DNA of 64,000 bases, taken from the NCBI RefSeq assembly GCF_000331735.1, contig NC_020126.1:9241501-9305500 (forward strand), read 5' to 3'. The stretch is from Myxococcus stipitatus DSM 14675 (GTDB lineage Bacteria > Myxococcota > Myxococcia > Myxococcales > Myxococcaceae). The position numbers and the translations under genes were made by a program. A model generated the notes under the pieces. The model saw only the letters and a program-made list of their open reading frames with translations. It did no database searches and was not told the origin of the DNA. Of this stretch, positions 1 through 64,000 are shown piece by piece. Within the stretch, counting starts at the first letter, position 1. Each line of letters begins with the position of its first letter.

Positions 1-356
1 CGCCCGAGCGCATCCTCGCCCTCCAGGAACTGGTGCGGCGCGTGCCGGTGCCGGACCACGTGGTGCGCTTCGCGGTGGAGCTGGTGCGCAACACCCGCCC
101 CAAGGAGCCCGGCGTGCCGGACTTCGTGGCGAAGAACGTGTCCTGGGGCGCCGGTCCGCGCGCGAGCCAGTACCTGGTGCTCGCGGCGAAGGCGCGCGCG
201 ATTCTCCACGGCCGCTTCGTGGCCACGGTGGAGGACGTGCGGGCGCTGGCGCGTCCGGTGCTGCGCCACCGCGTGCTCCCCAACTTCACCGCGGAGAGCG
301 AGGGCATCACCTCCGTGAAGCTCGTCGACCAGCTCCTCTCCGTGGTGAAGGGCTAG
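1..356 (+). CDS. MoxR-family AAA+ ATPase, C-terminal end (partial)
   Basis: The gene enters from the left edge, so only the last ~118 residues are visible. They match the small helical lid and C-terminal region of MoxR-type AAA+ ATPases: a VPVPDHVVRFAVELV helix, a segment with GAGPRASQYLVLAAKARA, then a VEDVRALARPVLRHRV segment. The Walker motifs lie outside the window. MoxR ATPases typically act with a DUF58 protein and VWA membrane proteins, and exactly those two genes follow at once, 6 bp downstream and then by overlap, so this is a classic MoxR/DUF58/BatA-type operon. The family assists metal insertion or assembly of target proteins; the target here is unknown. Confidence 0.88.
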   Translation, partial: PERILALQELVRRVPVPDHVVRFAVELVRNTRPKEPGVPDFVAKNVSWGAGPRASQYLVLAAKARAILHGRFVATVEDVRALARPVLRHRVLPNFTAESEGITSVKLVDQLLSVVKG

Positions 357-362
357 CGCGGC

Positions 363-1241
363 GTGGTGCTCGACGCCCAGACCCTGGCCCGCATCAAGGG
401 CGTGAAGCTGCGCGCGCGCGCGGTGATGGAGGGCGTGCTGTCCGGCCTCCACAAGAGCCCTCACCAAGGGCAGAGCGTGGAGTTCGCCGAGCACAAGGAA
501 TACGCCCCCGGCGACGAGCTGCGGCACCTCGACTGGAAGGCCTACGGCAAGTTCGACAAGTACTACGTCAAGCGCTTCGAGCATGAGACGAACCTGCGCT
601 CGGTCATGGTCGTGGATGCGTCCGCCTCCATGGGCTACACGAGCGGCGCGCTGACGAAGCTGGACGTCGCCACCACGCTGGCCGGAGCGCTCTGCTACCT
701 GCTGGTGCGTCAGCAGGACGCCGCGGGCCTGGCGCTGCTCACCGGCGGCAAGTGGAAGGACGTGCCGCCGCGCGCGTCCGCGGGCCACCTCAACGTGCTG
801 ATGGAGACGCTGGACGCCACGACGCCGGGCGGCGGCACGGACCTGGGCAGCGCGGCGGACCACCTGGCGGAGGTGCTGCCCCGCCGCTCCACCGTCATCG
901 TCCTGTCCGACGTGCTGGACGAGAAGCAGGACGCGCTCAAGCGGGTGCTCGCGCTGCGCCAGCGCAAGAACGACGTGTCGCTGTTCCACATCGTGGACCC
1001 GGCGGAGCTGACGTTCCCCTTCGATGACCCCACCCTCTTCCTGGACATGGAGGGCGAGGGGCGCATCGAGGTGAATCCGCGTGAAATCAAGGAGAGCTAC
1101 CTGGAGGAGTTCAACGCCTTCCTGGCGAACGTGAAGGCCTCCTGCGCGGAGGCGGACGTGGACTACGAGCTGGTGCGCACCGACGAGAAGCTGGACGACG
1201 TCCTCTTGCGCTACCTGGCCCGGCGCGGGAGGCGCGGGTGA
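363..1241 (+). CDS. DUF58 domain-containing protein
   Basis: 292-residue soluble protein of the DUF58 family. The signature region EYAPGDELRHLDWKAYGK sits near residues 45-65. It is followed by a von Willebrand A-like fold with a MIDAS-type DASASMG motif near residue 87, expected to bind a divalent metal. GTG start directly after the MoxR stop; the end overlaps the next gene by four bases (GTGA), pointing to translational coupling. Function is inferred from the MoxR/DUF58/BatA operon type, members of which are linked to stress tolerance, cell-envelope maintenance or protein assembly. The sequence does not identify the client protein. Confidence 0.9.
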   Translation: MVLDAQTLARIKGVKLRARAVMEGVLSGLHKSPHQGQSVEFAEHKEYAPGDELRHLDWKAYGKFDKYYVKRFEHETNLRSVMVVDASASMGYTSGALTKLDVATTLAGALCYLLVRQQDAAGLALLTGGKWKDVPPRASAGHLNVLMETLDATTPGGGTDLGSAADHLAEVLPRRSTVIVLSDVLDEKQDALKRVLALRQRKNDVSLFHIVDPAELTFPFDDPTLFLDMEGEGRIEVNPREIKESYLEEFNAFLANVKASCAEADVDYELVRTDEKLDDVLLRYLARRGRRG

Positions 1242-3340
1242 CGTTCGGCAATCCGTGGATGCTCCTGGGCGCGCTCGGGGCCCTCATCCCCCTGCTGGTG
1301 CACCTGTTCGACCGGCGCCGCCCCAGGCCACACCCGTTCGGCCCGATGGCCTTCGTGCTGCGCAGCCAGAAGCGCACCGCCAGCCGGCTCAAGCTCAAGC
1401 GGCTGCTCCTGTACGCGCTGCGCACGCTCATCCTGCTGGCCATCCCCATTGCCCTCGCCAAGCCGGAGCTGTCGAGCGACGCGCACGCCGCGCAGGTGGT
1501 GAAGGGCCCCGCCGCCACGGCCATCATCCTGGACGCATCGCTGTCCATGCGCTGGTCGGATGGCACGTCGCTCTTCGAGCGGGGCCGGGACGAGGCGCGC
1601 GACGCGCTGAAGGACCTCCTGCCCGAGGAGCCCGCCACGGTGCTGGTCTGCACGGGCACGCCCACCGCACCGCCCACGCCGGGCTTCGACCGGGGCCGGC
1701 TGCGGGGAATCGTGGACGAGGCGAAGCCGACGTACGGCGGCGCGGACCTGTCGCGGTGCATGGAGATGGCGGCGCGCTCGCTGGAGGAGAACCCGCTGGC
1801 GGCCAAGCGGCTGGTGGTGGTCTCCGACATGGCGGCCACCGCGTTCCGGCTGGAGGCCCCGCCGCCCACGGTGAAGGGCCCCACGGGCACGCTGGTGAAG
1901 CCGGAGGTGGTGCTGCGCGACGTGGCCGAGGGACGCGACGCGCTCGACAACCACGCGGTGGTGGACCTGAAGGTGGAGCCCGCGCTGCAAGCGGGACCTC
2001 GCGCGTTCCAGTTCACCTTCACGGTGCGCAACTTCGGGACGGAGGCGGCCAAGGACCTGGAGGCCGCGGTGCGCGTGGGCGAGTCGACGCTGGCCAAGGG
2101 CTTCGTCGACGTGCCCGCCGGTGGCACCACGCAGAAGGCGCTGACGGTGCGCTTCCCGCAGGGCGGTACGGTGGTGGGTGAAGTGACGCTCGCGCCGGAC
2201 GCGCTGGCGGAGGATGACCGGCGCGCGTTCGTGCTGCCGGTGCCTCGCGCGCTCAAGGCGCTGGTGGTGAATGGCGCGCCGCATGCGACGCGCTACCGGG
2301 ATGAGGCCTTCTTCGTGGACGCGGCGCTGACGGCGCCCGGCTCTCCGGTGGAGGTGGCCGTGCGCGACGCCGAGGTCGGGCTGCGCGAGGACTTCTCCAC
2401 CTACGACCTGGTGCTGCTGCTCAACGTGGCGGCGCCGACCGAGGAGGAGGCCGCGAAGCTGACGTCCTTCGTGGAGAACGGCGGCGGCCTGTTCCTCAGC
2501 ATGGGCGACCGGGTGAACACGGAGGACTACAACGCCCGGCTCGGCGCGGTGCTGCCTCGGCCGCTGCGCGTGGTGCGCACCAGCGCGGAGCGGGACACGG
2601 ACCCGGAGGCGGAGACGAAGGCGGCGAGGCTCGCGCAGGTGAAGCAGGAGCACGTCCTGTTCGGGCCCTTCACGGGACGCGCGGAGGAAGGGCTCATCGG
2701 CGCGCGCTTCTACCGGTACATGCTGCTGGAGGCGGACAACCCGGCCTCCCCCGGCGCAAGCCAGGTGCTGGCCACGTACGAGGACGGCGCGCCCGCCGTC
2801 GCGGTGATGCGCAAGGGCAAGGGCCGCGTGGCCCTGTTCACCAGCACGGTGGACCGCGACTGGAGCGACTTCGCCATCCGCACCAGCTTCCTGCCGCTGA
2901 TGCAGCGCTTCGCGGCGTACCTCACCGGCTCGCTCGAGGAGCGCGAGGAGGTGCGCGTGCGCGTGGGTGAGCAGGTGACGCTGCGACCGGAGGGCGCGCA
3001 GAAGGTGTCCGCGGTGCGCGCGCCGGATGGGAGCGAGCCGCCGGTGAAGGTGCAGCCGGATGGCTCGGTGGTGGCGGGGCCCGTGCTGGAGCCCGGCGTG
3101 TATGCGGTGCTGGGCGCGGATGGGAAGCAGTTGGCGGCGCTGTCCTTCGCGGCGGTGCTGGACCCGGCCGAGAGTGACTTGACGCGCGTGCCCCTGGAGA
3201 CGCTCACCGCCTACTTCGGCGAGGAGACGGTGAAGGCGTCCAGCGGGGATGAGGACCGTCCCGCCGTGCCGCTGTGGACGTGGCTCATCCTGGCCGCGTG
3301 TGTCGCCTTCTTCTTCGAGGGCACGCTGCTGCGCAAGTAG
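1238..3340 (+). CDS. BatA-like membrane protein with VWA domain
   Basis: 700 residues. The N-terminus has a hydrophobic segment (residues ~5-20), then the FDRRRPRPHPFGPMAFVLRS and KLKRLLLYALRTLILLA stretches typical of the BatA / aerotolerance-regulator N-terminal domain. A VWA domain follows, with MIDAS DASLSMRWSDG near residue 100. A long extracytoplasmic part (~residues 200-670) contains a glutamine-amidotransferase-like region (VENGGGLFLSMGDRVN), and the protein ends in a transmembrane helix (TWLILAACVAFFFEG) with a short RK tail. GTG start overlapping the DUF58 stop. It is the membrane partner of the MoxR ATPase; the precise process is unknown. Confidence 0.85.
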   Translation: MTFGNPWMLLGALGALIPLLVHLFDRRRPRPHPFGPMAFVLRSQKRTASRLKLKRLLLYALRTLILLAIPIALAKPELSSDAHAAQVVKGPAATAIILDASLSMRWSDGTSLFERGRDEARDALKDLLPEEPATVLVCTGTPTAPPTPGFDRGRLRGIVDEAKPTYGGADLSRCMEMAARSLEENPLAAKRLVVVSDMAATAFRLEAPPPTVKGPTGTLVKPEVVLRDVAEGRDALDNHAVVDLKVEPALQAGPRAFQFTFTVRNFGTEAAKDLEAAVRVGESTLAKGFVDVPAGGTTQKALTVRFPQGGTVVGEVTLAPDALAEDDRRAFVLPVPRALKALVVNGAPHATRYRDEAFFVDAALTAPGSPVEVAVRDAEVGLREDFSTYDLVLLLNVAAPTEEEAAKLTSFVENGGGLFLSMGDRVNTEDYNARLGAVLPRPLRVVRTSAERDTDPEAETKAARLAQVKQEHVLFGPFTGRAEEGLIGARFYRYMLLEADNPASPGASQVLATYEDGAPAVAVMRKGKGRVALFTSTVDRDWSDFAIRTSFLPLMQRFAAYLTGSLEEREEVRVRVGEQVTLRPEGAQKVSAVRAPDGSEPPVKVQPDGSVVAGPVLEPGVYAVLGADGKQLAALSFAAVLDPAESDLTRVPLETLTAYFGEETVKASSGDEDRPAVPLWTWLILAACVAFFFEGTLLRK

Positions 3341-3387
3341 TGCACATTCGAGCTAGCACGAACGTGTGACTCCCTGACGCGGGGAGG

Positions 3388-3406
3388 GGTCGGCACCTTG
3401 CCGACC
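3388..3406. terminator. Hairpin between the MoxR operon and the unknown cluster
   Basis: Perfect inverted repeat, GGTCGGCA-CCT-TGCCGACC: 8-bp arms with a 3-nt loop. It lies 48 bases after the BatA-like stop and 35 bases before the start of the 3441 gene. There is no T-tract, so it may be a weak terminator, or a regulator site or mRNA structure for the downstream cluster. Confidence 0.5.
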
Positions 3407-3440
3407 ACAAGACAACGCCCGCGGATGCAGTGGGGGGGAC

Positions 3441-4616
3441 ATGACGAGCGCCGAATTCCTGTCCGGGGAGAGCTTCGAGTCAGTCGAGGCCATGGACGCA
3501 TTCCTCGAGAGCGACGAGTGGGAGGACGCCTTCGAGGAGCTGGAGGCGTTCGCCGACGAGTGGGGTGAGCTCGACGGCTTCGAGGACGGCTTCGACGAGG
3601 ACCTGGACGCGGAAGGCGACGGCTTCGAGGACGAGCTGGAAGCCTTCGAGGAGGACGACGGCTTCGAGGGCTTCGAGCAGAGCCCCACGAGCGGCCTCTT
3701 CCTGCCCACCGCCGCGCCTCGGCTGGTGAGTGGACCCGCGGCCGTCGCGCTCGCCCGAGGGCTCAACCCCTTCGTGCTCGAGTCGATGGACGCCGATGAC
3801 GCGGAGGCCTTCTTCCGCCGCATCGCCCGAGGCATCCGCGGCGCGGTGCGCACGGCGGGACGGGTGGCGAGGACCGCGGGCCGGGTGGCCCGGACGGTGG
3901 GACGCGTGGCCGCGCCGCTGGTGCGCCGCGCACTGCCCATCATCCAGCGCGTGGCCAGCGTCGCGGGCCCCTGGGGGCGCGTCGTCTCCGCGGGCATCGG
4001 CGCGGCGCGAGGGCTGATGGAGGGCCGAGGACTCCGCGGCGCGCTCGCGGGCGCCGTGGGTGGACTCATCCCGGGCGTGGGAGGACGCATCGCCTCGTCC
4101 ATCCTGCGCGGAGACGGGGCGGATGACGATGCCTCGCTGGACGCGCTCGCGGACATGGCGGACGCGCGACAGGTGCCCGCCTCCGTGGCGCTGCCGCTGG
4201 GCGCGGGGCTCGCGACGCGCGTGGTGAGCCGGCAGGCGGTGCGACCAGGCACGCCGCTCGGGGCCGCGGCGCAAGGGGCGCTCCGGGCTCGGGCTCGCGC
4301 GGTGGAGCAGACGTTGATTCGTTCGGCCCTGCGCATGCCGGGGAACATGGGCCAGCGCTTGCGGCTCATGCGCGGCATCGCCCAACGGGCCGCGCGGCTC
4401 CTGCGCCAGCGCAGCACGGCCCAGGCCCTCCAGCTCATTCCCCGCGCGGTGAGAGGCGCCAGTCAGCAGGTGCTCGCGCGGGTCGCCCGAGCGCCCTCGC
4501 TGGGGGCCGTCTCGCCGGCCACCGCGGCTCGGCGGGTGGTGGCGCGCCAGCAGGTGCTTCGCCGCCTGCCGGTGGCCACGCTCGCCGCGGCGAGTGCACG
4601 CCAGGCCTTCGCCTAG
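3441..4616 (+). CDS. Acidic-repeat / basic amphipathic protein, copy 1
   Basis: 391 residues, no recognised domain. Residues ~10-80 are almost purely acidic with regularly spaced Phe-Glu pairs (FEDGFDEDLDAEGDGFEDE). From about residue 125 the composition reverses: Arg-rich and small-hydrophobic (GRVARTAGRVARTVGRVAA), then a glycine-zipper-like run (GALAGAVGGLIPGVGGRIAS) and further Arg/Ala/Leu helices to the end. There is no signal peptide. The next gene encodes a protein of the same architecture, so the two are paralogues. ATG preceded by a G-rich stretch (ggggggac). A highly acidic head joined to a cationic, membrane-active-looking body could be a self-neutralised toxin, a structural polymer or a nucleic-acid-binding protein; none is shown. 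First gene of the 3441-11091 cluster. Confidence 0.75.
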   Translation: MTSAEFLSGESFESVEAMDAFLESDEWEDAFEELEAFADEWGELDGFEDGFDEDLDAEGDGFEDELEAFEEDDGFEGFEQSPTSGLFLPTAAPRLVSGPAAVALARGLNPFVLESMDADDAEAFFRRIARGIRGAVRTAGRVARTAGRVARTVGRVAAPLVRRALPIIQRVASVAGPWGRVVSAGIGAARGLMEGRGLRGALAGAVGGLIPGVGGRIASSILRGDGADDDASLDALADMADARQVPASVALPLGAGLATRVVSRQAVRPGTPLGAAAQGALRARARAVEQTLIRSALRMPGNMGQRLRLMRGIAQRAARLLRQRSTAQALQLIPRAVRGASQQVLARVARAPSLGAVSPATAARRVVARQQVLRRLPVATLAAASARQAFA

Positions 4617-4670
4617 CCGCGGGCTCCGGAACGCGCAGTCCATGCAGTGCCCCAATCGAGGAGGAAAGTG

Positions 4671-5717
4671 ATGCAGCAGCCTTTCGAGGAGGAGTTCTCG
4701 GACCAGGGGGACGGCATGTCCGACCTGCTGGCCGAGGGGGAAGAGGGCTTCGAGGACGGCTTCGAGGGCGAAGGCTTCGAGGCCGAGGACTTCGAGGGTG
4801 AAGGCTTCGAGGCCGAGGGGTTCGACGGCGAGGGCTTCGAGAGCGACGGCTTCGAGGCCGAGGGCTTCGAGGGTGAAGGCTTCGAGGGCGACGAGGCCCC
4901 CCAGACGCTCGAGGGCTTCGAGGGGGACGGCTTCGAGGGCGAGGGCTTCGAGAGCGACGAGACGCCCCAGGCGCTCGAGGACGCCTTCGCCGAGGCCATG
5001 GACGCCCACGACGAGGACGAGTTCCTCCGACGCCTGGGCGGTGCGATTCGTCGGGTGGCCCGGGTGGCGGGCCCCACGCTGCGGCGCATCGGCCGGCGCG
5101 CGCTGCCCATCGGCATGCGGCTCTTGCGGCAAGCGGCGCCCCAGCTCGGCGGCATCGCGGGCCAGGAGATTGGCCGCACCGTGGCGGGGCTGCTCCAGGC
5201 GGACGCGATGGATGCGTACGCGGACGCGGCGGCGGACTACGCCACCGAAGAGGACATGGAGGCCTTCACGGCGGTGCTCGGGGGGCTGGCGGCGCGCAGC
5301 GTGGTGCGCCGCACCATTCCTCCCGCGCGCCGCGCGCAGCAGTCGCGGCAGGTGCGGCAGCTGGGACGGGCCATCGGCCGCCTCACGTCGAGGCTCGCCA
5401 GACAGCTGGTCAACCGCTATGGCCCTCGCGCGCTGACGGCGGTGCCGCGCATCGTGAACCAGGTGACGCGCATGGTTCGCGAGCAGGGCGCCAGTCCGCA
5501 GGCCGTGCCGCGCATGCTCCGGCGCACGGGCAACCGCGTGGCGTCGAGCCCTCCCGCGGTGCGCAGGCTGGCGCGCCCCAATCCGGCGGCGAGGCGGCTG
5601 CGCGCACAGGCGGGAGTCGGCCGCCCCGCGCGGCGCCCGGCGGGACGTCCCACGGCTGGGCGGACGCCGCGCACCGTCACCCTTCGCGCGCCGGTCCGCC
5701 TCATCGTGAGGAGATGA
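4671..5717 (+). CDS. Acidic GFE-repeat / basic amphipathic protein, copy 2
   Basis: 348 residues from the ATG at 4671, which has a strong GAGGAGG site 9-15 bases upstream; a GTG at 4647 would place that site inside the gene. Residues ~26-100 are pentapeptide-like repeats of the form GFEGE/GFEAE/GFESD. A short alpha segment (DAFAEAMDAHDEDEFLRRL) leads into a basic region (GGAIRRVARVAGPTLRRIG, RRALPIGMRLLRQAAPQLGG) that closely parallels copy 1. A second acidic stretch (~175-205) is followed by a very Arg-rich tail ending VRLIVRR. No known domain, no signal peptide, no cysteine. It is followed within ~30 bases by the metalloprotease gene, which suggests co-expression and possibly processing. 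Confidence 0.78.
   Translation: MQQPFEEEFSDQGDGMSDLLAEGEEGFEDGFEGEGFEAEDFEGEGFEAEGFDGEGFESDGFEAEGFEGEGFEGDEAPQTLEGFEGDGFEGEGFESDETPQALEDAFAEAMDAHDEDEFLRRLGGAIRRVARVAGPTLRRIGRRALPIGMRLLRQAAPQLGGIAGQEIGRTVAGLLQADAMDAYADAAADYATEEDMEAFTAVLGGLAARSVVRRTIPPARRAQQSRQVRQLGRAIGRLTSRLARQLVNRYGPRALTAVPRIVNQVTRMVREQGASPQAVPRMLRRTGNRVASSPPAVRRLARPNPAARRLRAQAGVGRPARRPAGRPTAGRTPRTVTLRAPVRLIVRR
4746..4962 (+). repeat. In-frame ~15-bp repeat coding GFExE pentads
   Basis: Degenerate tandem repeat of the unit GGCTTCGAGGGCGAA and variants inside the copy-2 gene, interrupted once by a linker coding PQTLE. The reading frame is kept throughout. It gives a regular Phe every five residues in an acidic background. Confidence 0.8.
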
Positions 5718-5749
5718 GCCACTCGTAAGGGGTGAGGGGTGGGGGGCAT

Positions 5750-7057
5750 ATGGCCGACGCGCTGAACCGTTTCCTGCGAGCCAAGATTCGCGGCCTGTCC
5801 TTCCGGGCGGGGCGGCTGTGCTCGCTGACGCCCAGAGAAGTGGGCATCCGGCCCCAGGACGTTCCCTATGCCCCCTCCACGGCGCACTTCGCCGCGGCCA
5901 ACACCCGGCTGCGGGAGATTGACGCGGGCGTGCGCCGAGCGCTCGCGCGGCTGGAGGAGGACGCACGGCGGCCCGTGCTTCACGCGCAACAGGTCCTCCA
6001 CCACGCGGCGCTGGTGGAGCGGGAGATAGACCGGGCCCGCCGCGCCTTCGGACTCTTCTTCGACATCTTCAGCCAGCGAGGCACCCGCTTCGCCTCGGCC
6101 CTGGCCGCGTGTGATGTCATCGCCGCGGATTGCTTCCAGGTGGTGCGCAGGAGCGCGCCGGGCCTCCTGGGCCCTCCGCTGCTCAAGCCCGTCACGTACC
6201 TGGAGCACAGCTTCTCTCCGGCGACCTTCCGGCGCGGCGTGCTGCTGCGCAGGTTGCTGGGCGAGCGCAATCCCTTTCCGCTCATCCGCGTGCCCTACGA
6301 GCGCATCGAGGCGCCGTGGGGCATGGGCGTGGTGCTGCATGAGATTGGCCACAACCTTCAGGCGGACCTGAGCATCTGGAACGAGACGCAGTCCGCGCTG
6401 CAGCGGCGGGTGCTCGGCGCCACCGGGGACCCGTGGCTCACGCGCCTGTGGGGGCGCTGGCACAAGGAGATCTTCGCGGACCTGGTGGCGTGCCTCCTGG
6501 GAGGCCCCGCGTCGGTGCATTCGATGAAGGACTTCCTCGCGTACCCCGCCGCGCGAGTGCTGACCTTCCATCCGTTGAGCGTGCATCCCACGCCCTACAT
6601 CCGCGTGCTCATCCAGGCGGAGATGTTGCAGCGCATGGGCTTCCCGGAGCAGGCGCGCGACGTGCGGAGCAATTGGGTCCGGCTCTATGGCGGGCAACTG
6701 GCGCGCTCGCGCATCCCCGCGAGGCTGTTGCAGTCCTCGGACCGCGTGATTCCGCACGTGGTGGACGAGGTGTGCTTCCAGCCTCGGCGAGGGCTGGCGC
6801 AGCACGCGCTCGTGGACGTGGTGCCGTTCGGTCCCGAGGACCAGCGGCGGATTCTTCAGGGGGCGCGGGAGCTGGCACGGGGACGGGTGCCTTCGTGGCT
6901 GCCTCCGCGATTCACGGTGAGCGCCAGCCGCGAGGCGCTCGAGCGGAACCTGGCTCCCGCGGCGAGCATCTCCAAGACGGTGCTGGCGCGGCTCACGCAG
7001 CTGGGCGCGCGGGATTTGGTGGAGCAGCCGAGCGCGGCATCGGTCATGGCGGCATGA
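5750..7057 (+). CDS. Predicted gluzincin-like zinc metalloprotease
   Basis: 435 residues from the ATG at 5750 (a GTG at 5732 would add six). The active-site motif HEIGHN gives ligands His197 and His201 and catalytic Glu198. About 40 residues later KEIFADL supplies Glu240 with Asp244, the E-x-x-x-D third-ligand arrangement of gluzincins. The surrounding helices (MGVVLHEIGHNLQADL, FADLVACLLGG) fit a compact cytoplasmic protease. There is no signal peptide, so it probably acts inside the cell unless a special route exports it. Nothing else resembles a named family. Its position directly after the two acidic/basic proteins makes them obvious candidate substrates; this is inference. Confidence 0.7.
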   Translation: MADALNRFLRAKIRGLSFRAGRLCSLTPREVGIRPQDVPYAPSTAHFAAANTRLREIDAGVRRALARLEEDARRPVLHAQQVLHHAALVEREIDRARRAFGLFFDIFSQRGTRFASALAACDVIAADCFQVVRRSAPGLLGPPLLKPVTYLEHSFSPATFRRGVLLRRLLGERNPFPLIRVPYERIEAPWGMGVVLHEIGHNLQADLSIWNETQSALQRRVLGATGDPWLTRLWGRWHKEIFADLVACLLGGPASVHSMKDFLAYPAARVLTFHPLSVHPTPYIRVLIQAEMLQRMGFPEQARDVRSNWVRLYGGQLARSRIPARLLQSSDRVIPHVVDEVCFQPRRGLAQHALVDVVPFGPEDQRRILQGARELARGRVPSWLPPRFTVSASREALERNLAPAASISKTVLARLTQLGARDLVEQPSAASVMAA

Positions 7058-7077
7058 GGACTCGAGGGGGACGAACG

Positions 7078-8970
7078 ATGGATGACCAGACGAGGAGTCG
7101 CGGCGGCGCGGTGCCGATGGAGCTGGCGTCGACGGCCAGGACGCGCTTCGACGAGTTCCTGCGCCGGCAGCTCGGCATCTCCGACGCGAGAGACCCGCTG
7201 CAGGTGGTGGGCGCGCTGCGCAAGCTGTATCCCTCCACGGCCTCGCGGCTGGACGAGGAGGCCAAGGGGCTCTCCATCCGCTTCAACGAAGCGCCCCTGC
7301 CCTCGTCCACGAGTGTCGTCAGCTCCGGTGAGACGCCGGGCATGGCGCAGTACCGGAGGCTCCGCAGCGCGCTGGAGGCGGACCTCACGCTGCTCGCGGA
7401 GCACCCCTCCAATCGCGAGTTCAAGGGCGCGCTCATCGGCTGGCGCGACGCCACGCTCGCGGAGCTGGCCGAAGGGCTCGACTCGGCGGAGCAGGCCGCG
7501 GACCCGTCGCGGCGGGACAGGGCGTTCTATTCGGTGCGCAAGCTGGGCAACTACGCCTACGTCGCGCGCAAGGTGGGGTTGCTCAATCCGGACCTGAGCC
7601 TGGAGTACCGCCGGCTCGCCTCCACGCTGGACGCCGCCGCCATGGTGTTGCGGGTGCGCGTGGGCGAGGGGCTCTATCAAGCGGGCTTCGCCGAGGGAGG
7701 CACCGTCTTCGAGGTCGCCCTCGCGGACCTGCGCCAGCGACGCGAGGCACTCATCGCCTCGCTGGAGCGACTGACGTCTGGCACCTCCGAGGACAGCGAC
7801 GACTGGGGTGATGGCGAGGCGTCCTACGGCACGCTGCAGGACGAGCTGACCCAGCAAGGCCACCACGACCTGCGCGCCATGCTGAACCCGGTGAACATGG
7901 CCCGGCAGCTCGACCTGCTGCTGAACAACGTCGTCTCGCAGGCGCCGGAGTCCATCCAGGAGATTGCCGCCACCGCGCCCGTGGAGCTGACGCACCTCAA
8001 GCGACTCCGCGACGTGGCCGCGCGGGTGGTGTCGGGAGGTGATGGCTCGGCCATGGCGGCGTCGGCACCGCTGAGCGCCTTCGTCCAGCGGCTCAACCTC
8101 TTCATCGAGGCCTTCGCCCAACCCGGCGCCGCGGCCCGCATGCTGGACCTGGCGCTCCCCTTCCCCTTCGCCACGCCGCAGCTCAGCCGCGTGGACACCG
8201 AGGGACGCTCCGCGGTGCGCGAGCTCATCCGCCGACGCGCGGAGTGTGCCGCGGAGCTGGATGCCCTCTTCGCGGACCCCGACTTCGACCCGGTGGATGA
8301 GGCGGCCTTCGTGCGGCTCGACCGCGTGCTCTACGACATCGACCGGGCCACGGACCTCTACCTGATGGGCAGCGGAACGCGCTCCATGCCCGGCGGCGAG
8401 GAGAAGCGCGCGGCCCTCTACGCGGGAGTCCTCGAGGTCTGGATTCGCTCCTTCCCTCAGCAGGCGGTGAGCACTCCGGGCCAGCGCGTGGTGCAGCACC
8501 TGGAGGCGCTGCGTGTCCTGCTCCAGCTGAAGACCTTCCCGTCGCCCGCGGAGGTGCGCCAGTTCCTCGTCGAGCAGCGCAACCTGGAGCTGGAGTGGAA
8601 CCAGCTCGCCCTCCAGTTCTCACGCACGGGAGAGAACCGGAAGGCCCTGCTGGAGGAGCCCCTGGCCCTCTACGCCTGGGTTCCCCTCCCCGCTCCCGGA
8701 ACGCAGCTGACGGCCCCGGTGCCGCCCGCCGTGCGCGTGTCCGCGGACCGCATCGCCGATGTCATGGAGGTCTTCGCGGAGCGAGTGGAGTCGGAACCTC
8801 GCCCCGAGCCCGCCCCTCCACCCGATGGGCCTCGGCGCGGCGCCGCGCCCACCGTGCGCCGCCAGCGGGGAGGCTCGCGCAAGCAGAGCAAGCCCCGGAG
8901 CTCGGCCCCCGCGAGAGGCAAGCCCAAGGCCCCCAAATCCAAGACCGATGAGTCCGGGCAGTTCCACTGA
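7078..8970 (+). CDS. Large helical protein of unknown function
   Basis: 630 residues from the ATG at 7078, with GAGGGGG about 7 bases upstream; the frame is open further upstream but that part overlaps the protease gene. Mostly alpha-helical, with many Leu/Arg/Glu heptad-like stretches (e.g. EVALADLRQRREALIASLER), an acidic Asp/Ser-rich loop near residue 240 (SEDSDDWGDGEA), and a 60-residue disordered, Pro/Arg/Lys-rich tail. No catalytic motif, membrane segment or signal peptide is visible. Size and shape suggest a scaffold or structural component for the cluster. I do not recognise the family. Confidence 0.75.
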   Translation: MDDQTRSRGGAVPMELASTARTRFDEFLRRQLGISDARDPLQVVGALRKLYPSTASRLDEEAKGLSIRFNEAPLPSSTSVVSSGETPGMAQYRRLRSALEADLTLLAEHPSNREFKGALIGWRDATLAELAEGLDSAEQAADPSRRDRAFYSVRKLGNYAYVARKVGLLNPDLSLEYRRLASTLDAAAMVLRVRVGEGLYQAGFAEGGTVFEVALADLRQRREALIASLERLTSGTSEDSDDWGDGEASYGTLQDELTQQGHHDLRAMLNPVNMARQLDLLLNNVVSQAPESIQEIAATAPVELTHLKRLRDVAARVVSGGDGSAMAASAPLSAFVQRLNLFIEAFAQPGAAARMLDLALPFPFATPQLSRVDTEGRSAVRELIRRRAECAAELDALFADPDFDPVDEAAFVRLDRVLYDIDRATDLYLMGSGTRSMPGGEEKRAALYAGVLEVWIRSFPQQAVSTPGQRVVQHLEALRVLLQLKTFPSPAEVRQFLVEQRNLELEWNQLALQFSRTGENRKALLEEPLALYAWVPLPAPGTQLTAPVPPAVRVSADRIADVMEVFAERVESEPRPEPAPPPDGPRRGAAPTVRRQRGGSRKQSKPRSSAPARGKPKAPKSKTDESGQFH

Positions 8971-9018
8971 CGAGCGGCCCTCTCCATCCATCAACGCAAT
9001 GCAGCCAGGTGGTGCGCC

Positions 9019-10122
9019 ATGAGTATCGGCACTTCGGAATCCCTTCAGCGCCTCTTCGCGCAATGGAAGCGAGAGGTCCTCGCCCAGGCTCAGCCCGAGC
9101 ACCGGGCCGAGCTGCAACGACAACTCCAGCAGCGCGAGGAGGAGCTGCTCGCGAAGGCCGCCAACGGCACCGCGGGCGCGGCGTTCTCCGACCTCATGGG
9201 CCTGGGCAAGGACGGAGCCCCGCCCTTCGAGTCCATCAGCAAGCCGGTGCTCGTCCAGGACTTCGACGAGTCCGTCATCCAGACGCAGCTCCACGCCGCC
9301 GCGGAGCTCTACTTCATCTACCAGCACGAGCGGATGAAGGTGTTCCAGGTCGCGGGCGTCCTGCTGCGCCTCTTCCACGACGGCCGCATCCGCATCCAGC
9401 GCGGCCCCGGTGCCCGAGCGCTCTACCTGATGGAGAAGCACCAGCCGCTTCGCTACAAGCCCAAGGACCGGCAGCTCGCGTACCGGCGTGCGTTCAACTA
9501 CGGCTCGCTGACCGCGCCGCGCGGCGCCGTGGTGTTCCGCAACTTCCACCGCGAGTTCATCGCCTTCACCTCCGCCATCGCGCAGTACTTCCGAGACCTC
9601 CTCATCGGCGAGGTCATCCGAGGCTCACAGGCCCTCAACGAGCGCCCCTTCGCGAGCCAGGCCACCATCCAGCGCCTGGGCGCGGACATGCGATGGCAGT
9701 TGGACCGGGCCACCTACGGCAACATCGTGGCCCTCACGGTGGAGGCCGCCGAGTACCTCAAGACCATCCTCGACGCGCTCGAGTGCGCGGACATCAAGAA
9801 GGCCTTCGACGCCAACACGAAGTGGGACGTCATCGAAGTCGTGTCCCAGCGCTACCTGGGCGGAACGGGCGAGATCTCCCAGCGCTCGAAGATGGCGGAC
9901 GCGGGGCGGCTGCTCCTCAACTTCGCCGCGGACAACCCCTTCAAGACGCGAGACTTCAGGGACTTCCAGACGGAGGTCTCCCCCTTGGGCCCCGTGGCCG
10001 AAGAGTGGATTGCCGCCTACCGGATGACCCCCAACGGCCGCAGCTTCCGAGGCGTCACGCCCACCCTGCGCACGACGCTGGGCATCCCCGGCGCGGGAGC
10101 CTCGCGAGACCTGGCCTCCTGA
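9019..10122 (+). CDS. Unknown protein with N-terminal coiled coil
   Basis: 367 residues, ATG at 9019. Residues ~8-50 form a likely coiled coil (FAQWKREVLAQAQPEHRAEL and QRQLQQREEELLAKA). The remainder is a mixed alpha/beta globular protein with no motif that I recognise; aromatic-rich stretches such as ELYFIYQHERMKVFQVAG and RRAFNYGSLTAPRG stand out. No membrane helix or signal peptide. Same strand as the rest of the cluster, 48 bases after the large helical protein and 12 bases before the DUF4438 gene, so it is probably co-transcribed. Confidence 0.72.
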   Translation: MSIGTSESLQRLFAQWKREVLAQAQPEHRAELQRQLQQREEELLAKAANGTAGAAFSDLMGLGKDGAPPFESISKPVLVQDFDESVIQTQLHAAAELYFIYQHERMKVFQVAGVLLRLFHDGRIRIQRGPGARALYLMEKHQPLRYKPKDRQLAYRRAFNYGSLTAPRGAVVFRNFHREFIAFTSAIAQYFRDLLIGEVIRGSQALNERPFASQATIQRLGADMRWQLDRATYGNIVALTVEAAEYLKTILDALECADIKKAFDANTKWDVIEVVSQRYLGGTGEISQRSKMADAGRLLLNFAADNPFKTRDFRDFQTEVSPLGPVAEEWIAAYRMTPNGRSFRGVTPTLRTTLGIPGAGASRDLAS

Positions 10123-10134
10123 CGCACGCCCGCC

Positions 10135-11091
10135 ATGGACCTCGACTTCGAGCAGCAGCCCGTCGCCAAAGCAGGAGCCAGGCCGCGAGGCGCTCCACGC
10201 ACCAACGGGGACCGGCTCGTCGCGGTGGCGGTGGCGGGCCAGGTCGCCCACCCCATCATCCGAGCCAATCCCTATCGCATGGGCCGCGACGGCGTGCCCC
10301 GGCTCCTGCCCGGCAGTGGAGGCATCGTCCTCAACCACAGGGTGGGTGACCGCGCCGTGGGGCTCGCCGGAGACCACGTGGAGGCGGGCGTCTCGCTCCA
10401 CAACAACGGGCGCGAGGTGGTGGGCCCACCGGACGGGCCCAACCGCGCGCTGATGTTCTACGCGTGCGTGGGCAACCGGGCGCGGGTCCTCAATGGCTCG
10501 GCGGTGGGCTCGGTGGGCACCGTGGTGGGGAAGCACGGAGGCATCAACCACGTCATCGTGGACTTCCCGCCTCGGGTGAAGCGCCGGCTGGCCATCGGCG
10601 ACAGGATCCAGATTGAAGCACACGGCCAGGGGCTCACCCTGCCCGGTCACCCCACGCTCCACGCGCTCAATCTCTCCCCGCGCCTCCTGCGGCGCTGGGG
10701 CGTGAGGACCGAGGGGACGCGGCTGCACGTCCCCATCACCCACTTCGTCCCCGCGCGCGTCATGGGCTCCGGCTTCGGTCGCTCCGAGGGCGTGCTGGGT
10801 GACCTGGACATCCAGCTGTCGGATGCGCGCGTGCGCCGCCGCTACCGACTGGACACCCTGCGGCTGGGAGACCTCGTCGCCATCTGCGCGCTGGACTACC
10901 GCTTCGGCCCCTCCGCGCGACCCGGCTCGGTGACGGTGGGCGTGGTGGTGCACTCGGACAGCCGCATCGCGGGACATGGGCCCGGTGTGACGCCGCTGCT
11001 GATGGGGCCCGTCGCGAACTTCCACCTCGTCCGCGAGCCCCGCGCGAACCTCGCGTGGGTGCTGGGACTGAGGCGTCGCCCCGGCGTCTGA
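10135..11091 (+). CDS. DUF4438 family protein
   Basis: 318 residues matching the DUF4438 family as I know it. Landmarks are an N-terminal VAGQVAHPIIRANPYRMG, the segments RLLPGSGGIVLNHRVGD and GLAGDHVEAGVSL, then SVGTVVGKHGGINHVIVDF, LHVPITHFVPARVMGSGFG, and the C-terminal signature VGVVVHSDSRIAGHGPGVT. Structures of thermophile members exist but no reaction is established. Conserved His/Asp/Gly patches suggest an enzyme or metal/ligand binder. Finding this widely distributed single-copy family as the last gene of a cluster with acidic-repeat proteins and a metalloprotease is unusual. Its 3' end is nine bases from the convergent LuxR gene. Confidence 0.82.
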   Translation: MDLDFEQQPVAKAGARPRGAPRTNGDRLVAVAVAGQVAHPIIRANPYRMGRDGVPRLLPGSGGIVLNHRVGDRAVGLAGDHVEAGVSLHNNGREVVGPPDGPNRALMFYACVGNRARVLNGSAVGSVGTVVGKHGGINHVIVDFPPRVKRRLAIGDRIQIEAHGQGLTLPGHPTLHALNLSPRLLRRWGVRTEGTRLHVPITHFVPARVMGSGFGRSEGVLGDLDIQLSDARVRRRYRLDTLRLGDLVAICALDYRFGPSARPGSVTVGVVVHSDSRIAGHGPGVTPLLMGPVANFHLVREPRANLAWVLGLRRRPGV

Positions 11092-11099
11092 CGACGCCC

Positions 11100-11489
11100 T
11101 CAGTCCGCCGAGGCCCCGAAGCAGCGCGACACCATCGCCGCGCGCGTGTCCACGCCCAGCTTGGCGAAGATGCGCCGCAGGTGCGCGGAGACGGTCCACG
11201 AGCTGATGGACAGCTCGGTGGCGATCTCCTTGTTCACCCGTCCCGCCGCCACCAGCGCAACGACCTGGAGCTCGCGCGTGGTGAGCAGGCCGCTGCCCGT
11301 GAAGGACGCGGGGAGCTCCTTCACGGGCGCGGGGACAGGGGCCGGCACCTCACCATCCGAGGGCACGGGCACCAGCTGATAGCGGCGACCGTCGAGGATG
11401 AGCTCGGCGGAGGGGCCCACCACGCCATCGAGCGATGGCGTCGGCAGGACGAGCAGCACGTGGCTTCCAGGAGGCAGCGGTCGTGACAT
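11100..11489 (-). CDS. Small LuxR-type HTH regulator
   Basis: 129 residues from the ATG at 11489; upstream in-frame sequence is Cys/Arg-rich and lies over the end of the preceding gene. Residues ~1-50 form a short domain (VLLVLPTPSLDGVVG, LILDGRRYQLVPV), followed by a Pro-rich linker and a C-terminal LuxR helix-turn-helix (LTTRELQVVALVAAGRVNKE, then SISSWTVSAHLRRIFAKLGV). It lacks the usual receiver or autoinducer domain. It converges on the DUF4438 gene and follows the 11506-12570 gene by 16 bases on the same strand. A role in controlling the neighbouring unknown cluster is likely but unproven. Confidence 0.85.
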   Translation of the reverse strand: MSRPLPPGSHVLLVLPTPSLDGVVGPSAELILDGRRYQLVPVPSDGEVPAPVPAPVKELPASFTGSGLLTTRELQVVALVAAGRVNKEIATELSISSWTVSAHLRRIFAKLGVDTRAAMVSRCFGASAD

Positions 11490-11505
11490 GGCGAACCTCG
11501 AGCAG

Positions 11506-12570
11506 CTACCGCGCGGACACCCCATCCAGCTCGGGCGAGGACACGATGCGCCGGACCTCCCCCGCCTCCCGCGGATGCCCCGAGGACCGCAGCGCGCTGG
11601 CGAAGCGCAGCCCCGCGCGCTGGGTGCCACCGGCCGCGCCCGCCTCTTCGCGCAGGAGCGCGTCGAACCGCGAGACACCGCGACGTCCCCACCTCAGCTC
11701 CGCGTGCCACCGCAGGGCGAACACCCGCGGCGAGTCCTCTCCCGTGAGCGACAGCGATTGCTCGACCAGACACGCGACCTGCCCCAGCCGCGCCCCCTTC
11801 TCCCGGCCCGCACGCACCAGCGCCGCGAACAACCTCGGGTCCTCGCTCAGCAGCGCGAGCGCCTGGCGCCCCTGCACCCACTGCCCCGTCGTCGCATCCA
11901 CGACAGCCAACGCGGGCGACTCAGGGCTTTCACCTACGACCCTGATTCCCAAGGTTCCGAGCCGCGCCTCGAACGTCGCGGGCTCCAGCCGCTTCCAGCG
12001 CGCCAGGGCATTCACGAGTGCATCACCAGAGAAAGACCACACCCCCCAGCAGGGCCCCGCGCTCGCCGCGTCGAAGGGCGCGCCGAACCACGCGAGCACG
12101 AACTCCAGGCCCTGTGCGCTCGCCGCGCTCACGCCCAGACGGCCCCACTCCTCGCGCGAAAGCGCACACGGCCCTCGCACCGCCACGGTGCCTCGATGCA
12201 CCCACTGCCCCTGCTCGCGCGCCAGCAACACGTGAGCGCCGTCCTCGGGGAAGAGCACCCCCATGCCGTGGACGCGCAGCCGCGCACGCGCCGAGCGCAC
12301 CTCGTCCGCCGTGGTGGGCGCTCGCTCCTGGACGTTCTCACGCGGCTCGCTCGCCGGAGCGGAATGCTCCGTTGCAGGTGGAGGCTCGTCGAACAGCGGA
12401 GGCTGCTCGGGCACGATGTGATTGGGCGGAGCGGAAGGTGACTCGGGGCTCTTGTCGGACCAGGGGCCACCTCGCTCCAGGTCCGAGACCCATCGGTCGA
12501 GGAGCGCCTCGAGACCTTCGGTGGACACAGGGGGACGCGAACCCTTGCGCTCGGAGTCGTGCACTGACAC
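11506..12570 (-). CDS. Unknown protein, partner of the small LuxR regulator
   Basis: 354 residues if started at the GTG at 12570, which has GGAGG six bases upstream; a GTG at 12585 is also possible. The first ~85 residues are Pro/Ser/Glu-rich and probably disordered. The rest is globular, with a Trp-rich centre (GPCWGVWSFSGDALVNALAR, then W-K-R). That centre is faintly reminiscent of lysozyme-like domains used by peptidoglycan-active proteins, but I see no certain catalytic residue and no signal peptide. It is most likely co-transcribed with the LuxR gene and may be its sensor or effector. Function unassigned. Confidence 0.7.
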   Translation of the reverse strand: MSVHDSERKGSRPPVSTEGLEALLDRWVSDLERGGPWSDKSPESPSAPPNHIVPEQPPLFDEPPPATEHSAPASEPRENVQERAPTTADEVRSARARLRVHGMGVLFPEDGAHVLLAREQGQWVHRGTVAVRGPCALSREEWGRLGVSAASAQGLEFVLAWFGAPFDAASAGPCWGVWSFSGDALVNALARWKRLEPATFEARLGTLGIRVVGESPESPALAVVDATTGQWVQGRQALALLSEDPRLFAALVRAGREKGARLGQVACLVEQSLSLTGEDSPRVFALRWHAELRWGRRGVSRFDALLREEAGAAGGTQRAGLRFASALRSSGHPREAGEVRRIVSSPELDGVSAR

Positions 12571-12663
12571 GGAGGACCTCCACACCCAAGAGGGGAACGT
12601 CTGTCGAACGTAGGGGGGCCTCCGTGATTCGCATCCTGCCCACGAGCAGGACGGCAGTGCGTG

Positions 12664-14046
12664 TTACCGCACCCGCTCGATCTTGTGCTTGCGTCCCTTG
12701 ATGCGGCCCTCACTCAAGCGCTGGAAGGCCACGCGCACCACGCGCCGCGCGACGGCGACGTAGGAGATGTGGTCCTGGATTTCAATCTTGCCCACGTCCG
12801 TCGCGGCGAAGCCTCCGGCCTCACCCGTCAGCGCGCCGAGGATGTCTCCAGGCCGCATCTTGTCCTTGCGACCCGCGGAGATGTAGAGCGTCTCCCACTC
12901 GGAGCCCAGCGCCCCGGCCTTCGCGACCGTCGCCTCCAGCGCCGCCGCGTCGCCCGCCTCCAGCTTCACGCCGAGCGCCTGCTCTATCTCCTCCACCTTG
13001 CGCTCATCGCGCGGCGTCACCAGCGAGATGGCCAGGCCCGTGCGCCCCGCGCGGCCCGTGCGCCCGATGCGATGCACATAGGGCTCCGGCTGGAAGGGCA
13101 TGTCGAAGTTGATGACGGCGTCGAGCGCCTCCACGTCGATGCCTCGTCCCGCCACGTCCGTGGCCACGAGCACGCGGGTGCTGAGGTTGCGGAACTTCGC
13201 CATGACGCGGTCCCGCTCGAACTGCTCCAGGTCGCCTTGGAGTCCGTCCACGCTGACGCCGCCGTCGGAGAGCGCCTTCGTCAACTCCTGCACTGTTGCC
13301 TTGTGATTGCAGAAGACGATGGCGGAGGCGGGCAGGTGGTGGCGGAGGACCTTGAGCAGCACCGCGGACTTGTCCTCGGGCGCGGCGTCGTAGCGGACCT
13401 GGCGGATGGGCGGCGCGGCCTCGGTGTCCTCCACCGTCACGCGCACGGGGTCCTTCTGGAACGTGCGGCTCAGGGCCGCGATGTCCGGCGGGAAGGTCGC
13501 GGAGAAGAGCACTGTCTGCCGGCGCGAAGGCATCGCCCCGAGGATGTGCTCCATGTCCTCGCGGAAGCCCATGTCGAGCATCCGGTCCGCCTCGTCCAGC
13601 ACCACCGTGGCCAGCCGCTTCGTCTCCAGCGCGTCGCGCCCCAGCACGTCCATCACCCGGCCAGGGGTCCCCACCGCGATGTGCGCGCCCTTCTCCAGCG
13701 CGTCGAGCTGCGGGCGGATGGGCTGGCCTCCCGCGAGCACCAACACCTGGAGCCCCGGCATCCGCCGGCCCAGCTTGCGAATCTCTCCGGCGACCTGCGC
13801 GCACAGCTCGCGCGTGGGGCAGAGCACCAGGGACTGGACGCGCCGGTCCTGGAGCTGGACCTTGAGCAGCAGGGGCAACGCGAACGCGGCCGTCTTGCCG
13901 CTGCCGGTGCGCGCCTGGCCGACCAGGTCCTTGCCCTGGAGGAGGACGGGGATGCTCTGCGCCTGGATGGGCGTGGCGGTCTGGAAGCCCAGCTCCCCCA
14001 GGACCTGGAGCAACGGGGGAGACAGCGAGAGCGCGGCGAAATCCAT
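12664..14046 (-). CDS. dbpA: ATP-dependent RNA helicase DbpA
   Basis: 460-residue DEAD-box helicase. Visible motifs are the Q motif (GFQTATPIQAQSIP), Walker A (ARTGSGKT), PTRELCAQ, TPGRVMDVL, DEAD in VVLDEADRMLD, SATF, VLVATDVAGRGIDV and HRIGRTGRAGR. The C-terminal ~75 residues (TLYISAGRKDKMRPGDILGA through VAVARRVVRVAFQRL) are the DbpA RNA-binding domain, which in characterised homologues recognises 23S rRNA hairpin 92 and directs 50S subunit assembly. The length is normal for the family. ATG start at 14046. It is a stand-alone gene by its spacing to both neighbours. Confidence 0.95.
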   Translation of the reverse strand: MDFAALSLSPPLLQVLGELGFQTATPIQAQSIPVLLQGKDLVGQARTGSGKTAAFALPLLLKVQLQDRRVQSLVLCPTRELCAQVAGEIRKLGRRMPGLQVLVLAGGQPIRPQLDALEKGAHIAVGTPGRVMDVLGRDALETKRLATVVLDEADRMLDMGFREDMEHILGAMPSRRQTVLFSATFPPDIAALSRTFQKDPVRVTVEDTEAAPPIRQVRYDAAPEDKSAVLLKVLRHHLPASAIVFCNHKATVQELTKALSDGGVSVDGLQGDLEQFERDRVMAKFRNLSTRVLVATDVAGRGIDVEALDAVINFDMPFQPEPYVHRIGRTGRAGRTGLAISLVTPRDERKVEEIEQALGVKLEAGDAAALEATVAKAGALGSEWETLYISAGRKDKMRPGDILGALTGEAGGFAATDVGKIEIQDHISYVAVARRVVRVAFQRLSEGRIKGRKHKIERVR

Positions 14047-14136
14047 CAGGGCCTCGATTGAGCGGAGGCGCGGAAGGTGCCTCGGAATCCGGGCGCCCTT
14101 GTAGCAGCCGTCCGGGGAGGCACAAGCCCCCGCCTG

Positions 14137-14520
14137 TCAATGCAGCGTGGGACGGCGACGGGTCGAGCGCAGGCTTCGTTCCAGGTAGCCCTTCAAGACG
14201 ACGGCGCTGTTGTGGGCTTCATCTCGCGCGCTGTACAGCAGCGTCACGTCGCCTTCGCGGGCGGCCTCCAGGAGGGGCGCCAGGGCCTCGCGGTGGTCTC
14301 CCAGCTCGCGGGTGTAGCGACGCTGGAACTCCGGCCAGCGCTCGGGGTCATGGCCATACCACTTGCGCAGCTCGGTGCTGGGGGCCACGTCCTTGAGCCA
14401 GCCATCCATCTTCAAGAGCGTCTTCTTGACGCCGCGAGGCCACAGCCGCTCCACGAGGAAGCGCGTGCCCTCCGAGTCCCCGGGCTCCAGGTGGTGATAG
14501 ACGCGCTCGATTTGAATCAT
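14137..14520 (-). CDS. DUF488 family protein
   Basis: 127 residues. Family landmarks are IERVYHHLEP near the start, FLVERLWPRGVKK, the Trp/Tyr pair in LRKWYGHDPERWPEF, and VTLLYSARDEAHNSAVVLKG near the C-terminus. DUF488 proteins of this YeaO-like type are small cytoplasmic proteins of unknown role. The ATG start gives the usual family length. It lies between dbpA and a hairpin-bearing intergenic region, with no obvious functional partner. Confidence 0.88.
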   Translation of the reverse strand: MIQIERVYHHLEPGDSEGTRFLVERLWPRGVKKTLLKMDGWLKDVAPSTELRKWYGHDPERWPEFQRRYTRELGDHREALAPLLEAAREGDVTLLYSARDEAHNSAVVLKGYLERSLRSTRRRPTLH

Positions 14521-14623
14521 CGCCCGAAGCTCCCTGGGTGAGTGGGCGGCCGGGCGCCTGTCCTGGCGCGATGCCGCCGCGGGTTCGCCTCAACGTAGGG
14601 ATGCGAGGTGGGGGCTCGCGAGT

Positions 14624-14643
14624 CCTCCCTGGGAACAGGGAGG
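14624..14643. other. Perfect hairpin upstream of nagZ
   Basis: CCTCCCTG-GGAA-CAGGGAGG: an 8-bp stem closed by a GNRA-type tetraloop, in the 244-bp region between the divergent DUF488 and nagZ genes. There is no T-run on either side. It may be a leader structure or regulator site; no other signal is visible in this region. Confidence 0.4.
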
Positions 14644-14764
14644 CCAGGGCCTGGATGGCGCCCAGAAGACAGGTGCCCCCGGGTGGTGACGAGCAGGCGA
14701 CGCCCGGTGGATGTGGTCAGAGAACTCCGTCCAGTCCGGCCCCAGGTTCTGCGAGACTGCGCCC

Positions 14765-15871
14765 GTGACCACCTCCGCCCTCTACCGTGACTGCGCCCGC
14801 CTCTTCATGGTGGGCTTTCCTGGGACTCGCATCGACGCCGACTTCGCGGCGCTGATGGATGACGGCATCTATGGCGCCATCCTCTTCAAGCGCAACGTGG
14901 GGACGGCCCAGGAGACCGCCGCGCTGTGCCGGGAGGTGAAGACGCGTGCGGGCCGGCCCTTCATCCTCTCGGTGGACCAGGAGGGTGGACGGGTGGCTCG
15001 GCTGCGCGGCGCGCCCTTCACGACGCTGCCGTCCATGCGCGAGCTGGGACAGCGCGGTGATGTCCAGCACCTGGAGCGCGTGGGGCGGCTGCTCGCGCAC
15101 GAGCTGCGCGCGGTGGGCTTCGATTGGGACTTCGCGCCGGTGCTGGATGTGGACACCAATCCCGCCAACCCGGTGATTGGAGACCGGAGCCCCAGCCGCG
15201 AGGCGCACGAGGTGGCACGCCTGGGTGTGGCGCTCGCGCGAGGGCTGGAGGCGGGTGGGGTCGCGTCCTGCGGCAAGCACTTCCCGGGGCATGGGGATAC
15301 GACGACGGACAGCCACCTGACGCTGCCTCGGCTGACGCATGACCTGGAGCGGCTGCGGCAGGTGGAGCTGGTGCCCTTCCGGGCGTTCGCCCAGGCGCGG
15401 CTGGCGTCGGTGATGACGGCGCACGTGATGTTCGACGCGCTGGACAAGGACGTGCCCGCGACGATGAGCGAGCGCGTGCTGGCGCGGGTGCTGCGCGAGG
15501 AGCTGGGGTTCGACGGCGTGCTGGTGAGTGATGACCTGGAGATGAAGGCCATCGCGGACCACTACACGGTGGAGGAGGCGGCGGTGCGCGGCACGCTGGC
15601 GGGCGTGGACCTGTTCCTCGTGTGCCACCACGCGGACGTGCAGCGTCGCGCCATCGAGGCGGTGGTGAAGGCGGTGGAGTCCGGCCGCATCCCGCGCGAG
15701 CGCATCCAGGAGGCGCACCGCAGGCTCGAGGTGCTCTCGGCGCGCTTCGCGCATCCCGCGGAGGACCGCCTCGCGACGCTGGGGAGCGCGGAGCACCAGG
15801 AGCTCGCCAAGGGGCTCGACAGCGCGTTCGTGGGCAAGGACCCGACCGAGGTCATGGTCGCGGCTCGCTGA
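14765..15871 (+). CDS. nagZ: Beta-N-acetylhexosaminidase, GH3 (NagZ-like)
   Basis: 368 residues from the GTG at 14765; an ATG at 14711 would add an atypical 18-residue extension. Characteristic GH3/NagZ motifs are LFMVGFPGTRID at the N-terminus, FILSVDQEGGRVARL, FDWDFAPVLDVDTNP, the catalytic-loop motif KHFPGHGDTTTDSH with the acid/base His-Asp, and VLVSDDLEMKAIADH with the nucleophile Asp. There is no signal peptide, so it is cytoplasmic. In characterised bacteria NagZ releases GlcNAc from GlcNAc-anhydroMurNAc muropeptides during wall recycling. That complements the MurQ and PTS genes near the right edge, although it is not linked to them. Confidence 0.92.
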   Translation: MTTSALYRDCARLFMVGFPGTRIDADFAALMDDGIYGAILFKRNVGTAQETAALCREVKTRAGRPFILSVDQEGGRVARLRGAPFTTLPSMRELGQRGDVQHLERVGRLLAHELRAVGFDWDFAPVLDVDTNPANPVIGDRSPSREAHEVARLGVALARGLEAGGVASCGKHFPGHGDTTTDSHLTLPRLTHDLERLRQVELVPFRAFAQARLASVMTAHVMFDALDKDVPATMSERVLARVLREELGFDGVLVSDDLEMKAIADHYTVEEAAVRGTLAGVDLFLVCHHADVQRRAIEAVVKAVESGRIPRERIQEAHRRLEVLSARFAHPAEDRLATLGSAEHQELAKGLDSAFVGKDPTEVMVAAR

Positions 15872-15927
15872 CCCACGATGCGTCACCGCTCGAGGGGCCC
15901 CCGCACGAGGGGCCACCCCGGGTGGAG

Positions 15928-16338
15928 TCAGTGCTTCGGTCCTGGGTTGTCTTTCTTGGAGGGCTTCGGCTGCCCTTGCGCGGGCTGGGTGTCCTGGGCC
16001 TGCGCCTGTTCCTTTTTCTGGAACTCGCGGATGGCATCCGGGTCACCCGCGGCGATGCCGGGCTCCACGCGAGGCGGGACGTTGTCCACGGCGGTGGGCG
16101 GCAGGTTCTCGCCGACGCGGTCCTGCACGGGAGCGATGTGTGGCTTGCCCGAGCCGCCCGTCCCCGGGCCGAAGCTGCTCAAGGGCTGGGCGTCATTGGC
16201 GATGCCCTGGTAGGGGCCCCCCGCCTTGGGGACTTCCTCGCGCCACCGGGCCTTCTCGCGCTGACACGCGGTGCCCAGCAGAGAGGCGATGACGAGCGCA
16301 CCGGGCAGGAGCCAGCGGCGCATGTTTCCCTGGTTCAT
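15928..16338 (-). CDS. Hypothetical lipoprotein
   Basis: 136 residues from the ATG at 16338, which has GGAGGG seven bases upstream. Type II signal peptide: MNQGNMRRWLLPGALVIASL followed by LGTAC, lipidation at Cys24. The mature part is hydrophilic and probably disordered, ending in a Gln/Pro/Lys-rich stretch. No recognised domain. It lies ~100 bases downstream of another small lipoprotein on the same strand and may share its transcript. The 3' end converges on nagZ. Confidence 0.75.
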   Translation of the reverse strand: MNQGNMRRWLLPGALVIASLLGTACQREKARWREEVPKAGGPYQGIANDAQPLSSFGPGTGGSGKPHIAPVQDRVGENLPPTAVDNVPPRVEPGIAAGDPDAIREFQKKEQAQAQDTQPAQGQPKPSKKDNPGPKH

Positions 16339-16436
16339 GTTCCATCCCTCCGGCGAGCCTGGTGGCTCCAGAGGGATGGATACCCATGCTGCCCCGTGGG
16401 TGACGGCGGGCGAGCCGCCGGCCACCTGGCGGGTGC

Positions 16437-16931
16437 CTAGCGGCGCAGGCGAGGGTTGCGGTCCTGCCAACCCAGCGGGCGATAGCCTCGGCTGTGGTCG
16501 TAGTCCGTGCTGCTGACGTTCGCGGCCCCATCCTCACCGCCCAGGCCCTGGGCCGAGGGAGAGTAGGCGGCGGTCCCCGAGAGGGAGTTCCGGTGCGCCA
16601 TCATGTGGCCCTTGTCGTCCGCGATGGACTTGCCCTGCTGACCATCCAGCTTGGTGGTGCGGGGGTCGATGCTGGAGCCGATCTCCTTGATGGTGCCGTT
16701 GTGGCCGCGGTCGGCGGTCATCAGGTTCGGCGGGGACTTCTCCGGGTGGACATTGCCTTCCATGTCCAGCAGGGCCTCCGGCTGGGTGCCGCGCTGGGCG
16801 AAGACGCCCCCGCGACTCTCGTTCGGCTGCTTGCCACCCGACTCGGGGAGCCCACCACAGCCCACCGTCGACAGAGCCCCGACCGTCAGCGCCGCCACCA
16901 GACTCCACCGCCGAAGATTCCGCTCGCGCAT
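16437..16931 (-). CDS. Hypothetical lipoprotein
   Basis: 164 residues from the ATG at 16931. N-terminal signal RERNLRRWSLVAALTVGAL with lipobox LSTVGC. The mature protein is polar and Gly/Asn/Asp-rich without recognisable domains; it ends in an Arg-rich segment (RGYRPLGWQDRNPRLRR). It is the first of two consecutive small lipoprotein genes; the gap to the second is 98 bases. No function can be assigned. Confidence 0.72.
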   Translation of the reverse strand: MRERNLRRWSLVAALTVGALSTVGCGGLPESGGKQPNESRGGVFAQRGTQPEALLDMEGNVHPEKSPPNLMTADRGHNGTIKEIGSSIDPRTTKLDGQQGKSIADDKGHMMAHRNSLSGTAAYSPSAQGLGGEDGAANVSSTDYDHSRGYRPLGWQDRNPRLRR

Positions 16932-17299
16932 ATCCACTCCATTTGATTCGGGTCCGTGCCTTCCCGCCTCCCTGAAGAGTGGGCACACAGGTGTCCAAAC
17001 TCACGGGGCGGGTCACCCGGCGGCCCATCCGTCCGCCTGCTCAGTTAACCCTCTGAAGGGCTCGCGAACAGCACTCGATGTGAGCACCAGCGACCCAAGC
17101 TTCTTCACCGCAGAAGCCTACTTCCTCGATAGGGCTCGACTTCACTCGAGGAACGAATGACCACGGCCCGAACGTGTAGAAATTGACCGAAGGGGCCCGG
17201 CTCACGGACACACCGAGCAGCTCGGGTCACGTGACTCGCGGGCCGACCCGAGCACGTCCGGTGTCTCCAAACCCAGACATGCGAGGCCTGTCGCGCCGA
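16932..17299. other. Non-coding stretch upstream of repeat array
   Basis: No convincing gene. It contains an inverted repeat, TTCCTCGA (17122-17129) and TCGAGGAA (17146-17153) with 16 bases between, which could be a weak hairpin or regulator site. Otherwise I see nothing in it. Confidence 0.4.
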
Positions 17300-17590
17300 G
17301 CGCCGAGGGTGCACCACGCAATTCCTCGAGCACCGACGGCCCTCGGACAATTCGGCGAGCCCCGCGGGCGCACAACGCAAGTCCTCGAGCACCGACGGGA
17401 CAACGCCCTTCGCCGAGCGCCGAGGGCGAACAGCGCAGCTCCGCGAGCACCGACGGGACAACGCCCTGCGCCGAGGGCAAACAGCGCAGCTCCGCGAGCA
17501 CCGACGGGACAACTCCCTTCGCCGAGCACCGAGGGCGAACAGCGCAGCTCCGCGAGCACCGAGGGTGCACAGCACGTCTCCGCTGCGCCC
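17300..17590. repeat. Tandem ~58-bp repeat array
   Basis: Five head-to-tail copies recognised by the core GAGCACCGACGG, starting at 17328, 17387, 17445, 17496 and 17554: periods of 59, 58, 51 and 58. The best-conserved part is CGCAGCTCCGCGAGCACCGA. Each full unit also carries AGGGCG and CGCCCT, which can pair. Copies differ by a few substitutions and one deletion. The array begins to decay at the left end. It sits directly after the 3' end of the minus-strand peroxiredoxin gene. No gene in it is convincing, although the repeat stays open in some frames. Confidence 0.85.
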
Positions 17591-17622
17591 CCTCGGGCGT
17601 AACAACAACAGACGCGGTGGCG

Positions 17623-18609
17623 CTACCGCTTCTTCTTCGCGACACCCTTCTTGGCTGGAGCCGCCTTCTTCGCAGCGCCCTTCTTGGCCGAAGCCGTCTT
17701 CTTCACAGCGCCCTTCTTCGCAGCGGCCTTCTTGGCCGGAGCCGTCTTCTTCGCAGCGGCCTTCTTCGCAGCGCCCTTCTTGGCCGGAGCGGCCTTCTTC
17801 GCAGCGCCCTTCTTGGCTGGAGCCGCCTTCTTCGCCGAAACGCCCTTCTTCACCGGAGCAGACTTCTTCGCAGCGGCCTTCTTCTCCGGAGCCGCCTTCT
17901 TCGCAGCGCCCTTCTTCGCCGGAGCAGCCTTCTTCGCCGGAGCCGCCTTCTTCACCGGAGCCGTCACCACCGGCGCGGCCTCCTCCTCGACCGGAGCAGC
18001 CTTCTTCGCCGCCGCCTTCCGCTTCACGGGCTCGAACTTCGTCACGACCGCGGGCGGGGTCACCGGCGTCTCGGAGACAGGAGCCTCCTCCGCCGACACC
18101 ACCGTCTCCTGCGCCGAAGCGCTCGCGTCTAACGCGGCCGAACCGGCCACACCCAGCGCCGCGAGCACCTCCGCGACATGGCCCGTCACCTTCACCTTCG
18201 GCCACGCCTGCTTCACCTTGCCATCCGGCCCGATGAGGAACGTCGCCCGGGTGATGCCCAGGAACTTCCGCCCATACAGCGACTTCTCACCCCAGACACC
18301 ATAGGCATCACACACCTGGTGCTCGGTATCCGCCAGCAGCGGGAACGGCAGGCTGAACTTCGTCGCGAACTTCCGGTGGCTCGCGGTGCTGTCCGCGGAC
18401 ACGCCCAGCACCACCGCACCCGCGCCCTCGAGCGCCGAGTGCTCATCCCGAAAATCACACGCCTCCGTGGTGCATCCCGGCGTGTCATCCTTCGGGTAGA
18501 AGTAGAGGACGACGTGCTTCCCCGCGAACCGCGAGAGCGTCACGGTGTTGCCGTCCTGGTCCTGAAGCTGGAAGTCGGGAGCCGCGTCACCTGCTTGGGG
18601 CATGGGCAT
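17623..18609 (-). CDS. PrxQ/BCP peroxiredoxin with lysine-rich histone-H1-like tail
   Basis: 328 residues from the ATG at 18609 (GGAG five bases upstream). Residues 1-~152 are a bacterioferritin-comigratory-type peroxiredoxin: VVLYFYPKDDTPGCTTEAC, with peroxidatic Cys46 and resolving Cys51 five residues apart as in PrxQ, then VLGVSADSTASHRKF and TFLIGPDGKV. It should reduce peroxides using thioredoxin. The remaining ~175 residues are far from the normal family: a Ala/Glu/Pro linker, then repeated AAPAKKAA / KKGAAKK units like eukaryotic histone H1 and bacterial HU-tail proteins, expected to bind DNA or RNA. The gene's coding repeat is highly GC-biased. Fusion is in frame with no sign of a frameshift. 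Confidence 0.92.
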   Translation of the reverse strand: MPMPQAGDAAPDFQLQDQDGNTVTLSRFAGKHVVLYFYPKDDTPGCTTEACDFRDEHSALEGAGAVVLGVSADSTASHRKFATKFSLPFPLLADTEHQVCDAYGVWGEKSLYGRKFLGITRATFLIGPDGKVKQAWPKVKVTGHVAEVLAALGVAGSAALDASASAQETVVSAEEAPVSETPVTPPAVVTKFEPVKRKAAAKKAAPVEEEAAPVVTAPVKKAAPAKKAAPAKKGAAKKAAPEKKAAAKKSAPVKKGVSAKKAAPAKKGAAKKAAPAKKGAAKKAAAKKTAPAKKAAAKKGAVKKTASAKKGAAKKAAPAKKGVAKKKR

Positions 18610-18671
18610 GGGCGCTCCATAGCCACAAACAGGGCGCGTTCTCAATCATCCCTGAAACACATTTCACGCCG

Positions 18672-19166
18672 TCAATGAGGTTCGCGGCCATGCTCGTGGC
18701 CGTGCTCTCCTGGCGGATGCGCCCGTGACTCCAGCTTGACCAGCTCCGCGCGGCACTCCGTGAGCGCCTTGTTCAGCGGCGCGCGAGCGGCCTCGTCCGG
18801 CGCCTGTCCCAGCTTCTTCGCCAGCGCCTCGCACGCGGCGCGCTTCGCATCCGCCTCCTCCGTGCCCGGCCCCGTCGCCCCAGGCGTCGCCAGCGGACGC
18901 GGAGGCAGCGTGCCCCGCAGACCCTGGATCGCCGCGAGCTTCTTCTCCGCGTCCGGCCGCGCCTTCGAATCCCGAGGCACCTTCTCCAGCGCCTCGACCA
19001 CCTCATTCCATGCGGGGTCCGCGGGAGGCACGCCCCGGTCGACGAGCGCGGCGTACTTCTCATCCGCCTGCCGCAACAGCTTCGGCCCCGAGTCACACCC
19101 GATGGGAACTACCAGACAAAGCGCGAGTGAAAGCGCGGCCCGAAGCCGCCGGAAGGCAATCCACAT
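18672..19166 (-). CDS. Hypothetical lipoprotein with His-rich C-terminus
   Basis: 164 residues. Signal peptide RRLRAALSLALCLVVPIGC with lipidation at Cys24. The mature part is helical (KLLRQADEKYAALVDRG; CEALAKKLGQAPDEAARAPL) and ends in HPPGEHGHEHGREPH, a likely metal-binding tail. It is divergent, across a 57-bp promoter region, from a nickel/cobalt-type transporter that also carries a His-rich loop. Together they suggest a metal-handling pair, with this protein as an envelope metal binder. That role is inference from composition and context. Confidence 0.78.
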   Translation of the reverse strand: MWIAFRRLRAALSLALCLVVPIGCDSGPKLLRQADEKYAALVDRGVPPADPAWNEVVEALEKVPRDSKARPDAEKKLAAIQGLRGTLPPRPLATPGATGPGTEEADAKRAACEALAKKLGQAPDEAARAPLNKALTECRAELVKLESRAHPPGEHGHEHGREPH

Positions 19167-19223
19167 GACGCGTAGGTACCTCCTGCTGGCCTCTGGAGGG
19201 AAGCGCGGCTAGGGTTCCGCCCC

Positions 19224-19871
19224 GTGCAGCCCATCCTTCTCGCCTTCTTGCTCGGCCTGTCACAGGGCCTGCTCCACGCGGTGGGGCCGGACCACTGCGC
19301 CGCCGTGGCCACCCTGGGGACCCTGAACGGGGGCCGCCGCCGCGCCGCCATCATCACCGCCTTCCGCTTCGCGCTGGGCCACGCGGCCATGCTCGGCGGC
19401 ATCGCCGCGGTGTGCCTGATGGCGGGCGTGGGCCTCTCGGAGACCTTCGAGCGCTGGGCTGAAATCTTCGGCGGCGCCGTCCTGGTCGCCCTCGCGGTGG
19501 CCGCGCTCCTGTTCCCCAACACGATGAACCACGGCCACCCGCACCTGCCCGGCCACGCCCAGGAGCCCCACGAGCACGTGCACACCGTCAGCACCGCCGC
19601 GGGCGCGCTGATGGCCATCAGCGGCGTGCGCTCGCTGCTCCTCGCCCTGCCCCCACTGCTCGTCGGCGGCAGCATGAGCCTGGCGGCCTGGACCTACCTG
19701 CCCGGCTTCGCGCTGGGCATCCTCATCGGCATGGGCACCGTGGGCCTGCTCTTCGCCGAGGGCATCACCCGCCTCAACGACCGCATCACCGCGTGGGTGC
19801 AGCGTGTCGTCGCCGTGGGCTCCGCGGCGCTCGGCCTGTTCTGGATCGGCTCGCGGCTGGTCGGCGGCTGA
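19224..19871 (+). CDS. NicO/RcnA-like nickel-cobalt transporter
   Basis: 215 residues, GTG start. Six predicted membrane segments. The first helix carries LLHAVGPDHCAAVATL, the H-x(5)-D-H-type signature of NicO/UreH/RcnA metal permeases, and a second signature (RFALGHAAMLGG) follows. The central hydrophilic loop is His-rich (NHGHPHLPGHAQEPHEHVH) and probably binds metal. The family moves Ni2+ or Co2+ across the inner membrane, often outward; direction cannot be told from sequence. It is divergent from the His-tailed lipoprotein. Alternative annotation: sulfite exporter TauE/SafE-like or UreH-like protein. Confidence 0.82.
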   Translation: MQPILLAFLLGLSQGLLHAVGPDHCAAVATLGTLNGGRRRAAIITAFRFALGHAAMLGGIAAVCLMAGVGLSETFERWAEIFGGAVLVALAVAALLFPNTMNHGHPHLPGHAQEPHEHVHTVSTAAGALMAISGVRSLLLALPPLLVGGSMSLAAWTYLPGFALGILIGMGTVGLLFAEGITRLNDRITAWVQRVVAVGSAALGLFWIGSRLVGG

Positions 19872-19890
19872 AGCAGCACCCCCGGCTCCG

Positions 19891-19914
19891 GGCGCCCCCA
19901 CGTCATGGGGCGCC
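19891..19914. terminator. Bidirectional hairpin between convergent genes
   Basis: GGCGCCCC and GGGGCGCC are perfect 8-bp arms separated by CACGTCAT, between the stop codons of the transporter (19871) and the response regulator (19937). There is no T-tract, but the position fits a shared transcription terminator. Confidence 0.55.
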
Positions 19915-19936
19915 TCGTCGAGCCAGCGGCACCGGA

Positions 19937-21265
19937 CTACGAACGCTTGTCCAGGATGCCCAGCGACATCATCGCCACCAGGAAGCCGTAGACGACGTGC
20001 TCGGGGCGGTTGGCGAAGGCCAGCAGCTCCGCGACGGTGCGGTTGCCGTCGATCTTGGGCAGCAGCTCCGCCTCCCACCGCTCCAGCTCCACCTCGTTGA
20101 GCTGGTAGGCGGGCGCCACGGCGGGGATGAGCCGGTCCTCGGGCTGCAGCAGCCGGCGCAGTCGCTCCGGCTTGTAGAGCTTCTTGATGCCTCGGACGAT
20201 GAGGTTCGCCGGGTGCACGTCCAGCTTGATGGACTCCGAGCTGGCCTTCTCCCGGAAGCTCATCAGGTACGTGCCCTCGTCCCACGCGAAGAGCGAGTAG
20301 ATGACGGCCTTCACCTGCTGGCCCACGTAGTAGAGCCGCTCGGTGTCCTTGAGCAGTCCGCGCTCCACGAGCACGTCACCCGTGCGGCGGTTCGTCTGCC
20401 CCGCCACGGCGGAGGCGTCCTGGAGCTGCTCGGGCTTGATCTTGCCCACGCGCACCAGGAACTGACCGAACCGGTCCGCCAGCAGGTTCGACAGGGCGAA
20501 CACCGGCATGCCCTTCTCGAAATAGACGACCTTCTTCACCTTGCCCTTCTGCACGCCCAGCTCCCCCGTCTCGCGAGACAGGTAGTAGGCGGTGAGCAGC
20601 GCGGGCAGGTTGTCCTTCAGCTCGCCCCGGCGGCTGCCCGGAGGCCCCGAGCCCACGGGCGGAGGGTCCGGCGGACGCCCCGGCGTGGGGGGCCGCACCT
20701 GGGTGGCCGGCACCTTCTGCATGGGGCTGGCGGTGAGGTTGGCGCCGCGAATCTCCGCGGTGATGTTGCCGCCGCCGGTCACCTTGATGCGGCCGGTCAG
20801 CTCCATCACGTCCTGCGGGCCCTCCTCCTCGACGTCGATGTCGAGCTCCACCTCGAACGCGTCCTGGAGCGAGCCGGGCGGCGGGGCCTTCTTCTCCGGA
20901 GGCAGGACCTTGGTGACGGCCTCCAGCAGCTTCTGCGCCTCGAAGGGTTTCTCGAAGTAACCCGCGGACTGGTACTTCTGCCGGGCCTCCAGCGCGTGCT
21001 TGCCGCCCTTGAAGACCCCCGTGATGAACAGCAGCGGCAGCTGCGGGTTGTCCTTCCGCAGCGCATCCGCCAGGTGGTAGCCCATCATGTCCGGCAGCAG
21101 GATATCCAAGACAGCCGCGCCTGGAGGCTGGGCCCGAGCCACCTCGATGGCCTGCCTGCCGCGGCTGGCGCCGACAACCTCGTAGCCCGCGTCCTCGAAC
21201 AGTTGCGTGAGGAGGGAGAGAAGCTCCGGGTTGTCATCGACGACGAGAATTCTAGGGGCGGCCAT
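19937..21265 (-). CDS. Response regulator with DUF4388 (PATAN) domain
   Basis: 442 residues from the ATG at 21265. Residues 1-~120 are a receiver domain: ILVVDDNPELLSLL with the acidic pocket, phospho-acceptor Asp54 in AAVLDILLPDMMG, and the conserved Lys in YFEKPF. A Pro-rich linker follows (~195-215). The rest matches DUF4388/PATAN domains common in myxobacterial signalling proteins (ALLTAYYLSRETGELGVQKG, VYFEKGMPVFALSNLLADRF, RLYYVGQQVKAVIYSLFAW). No DNA-binding or output enzyme domain is present, so it probably acts by protein contact, for example in gliding or polarity. No kinase gene is adjacent. Confidence 0.9.
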   Translation of the reverse strand: MAAPRILVVDDNPELLSLLTQLFEDAGYEVVGASRGRQAIEVARAQPPGAAVLDILLPDMMGYHLADALRKDNPQLPLLFITGVFKGGKHALEARQKYQSAGYFEKPFEAQKLLEAVTKVLPPEKKAPPPGSLQDAFEVELDIDVEEEGPQDVMELTGRIKVTGGGNITAEIRGANLTASPMQKVPATQVRPPTPGRPPDPPPVGSGPPGSRRGELKDNLPALLTAYYLSRETGELGVQKGKVKKVVYFEKGMPVFALSNLLADRFGQFLVRVGKIKPEQLQDASAVAGQTNRRTGDVLVERGLLKDTERLYYVGQQVKAVIYSLFAWDEGTYLMSFREKASSESIKLDVHPANLIVRGIKKLYKPERLRRLLQPEDRLIPAVAPAYQLNEVELERWEAELLPKIDGNRTVAELLAFANRPEHVVYGFLVAMMSLGILDKRS

Positions 21266-21379
21266 CGCGGGCCGTACGCTACCAGATGAATGCGAAGGGG
21301 TGGGACAATCTACCCCTGACTTCCGGTTTCCACGGTGGATGCATCTATGCCGCCGGGCGGTTAGGGTGGCGCTCCCGTC

Positions 21380-21745
21380 ATGGCTTCTCTCCGTCACATC
21401 CTTCGCGCCCCAGGCCTCTTGCTCCTGGCCTGTCTGGCTCTCGCCGTGCCCTCCCTCGCGCTGGCGCAGCAGCAGGATGGCGGCGTCACCGTCCCCCTGC
21501 CGGATGCCTCCTCGGGCGAGGGTGGCTCGGACCGGGACAACCCGGAGGGAGAGGACGGAACGGGGCGGGTGCACACGGCCTGCCGCAGCACCCGTGACTG
21601 CTCACCACGCTTCAGTTGCGAGGACGGCACCTGCCGCTACACGGGTGTGCGCAAGGCGGAGCAAGTAGGGTGTGTGATGGGCGCCGAGGCCGCGCTCGTG
21701 CTGGTGGGGTTGGCGGGAATCGCCCTGCCCCGCCGCAAACGCTAG
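21380..21745 (+). CDS. Small secreted protein with MYXO-CTERM sorting signal
   Basis: 121 residues. N-terminal Sec signal (ILRAPGLLLLACLALAVPSL, cleavage after ALA). The mature part is short, with a Ser/Asp/Gly-rich acidic spacer and a Cys-rich motif (CRSTRDCSPRFSCEDGTCRY). The C-terminus is a MYXO-CTERM tripartite signal: VGC, a hydrophobic helix (AALVLVGLAGIAL), then PRRKR. In myxobacteria this signal sends proteins to the cell surface after processing at the Cys. The role of the small disulfide-type domain is unknown. Thirteen bases upstream of the methyltransferase gene. Confidence 0.88.
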   Translation: MASLRHILRAPGLLLLACLALAVPSLALAQQQDGGVTVPLPDASSGEGGSDRDNPEGEDGTGRVHTACRSTRDCSPRFSCEDGTCRYTGVRKAEQVGCVMGAEAALVLVGLAGIALPRRKR

Positions 21746-21758
21746 GGGGGAGGCGCGC

Positions 21759-22802
21759 ATGAGGCTGGGGCTCAAGGCGGACAACCTGCTGGAGCGCGTC
21801 GCGGACTGGTTCAACCTGGCGCCGCAGCCCCTGGCCCATGCGTTCTTCGGGATGATGGCGTCGCGCACGCTGATGGCCGGCGTCCGGCTGGGCGTGTACC
21901 AGGCGCTGGCGGACGGGGCCGCGACGTCCGAGGCGCTCGCGACGCGGCTGAAGCTGTCGGCGGAAGGCACGCGCTCGCTGATGGAGGCGCTGGTGGCGTG
22001 CGAGGCCGTGGAGCGGCAGCGCGATGGCCGCTACCGGCTGGCGTCCCGCTCGAAGCGGTGGCTGGACCCGCGCTCGCCCCAGTACGTGGGGGCCTTCCTG
22101 GAGTTCAACTACGCGCAGTGGGACTGGTGGACGGGGCTGGAGGGCGTGGTGCGCTCGGGCGAGGCGGTGGACATCCACGACTTCGCCCCGGAGGACCCGC
22201 GCTGGCGCGACTACATCCACGCCATGCACCAGCTCGCCCGGCTGGCGGCCCCGGAGGTCGCCGCGGCCATTCCCCTCCCCCGAGGCGCCCGGAACCTGCT
22301 GGACCTGGGCGGCGCGCATGGCTGGTACGCGGCGGAACTGTGCCAGCGGCACCGGGGGCTGAGGGCCACGGTGCTGGATTTGGAGGGCAGCGCCCGCGTG
22401 GGCCGGGACATCATCGCCTCCGCGGGGCTGAGCCACCTCGTCACCCACCAGTCCGGGGACATCCTCACCGCCGACCTGGGGGGCATCCACGACGGGGTGC
22501 TGCTGTTCCAGGTGATGCACCACCTGACGCCCGCACAGAACGTGGCGCTCCTGCGCCGCATCCGGGGCGCGCTGGCCCCCAAGGGGACCCTGGCGGTGCT
22601 GGAGTACCTGCGCGAGGACGTCCAGGCCCCCACCAGCTCCGCGCCCCTCATCGGCCTGCACTACTTCGTGACGTCCGGCGCGGCCGCCTACACGCCCGCC
22701 GAGGTGGAGGGCTTCCTGGACGACGCGGGCTACCGCATCGAGAGCAGCCGGCCCATCCGCCACCTCCCCCTCCAGACGCTCCTCATCGCCCGGCTCGACT
22801 GA
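21759..22802 (+). CDS. SAM-dependent O-methyltransferase-like protein
   Basis: 347 residues. N-terminal winged-helix dimerisation domain (LGVYQALADGAATSEALATR) as in plant-type and polyketide O-methyltransferases, then a Rossmann methyltransferase domain with motif I LLDLGGAHGWYAAELCQRH (~190) and VLLFQVMHHLTPAQNVALLR (~255). The C-terminal segment fits the same fold. It probably methylates a small molecule or lipid-linked metabolite; the substrate is unknown. ATG start. It precedes the UbiA/DprE1/DprE2-like genes by 84 bases on the same strand but need not belong to that pathway. Confidence 0.82.
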   Translation: MRLGLKADNLLERVADWFNLAPQPLAHAFFGMMASRTLMAGVRLGVYQALADGAATSEALATRLKLSAEGTRSLMEALVACEAVERQRDGRYRLASRSKRWLDPRSPQYVGAFLEFNYAQWDWWTGLEGVVRSGEAVDIHDFAPEDPRWRDYIHAMHQLARLAAPEVAAAIPLPRGARNLLDLGGAHGWYAAELCQRHRGLRATVLDLEGSARVGRDIIASAGLSHLVTHQSGDILTADLGGIHDGVLLFQVMHHLTPAQNVALLRRIRGALAPKGTLAVLEYLREDVQAPTSSAPLIGLHYFVTSGAAAYTPAEVEGFLDDAGYRIESSRPIRHLPLQTLLIARLD

Positions 22803-22886
22803 CCGGTCCCCCAGCGGGCGGTGGGGCTTGCATTCCGTCCTCCCTCTCGGGGGGCCCGATAGGCTAGCTTCCGCCGCCCGTTTCCC

Positions 22887-24332
22887 ATGCGTCCTGAATC
22901 CTCTCTTTCCGCAAGCCCAGCTGACGTGGCGCTCGCCGTCGACCTCGACGGCACCCTGGTGCGCACCGACACGCTGCACGAGAACCTGCTCGTCCTCTTC
23001 AAGCGAGCGCCCTGGCTGCTGTTCCTGCTGCCGCTGTGGGTGCTCAAGGGGAAGGCGTACTTCAAGGCGGAGGTCGCCCGGCGGGCCGCGCTGGACGCCC
23101 GGCACCTGCCGTACAACGAAGAGCTGCTCGCGTTCCTCCACGAGGAGAAGGCGCGAGGCCGCAAGCTGGTGCTGGCCACGGCGGCGGACCAGCGCATCGC
23201 GGACGCGGTGGCCGCGCACCTGGGCCTCTTCTCGGAGGTCCACGCGAGCAACGGCACGGAGAACCTGTCCGGCACGCGCAAGCTGGCGAAGCTGAAGGCC
23301 GCGCTGGGCACGTTCGACTACGCGGGCAATGACTCGGTGGACCTGCCGCTGTGGCGCGAGTCGCGCGAGGTCGTCGTGGTCAACGCCCCCTCGGGCGTGC
23401 TCAAGCAGGCCCAGGGGCTGGGACGCCCCGTCGCGCGGGTGTTCGAGAAGCCCGCCCGGAGCCCGCGCGTCTGGGTGAAGGCCCTGCGCGTGCACCAGTG
23501 GGCGAAGAACGCGCTCGTCTTCGTGCCGATGCTGGCCGCGCACAAGGCGGCCTCGGCGGACCTGCTCACGCAGGCGGCGCTGGGCTTCCTGGCGTTCAGC
23601 CTGTGCGCCTCCAGCGTGTACGTGCTCAACGACATGCTGGACCTGGAAGCGGACCGGCGCCACCCGTCGAAGAAGAAGCGCCCGTTCGCGGCGTGCACGC
23701 TGCCGGTGAGCGTGGGCGTGGTGCTGGCGCCGCTGCTGCTCATCGCGGGCGCCGCGGTGTGTCTGCTCCTGCCGCCGGCCTTCGGGGCGCTGCTGGCCGC
23801 GTACTACGCGCTGACACTGGCGTACTCGCTGCGGCTCAAGCAGGTGGTGATGCTGGACGTGCTGGTGCTGGCGGGCCTGTACACGGTGCGCATCTTCGGC
23901 GGCTCGCTGGCGGTGGGCGTGCCCACGTCGAGCTGGCTGCTCATGTTCAGCATGTTCCTGTTCCTCTCGCTCGCGCTGGTGAAGCGGCTGAGCGAGGTGC
24001 GCCGGCTGCGCCAGTCCAACGAGACGTCCGCGCACGGGCGCGGCTACCTGTCGCAGGACTACGAGCAGCTCGCGAGCCTGGGCGCCGCGGCCGGACAGGT
24101 GTCCGTGCTGGTGCTGGCGCTCTACATCTCCTCCAAGGAGGTGACGGCGTACTACGACCACCCCGAGCGGCTCTGGCTGCTGTGCCCGGTGATGCTCTAC
24201 TGGGTGGGGCGGGTCTGGGTGCTGGCCCACCGGGGCGAGGTGAATGAGGATCCGCTCGTCTTCGCGCTCAAGGACCGGGTGAGCTACGCGGTGGGGGCCG
24301 TCGCGGCGCTGGTGTTGTGGGCGGCCACATGA
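22887..24332 (+). CDS. HAD-UbiA fusion, polyprenyl-phosphate phosphoribosyltransferase-like
   Basis: 481 residues. Residues ~1-190 form a HAD phosphatase domain: nucleophile motif VDLDGTLVRTD, LVLATAADQ and YAGNDSVDLPL. Residues ~200-481 form a UbiA-type membrane prenyltransferase with the first Asp-rich motif NDMLDLEADRRHPSKKKRP and eight or so helices. In mycobacteria the UbiA protein Rv3806c joins PRPP to decaprenyl phosphate; a HAD phosphatase would then remove the 5-phosphate, so a fused HAD domain makes chemical sense. The next two genes resemble DprE1 and DprE2, completing a polyprenyl-phospho-ribose to -arabinose route. Assignment is from family and context. Confidence 0.85.
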   Translation: MRPESSLSASPADVALAVDLDGTLVRTDTLHENLLVLFKRAPWLLFLLPLWVLKGKAYFKAEVARRAALDARHLPYNEELLAFLHEEKARGRKLVLATAADQRIADAVAAHLGLFSEVHASNGTENLSGTRKLAKLKAALGTFDYAGNDSVDLPLWRESREVVVVNAPSGVLKQAQGLGRPVARVFEKPARSPRVWVKALRVHQWAKNALVFVPMLAAHKAASADLLTQAALGFLAFSLCASSVYVLNDMLDLEADRRHPSKKKRPFAACTLPVSVGVVLAPLLLIAGAAVCLLLPPAFGALLAAYYALTLAYSLRLKQVVMLDVLVLAGLYTVRIFGGSLAVGVPTSSWLLMFSMFLFLSLALVKRLSEVRRLRQSNETSAHGRGYLSQDYEQLASLGAAAGQVSVLVLALYISSKEVTAYYDHPERLWLLCPVMLYWVGRVWVLAHRGEVNEDPLVFALKDRVSYAVGAVAALVLWAAT

Positions 24333-24345
24333 GAGGTCTTCCTCG

Positions 24346-25737
24346 ATGAAGTCATTGGAGTCCTGGGGGCGCTACCCCCGAGTCGAGCAGCGCACGCAGG
24401 CGCTGACGTGGCGCTCGGATGCCTTGCCGGAGGTGTCCGGCCCGGTGCTGCCGCACGGGCTGGGGCGCAGCTATGGCGACTCCTGCCTCAACGGGGGCGG
24501 GACGCTGCTGCTCACCTCGGGGCTGGACAGGTTCATCGACTTCGACCCGGCGACGGGCATCGTGCGCTGCGAGGCGGGCGTCTCGCTGGACATGATTCTG
24601 CGGCTGGGCGCGCCGCGCGGCTGGTTCCTGCCGGTGACGCCGGGGACCAAGTTCGTCACGGTGGGCGGGGCCATCGCCAACGACGTGCATGGCAAGAACC
24701 ACCACTGCGCGGGCACCTTCGGCCGGTATGTGCGCCGCTTCGAGTTGGTGCGCTCGGATGGCAGCCGCCGCATCTGCTCGCCGGACGAGAACCCGGACTG
24801 GTACGGCGCGACCATCGGCGGCCTGGGGCTGACGGGGCTCATCACGTGGGCGGAGGTGCAGCTCAAGCCCATCAGCAATCCGTACGTGCTCCAGGAGACG
24901 GTGCCGCTCGCGAACCTGGATGAGTTCCTCGTCGTCGCGCGCGAGTCGGAAGCGGACCACCAGTTCACCATGGCGTGGGTGGACTGCCTGGCGCGCGGCA
25001 AGAAGCTGGGCCGCGGGTTGTTGTACCGAGGCAACTTCGCGCCGCCGCAGTTCGACGGGCTGCCCTTGGCGAAGAGCCACCTGTCGCACGGCATCGGGTT
25101 GGCGGTGCCCATGGACATGCCGTCGTTCTGCTTGAACCGGCTGACGGTGTCCGCGTTCAACTGGCTGTACTTCCACCGGCAGAACGGCAAGCCCAAGCAG
25201 CGGCTGACGCACTACGACCCGTTCTTCTATCCGCTGGATGCCATCTACGGGTGGAACCGCATCTACGGCAGCCGAGGCTTCCTCCAGTTCCAGTGCGTGG
25301 TGCCGTACTCGACGGCGCGCGACGCGCTGAGGGACATCCTGGAGCGGAGTTCGCGGGGGGGCCTGCCCAGCTTCCTGTCCGTGTTGAAGACGTTTGGAGA
25401 CATTCCCTCTCCGGGTTGGCTGTCCTTCCCGCGCAAGGGCGTGACGCTGGCCATGGACTTCGCCAACCGGGGAGAGAAGACGTACCGGCTGGTGGAGGAG
25501 CTGGACCGGGTGACGCGCGAGGCGGGGGGCGCGGTGTATCCGGCGAAGGATGCGCGCATGAGCCCGGAGAGCTTCGCGGCGTACTTCCCGCGCCACACGG
25601 AGTTCGCGGGGTATGTCGACCCGGCGTTCTCCTCGTCGTTCTGGCGGCGGATGCACCCGGTGAGCCTGCCCTTCTCGCTGGAGTCCGAGCGAGCCTTGGG
25701 GGCTCCGCAACCGCAGTCCGTGCTGGCGCTTCGCTGA
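24346..25737 (+). CDS. DprE1-like FAD-dependent oxidoreductase
   Basis: 463 residues, ATG 13 bases after the UbiA stop, with GAGG upstream. It follows the VAO/FAD-linked oxidase fold. HGLGRSYGDSCLNGGG and VTVGGAIANDVHGKNHHCAG (FAD-binding, almost as in mycobacterial DprE1), LTGLITWAEVQLKPIS and the C-terminal substrate domain with FYPLDAIYGWNRIYGSRGFL are all present. DprE1 oxidises the 2-hydroxyl of decaprenylphosphoryl ribose. The residue equivalent to mycobacterial Cys387, target of benzothiazinones, appears to be Ala369 (context VTLAMDF). Acts at the inner membrane with DprE2. The polyprenyl length and final polymer are unknown. Confidence 0.87.
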   Translation: MKSLESWGRYPRVEQRTQALTWRSDALPEVSGPVLPHGLGRSYGDSCLNGGGTLLLTSGLDRFIDFDPATGIVRCEAGVSLDMILRLGAPRGWFLPVTPGTKFVTVGGAIANDVHGKNHHCAGTFGRYVRRFELVRSDGSRRICSPDENPDWYGATIGGLGLTGLITWAEVQLKPISNPYVLQETVPLANLDEFLVVARESEADHQFTMAWVDCLARGKKLGRGLLYRGNFAPPQFDGLPLAKSHLSHGIGLAVPMDMPSFCLNRLTVSAFNWLYFHRQNGKPKQRLTHYDPFFYPLDAIYGWNRIYGSRGFLQFQCVVPYSTARDALRDILERSSRGGLPSFLSVLKTFGDIPSPGWLSFPRKGVTLAMDFANRGEKTYRLVEELDRVTREAGGAVYPAKDARMSPESFAAYFPRHTEFAGYVDPAFSSSFWRRMHPVSLPFSLESERALGAPQPQSVLALR

Positions 25738-25765
25738 CCTCTTTTTTTCCGAGATTCCTCAAGCC

Positions 25766-26503
25766 ATGAAGAAAGTGCTCGTCCTCGGCGCCACCAGCGC
25801 CATTGCCCAGGCCACGGTGCGGCTGCTCGCCGCGCGAGGGGCCTCGCTGTACCTCGTGGGTCGCAACGCGGCGAACCTGGATGCGGTGACGAAGGATGCC
25901 GCCACGCGGGGCGCCGCGAAGGTGGAGTCGAAGGCGGTGGACCTGAACGACTTCGCCACGCATGAGGCGCTGGTGGAGGGGGCGTATCAGGCGCTGGGTG
26001 GATTGGATGGCGTGGTGCTGGCGCACGGCGTGCTGGGAGACCAGGCGGAGTCGCAGGCCACGTGGACGGCGACGGAGGCGGTGCTGCGCACCAACTTCAT
26101 GAGCGCCGTGTCGCTGCTGACGCCGCTGGCCAACCGGTTCGAGGCGCAGAAGGCGGGCACGCTGGTGGTCATCTCGTCGGTGGCGGGAGACCGGGGCCGG
26201 CAGAGCAACTACGTGTACGGCGCGTCGAAGGGTGCGCTGAACGTGTTCCTCCAGGGCCTGCGCAACCGCCTGGCGAAGTCCAACGTGGCGGTGGTGACGG
26301 TGAAGCCGGGCTTCGTGGACACACCGATGACGGCGCACCTGCCGAAGAACAAGCTGTTCGCGTCGCCGGAGAAGGTGGCGCGAGGACTCTTGCGCGCCGC
26401 GGACTCGCGCAAGAACGAGGTCTACGTCCCCGGCATCTGGGCGCTCATCATGCTCATCATCAAGAGCATCCCGGAATCCGTGTTCAAGAAGTTGAAGCTC
26501 TAG
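25766..26503 (+). CDS. DprE2-like short-chain dehydrogenase
   Basis: 245 residues, classical SDR fold. Cofactor motif VLVLGATSAIAQATVRLL (TGxxxGIG variant), catalytic VISSVAGDRGRQSNYVYGAS with Ser-Tyr-x3-Lys (YGASK), and a C-terminal hydrophobic amphipathic helix (IWALIMLIIKSIPESVFK) that may anchor it to the membrane. DprE2 reduces the 2-keto intermediate made by DprE1 to give the arabinose epimer. It follows the DprE1-like gene after a 28-bp gap containing an unusual T-run (25742-25748). Together with the UbiA-HAD gene this makes a three-gene pathway. Confidence 0.86.
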   Translation: MKKVLVLGATSAIAQATVRLLAARGASLYLVGRNAANLDAVTKDAATRGAAKVESKAVDLNDFATHEALVEGAYQALGGLDGVVLAHGVLGDQAESQATWTATEAVLRTNFMSAVSLLTPLANRFEAQKAGTLVVISSVAGDRGRQSNYVYGASKGALNVFLQGLRNRLAKSNVAVVTVKPGFVDTPMTAHLPKNKLFASPEKVARGLLRAADSRKNEVYVPGIWALIMLIIKSIPESVFKKLKL

Positions 26504-26529
26504 TTGTAGACGTCCGCTCGCAGCGGCGC

Positions 26530-26583
26530 GGCTTGTCAGGGGGCCTTGCTATCTCCACACTCGAGGCATGGCCTACGGCAAAC
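26530..26583 (+). promoter_or_regulatory. Duplicated promoter/start region, copy 1
   Basis: This stretch is repeated at 27166-27219 with one mismatch in 54. It covers TTGTCA (26533-26538), a 17-base spacer, CACACT (26556-26561), and the ATG of the first Uma2 gene seven bases later. The spacing suggests a -35/-10 pair with transcription beginning at or very near the start codon. The -10 is poor. Confidence 0.5.
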
Positions 26584-27158
26584 GCGAAACAGAGGGCGTC
26601 GCAACCCTCGCCGACATCGAGGCTCTGCCTGAGGGCGTCGTGGGCGAGATCATCGATGGGACGTTGTATGTGCATGCCCAGCCAAGACCTGGGCATATGG
26701 ACATCTTGGGGGGCTTGCATGCCGTGCTCTGGAGCCAGTTCCAGCAAGGGCGCAGTGGGCCCGGGGGCTGGTGGATTCAGGTAGAGCCCGGCATCGAGCT
26801 GGAAGACTCACCGGAGTTCATTCCAGACATCGCGGGGTGGCGGAAGGAGCGCATCGCACGGCTGCCAGCAACCTCATGGCGACTGGCTCCGGACTGGGCT
26901 TGCGAAATCCTCTCACCGTCGACGCGTGGGTATGACCAGCGCATCAAGCGCCCGTTCTACGCACGCATCGGCATCCGGCATCTGTGGTTCATCGACCTGG
27001 AGTCGCGCACGCTCACCGTGAGCGAGTTGCGCGAGGGCCGCTGGACCGAGCTGGGTGTGTACGGTGACGACGATGTCGTCCGTGCCGCGCCGTTCGAGGA
27101 AGTCGAGCTGCGGCTCGGGGAACTCTGGCCTCTCGTGGAGCCGTCCGACGCCCGGTAG
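26568..27158 (+). CDS. Uma2 family protein, copy 1
   Basis: 196 residues of the Uma2 (DUF820) family, a PD-(D/E)xK-like nuclease fold. Landmarks: LADIEALPEGVVGEIIDG, the acidic PEFIPDIAGWRKER, WACEILSPSTRGYDQRIK with the E-x-x-K-type core, and FYARIGIRHLWFIDLESRTL. Such genes are abundant in cyanobacteria and myxobacteria, mostly uncharacterised; DNA cleavage is predicted only from fold. A second copy follows 45 bases downstream, with its own duplicated promoter-like leader. The tandem arrangement is a recent local duplication. Confidence 0.9.
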   Translation: MAYGKRETEGVATLADIEALPEGVVGEIIDGTLYVHAQPRPGHMDILGGLHAVLWSQFQQGRSGPGGWWIQVEPGIELEDSPEFIPDIAGWRKERIARLPATSWRLAPDWACEILSPSTRGYDQRIKRPFYARIGIRHLWFIDLESRTLTVSELREGRWTELGVYGDDDVVRAAPFEEVELRLGELWPLVEPSDAR

Positions 27159-27165
27159 CTGCGCT

Positions 27166-27219
27166 GGCTTGTCAGGGGGCCTTGCTCTCTCCACACTCGA
27201 GGCATGGCCTACGGCAAAC
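27166..27219 (+). promoter_or_regulatory. Duplicated promoter/start region, copy 2
   Basis: Second copy of the 26530-26583 segment (one A-to-C change). It contains TTGTCA, the same 17-base spacer, CACACT and the ATG of the second Uma2 gene. Conservation of the upstream part shows that the duplication unit included the promoter. Confidence 0.5.
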
Positions 27220-27791
27220 AGTCGCTGAACAGGGTTGCGACCCTCGCCGACATCGAGGCTCTGCCTGAGGGCGTCGTGGGCGAGATCATCGAGGGTGCGC
27301 TGTATACACATGCCCGCCCTGACGGCGGACATGTCTATCTGGGATTGAGATTGTTTGGCGAGCTGGATGGTCCGTTCCAGCTCGGCAACCCCGGTCCTGG
27401 CGGCTGGTGGCTCATGGTCGAGCCCGGTGTGCGAGCAGCAGGCTCGCCCGAGTTCGTTCCAGACCTCGCGGGGTGGCGACGCGAACGTGTCGCCACGCTC
27501 CCGGAGCGGCAGTGGACCCTCCATCCCGACTGGGTCTGCGAAATCCTCTCGCCGTCGACTCGCGCCTATGACCTGAACATCAAGCGCCCGTTCTACGCGA
27601 GGCTCGGCATCCGCCACCTGTGGCTCATCGACATGGTCTCTCGCACGCTCACCGTGAGCGAGCTGCGCGATGGACAATGGGCCGAGCTGGGCGTCTACAC
27701 CGACGGGGACTCCCTCATCCGAATCCCACCCTTCGAGGATGTCGAGCTGCGCTGGGGATGGCTCTGGCGCTCACTCCAGCACTCCGACTGA
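27204..27791 (+). CDS. Uma2 family protein, copy 2
   Basis: 195 residues, paralogue of the preceding gene. The first ~25 residues and the block WVCEILSPSTRAYDLNIK / FYARLGIRHLWLIDMVSRTL are nearly identical, while the central region (residues ~30-75) differs strongly. That suggests diversification of one surface while the nuclease-like core is kept (PEFVPDLAGWRRER; E-x9-K core). No partner gene. Function unknown; predicted DNA-active only from the family fold. The end is ten bases from the convergent aldo/keto reductase stop. Confidence 0.9.
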   Translation: MAYGKQSLNRVATLADIEALPEGVVGEIIEGALYTHARPDGGHVYLGLRLFGELDGPFQLGNPGPGGWWLMVEPGVRAAGSPEFVPDLAGWRRERVATLPERQWTLHPDWVCEILSPSTRAYDLNIKRPFYARLGIRHLWLIDMVSRTLTVSELRDGQWAELGVYTDGDSLIRIPPFEDVELRWGWLWRSLQHSD

Positions 27792-27800
27792 GCACGCCCC

Positions 27801-28931
27801 TCAGCGCGCCGCCGGGCGGAACCAGGTCGGCTCCGCGCGGATGGACGTCCCGCCGCTGAACATGCCCCCGCTGTAGAACGTGTCCTCGAAGAAGATGTAC
27901 GGGTGGACGAGCTCCGGGCGACTGGCAGCCTCCAGTCGGGCCGCTTGTGCCGGCGGAAGCTCCACGTCCAGCGCGTGCAGGTTCGCCTCGAGCTGCTCCA
28001 GCTTCGTCGCGCCGATGATGGTCGACGCCACCCCGGGCCGCCGCGCCACCCATGCCAGCGCGACCTGCGCGGGAGACCGGTCCAGCTCTCGTGACACCTC
28101 CAGCAACGTGTCGACGATGCGCCAGTTCCGCTCCGTGAAGAGCTTCTCCAGACCCGGGTTTCCTCCTCCCTGGATGGCCGGAAGCCGACCCTCCCCCTTC
28201 GCCGTGAGCCCCTCTCGCGTGTACTTGCCCGACAACATCCCCGAGCCCAGCGGACTCCACGGCGTGATGCTCGCCCCGAGCTCCAGCGCGGCGGGGATGT
28301 GCTCGCGCTCGATGTTGCGCTCCAGCAGCGAGTACTCGAGTTGGAGCGCGACCACCCGCTCCCAACCCTGGCGCTCCGCCAACGTCTGCGCCCGTGCGAA
28401 GTACCAGGCCGGCACGTCCGACAGCCCGAGGTAGCGAATCTTCCCCGCGCTCACGAGGTCCGTCAGCGTCTGCATCACCTCCTCCAGCGGAGTGATGCCG
28501 TCCCACGCGTGCAGCCAGTAGAGGTCCACGTAGTCCGTCTTCAGCCGGCGCAGCGACGCCTCCAGCGCGCGATGGATGTTCTTGCGTCCATTGCCTCCCG
28601 CGTTCGGGTCCCCGGGAATCGTGTTGATGGTGAACTTCGTCGCGATGACGGCGCTGTCACGCCCGCCCTGCTTCGCGAAGTAGTCCCCGATGAACTCCTC
28701 GCTCGTCCCACCCGTGTACCCATCCGCCGTGTCGAGGAAGTTGCCACCCGCCTCCAGGTAGCGGGCCAGCAGCCTGTGCGCCGTCTCCTTGGGACTCCCC
28801 CACCCCCACTCCGTGCCGAACGTCATGGTCCCCAGCGCCAACGGGCTCACCCTCAGCCCCGAGCGCCCCAGCAGGTGATACCGGGCCAACGAGTCGATGC
28901 GCTTCGTCGTGTTCGTCGTCATGTGCGCCAT
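27801..28931 (-). CDS. Aldo/keto reductase
   Basis: 376 residues from the ATG at 28931 (GGAGG seven bases upstream). TIM-barrel AKR motifs: SPLALGTMTFGTEWGWG, catalytic Asp/Tyr in NFLDTADGYTGG, VIATKF, YVDLYWLHAWDGITPLEEV, YLGLSDVPAWYFA and the NADPH-binding C-terminal GVASTIIGATKLEQLEANL. It probably reduces aldehydes or ketones with NADPH in the cytoplasm. It is divergent from a LysR regulator, sharing a 89-bp promoter region, so it is the likely target gene of that regulator. Substrate unknown. Confidence 0.92.
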   Translation of the reverse strand: MAHMTTNTTKRIDSLARYHLLGRSGLRVSPLALGTMTFGTEWGWGSPKETAHRLLARYLEAGGNFLDTADGYTGGTSEEFIGDYFAKQGGRDSAVIATKFTINTIPGDPNAGGNGRKNIHRALEASLRRLKTDYVDLYWLHAWDGITPLEEVMQTLTDLVSAGKIRYLGLSDVPAWYFARAQTLAERQGWERVVALQLEYSLLERNIEREHIPAALELGASITPWSPLGSGMLSGKYTREGLTAKGEGRLPAIQGGGNPGLEKLFTERNWRIVDTLLEVSRELDRSPAQVALAWVARRPGVASTIIGATKLEQLEANLHALDVELPPAQAARLEAASRPELVHPYIFFEDTFYSGGMFSGGTSIRAEPTWFRPAAR

Positions 28932-28990
28932 CCGTGCCTCCGTGATGGACACAACATGCGCCGCGCACTCTCTTCGAGAAAGGGGCAGAA

Positions 28991-29007
28991 TGTTCAAACA
29001 CTGTTGA
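28991..29007. promoter_or_regulatory. Candidate LysR operator
   Basis: TGTTCAAACACTGTTGA contains two interlocking symmetric elements: TGTT-CA-AACA and AACA-C-TGTT. It is in the AT-richer middle of the divergent AKR/LysR intergenic region, 14 bases before the LysR start, where an autoregulatory LysR site would be expected. The LysR T-N11-A rule is only loosely met. Confidence 0.35.
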
Positions 29008-29020
29008 GGAGCCTTTAACA

Positions 29021-29923
29021 ATGGCCCTGACGCCCCTGAATGAGCTGGCCGTGTTCATCGCCGTCGCCCGACACAAGAGCTTCACCCGCGCGGCGAAGGA
29101 GTTGGGGGTCTCCACCTCCGCCGTGAGCCACACCGTGCGACTCCTGGAGGAACGCGCGGGAGGAGCCCTGCTGTCTCGGACCACGCGCAGCGTGTCACTC
29201 ACGGACATGGGGCAGCGATTGCTGGAGCGCGCCGGGCCTGGCCTGGAGGCGGCGCTCAGTGCGCTCGACCACCTGTCCGCAGATACCTCCGAGGTGACGG
29301 GCACACTGCGGCTCACCGTCCCCGTCACGTCCATCTCGACGGTGCTCGAGCCCGTCCTGCCCCGCTTCATCCAGGAGCACCCTCACGTCCGCGTGGAGGT
29401 GCGTGTCTCCGACCGGTTCGTGAACATCGTGCAGGAGGGCCTCGACGCCGGCATCCGCCTCACCGAGTCCGTCGAGCGCGACATGGTGCAGGTCCGCCTC
29501 ACGCCGCCCTTCCGCTTCGTCATCGTCGGCTCGCCCGCGTACCTCAAGAAGCGAGGCACCCCGACGCGGCCCGAAGACCTGGAGCACCACGACTGCATCA
29601 GCTTCCGAGCCCCCACGACGGGACTGCTCTACCACTGGGAGTTGGAGCGAGGACGCCGCGAGCTGCGGGTCCCCGTGAAGGGACCGCTGGTCGCGGACCA
29701 TGCCCAGTTCATGCTGCGCATGGCGATAGCCGGCGTGGGGCTGGCGTACCTCGCGGAGATTGAAGCCGAGCCCGCGTTGAGTTCGGGCGCGGTGAGAGCC
29801 GTGATGGAGGACTGGACGCCCTCCGTGCCCGGCTTGTTCCTCTACTACCCCCACCGCGCCCGCGCCTCACCGCCCCTGCGCGCCTTCATCAACCTGGCGC
29901 GCAAGCTCCTCCCGGTGAAGTAG
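29021..29923 (+). CDS. LysR family transcriptional regulator
   Basis: 300 residues. N-terminal winged helix-turn-helix (FIAVARHKSFTRAAKELGVS, then TSAVSHTVRLLEERAGGALL) followed by an effector-binding domain with DAGIRLTESVERDMV and FVIVGSPAYLKKRG, the pattern of the AaeR/DsdC-like LTTRs that sit beside oxidoreductases. ATG start; a purine-rich GAGGAG lies 11-16 bases upstream. It likely regulates the divergent aldo/keto reductase and itself. The effector is unknown. Confidence 0.93.
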   Translation: MALTPLNELAVFIAVARHKSFTRAAKELGVSTSAVSHTVRLLEERAGGALLSRTTRSVSLTDMGQRLLERAGPGLEAALSALDHLSADTSEVTGTLRLTVPVTSISTVLEPVLPRFIQEHPHVRVEVRVSDRFVNIVQEGLDAGIRLTESVERDMVQVRLTPPFRFVIVGSPAYLKKRGTPTRPEDLEHHDCISFRAPTTGLLYHWELERGRRELRVPVKGPLVADHAQFMLRMAIAGVGLAYLAEIEAEPALSSGAVRAVMEDWTPSVPGLFLYYPHRARASPPLRAFINLARKLLPVK

Positions 29924-29937
29924 ACCCGTGCCGAGCC

Positions 29938-30654
29938 TCAGTAGAAGTCCGTGGGAGGAATCGCGAGCCCCGACAACTCCAGCAGATACAAACAGGCCTC
30001 ACGAAACGCGCCCCCTTGGCCCTTATCGTCTGGAGACCAGACGAGATAGGCCTTGTAGCGGCCACGCTGAACACCCTCCAGCAGCCAGTCCGCGCCATCG
30101 AGATACTCGACGCCATACGGCGCGCTCGGCCTGCTCGAACGCGTCCAGAAAGAAAACGCCTGCAACTTGCGATGGAGCTCGTTCCATTCGCTCGGCAAGA
30201 GCAGACGGGAGCGCTGAGTCCTGGGTGCGTCCAGCCAGCTCGCATAGCCACCCAGATGCTCCGCGTGCAGCACATACACCGCCCCCCGCCGCTCCACGCG
30301 AATCATCAGAGGTGCACTGAAGGACGGGCTCCAGGTGAAGCGATAGACCTCGGAGTCCCATCCCGCGGGCCACAAGCCGCGCTCCCCCATGGTGTAGAGG
30401 ATGGTGGAGAAGACACACCGCTTGAATCTGTCCGAGCGCAGGTCCGGCCGCCCCGCGACCAGGTCCATCTTGAAGGACACCGCCAGGGCACCCTCTGGGA
30501 TGACCGAGGGCAAGGGCAATGGCCGCTCCGCCTTCGAGGTGCAGTACCGCCAGAAGGCCGCGTCGTAGTCCGCCCCCCAGGGAACAGACTGCCGGGCCGC
30601 ACAGCCCCCCAGCACCCACGCGATGAAACACAGACGAACCCAGCTCGAACCCAT
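29938..30654 (-). CDS. Hypothetical lipoprotein
   Basis: 238 residues from the ATG at 30654 (a GTG at 30681 would add nine residues). Signal MGSSWVRLCFIAWVLGGCAA with lipobox VLGGC. The mature part is a Trp/Tyr/Arg-rich globular protein (DYDAAFWRYCTSKAERPL; VYRFTWSPSFSAPLMIRVER) with no recognised domain. It may be a periplasmic or outer-membrane lipoprotein peculiar to myxobacteria. Its stop is 14 bases from the convergent LysR stop; no operon partner upstream on the strand except recX 45 bases away. Confidence 0.72.
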   Translation of the reverse strand: MGSSWVRLCFIAWVLGGCAARQSVPWGADYDAAFWRYCTSKAERPLPLPSVIPEGALAVSFKMDLVAGRPDLRSDRFKRCVFSTILYTMGERGLWPAGWDSEVYRFTWSPSFSAPLMIRVERRGAVYVLHAEHLGGYASWLDAPRTQRSRLLLPSEWNELHRKLQAFSFWTRSSRPSAPYGVEYLDGADWLLEGVQRGRYKAYLVWSPDDKGQGGAFREACLYLLELSGLAIPPTDFY

Positions 30655-30699
30655 GCACCAAGCCTGCCCATCCCACCGCACTGAATCCTCACGGAAGGC

Positions 30700-31281
30700 T
30701 CACGACTCCCGCACGCTCTCGTCGAGCGTCCCGTCGATGACCTTCTTCGCGATCCCGAACGAGAACCCCGCGCGTGCGAGCGCCGCCAGGTCCCGCTTGC
30801 GGTTCTCCTCGCGCGTCTCCAGGTTCTTGCGGAACGGGCCCAGCCGCTTCTTCCGCGCCCAGATGCGAGCCGCCTGCTCGTCGGAGACCTCCGCCGTCGC
30901 CTGCGCCAGCTTGCGCTGCACCAGCTCCGCGCCCACGCCCTTCATCCGCAGCTTCTGCGCAATCACCCGCGTGCTGCGGCCCGAAGCGCGCAGTGACTGC
31001 GCCTTCATCCCCGCATAGGCGTCATCGTTGATGAGCCCGTTGCGCACCAGCTTCTGCGTCAGCGCCTCAATCCACCCGAGCGCCTCCGCCTTGTCTCCCC
31101 CATGCTCCTTCACGGAGCGGTCCACGCGGCGCACGAGCACGCGCTTGAGCTGGCTCACCGTGGAGGCATAGCGCTTCAAGTAGTGCAGCGCCGCGTTCTC
31201 CAGGTAGCGGGGAGACACCTTCCGGGGTCGCTTCTGCTTCCTGAGGGGCCTGCTGTCCTGTCCGGTCCGGTCGTCTTCCAC
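30700..31281 (-). CDS. recX: Regulatory protein RecX
   Basis: 193 residues from a GTG at 31281 with AGGAG upstream. Three-helix tandem repeats of the RecX family: ALHYLKRYASTVSQLKRVL, then DDAYAGMKAQSLRASGRSTR with VIAQKLRMKGVGAELVQRKL, and RDLAALARAGFSFGIAKKVI at the end. RecX binds RecA filaments and limits recombination and SOS activity. The recA gene is not adjacent here. A ~30-residue basic N-terminal extension (RPLRKQKRPRKVSPR) precedes the family domain. Confidence 0.9.
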   Translation of the reverse strand: MEDDRTGQDSRPLRKQKRPRKVSPRYLENAALHYLKRYASTVSQLKRVLVRRVDRSVKEHGGDKAEALGWIEALTQKLVRNGLINDDAYAGMKAQSLRASGRSTRVIAQKLRMKGVGAELVQRKLAQATAEVSDEQAARIWARKKRLGPFRKNLETREENRKRDLAALARAGFSFGIAKKVIDGTLDESVRES

Positions 31282-31457
31282 GAGGGCTCCTATCTACCAG
31301 GGGAGTCCGACACGGCCCCGTCCCAAGCGCACGCCCTCGCACATCCCACCCCACGAGCGGTCAACCCCACGCGACTCAGCGCGTTGTTTCGCCGGGCAAG
31401 CACCGTTTGGGCACTCCAGGGCTCGCTGGCTACGCTCGCTTTCCGCGAGAGGCCCTC

Positions 31458-32774
31458 ATGACCAGCGCTGCCCCTGTCCCAGCCCCACTCGAGCCCCCGG
31501 CTCCCGTGACGTCCCCGCCCGCTCCCTCCACGCCGCAGGTGGAACCCTGGAGCCTCGCGCGGCGCTACGGCTTCCGCTTCGTCTTCGCCTTTTTGTTCCT
31601 GTACCACCTGCCGTTCCCTCCGAAGAGCTTCTGGCAGCCCCTCGAGGTCTGGTTGGCCAGGCATGTGTTCGGCCATGACCTGGTGGTCCCCACGGGCCCC
31701 AGTGGCAGCGGCGACAAGGCCGTGGACTACGCGCACCTGGCCTTCATGCTCACGCTCTCGTTCCTCGTCGCGGGGGTCTGGTCCTTCATCGACCGGCGCC
31801 GCACGGACTACGTGAAGGCCCACGACTTCCTGCGCGTCTACGTCCGCTACATCCTGGCCGTCTCCATGCTGTCCTATGGCTTCGCGAAGGTCATCAAGAC
31901 CCAGTTCCCCTTCCCCAACCTGGAGCGGCTCACCCAGCCCCTGGGCGACCTGTCCCCCATGGGGCTGCTCTGGACCTTCATGGGCTACTCCCCGGGCTAC
32001 AACCTCTTCACCGGAGGCGCGGAGGCCTTGGGAGGACTGCTGCTCTTCTTCCGACGAACCACGACGCTCGGCGCGCTCGTCGTCATCGGCGTCATGGTCA
32101 ACGTCGTCGCGCTCAACTTCTTCTACGACGTCCCGGTCAAGCTCTACTCCTCCCTGCTCGTCTCGCTCGCGGTCTTCCTGCTGCTGCCCGACCTCCGCCG
32201 GCTCGCGGACGTGCTCGTCTTCAACCGGGCCACCCAGCCCACCGTGCTCGCCACGCCCTTCACCTTCTCCTCCCGAGTCACCTGGGCCCTTCGCGGCGTG
32301 AAGGCCGTCTTCATCGGCTGGATGCTCTACTCCAGCGTCAGCCAGAACCTGTCCATGTCCGAGAAGTGGGGCGACGCCGCGCCCCATCCCCCGCTGTATG
32401 GGTTCTACGACGTGGAGTCCTTCACGAGGGACGGGCAGGTCCTCCCGCCCCTCCTCGGTGACACCCACCGCTGGCGCGCCTTCATCGTGAACCGCCACGG
32501 CCCGACGGTGCGGAAGATGGACGACTCACGCAAGCGCTACTTCGGCACCTACGAGGAAGGCAGCAAGTCCTTCACCCTCGCCGAGGGCCGCCAGCCGGAC
32601 GCGGCGAAGCTCGTCCTCGCCGTCGAGCAGCCAGACGCCGAGCACCTCGTGCTCAAGGGCCCCTACGAGGGCGCGACCATCGAGGTGAAGCTGCGCAAGG
32701 TGGACACCGCGTCGAAGTTCCTCCTCGTCGGCCGAGGCTTCAACTGGGTCCAGGAGTTCCCCTTCAATCGCTGA
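31458..32774 (+). CDS. DoxX-like integral membrane protein
   Basis: 438 residues from the ATG at 31458. A Pro-rich N-terminus (~30 residues) is followed by about seven membrane segments, including FGFRFV-type helix one, HLAFMLTLSFLVAGVWSF, YGFAKVIKTQFPFP, GALVVIGVMVNVVALNFFYD and LLVSLAVFLLLPDLRRL. The central region resembles DoxX-type membrane proteins. The last ~110 residues form a soluble beta-rich domain (DDSRKRYFGTYEEGSKSFTL). Function unknown; DoxX relatives are linked to redox stress. The last 11 bases overlap the convergent MBL gene. Confidence 0.78.
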   Translation: MTSAAPVPAPLEPPAPVTSPPAPSTPQVEPWSLARRYGFRFVFAFLFLYHLPFPPKSFWQPLEVWLARHVFGHDLVVPTGPSGSGDKAVDYAHLAFMLTLSFLVAGVWSFIDRRRTDYVKAHDFLRVYVRYILAVSMLSYGFAKVIKTQFPFPNLERLTQPLGDLSPMGLLWTFMGYSPGYNLFTGGAEALGGLLLFFRRTTTLGALVVIGVMVNVVALNFFYDVPVKLYSSLLVSLAVFLLLPDLRRLADVLVFNRATQPTVLATPFTFSSRVTWALRGVKAVFIGWMLYSSVSQNLSMSEKWGDAAPHPPLYGFYDVESFTRDGQVLPPLLGDTHRWRAFIVNRHGPTVRKMDDSRKRYFGTYEEGSKSFTLAEGRQPDAAKLVLAVEQPDAEHLVLKGPYEGATIEVKLRKVDTASKFLLVGRGFNWVQEFPFNR

Positions 32775-33879
32775 CAGGTGACGGGCCGCCGCACATCTCC
32801 GCCACCGCCGCGGACGTCGAGGGCAGCGGCTCCACCATGCGGCCCTCGCCAAACCCCAGCGCCCAGAAGCGGGGGCGCACCTCCTCACGCGCGAGGAGCC
32901 GCAGCAGCAGGAACTTCGCCTCGTCCTGCCCGTCGAACGCGAGCGGGAAGGTGTTGTGGTGCATCGCCACCGACGTGGAGGAGCGCAGCACCTTGTGCGC
33001 CTGCAAGGCGTCCTCGGGCCCCATGTGGACCTTGTGGATGACACGCGGGCGGAACGCGCCGATGGGCAGCACCGACAGGCGCATGGGCCCGAAGCGCGCC
33101 GCCACCATCGCGAAGTGCGGACCCAAGCCCGTGTCCCCCGCGAAGACCACCGGGCCCCCCGTGGTGGAGAAGACGTAGCCGGCCCAGAGCGTCTCCGCCA
33201 TGTCCGTGAGCCCTCGGTTGGAGCGGTGCTGCGCGGGCACCGCCGTCACCTTCATCTCCGGCGTCACGTCCGTGGACTGCCACCAGTCGAGCTCCTCGAC
33301 GTTCCGGAAGCCCTCGTCCACCAGCAGCGCCTTGTTGCCCAGGCCCACGATGAAGCGCGGATGGTGCGCCTCCTCCAGTCGCCGCAGCGTGGGCAGGTCC
33401 ATGTGGTCGTAGTGGTTGTGGCTCACCACCACCACGTCGATGGGAGGAAGGTCCTCGAAGCGGATGCCGGGAGGATGCACCCGCCGAGGCCCCACCCAGG
33501 GCACGGGGCTGGGCCGGTCCGAATAGATGGGGTCCGTCAGCACATTCACGCCGTCCGCTTGGAGGAGCACCGTGGCGTGGTTGATGAGCGTCACGCGCAG
33601 CTTCCCGGGCCCCACCCGCCGAGGCGGAGGCCGGCCGGGCGGGAGGTCCTCGTACTCGCGCCAGAGTCCCCGAGGCTCCTTCAGCGCCGCCGACACCAAC
33701 TCCGGCATCGTCAACGAGGGGGCGTCACCGAGGTTGTGGAACTTCTCCCCGTCGAAGTGCTTCGTCGCGGGGCCCTGGTGGCTCGGGCCCGCGAAGAGAC
33801 AGCCCCCCGCGAGCGGCGCGAACCAGAGCAGGCACAACAGGCGAACCGTCGAGGCGGGGAACTGGCGGTCCAGGCGCAT
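32764..33879 (-). CDS. MBL-fold metallohydrolase lipoprotein (NAPE-PLD-like)
   Basis: 371 residues. Signal peptide with lipobox FAPLAGGC. Metallo-beta-lactamase fold with metal-binding motif VVVSHNHYDHMD, further ligands in VPAQHRSNRG and VVFAGDTGLGPHF, and SVAMHHNTFPLAFDG near the end. The N-terminal LRVTLINHATVLLQADGVNV and PSPVPWVGPRRVHPPGI strongly match the family that includes NAPE-hydrolysing phospholipase D and UlaG-like enzymes. It is probably an envelope-located phosphodiesterase or lipid hydrolase; the substrate is not known. Convergent with and overlapping the DoxX-like gene by 11 bases. Confidence 0.88.
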   Translation of the reverse strand: MRLDRQFPASTVRLLCLLWFAPLAGGCLFAGPSHQGPATKHFDGEKFHNLGDAPSLTMPELVSAALKEPRGLWREYEDLPPGRPPPRRVGPGKLRVTLINHATVLLQADGVNVLTDPIYSDRPSPVPWVGPRRVHPPGIRFEDLPPIDVVVVSHNHYDHMDLPTLRRLEEAHHPRFIVGLGNKALLVDEGFRNVEELDWWQSTDVTPEMKVTAVPAQHRSNRGLTDMAETLWAGYVFSTTGGPVVFAGDTGLGPHFAMVAARFGPMRLSVLPIGAFRPRVIHKVHMGPEDALQAHKVLRSSTSVAMHHNTFPLAFDGQDEAKFLLLRLLAREEVRPRFWALGFGEGRMVEPLPSTSAAVAEMCGGPSPVSD

Positions 33880-33978
33880 GCGAACGACGCTCCATCGAGG
33901 TGACCGCGCCTCCTCCGGCCAGGACGCGCGAAGGCCCCATCGTAACGGCTGGAGCCCGGGAGCGCATGTCGCCGTGAC

Positions 33979-35076
33979 TCAGGCGACGACGGCGCGGAGG
34001 ATGCGCTCGAACATCCAGGGATTGCGCCCCAGGAGCCGGACCAGGGGGCGGCGAAGCCCCGGCCGCCGCGCCAGCACCAGCAGGGCCCGCGTGGCCCAGG
34101 CGTACTTGCGGAACACCTGCTGGAAGCGCAGCTCGTACGGCCGCAGGACGTCCCGCGTCGCCCCCTTCGCCAGCGCATCCGGCAAGAGCGTGCCCAAGGA
34201 CTCCGCGCACGCGAACGCGAGGGACAGCCCTTCGCCAGTGAGCGCGTCGACGTAGCCCGCCGCGTCCCCCACCAGCGCGAAGCGGTCCGCCACCCGCACC
34301 CGGGCCACCCGCGCCAGCGGCCCCGCACCTCGGACCTGCGAGTCCGGAGGCGCGACGAGCAGGCGCTCCGCCAGCCGAGGGAAGCGCGCGAGCAGGGTGT
34401 CGAAGGCCACGCGTCCTTCCACCCCTCCGTCCTCCCACAGGAAGGCCAGCCCGACCCGGCGGCTGCCCGCGGGTGTCACGTAGGCCTCCACCCCTTCGGC
34501 GAAGTGGACCTCCACGAAGGGCGACCACGGCGGAAGCTGGAAGTGCCGGCGCAGCCCGAAGCGCCGGGGACCCTGTGCATCGACTTCCAGTCCTTCCGCC
34601 CTCCGCAGCGGGGAACCCAGCCCATCCGCGGCCACCAACATCCGGGCTTCGACGGGGCCTTCGGCGGTCTCCAAGGTCACCGCCGTCTCGCCACGCCGAT
34701 GCGACAGCACCTGGGTGCGCTCTCGCAACTCGACTCCCACCTCACGGGCTCGCGACACCAGCGCCTTCGCGAGCGCCACGCGGCGCACCCCCAGGCCACC
34801 GGGCCCGGGCAGGAGCCCCTCCGCCGTGCTGCCGTCCTCCTGCACGTAGCGGATGCCCACGAAGGGGGCGCTGTCCGCGCGGTCCAGATGCGACAGCGCG
34901 CCCAGCCGCTCCAGCGCGGCCAGGCCCGTGGGCATCAGCCCCTCGCCGCACGCCTTGTCGGCGGGGAACGCGGCCCGCTCGAGGACCACCGTGTTCAGCC
35001 CTCGCATCGTGGCATGCGTGGCCACGGCCAGCCCCGCCGGCCCACCGCCCACCACGGCCACGTCATAGCGCTTCAT
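33979..35076 (-). CDS. FAD-dependent oxidoreductase (geranylgeranyl reductase-like)
   Basis: 365 residues from the ATG at 35076. N-terminal FAD motif YDVAVVGGGPAGLAVATHA, LERAAFPADKACGEGLMPTG, GVRRVALAKALVSRAREVGV and the second FAD signature FALVGDAAGYVDALTGEGLS. This is the p-hydroxybenzoate hydroxylase / geranylgeranyl reductase superfamily. As last gene of the type III PKS operon it probably hydroxylates the aromatic ring of the lipid product, as SrsC does in Streptomyces griseus. It is 49 bases downstream of the acyl-AMP ligase gene. Confidence 0.88.
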   Translation of the reverse strand: MKRYDVAVVGGGPAGLAVATHATMRGLNTVVLERAAFPADKACGEGLMPTGLAALERLGALSHLDRADSAPFVGIRYVQEDGSTAEGLLPGPGGLGVRRVALAKALVSRAREVGVELRERTQVLSHRRGETAVTLETAEGPVEARMLVAADGLGSPLRRAEGLEVDAQGPRRFGLRRHFQLPPWSPFVEVHFAEGVEAYVTPAGSRRVGLAFLWEDGGVEGRVAFDTLLARFPRLAERLLVAPPDSQVRGAGPLARVARVRVADRFALVGDAAGYVDALTGEGLSLAFACAESLGTLLPDALAKGATRDVLRPYELRFQQVFRKYAWATRALLVLARRPGLRRPLVRLLGRNPWMFERILRAVVA

Positions 35077-35125
35077 CGGAATGGCTCCGCGGGCACCGTG
35101 CCCCTTCGAGCGCGCGACGCCCGCC

Positions 35126-36880
35126 TCACGTCTCGTGCTCCGCCCGCGCCATGGCCAGCGCGCTGCGCGCCATCTCCACCGCCATGCCCACCATGCCCAC
35201 CTTCTTCGGCGGCAGCAGCTCACCCGCGAGGTAGCGGCGCAGGGCCTCCCCCCGACGCAGCTTGCCGCTCGACGTCCGAGGCAGCGTCCCGGGCTCCAGC
35301 ATCCTCACCGTGTGAGGCCGCACGCCCGTCGCCGCCACCACCGCCGCGCGGACGCGCTCCTCCACCTCCGGCCCGCCCTCCGGCCCGGAGCGCTCCGCCA
35401 GGATGAGCAGCGCCTCGTCCTCGCTGTCCTCGGGCGTGAAGCCCAGCGCGACCGCGCAGCCCAGGCGCACGCCCTCCACGGACTGGAGCGGCTCCTCGAA
35501 CGACTGCGGCGCGTGGTTCGCCCCGCGGATGATGACCACGTCCTTGGCGCGCCCCGCCAGGTACAGCTCCCCGTCCACGACGAAGCCCAGGTCCCCCGTG
35601 TCCAGCCAGCCATCCAGGGACAGCGCGCGCCGCGTCGCCACCGCGTCACCGTAGTAACCCATCATCAACGATGGTCCCCGCGTGAAGACCCGCCCCAGCC
35701 GCCGCTCGGGCAGCAGGCCCCCCTGCTCGTCGCGGACCTCCACCTCGAAGCCCGCCACGGGGGAGCCCACGCTCACCATCGCCCGCGAGCCGCTCTCCAC
35801 GCGGCCCTCGCGCGCGAGCACCCCGGAGTCCACGCCCAGCGAGCGAGGCCCTCGCCCTCTCGGCGGGAAGGTCACCGCCAGCGACGCCTCCGACATCCCA
35901 TACACGGGCCGCAGCGCCCGCGCGGAGAAGCCCCAGCGCTCGAACCGCTGGACGAAGCGCTGCAGCGTCTCCGCGGACACGGGCTCCGCGCCGTTGAGCG
36001 CGTGCTTCCACGACGACAGGTCCACGCCCTCCATCTCCGCGTCCTTCACCCGCTTCAAGCACAAGCCATAGGCGAAGTTCGGCGCGGGAGAGATGTAGCC
36101 CCGGTGCCGGGACACCGCGCGCAGCCACAGCGACGGACGCGCCAGGAAGGCCTCCGGCGGAATCAGCACCAGGTTGCCCGGGTAGTGCAGCACGGACATG
36201 AGACAGCCGATGAGCCCCATGTCGTGGTACAGCGGCAGCCAGCTCACGCCCACGCGCGGCGCGCCGTCTTCCAGCGGGATGGCCACCTCGAGCGCCGTCA
36301 CCTGCGCCATCACCGCCGCCTGCGACAGCGCCACGGGCTTCGGGTCCACCGTGGAGCCCGAGGAGAACTGGATGAGCGCCAGCGACTCCGGCGCCACCTT
36401 CGCATCGTACAGGTCGTCCCCGCGCGACACGTCCTCCACCGTGTGGCAGCCCAGCCGGGGGCGCGACTTCTCCACGCTCGGCCCCAGGAGCAGCCGCACG
36501 CGCGCGTCCGTCAGCACCAGGCTCGCCGTCGTCACCTGGAGCATCCGCGCCGTGGCCCGGTGGTACTCCTCCAGCCGCCCCAGCCGCACCGGCGGGTACA
36601 GCGGCATCGGCACCGCGCCCGCGAGCAGCACCCCGAAGAAGGCGTCCATGAAGGCCGGCGAGGTCGGCAACATCAGCGCCACCCGCTCCCCTTCGCGCAG
36701 CCCCAACCGCACCAGGCCCGCCGCCGTGCGCCGCGCGCGTCGGTACACCTCCGAGAAGGGCAGCACCTCCTCGCGCTCGGCCGCGTCCACGAAAATCAGC
36801 CCGAACTCCGACCGGCTGGCCTCCGCGAGCATCACGTTCACCGTGGGGAACTTCATCGACGGCAAGGTCGGACCTCTCAC
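35126..36880 (-). CDS. Fatty-acyl-AMP ligase (FAAL-like)
   Basis: 584 residues, GTG start overlapping the ACP stop (GTGA); an ATG eight codons in (36856) is an alternative. Adenylate-forming enzyme motifs: LIQFSSGSTVDPKPVALSQ, VSWLPLYHDMGLIG (the FAAL-typical LPxxHDMGL), PVYGMSEASLAVTF, GWLDTGDLGFVVDGELYL, GRAKDVVIIRGANHAPQ and the C-terminal LPRTSSGKLRR catalytic Lys. Such enzymes activate fatty acids as acyl-AMP and load them on an ACP; a free-standing ACP is encoded immediately upstream. It therefore likely provides the starter acyl unit for the type III polyketide synthase. Confidence 0.92.
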   Translation of the reverse strand: MRGPTLPSMKFPTVNVMLAEASRSEFGLIFVDAAEREEVLPFSEVYRRARRTAAGLVRLGLREGERVALMLPTSPAFMDAFFGVLLAGAVPMPLYPPVRLGRLEEYHRATARMLQVTTASLVLTDARVRLLLGPSVEKSRPRLGCHTVEDVSRGDDLYDAKVAPESLALIQFSSGSTVDPKPVALSQAAVMAQVTALEVAIPLEDGAPRVGVSWLPLYHDMGLIGCLMSVLHYPGNLVLIPPEAFLARPSLWLRAVSRHRGYISPAPNFAYGLCLKRVKDAEMEGVDLSSWKHALNGAEPVSAETLQRFVQRFERWGFSARALRPVYGMSEASLAVTFPPRGRGPRSLGVDSGVLAREGRVESGSRAMVSVGSPVAGFEVEVRDEQGGLLPERRLGRVFTRGPSLMMGYYGDAVATRRALSLDGWLDTGDLGFVVDGELYLAGRAKDVVIIRGANHAPQSFEEPLQSVEGVRLGCAVALGFTPEDSEDEALLILAERSGPEGGPEVEERVRAAVVAATGVRPHTVRMLEPGTLPRTSSGKLRRGEALRRYLAGELLPPKKVGMVGMAVEMARSALAMARAEHET

Positions 36881-37155
36881 GTGCGAGCCTCCGCCTGCAT
36901 GCGTGAGCTGGCCAGCACGCGCCGCTCCACCAGCCGCGTCAGGTCCGCCACCGTCCGGATGCCCTGCGAGTCCTCCTCCGACAGCCGGATGCGGAAGCGG
37001 TTCTCCAGCCCCACCGCCAGCACCGTCAGCCCCAGGCTGTCGAGCTGCAGGTCACCGACGAGGTCGTGCTCCAGCTCCACGCCCCCCTTCCACTCCAGTT
37101 CATCAGCGGCGATGCGGCGAACCTCCGCCAGGACCTCCTGTTCGAGCTCAGCCAC
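36877..37155 (-). CDS. Acyl carrier protein
   Basis: 92 residues from a GTG at 37155 with GGAGG six bases upstream. Phosphopantetheine attachment at Ser40 in LVGDLQLDSLGLTVL; flanking helices VLAEVRRIAADELEW and VADLTRLVERRVLAS are typical ACP. It starts eight bases before the methyltransferase stop and its stop overlaps the FAAL start, so it is translationally coupled to both. Likely the carrier between the FAAL and the type III PKS. Confidence 0.92.
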   Translation of the reverse strand: MAELEQEVLAEVRRIAADELEWKGGVELEHDLVGDLQLDSLGLTVLAVGLENRFRIRLSEEDSQGIRTVADLTRLVERRVLASSRMQAEART

Positions 37156-37723
37156 GGGGCACCTCCGGAAGAAAACGAGGACGATGTGCGAAGGCCCGAG
37201 CATACGCCTCTCCCAGCGCCGCCTCCTCCGCGCGAATGCGCACGGACAAGAGCACCAGGTTGCCCAGCGAGAAGAACGCCGCTGTCCACCAGGCCCCGTG
37301 GATGAGCGGCACACACGCCAACTCCAGCACCACGGCGACATAGTTGGGGTGGCGCAGGAAGCGATACGGGCCCCCCTCCACCGGCGCCAGGTCCGGCACG
37401 ACGATGATGCGCGAGTTCCACCGCTCGCCCAGCGTGGAGATGGCCCAGTAGCGGAGCCCCTGCGCCAGCACCGCGCCGCCCAACGCCACCCAGCCCAGGG
37501 TCGCTGGAAAAGGCCGGTGCAAGAGGAACACCTCCGCCACGCAGGCCGCCAGGAAGGCGGTGTGGAACACCACCATGAAGCGGTAGTGCGCCTGCCCCGT
37601 CTCCACCCCGCCGCGCGCGAAGGCCCACTCGGCGTTGCGCTTGGAGAGCACCAGCTCCACCAGGCGCTCCAGCACGAGCAGCCCCATGTACCCCAGGAAG
37701 ACGACCTCGGTCGGGGTCACCAT
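37148..37723 (-). CDS. ICMT-like membrane methyltransferase
   Basis: 191 residues from the ATG at 37723, overlapping the PKS stop. Four to five membrane helices; the isoprenylcysteine carboxyl methyltransferase signature GPYRFLRHPNYVAVVLE (~118-134), followed by ACVPLIHGAWWTAAFF and RIRAEEAALGEAYARAF. In the srs operon of Streptomyces griseus an enzyme of this type O-methylates the phenolic ring of an alkylresorcinol. The same role is inferred here because it lies directly between the PKS and ACP genes. Confidence 0.88.
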   Translation of the reverse strand: MVTPTEVVFLGYMGLLVLERLVELVLSKRNAEWAFARGGVETGQAHYRFMVVFHTAFLAACVAEVFLLHRPFPATLGWVALGGAVLAQGLRYWAISTLGERWNSRIIVVPDLAPVEGGPYRFLRHPNYVAVVLELACVPLIHGAWWTAAFFSLGNLVLLSVRIRAEEAALGEAYARAFAHRPRFLPEVPRG

Positions 37724-38802
37724 TGGAGGAGCACCATCTCCGCGCAGAAGCCGGGCCCCAGCGCCATCATCAGCCCGTAGTCCCCGGGCTTCGCCCCCGC
37801 CTTCTCCAGCGTCTCCCCCAGCACGAACAGCACCGACGCCGAGGACAGGTTCCCCACCTCGCGCAGCGACGCCCACGAGCGCGCCAGCGCATCCGAGGGC
37901 AGCTCCAGCGCCTCCTCGAAGGACTGGAGCACCTTGGGCCCGCCGGTATGTGCCACCCAGTGGCGGATGTCCTCGCGTTTCAACCCGTGCGCCGCGAGGA
38001 ACCCGTCCACGTTGCCCCGGATGTGGTCCTTGACCAGCTGGGGCACCTTCGCGGACAGCACCACCTTGAAGCCGGAGTCGACGACGTCCCAGCCCATGAT
38101 GCGCTCGGTGTCCCGGTAGAACACCGAGCGCGACGCCACCACCCGAGGCCCCTTCGGCTCCGGCGCCTCCGCGCCCCGCAGCACCGCGCACGCCGCGCCA
38201 TCACCGAAGAGCCCCGAGGCGATGATGTTGGGAATGGACAGGTCCTCGCGCTGCAGCGTCAGCGAGCACAGCTCCGTCGACACGACGAGCGCCGTGTGCG
38301 TGGGGAAGGCCCGCAGGTAGTCCGCCGCCCGCGACACGCCGGCCGTGCCCGCGACACACCCCAGCCCGAAGATGGGCGTGCGCTTGAAGTCCTCGCGGAA
38401 GCTCAGGAGGTTGGCCAACCGCGCGTCGATGCTGGGCGTGGAGATGCCCGTCACCGTGATGAAGAAGACGTGGTCCACGTCGGCGGGCGTCAGCCGCGCG
38501 CCCTCCAGCGCCCGCCGCACCACCGCCTCGCTGAGCACCGTGCTCTCGCGAATCCACGTGTCATTGCGCTGCTGGAAGGTCTCCAGCGAGGGGTAGGTCT
38601 CGAGCGGGACCGCCAGGTGGCGGCCTCCCACCTGGACGGCCCGGTGCAACTCTTCCAATCGCTCGATGTTGAAGTGACGCTGGGCCCACACTCCCCGCAG
38701 CGCCTCGATGAGCTGCTCTTGAGAGGCGTAGTGAGGCGGGAGCGCCCGTGCCACGTATCGAATGAAGGGAGAACGGTGGTCCTGGACTGGGGTGCCGTGC
38801 AT
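37717..38802 (-). CDS. Type III polyketide synthase
   Basis: 361 residues. Chalcone/stilbene-synthase fold with the full catalytic triad: Cys149 in IFGLGCVAGTAGVSRAADYL, His285 in WVAHTGGPKVL and Asn318 in LREVGNLSSASVLFVLGETL. PNIIASGLFGDGAACAVL is the usual dimer/active-site strand. It condenses a starter acyl group with malonyl-CoA to give an alkylpyrone, alkylresorcinol or related aromatic lipid. With an ACP and FAAL in the same overlapping operon, the starter is probably a long fatty acyl-ACP. From memory, the corresponding M. xanthus gene has been linked to alkylpyrones. Confidence 0.93.
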   Translation of the reverse strand: MHGTPVQDHRSPFIRYVARALPPHYASQEQLIEALRGVWAQRHFNIERLEELHRAVQVGGRHLAVPLETYPSLETFQQRNDTWIRESTVLSEAVVRRALEGARLTPADVDHVFFITVTGISTPSIDARLANLLSFREDFKRTPIFGLGCVAGTAGVSRAADYLRAFPTHTALVVSTELCSLTLQREDLSIPNIIASGLFGDGAACAVLRGAEAPEPKGPRVVASRSVFYRDTERIMGWDVVDSGFKVVLSAKVPQLVKDHIRGNVDGFLAAHGLKREDIRHWVAHTGGPKVLQSFEEALELPSDALARSWASLREVGNLSSASVLFVLGETLEKAGAKPGDYGLMMALGPGFCAEMVLLQW

Positions 38803-38972
38803 GAGCGTCTCGGGTCCGTGATGCGGTCAGATTCACACGCATAATCGGAACCCGAGACAGACGCGATATGGGTTGCAGCGACTTGAACGAGTCCTGACTC
38901 CCGATGACCGGGTCACTGTCACACGGACGACGACCTCCTCCTCCCTGAGGAGAAGAAGCAGACACCCGCGTG

Positions 38973-40475
38973 TCACACGGAGGACACGCCTCCTCCAACC
39001 CAGGTCCGAGACGCCCACCGCGCGACGAGCAGGAGCCCGAACAGCCACGCGGCCCCACCCGTTCCCCCGGGCGCCGCGCCACACCCTCCCGCGTCCGAAG
39101 GCGGAGTCTCGGGCTCTGGTGTGCTCCCCACACACGGCGCACCCGACGCCTCCGCCGTGAGGCACAGCGCGCCATAGCGGCCCACACCTTCGTGACGCCC
39201 GTCCACCAGCGCCACCACGACGTGGGTCGCGTCCGCCGCGGCCACCTTCGCGGACAGCGCGCCGGGCCCGTCCGCGCGCGACACCCGCAGCACCTGGGTG
39301 TCCGTCACCGCCGCGACGAGCAGGTGCAGCCTTGATGCGTCCTCGCCCGCCCGGGGCTCATACGCGGCCAGCACCTCCGCCGAGCCCCCCGGCACCTGGA
39401 AGTAGCGCGCGGACGCCGTCGTCAGGCGCACGTCGGCCTCCTGGGAGGGAAGCGTCCGGGGTGAGGGCGCCAGGCCGTCGTAGCCGCCGCCCCGCGCGTA
39501 GCCGTCACCTGGGCGCGCGCGGGCGCCCGTGGAGAGGTTCCAGCGCGAGAACTCCACGAAGGCCGTGTCGAAGTCCAGGCTCCCCTCGCGGCGCAGGAAC
39601 GCGTCCACCAGCACGGGCCATGAAGCGGTGGGCGAGGTGAGGCTGTCGCGCCACAGCGACAAGAGGGCCGCATCGCCGAAGCGCTCGCCCAGGTACTGGA
39701 AGTAGAGGCCCGCGCCATAGCTGAACGACGCGGCGGGCCCGGGGGGGTCCTGCACGAGGCTGCGGTCCGTCCACTTCAGGTACGCCGACGAGAAGTGCTC
39801 CAGGTCATCCAGCGACGCGTCGAACCGCTCGCTGGCCCACACCGCCGAGCCCTCCGACGCCACGCTCCCCAGTCCCGGCCGATACGCGGCCTGCACCGCG
39901 TGGAAGAACTCGTGGCTCGCGAGAATCCGCACCGCCTTCTCGTAGGACGGATAGTTGTAACCGGCGAAGTCGTTCTCCTGGAGCATGTGCCCCACGCAGC
40001 GCTGGCCCTCTCCGACGCAGGCGTCCAGGCGGAAGGCGCCATCCGCGCGGCCCGCGAAGTCCACCAGGTACACGTCGAACAGCCCGTCTCCGCCGTTGTC
40101 GGCGCCCACCGACGCGTCGTCGCCGGGCGTCAGGAAGCCCAGCCCTTCGTAGAAGCGAGCCACCTGGTCATACGTGCGTCCCACGACCTCCACCGCGTCG
40201 GGGACCCCGTTTCCATCCGCGTCCCCCGGCGGCACCGCGTTGGGCCCTCCGCGCGAGAAGTGGACCCGGAAGCGCCCCTCGGGGGACACCACCGACTCCA
40301 CCTGCTCGTCCGCGGAGAAGCTCGGCGGCACCGCCTGGGGCGAGGTGGGGCGCGCTCCCGATGACTGCCCTTGCCGTGCCTCGGCGAGGGAGTCGTGCCG
40401 CTCGTGTGGCTCACGCTCCGGCAGCACCGGGCCGCAGCCCACGGACAACACCAGAAGCCACGCCCCGGACCTCAT
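38973..40475 (-). CDS. Putative metalloprotease, MXAN_6640-like, MYXO-CTERM
   Basis: 500 residues from the ATG at 40475, whose first bases overlap the stop of the HmuY-like gene (ATGA). Lipoprotein-type signal with MRSGAWLLVLSVGCGP. A zinc-protease motif ILASHEFFHAVQAAY gives His188, Glu189 and His192; downstream VASEGSAVWASERF supplies a probable third Glu ligand. Calcium-like Asp-rich stretch DADGNGVPDAVEVVG near the N-terminus. C-terminus is MYXO-CTERM-like (GGCGAAPGG, a hydrophobic helix, then a basic tail with R-T-W). I recall the family name from M. xanthus MXAN_6640. A surface-exposed protease is likely. The gene is coupled to a haem protein gene and thus iron-regulated. Confidence 0.83.
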   Translation of the reverse strand: MRSGAWLLVLSVGCGPVLPEREPHERHDSLAEARQGQSSGARPTSPQAVPPSFSADEQVESVVSPEGRFRVHFSRGGPNAVPPGDADGNGVPDAVEVVGRTYDQVARFYEGLGFLTPGDDASVGADNGGDGLFDVYLVDFAGRADGAFRLDACVGEGQRCVGHMLQENDFAGYNYPSYEKAVRILASHEFFHAVQAAYRPGLGSVASEGSAVWASERFDASLDDLEHFSSAYLKWTDRSLVQDPPGPAASFSYGAGLYFQYLGERFGDAALLSLWRDSLTSPTASWPVLVDAFLRREGSLDFDTAFVEFSRWNLSTGARARPGDGYARGGGYDGLAPSPRTLPSQEADVRLTTASARYFQVPGGSAEVLAAYEPRAGEDASRLHLLVAAVTDTQVLRVSRADGPGALSAKVAAADATHVVVALVDGRHEGVGRYGALCLTAEASGAPCVGSTPEPETPPSDAGGCGAAPGGTGGAAWLFGLLLVARWASRTWVGGGVSSV

Positions 40476-41275
40476 GGCAGGAACGCCCACTTGATGCGAA
40501 TCTGACCGGAGCCGCTCGGCTGCGGCACGGAGCCCGTCTGGTTGCAGACCTGCTGCGCGGACGGCTCGTAGTAGCCCATCACCTCCAGCTTCACGTGGCG
40601 ACCATCCGCCAGCCGGATGACGAACACCTGGCCCGTCATGGCCACACAGCTCTGGTAGGTCCAGAAGCCGCCCAGCACCGTCGCGGGCCCGTTCAGGCCG
40701 GAGTTGTCCGGGATGAGCGTGCACGCGTCGTCGAACCAGCGCTCCGTCTGGAACGACAGGCCCGCGCTCACCGACGTCACGGAGGCGAACGCCGTGCCCT
40801 GCGGCAGGCTCGCCGCGGCGACACACGACGGGCCGGACGTGCCGCTGTTGACGCGCACCGTGTAGCGGCGCACCGCGATGTCCCACTCCGTGGAGCTCAG
40901 CGCCGCCTGGTCATGCACCTGCACCTGCGTCAGCCCCGTCGAGGTGAAGCGCAGGTACGTATACGACATGGTCGGCTGCAGGCCGCCCGCGCGCGAGTCC
41001 ACGTAGGTGAGGAACTCGCCCGACGTCGTCCCCTCCTCGCGCACCTCGCCCGTGGACACCACGGAGCGCAGGCTCAGCTTGTCGATGGTCTGCTCGGTGC
41101 AGCGCACCTGGCTCGGGTCACACACCTTGGAGCCCGCGTCCGGCTCCGGCTCGTTCTTCGGCTCGTCGTCGCCACAGCTCGCCATCAGCGCCAGCGACAT
41201 CGCCACCGCGACCAGGACCCACAGGCCCTGATTCCCGGTGTGCTTGGGCAACACCTGCTCGGTCTGACTCATCAT
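40472..41275 (-). CDS. HmuY-family haem-binding lipoprotein
   Basis: 267 residues from the ATG at 41275 (GAGAGGGG upstream). Signal with lipobox LALMASC. Family landmarks: IDKLSLRSVVSTGEVREE, WDIAVRRYTVRVNSGTSG, GGFWTYQSCVAMTGQVFVIR, GRHVKLEVMGYYEPSAQQVC. HmuY proteins bind haem at the cell surface and pass it to receptors. A Fur box lies upstream, as expected. The next gene on the strand is a surface protease translationally coupled to it, perhaps releasing haem from host or prey proteins; no TonB receptor is in the window. Directly bound haem ligands cannot be read safely. Confidence 0.85.
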   Translation of the reverse strand: MMSQTEQVLPKHTGNQGLWVLVAVAMSLALMASCGDDEPKNEPEPDAGSKVCDPSQVRCTEQTIDKLSLRSVVSTGEVREEGTTSGEFLTYVDSRAGGLQPTMSYTYLRFTSTGLTQVQVHDQAALSSTEWDIAVRRYTVRVNSGTSGPSCVAAASLPQGTAFASVTSVSAGLSFQTERWFDDACTLIPDNSGLNGPATVLGGFWTYQSCVAMTGQVFVIRLADGRHVKLEVMGYYEPSAQQVCNQTGSVPQPSGSGQIRIKWAFLP

Positions 41276-41363
41276 CTTCGTGCCCCTCTCCCTGCTTGGA
41301 TTTCGTGAGGTGGCCGGCACCCCGTCCAGGGACCCGGCGCTCACTCGATGAGACCGCTTCTAC

Positions 41364-41393
41364 TTGATAACGATTCTCATTTTCAATATTGAA
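41364..41393. promoter_or_regulatory. Fur box and divergent promoter
   Basis: GATAACGATTCTCATTTTC (41366-41384) is close to the classical 19-bp Fur consensus GATAATGATAATCATTATC. It overlaps TTGATA (41364-41369), which is 17 bases from TATTGA (41387-41392), a plausible promoter for the siderophore-interacting gene. A perfect 12-bp palindrome TTCAATATTGAA (41382-41393) adjoins it. The box is ~90 bases from the HmuY start on the other strand. Expected: repression of both genes in iron-replete cells. Confidence 0.85.
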
Positions 41394-41427
41394 GAATGAA
41401 CACCTACGCCCCGTACGGAGTCAGCCC

Positions 41428-42129
41428 ATGCCCGAGATGCCCGCGGTCCTCGCGAACACGTTGATGCCCTGGTTCGCGAAGCCTTCGCACGTCTCTCGGG
41501 TGGAGACGTTGGCTCCTGGACTGCGGCGCGTGCGGTTCGAGGGCGCGTCGCTGCGCGGCGTCTCGTACGAGGCCGGGCAGGAGGTGGAGTTCCGGGTGAG
41601 TCCCACGGAGTTCCGGCACTACACGCCGTCGCTGTGGGACGTGGAGAGTGGAGTGCTGGAGGTCGTCTTCTACCTGCACGGCCAGGGGCCGGGCAGCGCC
41701 TGGGCGGAGGCGCTCGAGCCGGGGGACGCGGTGGACATCCTGGGGCCTGGAGGCCGGCTGAGCGTGGACGCGGACGCGCCCGCGCACCTGTTCCTGGGGG
41801 ACGAGACGTGTCTGGGCTTGTTCCAGGCGATGATTCGCGCGCTGCCCTCTCCGCTGCGATTGCTGGGAGCGGTGGAGGTGGCGCCGGGCGCGGAGGACTG
41901 GCTCGCGCGGACGGGGGTGCCGCTGACGGCCGTGGCGCGGCGGGCCTCCCGTGGCGAGGCGCTGAGCGCGTGGCTGGAGCAGAACGTGCTGCCCGGCGCC
42001 ACGTGCTACCTGGCCGGGCATGCGGGCTCCATCGTGGCGCTGAGGAAGCAGTTGCTGGAGCGGCACGGTTGCGCGCGCCGCTCGCTGCGCTCCAAGGCGT
42101 ACTGGGCGGACGGCAAGCGCGGGCTGTGA
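41428..42129 (+). CDS. Siderophore-interacting FAD-binding protein
   Basis: 233 residues from the ATG at 41428 (GGAG nine bases upstream). Ferredoxin-reductase-like FAD domain (VETLAPGLRRVRFEGASLRG; FRHYTPSLWDVESG with the R-x-Y-T flavin motif) then the SIP C-terminal domain (HLFLGDETCLGLFQAMIRAL; CYLAGHAGSIVALRKQLLER; C-terminal RSLRSKAYWADGKRG). Such cytoplasmic flavoproteins reduce ferric siderophores to release iron. It is divergent from the HmuY/protease genes under a shared Fur box, so the locus is an iron-starvation response. No siderophore synthesis genes are in the window. Confidence 0.9.
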   Translation: MPEMPAVLANTLMPWFAKPSHVSRVETLAPGLRRVRFEGASLRGVSYEAGQEVEFRVSPTEFRHYTPSLWDVESGVLEVVFYLHGQGPGSAWAEALEPGDAVDILGPGGRLSVDADAPAHLFLGDETCLGLFQAMIRALPSPLRLLGAVEVAPGAEDWLARTGVPLTAVARRASRGEALSAWLEQNVLPGATCYLAGHAGSIVALRKQLLERHGCARRSLRSKAYWADGKRGL

Positions 42130-42147
42130 GGCCGCGCGCTCGGGGGC

Positions 42148-43395
42148 CTATTCGAAGCGGTAGCCCTTGGGCACCACGACGATGCCGCTCTCGGTGACGG
42201 TGAAGCCCCGCGCGCGGTCGGCCTCCAGGTCGAAGCCCACCTTCGTGTTGGGCGGCACGCGCACGCCCTTGTCGATGATGGCGTTCTTCACCTGGGCATG
42301 CCGGCCGATGTCCACCTCGTCGAAGATGACCGAGCGCTGCACGCTGGCGTAGCTGTTCACGCGGGCGCGGCGGAAGAGGATGCTCTCGCGCACCACGCCG
42401 CCGGAGATGATGCAGCCGCCCGCGACCATGGAGTTGAGCGCGCGGCCCACGCGCTCGCCGGACTCGTGGACGAACTTCGCCGGAGGGCTGAACTCGCTGC
42501 CGGTGCGCAGGGGCCACTCGGCGTTGAAGATGTCGAACTCCGGGTTGACGGAGACCAGGTCCATGGACGCCTCGTGGTACGCGTCCAGCGTGCCCACGTC
42601 GCGCCAGTAGGTGTTGGGGCCCGACTGTCCCGGGATGGGGTTCTTGGCGAAGTCGTAGGCGTGGATGTGGTAGCCGTCGCGCAGCGCGCGGGGCAGCACG
42701 TCCTTGCCGAAGTCGTGCTGGGAGCCCTCGGTCTTCGCGTCGATTTCCAGCAACTCCGCCAGCACCTTGCTGCGGAAGATGTAGTTGCCCATGCTCGCGA
42801 GCGCCGTGTCGGGGCGGCCGGGGATGGACTTGGGGTTCTTGGGCTTCTCCTGGAACTCCGTCACGCGGCCGCGCTCGTCCACCTGCATGATGCCGAAGCG
42901 GTGCGCGTCCGCGACGGGCGTGGGGTACGCGGCGATGGTGATGTCCGCGCGCTGGGCCTCGTGCTGCTCCAGCATGTGCGCCACGTTCATCTTGTAGATG
43001 TGGTCGCCGGAGAAGATGGCCAGGTGCTCGGGGCGGTGGTTCTCCACCAGATGCATGTTCTGGTAGATGGCGTCCGCGGTGCCTCGGTACCAGACGGGCC
43101 CCAGCTCCTCGTACAGGTACATCTGCGCGGGGACCAGGGTGATGAAGTAGTCCGACAGCAGCACGGAGCCGAAGCGCCAGCCGCGCTGGATGTGCTCGGT
43201 GAGCGACTGCGCCTTGAACTGCGTCAGGACGTAGACGGAGTAGATGCCCGAGTTGATGAAGTTGTTGAGCGCGAAGTCGATGATGCGGAACTTCGACCCG
43301 AAGGGGACCGCTGGCTTCGAGCGCCGCTGCGTGAGGGGGGACAACCGGGTTCCCTGGCCTCCGGCCAGCACCATGCCGAGGATGCGCGTACCCAT
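42148..43395 (-). CDS. glgC: Glucose-1-phosphate adenylyltransferase GlgC
   Basis: 415 residues from the ATG at 43395. Nucleotidyltransferase N-terminus [20 protein letters not shown] with [78 protein letters not shown]. The C-terminal left-handed beta-helix is present ([32 protein letters not shown]). It makes ADP-glucose for glycogen synthesis, the committed step, relevant to carbon storage in developing cells. Stand-alone gene. Convergent with the siderophore-interacting gene and divergent from the subtilase. Confidence 0.94.
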
Positions 43396-43634
43396 GCCGA
43401 CGTGTGTTCCTCCGAGGCCCCCAGCATAGGGGGGCCCCGCGCCCTTGTCTGTTTTCGCGGCGCGCCACGAGGTGGGTCTTCGCCTGGAGGCGAGAGTTAC
43501 CCGGGGCATCAACCGGTTTTCGCGGTGGCGCCGTAAGGAGCGTTGGCGGTGGGGGACGGGGCCGGCTCCCGCCGTCGTCGCGCCTGGGCCGTTCTCAATC
43601 CATCAGCGGTGACGTGGTGTCCCTGGAGGCAGTC
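43396..43634. other. Divergent glgC/subtilase intergenic region
   Basis: 239 bases with no gene. I see no clear promoter, operator or hairpin, only the GGAGG of the subtilase at 43625-43629. Confidence 0.3.
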
Positions 43635-45104
43635 GTGTCGCATGGGTCCTTGCTTCGTCGTGTCTTCGTTCCTTCGATGAGTACCGTCCTCCTGGGGGCG
43701 CTGGTGGCGTGCGGCGCTCCCGAGGAGGTGTCCCCCACCCCGGAGCCCATGGGCCGGGCGCAGCAGGCCCTGGAGCCGTCCGACCCGCTGTTCAACAGCC
43801 AGCGCTGGCACTACGAGCTCATCCGCGCGCCGCAGGCGTGGAACCTCACCCAGGGGTTCCGCACCACCTCCATCGCGGTGCTGGACAGCGGGCAGACGCA
43901 GCACCCGGACCTCATCAACAAGTGGTTGGAGGGCTACGACTTCGTCGAGGGGCGCTTCAACACCACGGACGTGGGCACCTATCACCATGGCACCCATGTG
44001 GCGGGCACCCTCGCCGCTTCGGCCAACAACGGCCTGGGGGGCGTGGGCGTGTGCCCGGGATGCCTGCTGGTGCCGGTGCGCATCGCGCAGGCGGGAGGCA
44101 GCATCTCCGCGGGGGCGCCGGGGGCGAATGACCCGCTGACCACGGTGATGGCGCGAGGCATCTACTACGCGGCGGGTTACGCGGTGAACGACGGGGCGGG
44201 GAACGTGGTGCAGGCGTCGGCGCGCGCGTCCGTCATCAACATCAGCCTGGGGAACCTCCCGGCCCCCTGCCCCGCGGATCTGCAGGCGGCCGTGAATGCC
44301 GCGGTGGCCGCGGGCGTGCCGGTGGTGGTGGCCGCGGGCAACCGCGACAGCGCCATGCCCACGAGCAACTTCGCGAACTACCTGTGGGGCGCCTGCCAGA
44401 ACGTCATCTCGGTGGCGGCCGTGAACGAGAAGAGCGATTACGAGTCGTATTCAGCGCAGGGCCCGGGCGTCACCATCGGGGCGCCTGGAGGCGATGAGTA
44501 CCGGACGAGCCCCTATGCCAAGACGGGGGAGGCGGGCTTCGGCGCGCTCATCGGCTGTACGGACCCGGAGGAGACGCGCGGCATCGGCACGCACGGTGTC
44601 GTGTCGTCGTGGACCACGAGCCAGGGGGTGCACTGCTATCGACACTGGGCGGGGACGTCGATGGCGGCGCCACACGTGGCGGGGACCATCGGCTTGATGC
44701 GCACGCGCAATCCGTCGCTCACGCCCGCGCAGATCAAGACCGTCCTCACCTCGACGGGGCGCTGGGTCATTCCGTGCACCGGGCCGGTCTGCCCGCCCAA
44801 GACGCTGGATGCCCACGCGGCGGTCTCCGCCTCCCTGTTCGACATCACGCTGTCGTGCAGGAGCGTCCAGGGCGGAGGCGGGTTCAATTGCGAGGTCCGG
44901 AAGACCGGCGGTCTTGCGCCTTTCACCGGCGCATGGACGGCGGTCGAGCCTTCGCGCATCTTGCCCATGGACCTGACCCGCACCGACACCGCGCGCGGCG
45001 TCTGCACACCGGGCACGGACACCACCGCGAGCGTCACCATCACCGACGCCCTGGGTCGCGCCCAGACGCGGAGCAGCACGTTCCGCTGCTTCCCCATCCA
45101 GTAG
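43635..45104 (+). CDS. Subtilase (S8) lipoprotein protease
   Basis: 489 residues from the GTG at 43635, chosen because GGAGG lies five bases upstream and the N-terminus then reads as a lipoprotein signal (VSHGSLLRRVFVPSMSTVLL followed by GALVAC). Triad: Asp84 in IAVLDSGQTQHPDL, His118 in HHGTHVAGTLAAS, Ser342 in GTSMAAPHVAGTIGL. Oxyanion Asn in VVVAAGNRDSAMP. Several paired Cys (CPGCLL; CQN; GCTDPEE; CHYR region) suggest disulfides. A ~110-residue C-terminal beta domain (~375-489) follows. It is an exported subtilisin-like protease, likely for feeding on prey proteins. Its 3' end is duplicated in part at 47488. Confidence 0.9.
   Translation: MSHGSLLRRVFVPSMSTVLLGALVACGAPEEVSPTPEPMGRAQQALEPSDPLFNSQRWHYELIRAPQAWNLTQGFRTTSIAVLDSGQTQHPDLINKWLEGYDFVEGRFNTTDVGTYHHGTHVAGTLAASANNGLGGVGVCPGCLLVPVRIAQAGGSISAGAPGANDPLTTVMARGIYYAAGYAVNDGAGNVVQASARASVINISLGNLPAPCPADLQAAVNAAVAAGVPVVVAAGNRDSAMPTSNFANYLWGACQNVISVAAVNEKSDYESYSAQGPGVTIGAPGGDEYRTSPYAKTGEAGFGALIGCTDPEETRGIGTHGVVSSWTTSQGVHCYRHWAGTSMAAPHVAGTIGLMRTRNPSLTPAQIKTVLTSTGRWVIPCTGPVCPPKTLDAHAAVSASLFDITLSCRSVQGGGGFNCEVRKTGGLAPFTGAWTAVEPSRILPMDLTRTDTARGVCTPGTDTTASVTITDALGRAQTRSSTFRCFPIQ
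45041..45099 (+). repeat. 59-bp direct repeat, copy in subtilase gene
   Basis: Coding segment at the end of the subtilase gene that recurs at 47488-47546 in non-coding sequence with four mismatches in 59 ungapped bases. The shared core CCCAGACGCGGAGCAGCACG is identical. Confidence 0.85.
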
Positions 45105-45120
45105 CAGCCGGGGACCTCGC

Positions 45121-45150
45121 GCGGACTCCTTCGACCCTCGGGGAGTCCGC
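45121..45150. terminator. Hairpin between convergent genes
   Basis: GCGGACTCC and GGAGTCCGC are perfect 9-bp arms, with a 12-nt middle that can extend the stem by CGA/TCG. It lies between the subtilase stop (45104) and the convergent hydrolase stop (45162). No T-tract. Confidence 0.6.
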
Positions 45151-45161
45151 CCGTCGATGAG

Positions 45162-46298
45162 CTAGCGCGCCTCCAGGGACTCAACCCTGTCGAAGAGGGG
45201 CGCCAGCGCGGCTTCCATGGCGTTGGCGGTCGCATCGCCGCTCTGGTTGGTGATGATGAACACCCCCAGCTGATACTTCGGCACGATGTAGAGATAGCAT
45301 TGCGCGCGCGGCACGCCGCCGTGATGCACGTAGTGGGTGCCCAGCTGGCGGCTCTGACCGATGTTCCAGAAATAGCCGATGCTGAAGTCTTCCGCGAAGC
45401 GCACCAGCGGCTTGTGTGACTCGGTCACCGCGGGATGGTTGCTCAACTGCAAGCGCAGGTACTTGACCATCTCCGGCATCGTCGTCTTCAAGGCTCCCGC
45501 CGCCCCCCAAGGCAGCAGTGGCATCGGTGTGGTGCCGACCGGATTGTCGCTGTGGTAGCCCGGCGCCAGACGGTGGGCGTCCTGAGCACGCAGCCGCAGC
45601 CACGTGTCGTGCATCCCCGCTTCCCGAGCCAGGAACTCCGCGAGCAACGACTCGTAGGGAGCCCCGTGGATCTTCTCGAGGGTGTGCGCGACCAACTCGG
45701 TGCCGGCGCTCGAGTAGGCGTAGTCCTTGCCGAGCGGGCCCTTGATGCTGACGCCGTGCAGGTCCTGCCAGAACTGTGGCTGCCCGTAGTCCGCATAGAC
45801 AGCATTGAGCTTTGCCGGGGTGGCATGCGCGGTGAAGTCCTTCAACACCTCATTCGCTTGCAGCGGCAACATCCCCGGCATGCCGCTGGTGTGCGTGACC
45901 AGATGGCGCAGGCGGATGGGCTCACCCTCCGACTGCAGGTTCGGATAGGCGGACGGAAGATACTTTTGTATCGGGTCTTCGAGGGTCGCCTTGCCTTCGA
46001 GGACAGCGTTTGCCAACAGCAGGCCCGCGAAGGTCTTGCTGACCGACCCGATCTCATAGAGCGTCGAATCGTCGGGCGGATGGGACTTGCCGGTCTCCAG
46101 CTCACCCCGATGGAGGATGAACTCCTCGCCGCGATAGACCACTGCGATGGAGGTCGCGTGCAGCAGCTTGGACCGCAGCAGGGTCGTCGCGGTCTGGTCC
46201 ATCGCCGTGGGGATATCGCGGGCGGGCACGGGGCCAGTCGTCTTGCAAGCGGCCAGCACCAGCGTCAGTCCAGCAATGGCTGCGGAGAGTTTGTTCAT
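45162..46298 (-). CDS. Serine hydrolase, beta-lactamase class C fold, lipoprotein
   Basis: 378 residues from the ATG at 46298. Signal peptide NKLSAAIAGLTLVLAAC. Motifs: nucleophile tetrad S-V-S-K in YEIGSVSKTFAGLLL, second motif Y-S-S in DYAYSSAGTELVAHTL, and HHGG in THYVHHGGVPRAQCYLYI in place of the KTG triad. RHLVTHTSGMPGM is the usual class C neighbour. It may be a D-aminopeptidase, esterase or carboxypeptidase; antibiotic hydrolysis is not implied. Codon use is visibly less GC-rich than its neighbours, with AT-rich codons such as those near 45955-45975, which suggests transfer. It sits inside the block bracketed by the 59-bp repeat. Confidence 0.86.
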   Translation of the reverse strand: MNKLSAAIAGLTLVLAACKTTGPVPARDIPTAMDQTATTLLRSKLLHATSIAVVYRGEEFILHRGELETGKSHPPDDSTLYEIGSVSKTFAGLLLANAVLEGKATLEDPIQKYLPSAYPNLQSEGEPIRLRHLVTHTSGMPGMLPLQANEVLKDFTAHATPAKLNAVYADYGQPQFWQDLHGVSIKGPLGKDYAYSSAGTELVAHTLEKIHGAPYESLLAEFLAREAGMHDTWLRLRAQDAHRLAPGYHSDNPVGTTPMPLLPWGAAGALKTTMPEMVKYLRLQLSNHPAVTESHKPLVRFAEDFSIGYFWNIGQSRQLGTHYVHHGGVPRAQCYLYIVPKYQLGVFIITNQSGDATANAMEAALAPLFDRVESLEAR

Positions 46299-46401
46299 CG
46301 GGCGTATCGTCCAGAGGTGGAATGCCACCCTCCCACACCCCCCAGGTCGGAGCCAGACACGCGGAGGACCGGCATCTGGCCGCACGCCCTTCGCATCCTC
46401 G

Positions 46402-46998
46402 CTACGCCTCCGCCCAGGACTCGACCTCGTTCGCCGTCGAGCGCGCGAGCTTCGCGGCGGCGGACGGGTCCAACCGCGCGGTGACGAGGACACCGATGAC
46501 GGCCCCCACCAGCAGCTCCACGCGGCGGGCCACTGTCTTCTTGGGCACCACACCCGCCCGGGCCGCCGCCTCCAGCGACTTCGTCAGGTGCCCGTGCAAG
46601 AGCGCCCGGTAGTCCTCCACGGCGCGATGCGCCTCCACATCATGCGCGCCCAATTCCGTGGCCGTGTTGACGAGCAGGCACCCCCGCCGCGTCAGGACTG
46701 ACGGCGCGGTGGCCATCGTCGTCGCGAGCGACTCGAAGTACGTCGTCACCTGCCCCAGCCCCGCGGGGCCCTGCGCGAAGACGGCCAGCCGGGGCGTAAT
46801 CACCTCCTGGAGGTACAGCGCCACCGCCCGCGAGAACAGCACCCGCTTGCTCTCGAACGCCTGGTACAGGCTGGAGCGGTTCAGCCCCGTGGCCTCCTCC
46901 AGGTCCGCCAACGACGTGGCCTCGTAGCCCCGGGTCCAGAACACACCCAGCGCCTTGCGCACCACCTCCGTCTCATCGAACGCACGCGTCCGCGCCAC
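46402..46998 (-). CDS. TetR family transcriptional regulator
   Basis: 198 residues. N-terminal TetR helix-turn-helix: ALGVFWTRGYEATSLADLEE, then ATGLNRSSLYQAFESKRVLF. The C-terminal ligand/dimer domain has CLLVNTATELGAHDVEAHRA, a feature of the AcuR/YcdC-like subgroup. It is divergent from a DUF1304 membrane protein gene and the intergenic region carries a perfect long inverted repeat, the likely operator. It probably represses both itself and that gene. Effector unknown. Confidence 0.93.
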   Translation of the reverse strand: MARTRAFDETEVVRKALGVFWTRGYEATSLADLEEATGLNRSSLYQAFESKRVLFSRAVALYLQEVITPRLAVFAQGPAGLGQVTTYFESLATTMATAPSVLTRRGCLLVNTATELGAHDVEAHRAVEDYRALLHGHLTKSLEAAARAGVVPKKTVARRVELLVGAVIGVLVTARLDPSAAAKLARSTANEVESWAEA

Positions 46999-47008
46999 GC
47001 CACCCTCC

Positions 47009-47065
47009 TTGACTATTCTGGACCGAACGATTCAATATGGATTCCGAACTGAGTGGTCCAGAATA
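47009..47065. promoter_or_regulatory. TetR operator and promoter of the DUF1304 gene
   Basis: TATTCTGGACC (47014-47024) and GGTCCAGAATA (47055-47065) form a perfect 11-bp inverted repeat 30 bases apart. Within lies a good promoter: TTGACT (47009-47014), 18 bases, then CAATAT (47033-47038). One arm falls in the spacer and the other just downstream of the transcription start, a classic bracketing repression layout. Confidence 0.8.
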
Positions 47066-47089
47066 ACGAATCTTCGGAGAGGAATCACC

Positions 47090-47479
47090 ATGTCGCCACT
47101 GGCGCAGGGCTTCGCCGTCGTCGCAGCGCTCTTCCATGTGTTGTTCTTCGTGATGGAGAGCATCCTCTTCTCGCGACCGAAGGTGTGGCGGCGCTTCGGG
47201 CTGAAGTCGCAGGCGGAGGCGGACATCATGAAGTCGATGGCGCTGAACCAGGGCTTCTACAACCTGTTCCTCGCGCTGGGCGTGCTCGTGGGAATCGGGC
47301 TGGTGCACACGGGCTCGGCCGCCACCGGGGTGGTGGCCGTGGTCTTCGGCTGCGCCTGCATGGTGCTGGCGGCGCTGGTCCTCGTGTCGAACAACCGCCG
47401 CTTCCTGACGGCAAGCCTCGTCCAGGGGCTGGCTCCGCTGCTGGCCATTTCGCTCGTGGTCGCGCAGTCGCGCGGGTGA
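47090..47479 (+). CDS. DUF1304 membrane protein
   Basis: 129 residues from the ATG at 47090, preceded by GGAGAGGA. Four transmembrane helices: FAVVAALFHVLFFVMESILF, FYNLFLALGVLVGIGL, TGVVAVVFGCACMVLAALVL and a C-terminal helix. The ME-x-x-x-F and MALNQGFYN signatures are those of DUF1304. Function unknown; such genes are very often paired with a TetR repressor, as here. Probably induced by a small molecule sensed by that regulator. Confidence 0.9.
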   Translation: MSPLAQGFAVVAALFHVLFFVMESILFSRPKVWRRFGLKSQAEADIMKSMALNQGFYNLFLALGVLVGIGLVHTGSAATGVVAVVFGCACMVLAALVLVSNNRRFLTASLVQGLAPLLAISLVVAQSRG

Positions 47480-47487
47480 GACGCCAG

Positions 47488-47546
47488 CACCGACACCCTG
47501 GGTCGCCCCCAGACGCGGAGCAGCACGTTCCGGTGCGTCCCCATCC
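47488..47546 (+). repeat. 59-bp direct repeat, orphan copy
   Basis: Copy of 45041-45099 (55 of 59 identical) just after the DUF1304 stop. No other subtilase sequence precedes it, so it is a relic. Frame is no longer used. Confidence 0.85.
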
Positions 47547-47600
47547 CGTTGGCGACCTCGACGGGTCTCCCTGGCACCGCCATGATGGGCGGCCAGGGAC

Positions 47601-47882
47601 ATGACGCTCGACGACTTCGAGAAGTGCATCTTGCAGTTGCTGAACCTCGCTCGGCAGCGAGGCATCGAGAGGCTCGACACTCAGGCGCACGACTACTACT
47701 GGATTGTTCCCGCTCCTGACTGGGTCGACTTCACGAACGACCCGAAGCCAGCAGTGGGCTCGCTCCACGACGACCTGGCGGAGCTCCGCAAGCTGTTGGA
47801 CGACCCGGACCGCGGCTCCTCCATCGACCTCGACCGCGCGGCATCACTCCTCCATCTGCTCTCCGACCACCTGTCGGGCTGA
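47601..47882 (+). CDS. Small hypothetical protein
   Basis: 93 residues, ATG with AGGG a few bases upstream. Acidic, helical; motifs EKCILQLLNLARQRGIERLD, HDYYWIVPAPDWVDF and LAELRKLLDDPDRGSSIDLD. No membrane helix or signal. The sequence has the composition of myxobacterial families of small paired proteins; the next open frame (47940) looks like the partner. An immunity-type role for a polymorphic toxin is possible but no toxin gene is adjacent. Confidence 0.65.
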   Translation: MTLDDFEKCILQLLNLARQRGIERLDTQAHDYYWIVPAPDWVDFTNDPKPAVGSLHDDLAELRKLLDDPDRGSSIDLDRAASLLHLLSDHLSG

Positions 47883-47939
47883 GGAATCACCTCTTGATGC
47901 CCCCCAGGTTCCTGGAGGCATCTTCGGCGCCTGAATGGA

Positions 47940-48254
47940 TTGGGAAGACTCCGGTTGGACGGGTCGCTCGACAGCCTTCCCTCCACTTGCCCGCTCCGCG
48001 CCCGCCAGTCCGTTCATGTGTACTTCCATGGCCGCCCCGACGGGGAGCTGGGGGGCTCGTGGGTCTGGTGCACCGCCCATGGCTCCATCCGTGTGCCGAC
48101 CTGGTGGCGGAACCTCGAGGAGGTCGCCCCTGGGAGCCTGACCGCGCACCCCCATGCACTCGAGCCCCTGTCGGCACGCATCGACGAACACTGGCTCCAG
48201 GTTCGAAGGCGCCCCGCCCCCCGCGCGCCATGGCCCCTGGCAGACCGTCGATGA
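47940..48254 (+). pseudogene. Possible small gene or decayed partner of the 47601 gene
   Basis: An open frame of up to 104 codons with no good start (TTG at 47940, no clear ribosome-binding site). The middle has convincing protein character: VHVYFHGRPDGELGGSWVWC, VPTWWRNLEEVAPGSL, LEPLSARIDEHWLQVR. The N-terminal part before TCPLRAR does not look coded and an overlapping frame starts at ATG 47935, so a frameshift may have removed the true start. Treat as a gene fragment or an intact gene with a non-standard start. Confidence 0.45.
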
Positions 48255-48472
48255 CCGCTTCGTGCGCGGGCGCAAGCAGGCACCTGGGACTCCCTCCTCA
48301 GGGCTCAGGTGGCGCTCATCTGCTCCTGCTTGCACCACCTGCCGCCATCAGCTCGAGCCTGGCTGGCGCCGACGCTTCGGTGGCGGCCGAAACCTCGCGC
48401 CGCCAGGAGTTCTAGAAGGTCCTCGTTGCCGTGAGGCCCATGTCGGGTCCACGGCGGCTGGAGGACCTGTCC
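48255..48472. other. Non-coding gap upstream of the P450
   Basis: 218 bases without a convincing gene. No clear promoter is visible. Confidence 0.3.
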
Positions 48473-49687
48473 ATGTCGCCGTCGAATCCGGTCGTCGCGG
48501 CCACGCATCCGGACCCGTATCCCTTCTACGCGGACCTCGTCGCGCGCCGCCCCTTCTACCGGGACGACACGCTGGGCCTGTGGGTGGCCTCCAGCGCTCG
48601 GGCGGTGGGGGCCGTGCTGTCCTCGCCCGCCTGCCGGGTGCGGCCACTCCCGGAGCCGGTGCCTCGGGTGCTCCAGGGGCTGGCCTCGGCGGAGGTGTTC
48701 GGTCGGCTGGCGCGAATGAACGAGGGGCCGTTCCATCTCGTGGTGCGACGCGCGCTCATGACGGTGCTGGGGACGCTCGGCGCGGAGCACGGCGCGGAGG
48801 AGGGGCGGCGTCAGGCGCGGCGGCTCATCGCGGAGGAGGTGCCGTTGCGGGAGCTGGTGTTCCGGCTGCCGGTCCAGGCCGTCGGGGCGCTGCTGGGGCT
48901 CGAGCCTGGGGGCCTGCCCGAGGTGGCCTCGTGGACCGGAGCGCTCGTCCGAGGCATGGCGCCGGGGGCGGACGCGGAGCAGGTGCGCGAAGGCGCGCTC
49001 GCGGCGGAGCGGCTGATGGCGGTGTTCCATGCGCGACTGGCCCACTCCGAGGACGGGCCGCTGACCCTCTTGTCGCGTGAGCTGGGCGCGTCCTCCACGG
49101 CCCCTGGTGCGTTGTCTCGCGAGCAGGCCGATGCGGAGTCGTCCGCGGTCATCGTCTCCAATGCCATCGGACTGCTGGTGCAGACGCATGACGCGACGGC
49201 GGGCCTGCTGGGCAATGCGCTGCGGGCCTCGCTGGCGGACCCCGCGGTGTACGCCCAGGTCTCCAGTCGCCCGGAGTGGCTGCCGCGGCTGCTCGACGAG
49301 GTGCTGCGGTTCGACCCTCCTGTCCAGAACACGCGTCGCTTCCTTTCGGAGGATGCGGTCATCGACGGCCGGGCGCTGCGCGCGGGAGACACCGTCCTGG
49401 TGGTCCTCGCCGCCGCCAACCGCGACCCCGCGGTCCATCACGCGCCGCACCGGTTCGACCTCCACCGCGAGCCGTCGGAGCTCGCGACCTTCGGGGAAGG
49501 ACGCCACGCCTGCCCGGGAGCGGCGTTGGCGCGGGCTGTCTCGCTCGGCGCGCTGGAGGTGCTGTTCGCCACCGACCTCGTCTCGCACCGCGCCGCCTTC
49601 TCCGCCACGGGGTTCCAGCCGTCCGTCAACGGCCGGGTCCCCCTGCTGCCGCGACTTCACCTCCACTCCCGGGAGCACACGACATGA
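48473..49687 (+). CDS. Cytochrome P450
   Basis: 404 residues from the ATG at 48473 (GGAGG eight bases upstream). Bacterial class I P450: K-helix ExxR as RLLDEVLRFDPPVQNTRRFL, haem-binding FGEGRHACPGAALARAV with the cysteine thiolate, and an I-helix region around NAIGLLVQTHDATAGLLGN where the usual A-G-x-D/E-T appears as Q-T-H-D-A-T. It needs external ferredoxin and reductase, not encoded here. Translationally coupled to an ABM-domain monooxygenase, so both probably tailor one secondary metabolite. Substrate unknown. Confidence 0.93.
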   Translation: MSPSNPVVAATHPDPYPFYADLVARRPFYRDDTLGLWVASSARAVGAVLSSPACRVRPLPEPVPRVLQGLASAEVFGRLARMNEGPFHLVVRRALMTVLGTLGAEHGAEEGRRQARRLIAEEVPLRELVFRLPVQAVGALLGLEPGGLPEVASWTGALVRGMAPGADAEQVREGALAAERLMAVFHARLAHSEDGPLTLLSRELGASSTAPGALSREQADAESSAVIVSNAIGLLVQTHDATAGLLGNALRASLADPAVYAQVSSRPEWLPRLLDEVLRFDPPVQNTRRFLSEDAVIDGRALRAGDTVLVVLAAANRDPAVHHAPHRFDLHREPSELATFGEGRHACPGAALARAVSLGALEVLFATDLVSHRAAFSATGFQPSVNGRVPLLPRLHLHSREHTT

Positions 49688-50028
49688 TCGCCGTCATCTT
49701 CGAGGTCCGACTCAACGACGAGGGCCGCCAGGAGTACCTGGACCTGGCCGCCGGGCTCCGCCCACTGCTCGCGGAGGTCGATGGGTTCATCTCCATCGAG
49801 CGCTTCCAGAGCCTCTCCCATCCGAACCTGTTGCTGTCGCTGTCCTTCTGGCGGGACGAGGCCGCCGTCGAGACCTGGCGCCGCCTGGAGGCACACCGGG
49901 CCGCGCAAGCGCGGGGGCGTGGGGGCGTCTTCGAGGACTACCGCCTGCGAGTGGCCACCGTCGTGCGCGACTACGGCCTGTCGGCGCGCGAGCAGGCCCC
50001 GGGCGACAGTCGCCGAACCCACGGTTGA
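49684..50028 (+). CDS. Antibiotic biosynthesis monooxygenase (ABM) domain protein
   Basis: 114 residues, ATG overlapping the P450 stop (ATGA). Ferredoxin-like ABM fold: MIAVIFEVRLNDEGRQEYL, VDGFISIERFQSLSHPNLLL, LSFWRDEAAVETWRRLEAH and FEDYRLRVATVVRDYGL. Members oxidise anthrone-type polyketides without cofactor or have stress roles. Coupling to a P450 suggests a two-step oxidation of one compound, but no polyketide or peptide synthase is next to it. Confidence 0.88.
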   Translation: MIAVIFEVRLNDEGRQEYLDLAAGLRPLLAEVDGFISIERFQSLSHPNLLLSLSFWRDEAAVETWRRLEAHRAAQARGRGGVFEDYRLRVATVVRDYGLSAREQAPGDSRRTHG

Positions 50029-50205
50029 GGCCCGGCGGCATGGACGAGCGTCATGACCTCGTGGACCTGCTACGGCCCCGAGCGAGACGCCCTCCCCATG
50101 CCCGGCGCGATGACGAGCATGTCCGCCGCGGAACGCACGACAGTCACGCCCGGCCCGGGCCCTCCACGGAGGAAGACCCGGGCCAGGTTGTTCGTCACCC
50201 GGGCA

Positions 50206-52851
50206 TCAGCGCCCGTAGTTCTGCTTCAAGCCGTACGTCTTCCCTCCGAACGACAGCGTGTAGTTGGAGAGGCTGGCGATGGGGAGCTGGTACGTGAGCT
50301 TCACCGTGACCGAGCTCCCATTCGGAATGCTCTGCCACGAGGGCACCGTGAGCTGCACGCGGTGGAAGTCCCCCTTGAAGCCGCCCGAGTTCGACCCCGA
50401 GTGCTCGCTGCGCACCGTGCTCAGCGTCCACCCGGACTGCTGCGCCAGCGTGGCGGGCGCGGACGTGCCGTAGTCGAACTGCAGCAGCGCCCCACCCGGA
50501 ATCGCCTGCCCGGAGTTGTTCGTCAGCTTCAGCGTCGGCGAGATGGGGTAGTTGGAGTCGCCCACCGCGAAGCCCTCCAGCTCCACCGAGACATCCAGCG
50601 TGTCCGCCGCCACGGGCATCGTCTGGTTCGCCCGCAGGTTCTTGTACGGCGACGCCGTCTTGAACTTCTCGTACAGCAGCCGCGTCAGCGTGTACCCGAT
50701 GTAGTACTCGCCCTGCCCGTTCGCGCGCGCCTGGTCGAAGGCGTAGTCACCCGCCAGCTCCCAGATCATGATGCCGCCAATCCCCCGGTCCGCGACGTAC
50801 TGCGCCTTCGCGCCGAGCGACTCCTCGTCCTCCGTGGACAGGAACACCTTCTTCGTCGCGTTCCACAGCCACGGCGACGCCACCGGCGCGCTGTAGTTGC
50901 GCGCATACGTCCCCGAAATCCGGTCCGTGGGGTCGTTCACCGGGTCCAGCCCGTACGCCGTCACGTAGGAGCCCAGGCGCCCGTCCTGGAGGTTCTTCGC
51001 GTGCCACATCGGGTTGCTGCCCGAGGCAACCTCCGCCCCCAGCGAGTTCTTGTCGTGCCAGAGGTTGTCGATGCCCAGCGCGCCATTGCCGCACGGCACC
51101 GTCGAGCCCACGTTGGGCCCCGTGCCCGGAGGACACTTCGTCTGGTCCGCCAGCGGCGCCTTGCCCCACAGGCCGTTGGTTCCCCCCGTGACGCCCTGCC
51201 AGCCGCGCGTGTAGTACGGCACGCCGATGTTGATGCGGCCCGCCTGCATCGCGCCCCGGAAGTAGTGGTAGGCCCAGTCCGTGTTCAGGTAGCCGATGCC
51301 GCCGTACGTCCCGTACACGTTCCAGTGCAGCAGCTCCGCGTCCTTGCCGTCGTCGAACAGCGCCGCGTTCGGACCCACGAACTCGTTCCAGGCGCCGTGC
51401 AGGTCGTACGTCATCAGGTTCGCGTAGTCGAGGTACTGGGTGACTTGATACGTCTCCGTTCCGCGCAGAATCCAACCCGAGGCCGTCACCGCCGCGGTCA
51501 GCATGTAGTACTTGCCGTCCGCCGCGCTCGCCGCGTCCAGCTTCTCGCGCAGCGTCTTCATCAGCACCACGTAGCCCTTCATCAGCGCGCCCCGGCGAGG
51601 CGTGGCGAAGGTGAAGTCATCCGGGTTGCCCGCGTTCGGCATCGACGTCGCGTACTCGTAGTCGATGTCCGCGCCGTCGAACCCATACGTCCGCAGGAAC
51701 GTCACCACCGAGTCCGCGAACGTGTTGATGGCCGCCGTGTTCACCGCGTTGTTGGACGTCGTCGTCATCGAGTAGAAGCCGCCGCTGGCCACCCGACTGC
51801 CGTCGTCGTTCAGGAAGCCGCCCGACTCCGCCCAGCCGCCGATGGAGATGAGCGTCTTCACGTTCGGATACTGCTTCTTGAACTTGTTGAGCAGGTTGAA
51901 GTGGCCCTTGTACGAGAAGGCCGGGTCCATCTCCGCGCCCGCGACACCGGGCCACTCCATGCCCGTGGCTGGGTTGTTCGCCGAGTTCGCCCCCACCGAC
52001 ACGCGGTTCTGCGCGTCCACGTGCGCGAAGGCGTAGTTGATGTGCGTGATGTTGTTCCACGGAATCTGCGGGGCCAGGTACGCGGGCTGGCCGTTCTTCC
52101 CCGTCCTCCAGCTGGTGAAGTAGCCGATGATGCGGCGCGGGTGGTCGGCGCCCATCTTCTCGCGGCCCGCCGTGTCGTAGACCTGGCAGTACGGAACGTT
52201 CAGGCCCGCCGTCGCATACAGGCCATCCGGACGGCAGCCCACCGGCGGGTCTCCTCCGCCCGGCGTCGTCGTCACGGAGACGGCCGCGCTCGCCCCGGAG
52301 ATGTTCCCCGCGGCGTCCTTGGCCTTCACGGTGAACGAGTAGGCCGTGCTCGCCGTCAGCCCGGTCACCAGCACCGACGTCGACGGCGACGTCGCGACGG
52401 CGGTCGTCCCCGTCCCGATGAAGACGTCGTACTCCTTCACCCCCACGTTGTCCGTGGAGGCATCCCACGCCAGGGAGACCGTGGTGGAGCCCACCGCCGT
52501 GGAGCGCAGCGCCGCGGGGACCGTGGGCGCCTCGGTGTCCGGCACCACGATTCCACACGCCCCGACCAGCTTGTACCAACCGCTGGCGGTGCCATGGACG
52601 GGGTCCGCGGTCCAGATGGCGACCAGGGCCTCATAGAGACTGTTTTGATACACGACGCGGTCGCCCGCCTTGTAGATGGTGCTGCCGCTCCACGCGGGAT
52701 ATCCCGTGCAGTCCACCACCAGCGCGCCTTCGCGGCTGTCGATGGGTGACTCGGGGGGCCGCGGTGATGGCTCCGTGGACCCGCATCCGATGAACGCGCT
52801 GACCCAGAGCAACCCGGCCAGGGGCATGCCCCTCCAGTGTCGCAGTTGCAT
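50206..52851 (-). CDS. Secreted multidomain chitinase, GH18, lipoprotein
   Basis: 880 residues from the ATG at 52851 (AGGAGAG upstream). Lipobox SAFIGC at Cys~23. Domain order: CBM5/12 chitin-binding module (~43-98: YPAWSGSTIYKAGDRVVYQN), fibronectin type III (~105-192: APTVPAALRSTAVGSTTVSL), GH18 catalytic barrel (~225-700) with FDGADIDYEY (Asp392, Asp395, Asp397, catalytic Glu399) and TLISIGGWAESGG, and a C-terminal beta-sandwich carbohydrate-binding domain (~735-880). It cleaves chitin outside the cell. It lies at the distal end of the GlcNAc/hexosaminidase region, with a sigma factor gene upstream on the same strand. Confidence 0.95.
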   Translation of the reverse strand: MQLRHWRGMPLAGLLWVSAFIGCGSTEPSPRPPESPIDSREGALVVDCTGYPAWSGSTIYKAGDRVVYQNSLYEALVAIWTADPVHGTASGWYKLVGACGIVVPDTEAPTVPAALRSTAVGSTTVSLAWDASTDNVGVKEYDVFIGTGTTAVATSPSTSVLVTGLTASTAYSFTVKAKDAAGNISGASAAVSVTTTPGGGDPPVGCRPDGLYATAGLNVPYCQVYDTAGREKMGADHPRRIIGYFTSWRTGKNGQPAYLAPQIPWNNITHINYAFAHVDAQNRVSVGANSANNPATGMEWPGVAGAEMDPAFSYKGHFNLLNKFKKQYPNVKTLISIGGWAESGGFLNDDGSRVASGGFYSMTTTSNNAVNTAAINTFADSVVTFLRTYGFDGADIDYEYATSMPNAGNPDDFTFATPRRGALMKGYVVLMKTLREKLDAASAADGKYYMLTAAVTASGWILRGTETYQVTQYLDYANLMTYDLHGAWNEFVGPNAALFDDGKDAELLHWNVYGTYGGIGYLNTDWAYHYFRGAMQAGRINIGVPYYTRGWQGVTGGTNGLWGKAPLADQTKCPPGTGPNVGSTVPCGNGALGIDNLWHDKNSLGAEVASGSNPMWHAKNLQDGRLGSYVTAYGLDPVNDPTDRISGTYARNYSAPVASPWLWNATKKVFLSTEDEESLGAKAQYVADRGIGGIMIWELAGDYAFDQARANGQGEYYIGYTLTRLLYEKFKTASPYKNLRANQTMPVAADTLDVSVELEGFAVGDSNYPISPTLKLTNNSGQAIPGGALLQFDYGTSAPATLAQQSGWTLSTVRSEHSGSNSGGFKGDFHRVQLTVPSWQSIPNGSSVTVKLTYQLPIASLSNYTLSFGGKTYGLKQNYGR

Positions 52852-52983
52852 CTCGCTCTCCTTGATTGAGCTCAACGGCTCGCCGGAACAGCGCGCCGGA
52901 ATTCGGGGCCAACCGCCCCATGTCAGAGAGAGCGAACTTCAGCGCTTCGGGTCACTCGCACTCCGAGGTGACCTGGGCATCCG

Positions 52984-53532
52984 CTACTGGTCGACACAGG
53001 CGAGCGAGCGCAGGTGCGCGCGCCCCAGTCGCAGCCGGCTGCGCACCGTCTCGAACGGCACCGCCAGCGCATCCGCCAACTCCGGGACACTCATCCCTTG
53101 CAGGTGGTGCAGCACCAGCGCCCTGCGCTGCTCGTCGGGGAGCCGCTTCAATAGCAGCTCCACCCGCCTCCGCAGCAGACAGTCCTCCTGCTCCGCGCCC
53201 TCACAGGACTCCAGCACCTGGGCACAGACCTCGTCGCGTCTGCGACGTTCGATGCGCGCGCGACGCGACGCCGCGAAGCTCACCCGCCGCACCACCTGGT
53301 CCGCCCACGACACGAAGGCGCCCTCGCCCCGGTAGCTGCGCAGCCCTCGGAAGATGGCGACCAGCGCCTCCTGCGTCACGTCGTCCACTTCCGAATCGCG
53401 GTGAACCAGACAGCGCACCCGCGTCCTCACCCGTGGCATCAACTCCGCCAGCAACGCTCCCACCGCAGCGGGATTTCCTCCCGTCGCATCTCGAACCCGC
53501 GGCGCTTCGACACCGAGCTTGGCAGTCGCCAT
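52984..53532 (-). CDS. ECF-type RNA polymerase sigma factor
   Basis: 182 residues from the ATG at 53532 (GGAGG four bases upstream). Region 2 (RVRCLVHRDSEVDDVTQEAL, then ALVAIFRGLRSYRG) and region 4 (LPDEQRRALVLHHLQGMSVP, ELADALAVPFETVRSRLRLG) of sigma-70 ECF factors. It is 132 bases from the chitinase start, and 131 bases after the GH20 stop, on the same strand. No anti-sigma gene is adjacent. It may control the chitinase. Confidence 0.9.
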   Translation of the reverse strand: MATAKLGVEAPRVRDATGGNPAAVGALLAELMPRVRTRVRCLVHRDSEVDDVTQEALVAIFRGLRSYRGEGAFVSWADQVVRRVSFAASRRARIERRRRDEVCAQVLESCEGAEQEDCLLRRRVELLLKRLPDEQRRALVLHHLQGMSVPELADALAVPFETVRSRLRLGRAHLRSLACVDQ

Positions 53533-53663
53533 GGCACCTCCGACTTCAGGGGCGGCCGGACCCACCGGGAACCTCCGATGGGCCAGGTCACCCACACTTC
53601 ACGAGGCACGCGGCCCCCTTCCGCCCCAGCACCTCGCCGGAGCCAGAGGAGGGCCGCCCCTCG

Positions 53664-56363
53664 TCAGTTCAGCTCGACCTCACGACTGGTCCGGCCATCG
53701 CTCGCCCGGGCGCGCAAGAGCACGCGGCCCGAGGCGCTGAAGGCCTTCGAGTACGTCGACCAGGTGCGTCCACCATTCACGGAGTACTCGATGGCGAAGC
53801 CCGGGTAGCGCACGTTGGCGTGCACCTTCCCGCCCGAGCGCTGCGCCCCCGGCAGCGGGATGCGGTAGTTCACGCCGACGCTCCCGGTCAGCTCGCCGCG
53901 CAGGTCCACCGGGCGGTAGGCGCTCAGCCGAGGCAGCACGGCCTGGCCCAGGCTGTTGGCGAAGCGGGCCCACAGCGCGGGCATCTGGTCGGGCGCGGGC
54001 AGGTCCGGGTTCCACGCGCGCTCCGCCACGCCGAGAATCTTCGGGAACGCCAGGTACTCCATCACCTGCGGCGACTTGAGGTTCTCGCCGAAGAGGAGCC
54101 CGTGCATGCCGATGATGTTCTTGCGGCCCTCCGCCGTGAGCTTCTCCTTGGTGGCCCAGGTGCCCGGGTCGATGGCGTTGCCCATCCGGTCATGCGTGCC
54201 ATTGACGTACACGTCGAACGGCCGGTACTCGAAGGTCTTCTTCTCGTCGACGAAGTTGGCCCAGTAGTAGCCCGGCTCGTCCGGGTCCTTGTTGTAGGCC
54301 AGATCCATGTAGAGGTTCGTCGCGTGCGACAGAATCACGCGATACCCCTGGTTCGCGTACTTGTACGCGTCATCCTCGCGGCCCCAACCCCAGACATTGC
54401 TCCACGGCATGGGAATGAAGCCCGGCAGGGTGAGCCCGTGGTGGATGATGTCGTCCCAGCCCGTCGCCGCCGCGCCCGTCGCGGTGATGATGCCGCCCCA
54501 GCGCTGGAAGAAGCGGTTGAAGAGCTGCGTGTCGCTCAGCTCCCGTGTCTCCGGGTTCGCCTTGCACAACGGCGAGCCCTGCCACCAGACGTTGCCCGCC
54601 AGCGACGGCAGCTCGTCACCACCGGCGTGGACGGCCACCAGCTTCGCGCCCGGAACCGCGTCGTGCCGGGCCTTCAGCTCCTGCGCCACCTTGGTCAGGA
54701 ACGCATACGTCGTCTCGAGGCACGGGTTGACGAAGTTGTCCGTGTACATCTGCACGCTGGTGTGTTTCGACGTGTCCGCCGGGTCCACCAGCCGGTACTC
54801 CGCCGCGCGCACCGGGTCCGTGTCCTTGAGCGTGTGGTAGCGATGCTCCATCGACTTCACCGCGGCACGGGCATGTCCGGGCATGTCGATTTCAGGAATC
54901 ACGTCGATGTGACGCTCGGCCGCGTACGCGAGAATCTCCTCGTAGTCCTTCACCGTGTAGTAGCCGCTGCCGTCGCCGACGAAGTTGAGCGTCGCCTGCT
55001 CGAAGCCCTGAAAGCGCGGCGCCACGCCTCCGTTGGCCTCGGTGGCCGTGCGGGCCTTGAAGGCCACGCGGTCGCCGGAGTCCAGGTCATTGCCGCTGCC
55101 CATGCCCATCTGGAGCATGGACGTCTCCTTCAGGTCATAGCCGCGCTTCGAACCGTAGGTGGTCAGCTCCGGGATGCCCGGAATCTCGATGCGCCACCCC
55201 TCGTCGTCCGCGAGCCGCAGGTGCAGTGCGTTCACCTTGTAGTGAGACAGCACGTCCAGCAGCTTCTTCACCGTCTGCTTCGTCTGGAAGTGCCGCGAGA
55301 CATCCAGGCTCATGCCCCGGTAGGAGAAGCCCGGCACGTCGGTGATGTGCACCTCCGGGAGCGTCACCTCCGTCAGCCGCTCCGCCGGATTCGCGGAGGC
55401 CTGGTATGCCTCCGCCGGCACCAACTGCCGCAGCGTCTGGATGCCGTAGAAGACCCCCGCCGCGTCGGCGCCCACCACCGACACGCCGCGGTCATCCACC
55501 TTCAGCGAGTACCCTTCCGCGTCCTTCGCGCCGTCCCCGTCCACGTCGAGCGAGGCGTCGATGCTCAGGTGGATGGTGTCGCGGCCGTCGTCCTGGCCCG
55601 ACTCGCGCGTGGTGATGGGAGAAGCGAGCACGTCTCCGAGCGCGGCGGCCAGGTAGGCCGCCTCCCCCGTCAGCCCCGGCGCGTGGCCGATGGCCACCGA
55701 GCCCCGGAGCGCCACGCGGCCCTCTCCCACCACCACGTCGCGCGGCGAGGGGAGCAACCGCGCCTTCAGGTCCAACGACTGGAAGGACGGGTTCTCCGCG
55801 TAGCGCAGGCCCGGCGTCTGCACGGGCATCACGTCGCCCTCGAAGCGCGTGGTCTGCTTCGGGTCCGCCGCGTTCAGCTTCACGGTGGCGGGCACCGCGA
55901 CGGAGAGGTCGTCCTGGAAGGGGCCGCCCTCGAAGACGACGTGGAACGCGGCCGGGGCGTCGGCCTTGAGGATGGCCCAGTCGGAGGCCAGCACCGACAC
56001 CGTGCGCTTCTGCCCCGGCTTGACCGGGACGAAGTTAGGGAGCGGCTCCAAGACCCAGTAGTCGCCGCTCTTCGCGTCACTCGCCTTCGAGATGCGGATG
56101 CCCTGTGCCGCGAGCGCCTGGATGCCGGTCTCGTCCCCCTCCCCGTCGTCGAGGATGCGGCGGACGAAGCTGAAGTAGAGCTTCCATCCGCTCGAGCCCA
56201 GCTCCCGTGAGCCCTTGTTCTGGAGCGTGAACTCCGAGCGGAAGAACTTCCAGCTTCCCACCGAGTTGTCCACCGGCACCCACTCGACGGCGAGCTCCGT
56301 CGGGTTGCGACAGCCGGTCAGGAACAACGACATCACCACGAGACTCGTCAAAAGGCGTTTCAT
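53664..56363 (-). CDS. Beta-N-acetylhexosaminidase, GH20, lipoprotein
   Basis: 899 residues from the ATG at 56363 (AGGAG upstream). Lipobox LFLTGC. N-terminal CHB_HEX-type beta domain (~25-170: SWKFFRSEFTLQNKGSRELG), GH20b domain (~200-320), catalytic barrel with FSYRGMSLDVSRHFQTKQT, NALHLRLADDEGWRIEIPG, VIPEIDMPGHARAAV and AVHAGGDELP, the catalytic Asp583-Glu584. The C-terminal domain (~800-899) is an Ig-like appendix (GFAIEYSVNGGRTWSTYSKA). It removes terminal GlcNAc from chito-oligosaccharides in the envelope. First of the downstream genes after the porin, 74 bases away. Confidence 0.94.
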   Translation of the reverse strand: MKRLLTSLVVMSLFLTGCRNPTELAVEWVPVDNSVGSWKFFRSEFTLQNKGSRELGSSGWKLYFSFVRRILDDGEGDETGIQALAAQGIRISKASDAKSGDYWVLEPLPNFVPVKPGQKRTVSVLASDWAILKADAPAAFHVVFEGGPFQDDLSVAVPATVKLNAADPKQTTRFEGDVMPVQTPGLRYAENPSFQSLDLKARLLPSPRDVVVGEGRVALRGSVAIGHAPGLTGEAAYLAAALGDVLASPITTRESGQDDGRDTIHLSIDASLDVDGDGAKDAEGYSLKVDDRGVSVVGADAAGVFYGIQTLRQLVPAEAYQASANPAERLTEVTLPEVHITDVPGFSYRGMSLDVSRHFQTKQTVKKLLDVLSHYKVNALHLRLADDEGWRIEIPGIPELTTYGSKRGYDLKETSMLQMGMGSGNDLDSGDRVAFKARTATEANGGVAPRFQGFEQATLNFVGDGSGYYTVKDYEEILAYAAERHIDVIPEIDMPGHARAAVKSMEHRYHTLKDTDPVRAAEYRLVDPADTSKHTSVQMYTDNFVNPCLETTYAFLTKVAQELKARHDAVPGAKLVAVHAGGDELPSLAGNVWWQGSPLCKANPETRELSDTQLFNRFFQRWGGIITATGAAATGWDDIIHHGLTLPGFIPMPWSNVWGWGREDDAYKYANQGYRVILSHATNLYMDLAYNKDPDEPGYYWANFVDEKKTFEYRPFDVYVNGTHDRMGNAIDPGTWATKEKLTAEGRKNIIGMHGLLFGENLKSPQVMEYLAFPKILGVAERAWNPDLPAPDQMPALWARFANSLGQAVLPRLSAYRPVDLRGELTGSVGVNYRIPLPGAQRSGGKVHANVRYPGFAIEYSVNGGRTWSTYSKAFSASGRVLLRARASDGRTSREVELN

Positions 56364-56437
56364 CGGAGACTCCTTTCACGACGTTGAATGCGGCACTGCC
56401 GAAGGGGGTTGGGGTGTGAGAGACGGCGTGGCGGCGG

Positions 56438-57814
56438 CTAGAGCCACCACTCGACGCGAGCGCCCAGGTAGTGGCCCACGCGCGAGTCGCCGACGGACTG
56501 GAGGTACGGCGAGATGAGACGGTCCACGGCGGCCTGGTTGTGGATGGCCAGCGTGTAGAACAGGCGCAGGTGGGGACGCGCCCAGACGTCGCGCTTGCCG
56601 GTGGGGACCAGCGTGGGCACCAGCGACAGCTTCGTCACCGTCGCGTACTTCTGCTGACCCTGGCGGAAGCCCTGGAAGCTGGCCTCGTTGACCAGGTGGA
56701 ACTGGTCGTGGAGGTACAGCGTGCTCTGCGCGCCCACCGCGTACTCGACATACCGGTCGGCCTCCGCGCCGCTCGCGCCTCGGCCCGCGTGCAGGGTGCC
56801 GTAGGCATTCACGCTCACCAGCGGGTTGATGTTGTAGAGCATGTGGTTCACCACCTCCACGCCGTACGCGCCGGAGAAGCGGCCGTTGGGCGCGGCCAGG
56901 CCGTAGGTGTTCCAGGTGGGAACACCGCCCAGGCTGCCGTTGGCGATGCGGCTGCCGAAGCGCACGGAGGTGTCGTTGAAGCTGCCGTTGCCCATGTCCA
57001 TGTGGAACTTCGCGCCCAGGACGGCGCCCTGGTCCGCGGGCTGGACGGCCGTGTTGTTGGAGCCGGAGAGGGTCGTCTCCGGCAGCCGGTGGAACTCCGC
57101 CAAGAGGTGCAGCGAGTGCTTGGCCTCGAAGTTCTTCACGTACTGGCCCACCACCACCGTGCGCTGGCGGCGGCGGTCCGGCTTGCCGTCACCGTCCACG
57201 TCCACCACGTACTCGGACAGGCTGGCGGACGTCTGGAGCAGCACCGCCAGCTCCAGCGGGCCGTAGCCCACGCCCACGCCCTGCGAGGACAGGTTGTTGA
57301 AGTACCAGTAGTCCGCCAGGTACACGTTGGTGCCGCGGTAGAAGCGCACGCCGCCCCAGAACCGCAGGCCGGGGACCACGATGTTGCCCGCCGCGACGTA
57401 CGCCTCACCCAGCTCCGTGGCCAGCGTCGAGCTGAAGCGGTTGCTCGTCAGGCCGATGAAGAGGCCGTTGTCTGCCCACATCGCCGGCGTCAGCACCGCG
57501 TAGGCATAGGGCGCGTCCGGGCCCGCGTCCGCGGCGGGCTTGAGCAGGTGGAACTTCATGGTGAGCTCCAGGTAGTCGCCCTCCTCCAGGCGGCCACCCA
57601 CGGAGCGCCCCGTGAGGTTGAAAGTCTTTCCCTGGATGAACTCACCGCTCGTGGGCGCCCAGCCCACCCCGACGCGGCCATACATGGAGAAGTCCAGCCG
57701 CTCCGACAGGGATTGAGCCCGCGCGGGGAGCGACAACATCACTGCGAGCGCCAGCAGCCACAGGCGCGAGGAACCCACTACGGACGACGAGATTGAACAG
57801 CCACGAGCCATCAT
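56438..57814 (-). CDS. Carbohydrate porin (maltoporin-like)
   Basis: 458 residues from the ATG at 57814 (next ATG one codon later). Signal peptide ending SLPARAQ. The mature protein is a beta-barrel with many alternating aromatic strands: LDFSMYGRVGVGWAPTSGEF, YLELTMKFHLL, GLRFWGGVRFYRGTNVYLAD, YWYFNNLSSQGVGVGY, and a C-terminal LGARVEWWL ending in aromatic residues as outer-membrane proteins do. Conserved RFYRG / DYWYFN stretch matches LamB-type porins. Its place between the GH20 and the PTS transporter suggests passage of GlcNAc oligomers or amino sugars across the outer membrane. Confidence 0.85.
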   Translation of the reverse strand: MMARGCSISSSVVGSSRLWLLALAVMLSLPARAQSLSERLDFSMYGRVGVGWAPTSGEFIQGKTFNLTGRSVGGRLEEGDYLELTMKFHLLKPAADAGPDAPYAYAVLTPAMWADNGLFIGLTSNRFSSTLATELGEAYVAAGNIVVPGLRFWGGVRFYRGTNVYLADYWYFNNLSSQGVGVGYGPLELAVLLQTSASLSEYVVDVDGDGKPDRRRQRTVVVGQYVKNFEAKHSLHLLAEFHRLPETTLSGSNNTAVQPADQGAVLGAKFHMDMGNGSFNDTSVRFGSRIANGSLGGVPTWNTYGLAAPNGRFSGAYGVEVVNHMLYNINPLVSVNAYGTLHAGRGASGAEADRYVEYAVGAQSTLYLHDQFHLVNEASFQGFRQGQQKYATVTKLSLVPTLVPTGKRDVWARPHLRLFYTLAIHNQAAVDRLISPYLQSVGDSRVGHYLGARVEWWL

Positions 57815-57843
57815 GGTTGAACCCCCGGACAAGGCACGGCCAA

Positions 57844-57868
57844 GAGCCTCTTTCCGAGAAAGAGGCTC
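57844..57868. terminator. Intercistronic hairpin between PTS and porin genes
   Basis: GAGCCTCTTTC-CGA-GAAAGAGGCTC: a perfect 11-bp stem with 3-nt loop, 33 bases after the PTS stop and 30 bases before the porin start on the transcribed strand. There is no T-run, so it more likely attenuates or stabilises mRNA than ends it. Confidence 0.65.
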
Positions 57869-57901
57869 GAATGGTTTGAAATGGGTTATGGAAATCGACT
57901 G

Positions 57902-59626
57902 CTAGAGCATCGAGCGGAGCTCATCCGCGACACGTTCCGCGGTGGGCCCCAGGATGACCTGCACACTGCCATTGACGGGCTTCACGACGCCCCGCGTTCC
58001 CAAGCCCTGGAGCTTCGCGTCATTCACCAGATGGGAGTCCGCGACGCTCAGCCGCACGCGGGTGGTGCAGCTGTCCACGACGCGCACGTTGCTCGCGCCG
58101 CCCAGCGCGTCCAGCATGGCGCGCGCCAGCACGCGGTGCTCGGAGCCCGCGGGGGCCGCGGCGTTCTGGAGGGCGCGCTTGACCTCCGTGGCCAGCTGGT
58201 CCGCCTCGGGTCCGATGATGACCTGCACGCTGCCCTTCGCCGGGCGCAGCACGCCTCGGGCGCCGAGCTGCTTGAGCGCGGACTCGTCCACCCGCTCGCT
58301 GTCCACCACCTGGAGGCGCAGCCGCGTGGTGCAGGCATCCACTTCCTTCAGGTTGCCGAAGCCCCCGAGCGCGCGCAGGTACGCCTCGCCCCGGGCCAGC
58401 GCCGGCACGGGAAGCCCCGGTGCCACCGCGCCCGAGTCGACCGAGGCTTCCGTCTCGTCCTCGCGGCCCAGCGTCTTGAGGTTGAAGCGGGCGATGACGA
58501 AGCGGAACACGCCGTAGTAGACGCCCGCGTAGGCGAAGCCCACCGGCAGGAGCAGCAGCGGCTGCGTGGCCAGCTTGTAGTTGAGCACGTAGTCGAAGAG
58601 ACCCGCGGAGAAGCCGAAGCCCAGCTTCACGTTGAGCAGGTTCATGATGACGTGCGACAGGCCCGTGAGGACCGCGTGCAGCAGGTAGAGCGGCGGCGCC
58701 AGGAACATGAAGGCGAACTCCACCGGCTCGGTGACCCCCGTCAGCGCCGCGGTGAGCGCCATGGAGAGCAGGACGCCGCCCACCTTGGCGCGGTTCTTCT
58801 TGGGCGCCGCGTGGTACATGGCCAGACACGCCGCCGGCAGGCCGAACATCATCACCGGGAAGAAGCCCGCCATCATCGCGCCCGCGGACGGGTCTCCGGC
58901 GAAGAAGCGCTTCAAGTCCCCCGTGGCGCCGTTGAAGTCGCCAATCACGAACCAGGCCAGGTTGTTGATGATGTGGTGCAGGCCCGTGACGATGAGCAGC
59001 CGGTTGAAGAAGCCATACAGGAACAGGCCCAGGCTGCCGGCGGACACCACCGCGCGGGAGGCGCCGTCCAGCCCCGCCTCCACGACGGGCCAGCCAATAC
59101 CAAACGCCAGGGCATATCCCAGACACACGAAGCCGGTGATGATGGGGACGAACCGGCGTCCGCCGAAGAACGCCAGGTAGTCCGGCAGCTTCATGTCCTT
59201 GAAGCGGTTGTAGAGCAGGCCCGCGGTGATGCCGGAGAGGATGCCCACGGGGGTGCTGATTTTCGACGCCAGCTTGGCCTTGAAGTTCACCAGGGCCAAA
59301 TCACGAGCGGCGCCGTCCAGGCCCGCCAGCATGTCGGCGGGAGCGGAGACCATCACCTTGGTGCCTTCGATGACGATGAAGTAGCCCACCGCGCCCGCGA
59401 GCGCCGCGGCGCCGTGGTTCTCCTTGGCGAAGCCCACCGCCACGCCCACGGCGAACAACAAGCCGAGGTGGGAGAAGATGGCGTCTCCCGCCGCGGCGAC
59501 GAACGCCACGTTCAACAAGTCCGGCTGTCCCAAGCGCAGCAAGAGGCCCGCGATGGGTAGCACGGCAATGGGCAGCATCAACGCGCGCCCGAGCTGCTGC
59601 ACTCCAGCAAACGAGTTGCTCACCAC
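57902..59626 (-). CDS. PTS N-acetylhexosamine transporter EIIC-EIIB-EIIB
   Basis: 574 residues, GTG at 59626 with GGAGG six bases upstream (a second GTG follows). EIIC (glucose/GlcNAc type): ALMLPIAVLPIAGLLLRLGQ, LGLLFAVGVAVGFAKENHG, FGIGWPVVEAGLDG, LIVTGLHHIINNLAWFVIGD, GVTEPVEFAFMFLAPPLYLL. Two EIIB domains follow in tandem, each with the phospho-Cys motif: Cys432 (VDACTTRLRL) and Cys520 (VDSCTTRVRL). No EIIA is attached; it is in the next gene upstream. Two successive EIIB domains on one polypeptide are unusual. Substrate GlcNAc or MurNAc is inferred from neighbours. Confidence 0.92.
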   Translation of the reverse strand: MVSNSFAGVQQLGRALMLPIAVLPIAGLLLRLGQPDLLNVAFVAAAGDAIFSHLGLLFAVGVAVGFAKENHGAAALAGAVGYFIVIEGTKVMVSAPADMLAGLDGAARDLALVNFKAKLASKISTPVGILSGITAGLLYNRFKDMKLPDYLAFFGGRRFVPIITGFVCLGYALAFGIGWPVVEAGLDGASRAVVSAGSLGLFLYGFFNRLLIVTGLHHIINNLAWFVIGDFNGATGDLKRFFAGDPSAGAMMAGFFPVMMFGLPAACLAMYHAAPKKNRAKVGGVLLSMALTAALTGVTEPVEFAFMFLAPPLYLLHAVLTGLSHVIMNLLNVKLGFGFSAGLFDYVLNYKLATQPLLLLPVGFAYAGVYYGVFRFVIARFNLKTLGREDETEASVDSGAVAPGLPVPALARGEAYLRALGGFGNLKEVDACTTRLRLQVVDSERVDESALKQLGARGVLRPAKGSVQVIIGPEADQLATEVKRALQNAAAPAGSEHRVLARAMLDALGGASNVRVVDSCTTRVRLSVADSHLVNDAKLQGLGTRGVVKPVNGSVQVILGPTAERVADELRSML

Positions 59627-59653
59627 GACGTACCTCCGTTGTTGGGGCCGGGC

Positions 59654-62242
59654 TCAGAGCCCAGGCCAGGTGCTCGACACCAGAGCGCGGACCGCCTCCG
59701 CGCTCTCCAGCTTCAGGGCCTCGCGCGCCACCTGCTCGCAGCGGGGCAACGACAACGTGCGAATGAACGCCTTCAGGTCGGGGACGACCGCGGGCGTGGC
59801 GGAAAGCTCCGTGACGCCCAGCCCGATGAGCAGCGGCGCCGCCCGAGGCTCCGACGCCACGCCGCCGCACACCGCCACCGGCCGTCCGCGCAGACGCGCG
59901 CCCTCCACCGTCTTCGCCACCAGCCGCAGCACGCCCGGGTGCAGGCCATCCAGCCGCGCGGCCAGGTGCGGATTGCCGCGGTCCACGGCCAGCACGTACT
60001 GCGTGAGGTCATTGGTGCCGATGGACAGGAAGTCCGCGTCCGCAGCGAGCTGGTCCGCGAGCACCGCCGCCGCGGGCACCTCCACCATCGCCCCCACCAA
60101 CACGGGCGTGGAGATGCCCAGCGCCTGGCGCTCGGCGTCCACCATGGCGCGCACGGCGCGCAGCTCCGCGCGGGTGGTCACCATCGGCACCATGATGCGG
60201 CAGACCCCCGCGGGCCGGACGCGGAGGATGGCGCGCAGCTGCGTGCGCAGCAGCTCCGGCTCCCGCAGCGACACGCGCACCCCGCGCAGGCCCAGCACCG
60301 GGTTGTCCTCGTGCGGCAGCGGCAGGTACGCCAGCGGCTTGTCCCCGCCGACGTCCAGCGTGCGGATGACGACGTGGCGTCCGCCCATCGCGTCGGCGAT
60401 CTCCTGATAGCGCGCCAGCTGCTCGTCCTCGCTGGGCGCGCGCACGCGCTCCAGGAAGAGGAACTCCGTGCGGAGCAGGCCACAGCCCTCCGCGCCCTTG
60501 TCGCGCGCCGTGACGGCCTCACCCGGCCGGCCCAGGTTCGCGACGACTTCGATGCGCACGCCATCCGCGGTGCGACAGTCCTCATGCGCCGTGGCCAGGT
60601 GCGCGCGGCGGTGGGCGGCGCGCGCCTGCATCGCGCGGCGGGTGGCCTCGCGCGTCTCCTCGGTCGGGAAGACGCGCACCTCGCCCCGGTCTCCATCGAG
60701 CACCAGCGGCGCGCCCTCGGGGATGGCCAGCACCTGGTTCCCCATGGCCACCACCGCGGGCAGGCCCATGCCCGCCGCGAGGATGGCCACGTGGGAGGTG
60801 GGCCCGCCCCGCGCGGTGCAGATGCCGGCGATGCGGTGCGGCTCCAGCGAGGCCAGCTCGGACGGCAGCAGCTCGTCGGCGATCAGGATGGCCTCGGGCG
60901 GCAGCACCGACGGCACTCGCGAGCTGGCCTCACCCGTCAGCACGGCGACGACCCGGCGAGCCAGGTCGTGCAGGTCACCCGCGCGCTCGGCCAGCCGCGC
61001 ATCCTCCAGCCCCAGCAGCACGGCGGCCTGTCGCTCCATCACCGTGCGCCAGGCCCAGGCCGCGGAGCGCCCGGCGGTGATTTCCTTGCCCGCGGCATCG
61101 GCGAGCTCCGGGTCCTCCAGGAGCGCCAGGTGCGCACGGAAGATCTCCACGCGCGCGCCGCCGCCGCCGGGGGCCCCCGCCATGGAGTCCTCGAGCTCAC
61201 GGCGCACCCGCGCGAGCGCCTCCGTCAAGCGCTGCTCCTCGCGCGCCACGCCCTGTCCCTGCTCCGGCAGGTCCACGGGCAGGTCCACGACGCGCACCGC
61301 GCGGCCCACCGCGGAGCCGGGCGAAGCGACGACGCCCTCGAGCAGCAGCTCCTTGCCCGGCTGGAAGATGGGGACGGCGACGGGCATGGGCTTCACGCCG
61401 TGCGCGGTGACCACCGGCTCGGCGACGGCGGACGTGGGGTCTCCCAGTCCGCTCGCCACCCACTCCGCCAGCTCCTGCGCGACGTGCTCCGCCGCGTCCC
61501 CATCGACCTGGAGCGTGAGCAGGTCGCCATGCGTGGCCCCCAGACCCATGAGCGCGGAGACGCTCTTTCCATTCGCCGTGCGGCCCTGACACAAGACCCG
61601 CACCACGCCCGGGTGGAGGCGGGCGCGCTGGGCGAAGGAGGCGGCGGGCCGCGCGTGCAGGCCGTGCGCGATGAGCAGGCGCACCTGCCGCGTCGCTCCG
61701 CTCTCCGCCCCGGGCTCCTGCGCCACGGGAGCGCTGGCATTGCCAGAGACGGAGAACAGCGGCTCCCCCACGGAGACCGAGCGCCCCTCCACGCGCTCCG
61801 TGACGGTGTAGCCCTCCGCGTTGACCACCAGCATGACCGTCTGGAGGCTGCGCGCCTTGCGCGCGAGCAGGTCCAGGTCGAAGCCAATCAGCACGTCGCC
61901 CGCGCGGACCCGCTGACCGGCCTGGACGTGCGCGGTGAAGCCCTCGCCGCGCAGCTCCACCGTGTCGATGCCGATGTGCAGGAGAATCTCCGCGCCCGTC
62001 TCCGCGCGCACCGTGCACGCATGCCGGGAGGCATGGACGGAGATGACGACGCCGTCACACGGCGCGCGCAGCTCGGTGGACGTCGGGTCCACCACGACGC
62101 CGTCCCCCGCGAGGCGCTGGGCGAAGGCCGGGTCGGGCACCTCCTCCAGCCGCGCGGCCCAGCCGGAGAGGGGCGAGGCAAGCGTCAGCGTGGCGGGCGG
62201 AGGAGACGCGGAGACGAGCTTGAGCGAAGGTCCGGGGTTCAT
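59654..62242 (-). CDS. EIIA-HPr-EI multiphosphoryl transfer protein
   Basis: 862 residues from the ATG at 62242, which overlaps the MurQ stop by four bases. Three PTS modules in one chain. EIIA-Glc type (~15-150) with His89 in ILLHIGIDTVEL; HPr (~180-270) with His196 in AHGLHARPAASFAQRA; enzyme I (~300-860) with His484 in GGPTSHVAILAAGMGLPAVV, then LLRTEFLFLERVRAPSED, IRTLDVGGDKPLAYLPL and the PEP-site SIGTNDLTQYVLAVDR. It carries the complete soluble phosphorelay from PEP to EIIB. With the EIICBB gene it makes an autonomous sugar PTS. Confidence 0.95.
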   Translation of the reverse strand: MNPGPSLKLVSASPPPATLTLASPLSGWAARLEEVPDPAFAQRLAGDGVVVDPTSTELRAPCDGVVISVHASRHACTVRAETGAEILLHIGIDTVELRGEGFTAHVQAGQRVRAGDVLIGFDLDLLARKARSLQTVMLVVNAEGYTVTERVEGRSVSVGEPLFSVSGNASAPVAQEPGAESGATRQVRLLIAHGLHARPAASFAQRARLHPGVVRVLCQGRTANGKSVSALMGLGATHGDLLTLQVDGDAAEHVAQELAEWVASGLGDPTSAVAEPVVTAHGVKPMPVAVPIFQPGKELLLEGVVASPGSAVGRAVRVVDLPVDLPEQGQGVAREEQRLTEALARVRRELEDSMAGAPGGGGARVEIFRAHLALLEDPELADAAGKEITAGRSAAWAWRTVMERQAAVLLGLEDARLAERAGDLHDLARRVVAVLTGEASSRVPSVLPPEAILIADELLPSELASLEPHRIAGICTARGGPTSHVAILAAGMGLPAVVAMGNQVLAIPEGAPLVLDGDRGEVRVFPTEETREATRRAMQARAAHRRAHLATAHEDCRTADGVRIEVVANLGRPGEAVTARDKGAEGCGLLRTEFLFLERVRAPSEDEQLARYQEIADAMGGRHVVIRTLDVGGDKPLAYLPLPHEDNPVLGLRGVRVSLREPELLRTQLRAILRVRPAGVCRIMVPMVTTRAELRAVRAMVDAERQALGISTPVLVGAMVEVPAAAVLADQLAADADFLSIGTNDLTQYVLAVDRGNPHLAARLDGLHPGVLRLVAKTVEGARLRGRPVAVCGGVASEPRAAPLLIGLGVTELSATPAVVPDLKAFIRTLSLPRCEQVAREALKLESAEAVRALVSSTWPGL

Positions 62243-63147
62243 GAGGGGTCTGCCTCCTCCGAGGTGAGCGCGGCCAGGGCACGCCGGAGGTTTCCCCCGG
62301 CGCGAGTCAGGACAGCGTCCGTGCGCGCCTCGTCCAGGCCCGCCAGGCCCAGCACCGCGCGCTTGACGGAGCCATGAATCGTGAGCGCCGCGGCGGCGCG
62401 GGCCTCGTCCACCTTCGCCAGCCGGGAGACCATGGCCACGCAGCGCTGACGCAGCTTCGCGTTCTCCGGTCTCACGTCGACCATGAGGTTGTCGAAGACG
62501 TGCCCCAGCCCCGCCATCACGGACGTGGAGAAGAGGTTCAGCATCACCTTCTGCGCCGTGCCCGCGCCCAGCCGCGTGGAGCCCGCGATGACCTCCGCGC
62601 CGGTGGCCACGACGACTTCGTACGCGGCGACCTTCGCCAGCGCGGAGCGCGCCCGGCACACCAGCGCCACCGTGAGCGCGTCCCGGCTGCGCGCGACATC
62701 CAGCACGCCCACCGTGAAGGCGCTGTGCCCGCTGGCGGAGACGCCCAACACCACGTCCTCCGGCCCCAGCTCCGCCGCGCGCGCCTTCTCGCGGCCCGCC
62801 TCCTCGTCATCCTCCGCGCCGCCGTCGAAGCCCCGCGTGAGGTCCAGCCCGCCCGCCATCAGCACGCCCAGGCGCGAGGTGGGCCAGTCGAACGTGGGGC
62901 CCAGCTCCAGCGCGTCCAGCGCCGCCAGCACCCCGGAGGAACCCGCGCCCGCGTACACCAGCCGGCCCTCGCCTCGGGACAGCCGCTCCACCGCGGCGTC
63001 CACCGCGGGGCTCAGCGAGGGCAGCGCCGGCAAGCAGGCCGCCACCGCCCGGGACTGACCGCCCCAGAGCGCCTCCAGCATCTCGGTCGTGCCCCAGGTG
63101 TCCAACCCCTGGAAGCGACGAGCCATGTGCTCCGTCTCCTCCGCCAT
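62239..63147 (-). CDS. murQ: N-acetylmuramic acid 6-phosphate etherase MurQ
   Basis: 302 residues from the ATG at 63147. SIS-domain enzyme: RLVYAGAGSSGVLAALDALE, GVSASGHSAFTVGVLD with the catalytic acidic region upstream, and TGAEVIAGSTRLGAGTAQK / NLMVDVRPENAKLRQRC are typical MurQ. It splits MurNAc-6-phosphate into GlcNAc-6-phosphate and lactate. Start of the minus-strand operon and divergent from a GntR regulator with three operators. Considered a GlcN-6-P deaminase or isomerase instead, but the C-terminal three-helix region (LTIHGSVKRAVLGLAGLDEA) fits MurQ. Confidence 0.92.
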   Translation of the reverse strand: MAEETEHMARRFQGLDTWGTTEMLEALWGGQSRAVAACLPALPSLSPAVDAAVERLSRGEGRLVYAGAGSSGVLAALDALELGPTFDWPTSRLGVLMAGGLDLTRGFDGGAEDDEEAGREKARAAELGPEDVVLGVSASGHSAFTVGVLDVARSRDALTVALVCRARSALAKVAAYEVVVATGAEVIAGSTRLGAGTAQKVMLNLFSTSVMAGLGHVFDNLMVDVRPENAKLRQRCVAMVSRLAKVDEARAAAALTIHGSVKRAVLGLAGLDEARTDAVLTRAGGNLRRALAALTSEEADPS

Positions 63148-63167
63148 GACTGTGACCCCCCGCGACA

Positions 63168-63184
63168 ACTGGTATCAAACTGGA
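63168..63184. promoter_or_regulatory. GntR operator 1
   Basis: ACTGGTATCAAACTGGA. One of three related 17-mers in the murQ-gntR intergenic region fitting A[CG]TGGTATC-N-[AT]-AC[TC]GG, a variant of the DasR/NagR-type operator. It lies ~20 bases upstream of the murQ start and would block its transcription. Confidence 0.75.
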
Positions 63185-63302
63185 CTCAGAGATAGTACCA
63201 GCAAAAATCCGGTTTTCAAGGAGTAGTCCGCGTTTTCATGAGACGCACCGCATCACGCCCACCTCGTGTGTTGCACATTTGATAGAAGATTCAGCCACTT
63301 AG

Positions 63303-63319
63303 AGTGGTATCGTACCGGT
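63303..63319. promoter_or_regulatory. GntR operator 2
   Basis: AGTGGTATCGTACCGGT, second copy of the same element, with a near-palindromic GGTA-TCG-TACC centre. It is ~80 bases upstream of the GntR start. Confidence 0.8.
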
Positions 63320-63355
63320 ATTTTCAGGGTGGTCGGGAATAGCGTCTGGTGCTAT

Positions 63356-63372
63356 AGTGGTATCCAACTGGT
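63356..63372. promoter_or_regulatory. GntR operator 3
   Basis: AGTGGTATCCAACTGGT, third copy, 28 bases before the GntR start codon, positioned for autorepression. It is preceded by a CTGGTGCTATAG stretch that resembles another half site. Confidence 0.8.
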
Positions 63373-63399
63373 TCGAAAGAACGGAGAGGAGACCCCGCG

Positions 63400-64000
63400 G
63401 TGGACACACGCAGAGCCGACCCCTTCGACAAGGGCGCGATTTCGAGCACGCTGCCCATGCCGCTCTATCTCCAGCTCGCCCGGCACCTGCGAGGCCTCAT
63501 CGTGGGCGGCCAGCTCGGGCACCTGGATGCGCTCCCTGGAGAGCGGGAGCTGGTGGAGAAGTTCGGCGTCTCGCGCGTCACCGTGCGCAAGGCGCTTCGG
63601 GAGCTTCAAACGGAAGGACTGCTGCAGCAGCGCCAGGGCGCGGGCACGTTCGTCAACCGCGTGCCGTACGTGGAGCAGCGGCTGTCGTCGCTCACCAGCT
63701 TCTCCGACGACATGGCCTCGCGAGGACTGTCCGCGGGCTCGGTCTGGTTGCAGCGCGTGGTGACGATGGCGACGCCCGAGGAGACGCTGGCCCTGGGCCT
63801 GAGCCCCGGCGCGACGGTGAGCCGGCTGCACCGGCTGCGCACCGCGAACGAGGCGCCCATGGCGCTGGAGCTCGCGGTCATCCCCACGCGCTTCCTGCCG
63901 GACCCGCGCACGGTGGAGGGCTCGCTGTACGGCGTGCTGCGAGCACGCGGCTTCACGCCGCATCGCGCGCTCCAGCGGCTGACGGCGGTGCGGCTCACCT
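63400..64000 (+). CDS. GntR/HutC-family regulator, partial (NagR/DasR-like)
   Basis: GTG start at 63400 with GGAGAGGA upstream; the right edge of the window cuts it after ~200 residues. N-terminal winged helix: MPLYLQLARHLRGLIVGG, LPGERELVEKFGVSRVTVR, KALRELQTEGLLQQRQGAGT. It is followed by a UTRA effector domain (SLTSFSDDMASRG, LGLSPGATVSRLHRLRT). UTRA domains of this type sense phosphorylated amino sugars such as GlcN-6-P or GlcNAc-6-P. It is divergent from the murQ-PTS-porin-GH20 genes and three operator copies lie between, so it very probably regulates them. Confidence 0.9.
   Translation, partial: MDTRRADPFDKGAISSTLPMPLYLQLARHLRGLIVGGQLGHLDALPGERELVEKFGVSRVTVRKALRELQTEGLLQQRQGAGTFVNRVPYVEQRLSSLTSFSDDMASRGLSAGSVWLQRVVTMATPEETLALGLSPGATVSRLHRLRTANEAPMALELAVIPTRFLPDPRTVEGSLYGVLRARGFTPHRALQRLTAVRLT

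Follow-up and report, generated by a model that had tools for sequence, protein, structure and literature searches.

The tailed prxQ gene of Myxococcus stipitatus DSM 14675 encodes a complete PrxQ (BCP-type) peroxiredoxin that continues into a long basic extension, histone-H1-like in its composition. The gene lies on the minus strand of the window, by which is meant the whole 64,000-nucleotide stretch of DNA that was analysed, and its features are collected in Table 1. On balance, the product is best viewed as an ordinary thiol peroxidase that is held by the charge of its tail on nucleic acid, most likely the DNA of the nucleoid.

Table 1. Features of the tailed prxQ gene, in window coordinates.
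Feature	Position	Strand	Basis
prxQ-H1 tail gene, whole ORF, 328 aa	17623..18609	-	ORF reading; orthologues
PrxQ/BCP peroxiredoxin domain, residues 1-155	18145..18609	-	Pfam, NCBIfam, PDB sequence/fold matches, AlphaFold model
Peroxidatic Cys46 in P-x3-T-x2-C	18472..18474	-	motif reading; role from family knowledge
Resolving Cys51 (Cys46 + 5)	18457..18459	-	Cys-pair reading; role from family knowledge
Linker, residues 156-195, Ala/Val/Pro/Glu-rich	18025..18144	-	composition
Histone-H1-like Lys/Ala/Pro tail, residues 196-328	17626..18024	-	composition, repeats, frame, conservation, model

The reading frame opens with an ATG at 18609, with a further in-frame ATG at 18603, and closes with a stop codon at 17625-17623. 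The N-terminal part of the protein matches the AhpC-TSA family (PF00578) with 147.7 bits against a cut-off of 26 (E 2.1e-43), and the NCBIfam model NF006960 (PRK09437), at 166.3 bits with a cut-off of 140, places it within PrxQ/BCP. Another PrxQ model, NF053650, gives the top score for the protein, although this lies under its own cut-off (189.5 of 260). The PxxxTxxC motif with a resolving cysteine five residues further on is found here and in all 71 complete tailed orthologues of the family, and the Cys46 and Cys51 columns are both invariant in an alignment of 49 sequences; the protein also contains a third cysteine, Cys100. In the AlphaFold model the domain is folded, with ten-residue blocks at pLDDT 92-97 but 79 at residues 41-50, and Foldseek ranks 9a4d_B and 5enu at the top, followed by the PrxQ of Xanthomonas campestris. 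The complete PrxQ domain with Cys46 and Cys51 that had been reported in the first-pass annotation is thus confirmed by Pfam, NCBIfam, the motif and the model. The genome contains 18 matches to the AhpC/TSA family, and among the eight that were read, including the window gene, it alone has a long basic tail; the C-terminal end of another of the eight (L005) is a short A/P/K-rich stretch.

Beyond residue 155 the protein continues for 173 residues, comprising 58 alanines (34%), 46 lysines (27%) and 16 prolines, with a computed charge of about +38 at pH 7. The earlier description of a PrxQ fused to an H1-like repeat tail holds for this extension, of which the first 40 or so residues form the linker and the last 133, from about 196 to 328, consist of KKAAPAKKGAAKK-type repeats. 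Within the basic-repeat part of the gene, Tandem Repeats Finder detects arrays with periods of 15, 18, 33, 48 and 81; all 46 lysines are encoded by AAG, and the alanines by GCC, GCG and GCT. At E <= 0.001 a Pfam scan of the protein gave AhpC-TSA and Redoxin and no other family, neither HC2 nor the H1 globular domain, so the tail is H1-like by composition and is not a member of the linker histone H1/HC2 families. No AT-hook (RGRP) is seen in it by inspection, and it contains two arginines. An out-of-frame or pseudogene origin of the tail was considered and rejected, as the other two frames are either Arg-rich with stops or Gly/Glu-rich, and all 71 complete family tails are net positive. AlphaFold gives the tail pLDDT blocks of 44-66 and places no secondary structure past residue 151, so that, by prediction only, it would be disordered when unbound. 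The linker region of nine sequences (L009-L017) contains, by eye, a recurring stretch V-T-K/R/M-F-(E/D)-x2-K-R-K, which was seen in none of the other family tails inspected in the same way. Just 3' of the gene, at 17294-17562, there is a 58-bp tandem repeat of 4.7 copies with 81% matches, which did not turn up when the other 87 loci of the family were compared; the genome contains one more exact copy of its core 16-mer, at another place.

Within the myxobacterial family, 88 of 96 genomes have a PrxQ orthologue at E <= 1e-30, and one orthologue was read per genome, with two paralogues (L097 and L098) kept outside the counts. When a tail is taken to be 18 or more residues beyond residue 152 of the domain, carrying a net charge of at least +4, 72 of the 88 orthologues are tailed and 16 are not. 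The record of one of the 72 (L096) covers only part of the domain, and this sequence was used neither for the tree nor for the pair statistics or the simulation comparison. The 71 complete tails range from 21 to 236 amino acids (median 59), with a Lys fraction of 0.14-0.33 (median 0.24) and a net charge of +4 to +44 (median +15), the shortest being 21-27 amino acids with net +4 to +6. All 27 orthologues of the host genus are tailed, with 50-236 residues past domain residue 152. A tree of the PrxQ domain contains one clade of 64 sequences, with support 87/83, in which every member is tailed and the basic frame is kept. The tail-less family members lie outside this clade, as do seven further tailed sequences, six of which form a group from one other genus. 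Gene neighbours are also shared: an upstream 164-aa protein is found at 61 of the 88 loci, a 215-aa protein at 64 and a downstream 183-aa protein at 51, some loci being too short to contain these neighbours. As relatives share the tailed arrangement, many of them with the same gene neighbours, it is not a product of chance.

The sequences of the tails point to selection on a lysine-rich, basic composition rather than on an exact sequence or length. pN/pS was computed for 131 pairs of tailed orthologues from the family whose domains are equal in length and 95% or more identical; it is 0.442 in the tail and 0.119 in the domain. Lysine is the best retained tail residue (0.91), followed by arginine (0.88), alanine (0.83), proline (0.75) and glycine (0.71), with valine (0.62), glutamate (0.61), threonine (0.51) and serine (0.47) kept less well. 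These pair statistics lean towards constraint, since the aligner favours Lys-Lys matches, mispaired repeats inflate pS and the pairs share ancestry. In a simulation of neutral drift to 70% GC, the Lys fraction starts at 0.26 and has dropped to 0.14 after 0.3 events per site and to 0.04 after 1.0; the 71 real tails, by contrast, hold it at their median of 0.24. The net charge in the simulation declines from +38 to about +11 and reaches a plateau at around +11 to +15. Drift towards a high GC content creates Arg codons, so charge alone cannot tell real tails from drift. The stop counts of the simulation likewise say little, as a stop would only shorten the tail, which leaves the Lys fraction as the useful measure.

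How far tailed PrxQ proteins extend outside myxobacteria had been raised as a check on the first reading, and they prove not to be confined to this group. K/A-rich tails are present at four of 20 other loci of the phylum (L179, L186, L187 and L191), which is not a rate as these loci were mostly chosen for long frames. Among 80 further PrxQ relatives from the genome_contigs set, 77 have no tail and three do (L099, L100 and L140). Both L099 and L100 are myxobacterial, the latter being Archangium, and the record of L140 is titled as a Lysobacteraceae MAG. The record of L099 is titled Comamonas sp. KCTC 72670, but its printed tail is identical to that of L029 and it is possibly mislabelled. In the family of L140, eight of ten genomes have a match and all eight loci read as tailed, with 54-228 amino acids (L307 being a partial match). 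In its order, PrxQ is matched in 186 of 200 genomes, of which the 30 best-placed loci were read; the eight tailed ones are the members of the L140 family and the other 22 are without a tail, including four at 64-76% domain identity. To explain where tails occur, the PrxQ-domain tree requires six changes (5-7 in the bootstraps), although the starred branches force only two; this tree is weak at depth, has long branches that meet, and holds L140 without its relatives L301-L307. The tail is a mark of certain clades; it was probably gained more than once and afterwards kept.

Some other PrxQ genes contain an in-frame TGA. In relatives from another family of the order (L196-L198) and from one other genome (L192), the TGA coincides precisely with the codon position of Cys46, which makes these genes candidates for a selenocysteine PrxQ. 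Some members of the host genus with larger genomes (for example G069, G064, G057 and G068) have two PrxQ-like genes, of which the second contains a single such codon in frame.

The H1-like tail is not specific to PrxQ. The motif KKxAxxKK, written in AAG codons, occurs at 25 places in the 10.35 Mb genome, against four in a reversed control, and eight of these are in the prxQ gene. The remaining 17 fall in 13 ORFs, ten of which have K/A-rich segments, whilst three (L199, L207 and L212) look like ordinary or chance occurrences, L212 reading as ribosomal S21. The ten bearers are Obg, an RNase R-type protein (at its C-terminus), an RluD-type pseudouridine synthase, topoisomerase I (at its N-terminus), a HEAT/DNA-alkylation protein, aminopeptidase P, a methyltransferase, an EF-hand protein, a short H1-like protein (L214) and a long protein (L223). 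Pfam scans covered eight of the ten, L214, L223 and S21 were read by eye, and names that go beyond Pfam domains are the analyst's own. Nucleic acid or ribosomes are what several of these proteins work on, though not all of them. Across the host genus two of them were compared (L235-L261 and L262-L288). All 27 Obg sequences have a K/A-rich tail of 109-323 amino acids, and all 27 RluD-type synthases a short basic one, with 24-51 amino acids and net +6 to +17, although for some members of the genus the Lys fraction of the latter is down to 0.07-0.09. The EF-hand protein (L204, 224 aa) has its EF-hands at the C-terminal end, whilst its N-terminal half is H1-like and matches HC2 weakly, under the cut-off; from this arrangement it may be a calcium-linked nucleic-acid binder. 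L214, of about 64 amino acids, is very rich in Lys, Ala and Thr, and the C-terminal half of L223 is extended and K/A/P-rich.

For the tailed PrxQ, family knowledge and the residues present suggest that Cys46 would reduce hydrogen peroxide or an organic peroxide and then form a disulfide with Cys51, which would in turn be reduced by thioredoxin. The tail, with about +38 per monomer and without a predicted fold, may bind the phosphate backbone in a manner that is not sequence-specific, as its composition and the precedents of other C-terminal tails, that of histone H1 among them, suggest. Gain and loss of repeats would let its length drift, presumably because only the overall basic, lysine-rich character matters. 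DNA is a plausible ligand by analogy, and is ranked first because of the precedents of CarD, PhaF, AlgP and Hc2. The removal of peroxide beside DNA might then reduce Fenton damage, which is the weakest step, and the "chromatin-guarding" function that was initially put forward would lie one step further than DNA binding. Some observations count against a nucleoid location: like tails on aminopeptidase P and the methyltransferase of the same genome indicate that a tail need not mean DNA, 16 of the 88 family orthologues manage without one, and the tails of 21-27 amino acids with net +4 to +6 may not suffice to keep a protein bound to DNA at physiological salt.

Such a tail could also be received by RNA, ribosomes or a different polyanion, because Obg, RNase R, the RluD-type synthase and the aminopeptidase also carry K/A-rich segments. 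Binding chiefly to RNA or ribosomes, with the enzyme guarding the translation machinery, appears unlikely. The basic tails on every Obg and RluD-type synthase of the genus (27 of 27 in each case) and the RNase R-type protein of this genome are in keeping with it, as is the chlamydial Hc2, which is reported to have a higher affinity for RNA than Hc1 and to repress translation more strongly (PMC2848022). However, topoisomerase I and the HEAT/DNA-alkylation-type protein of the same genome bear basic segments as well, and nothing examined connects PrxQ with ribosomes. Attachment to polyphosphate, or to a general polyanion pool, would place the enzyme on polyphosphate granules and is distinctly improbable. 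Its model is AlgP of P. aeruginosa, a protein with a KPAA-repeat tail that is reported on these granules and whose tail is required for granule spacing; yet, in the same account, peptides derived from that tail bind DNA, and without polyphosphate kinases AlgP appears to contact the nucleoid (PMC9239181). Nothing here connects PrxQ with granules.

The tail might also be a low-complexity stretch that is prone to slippage and almost neutral to selection, as is typical of myxobacterial genes rich in GC. This would account for the spread in length from 21 to 236 amino acids, the tandem repeats, the absence of a tail from 16 of 88 orthologues, the faster evolution of the tail (pN/pS 0.44 compared with 0.12 in the domain) and the ten other genes with K/A-rich segments. 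We consider it very improbable, given that 64 of 64 core-clade members retain the tail in the basic frame, that lysine is the best-kept residue, that simulated drift quickly lowers the Lys fraction and that a distant lineage is tailed too. A role in solubility, or in the control of oligomerisation or thioredoxin access, rather than as an address, is scarcely to be expected: charged disordered tails can serve as solubility tags, but most PrxQs in the wider sets (77 of 80, 16 of 20 and 22 of 30) do without one.

If the tailed PrxQ is indeed held on the nucleoid, it would be a clear example, from bacteria, of peroxide removal by an enzyme stationed at the DNA itself. The series of tail lengths within one family, from none to 236 amino acids, would then allow a direct test of the link between charge, localisation and DNA protection, and H1-like tails are perhaps a portable add-on of several myxobacterial enzymes. 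More tentatively, it is quite possible that bacteria have, twice at least and probably more often, made PrxQ into a nucleoid-bound "chromatin peroxidase" by means of an H1-like tail, with the dose of charge tuned by repeat expansion, as a prokaryotic parallel to the nuclear peroxiredoxins.

Protection against peroxide whilst bound to DNA is a property of Dps, which works like the proposed tailed enzyme but has a ferritin fold and is unrelated to PrxQ. The idea that the tailed PrxQ substitutes for Dps was rejected, as the genome has three ferritin-fold matches, of which two pass the NCBIfam cut-off for Dps. No pattern of replacement between the PrxQ tail and Dps is visible across the phylum, where PF00210 is matched in 178 of 195 genomes, a family that also takes in ferritins, Dps having been distinguished in the window's genome only. 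One Dps match (L234) lies about 0.85 kb from an AhpC/TSA gene (L002, AhpC-type by eye) on the same strand, at genome positions 2073310-2074982.

A close counterpart in fold and active site, the X. campestris PrxQ (PDB 5iiz, 3gkn), is matched by sequence, shares 46-47% identity over about 150 columns as a fold match and has its cysteine pair five apart, but its chains of 160-163 residues are too short for a tail of the kind found in the window. The yeast nuclear thiol peroxidase Dot5 (PDB 2a4v) also matches the window PrxQ in sequence and fold, and Plasmodium has a nuclear peroxiredoxin, PfnPrx, that the title of its paper calls genome-wide chromatin-associated. Both are eukaryotic, unlike the window protein, and no C-terminal H1-like tail was seen described for either. 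The concept of a chromatin peroxiredoxin is thus already known in eukaryotes, whereas no description of a bacterial peroxiredoxin with an H1-like tail was found among the titles and abstract openings listed by searches of an open-access library.

Parallels for the tail come from bacterial proteins with other functions. The size of chlamydial Hc2 is reported to vary as repeats rich in lysine are gained or lost in frame (PMC2848022), which resembles the variation in tail length amongst the family PrxQs. PhaF and AlgP of Pseudomonas have an N-terminal part followed by a disordered basic repeat tail that is reported to bind DNA (PMC3574117 and PMC9239181, respectively) and that positions a cargo. 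They differ in that the cargo is a storage or polyphosphate granule, and the AlgP repeat is KPAA compared with KKAAP/KKGAA in the window PrxQ. CarD of myxobacteria is an RNA-polymerase-binding regulator, unlike PrxQ, and CarDMx and CarDSa have AT-hooks (PMC9304148). Its H1-like or HMGA-like tails are nevertheless reported to serve as DNA-binding modules (PMC4374960, PMC8156234, PMC9304148), the HMGA-like domain conferring DNA binding in vitro and probably nucleoid localisation (PMC4374960). The C-terminal domain of CarD is described as replaceable and has been exchanged for the C-terminal region of human H1, and that of A. dehalogenans has a natural H1-like region (PMC9304148). As with the window PrxQ, a folded domain is here joined to a disordered, K/A/P-rich C-terminal tail, and in the same bacterial group.
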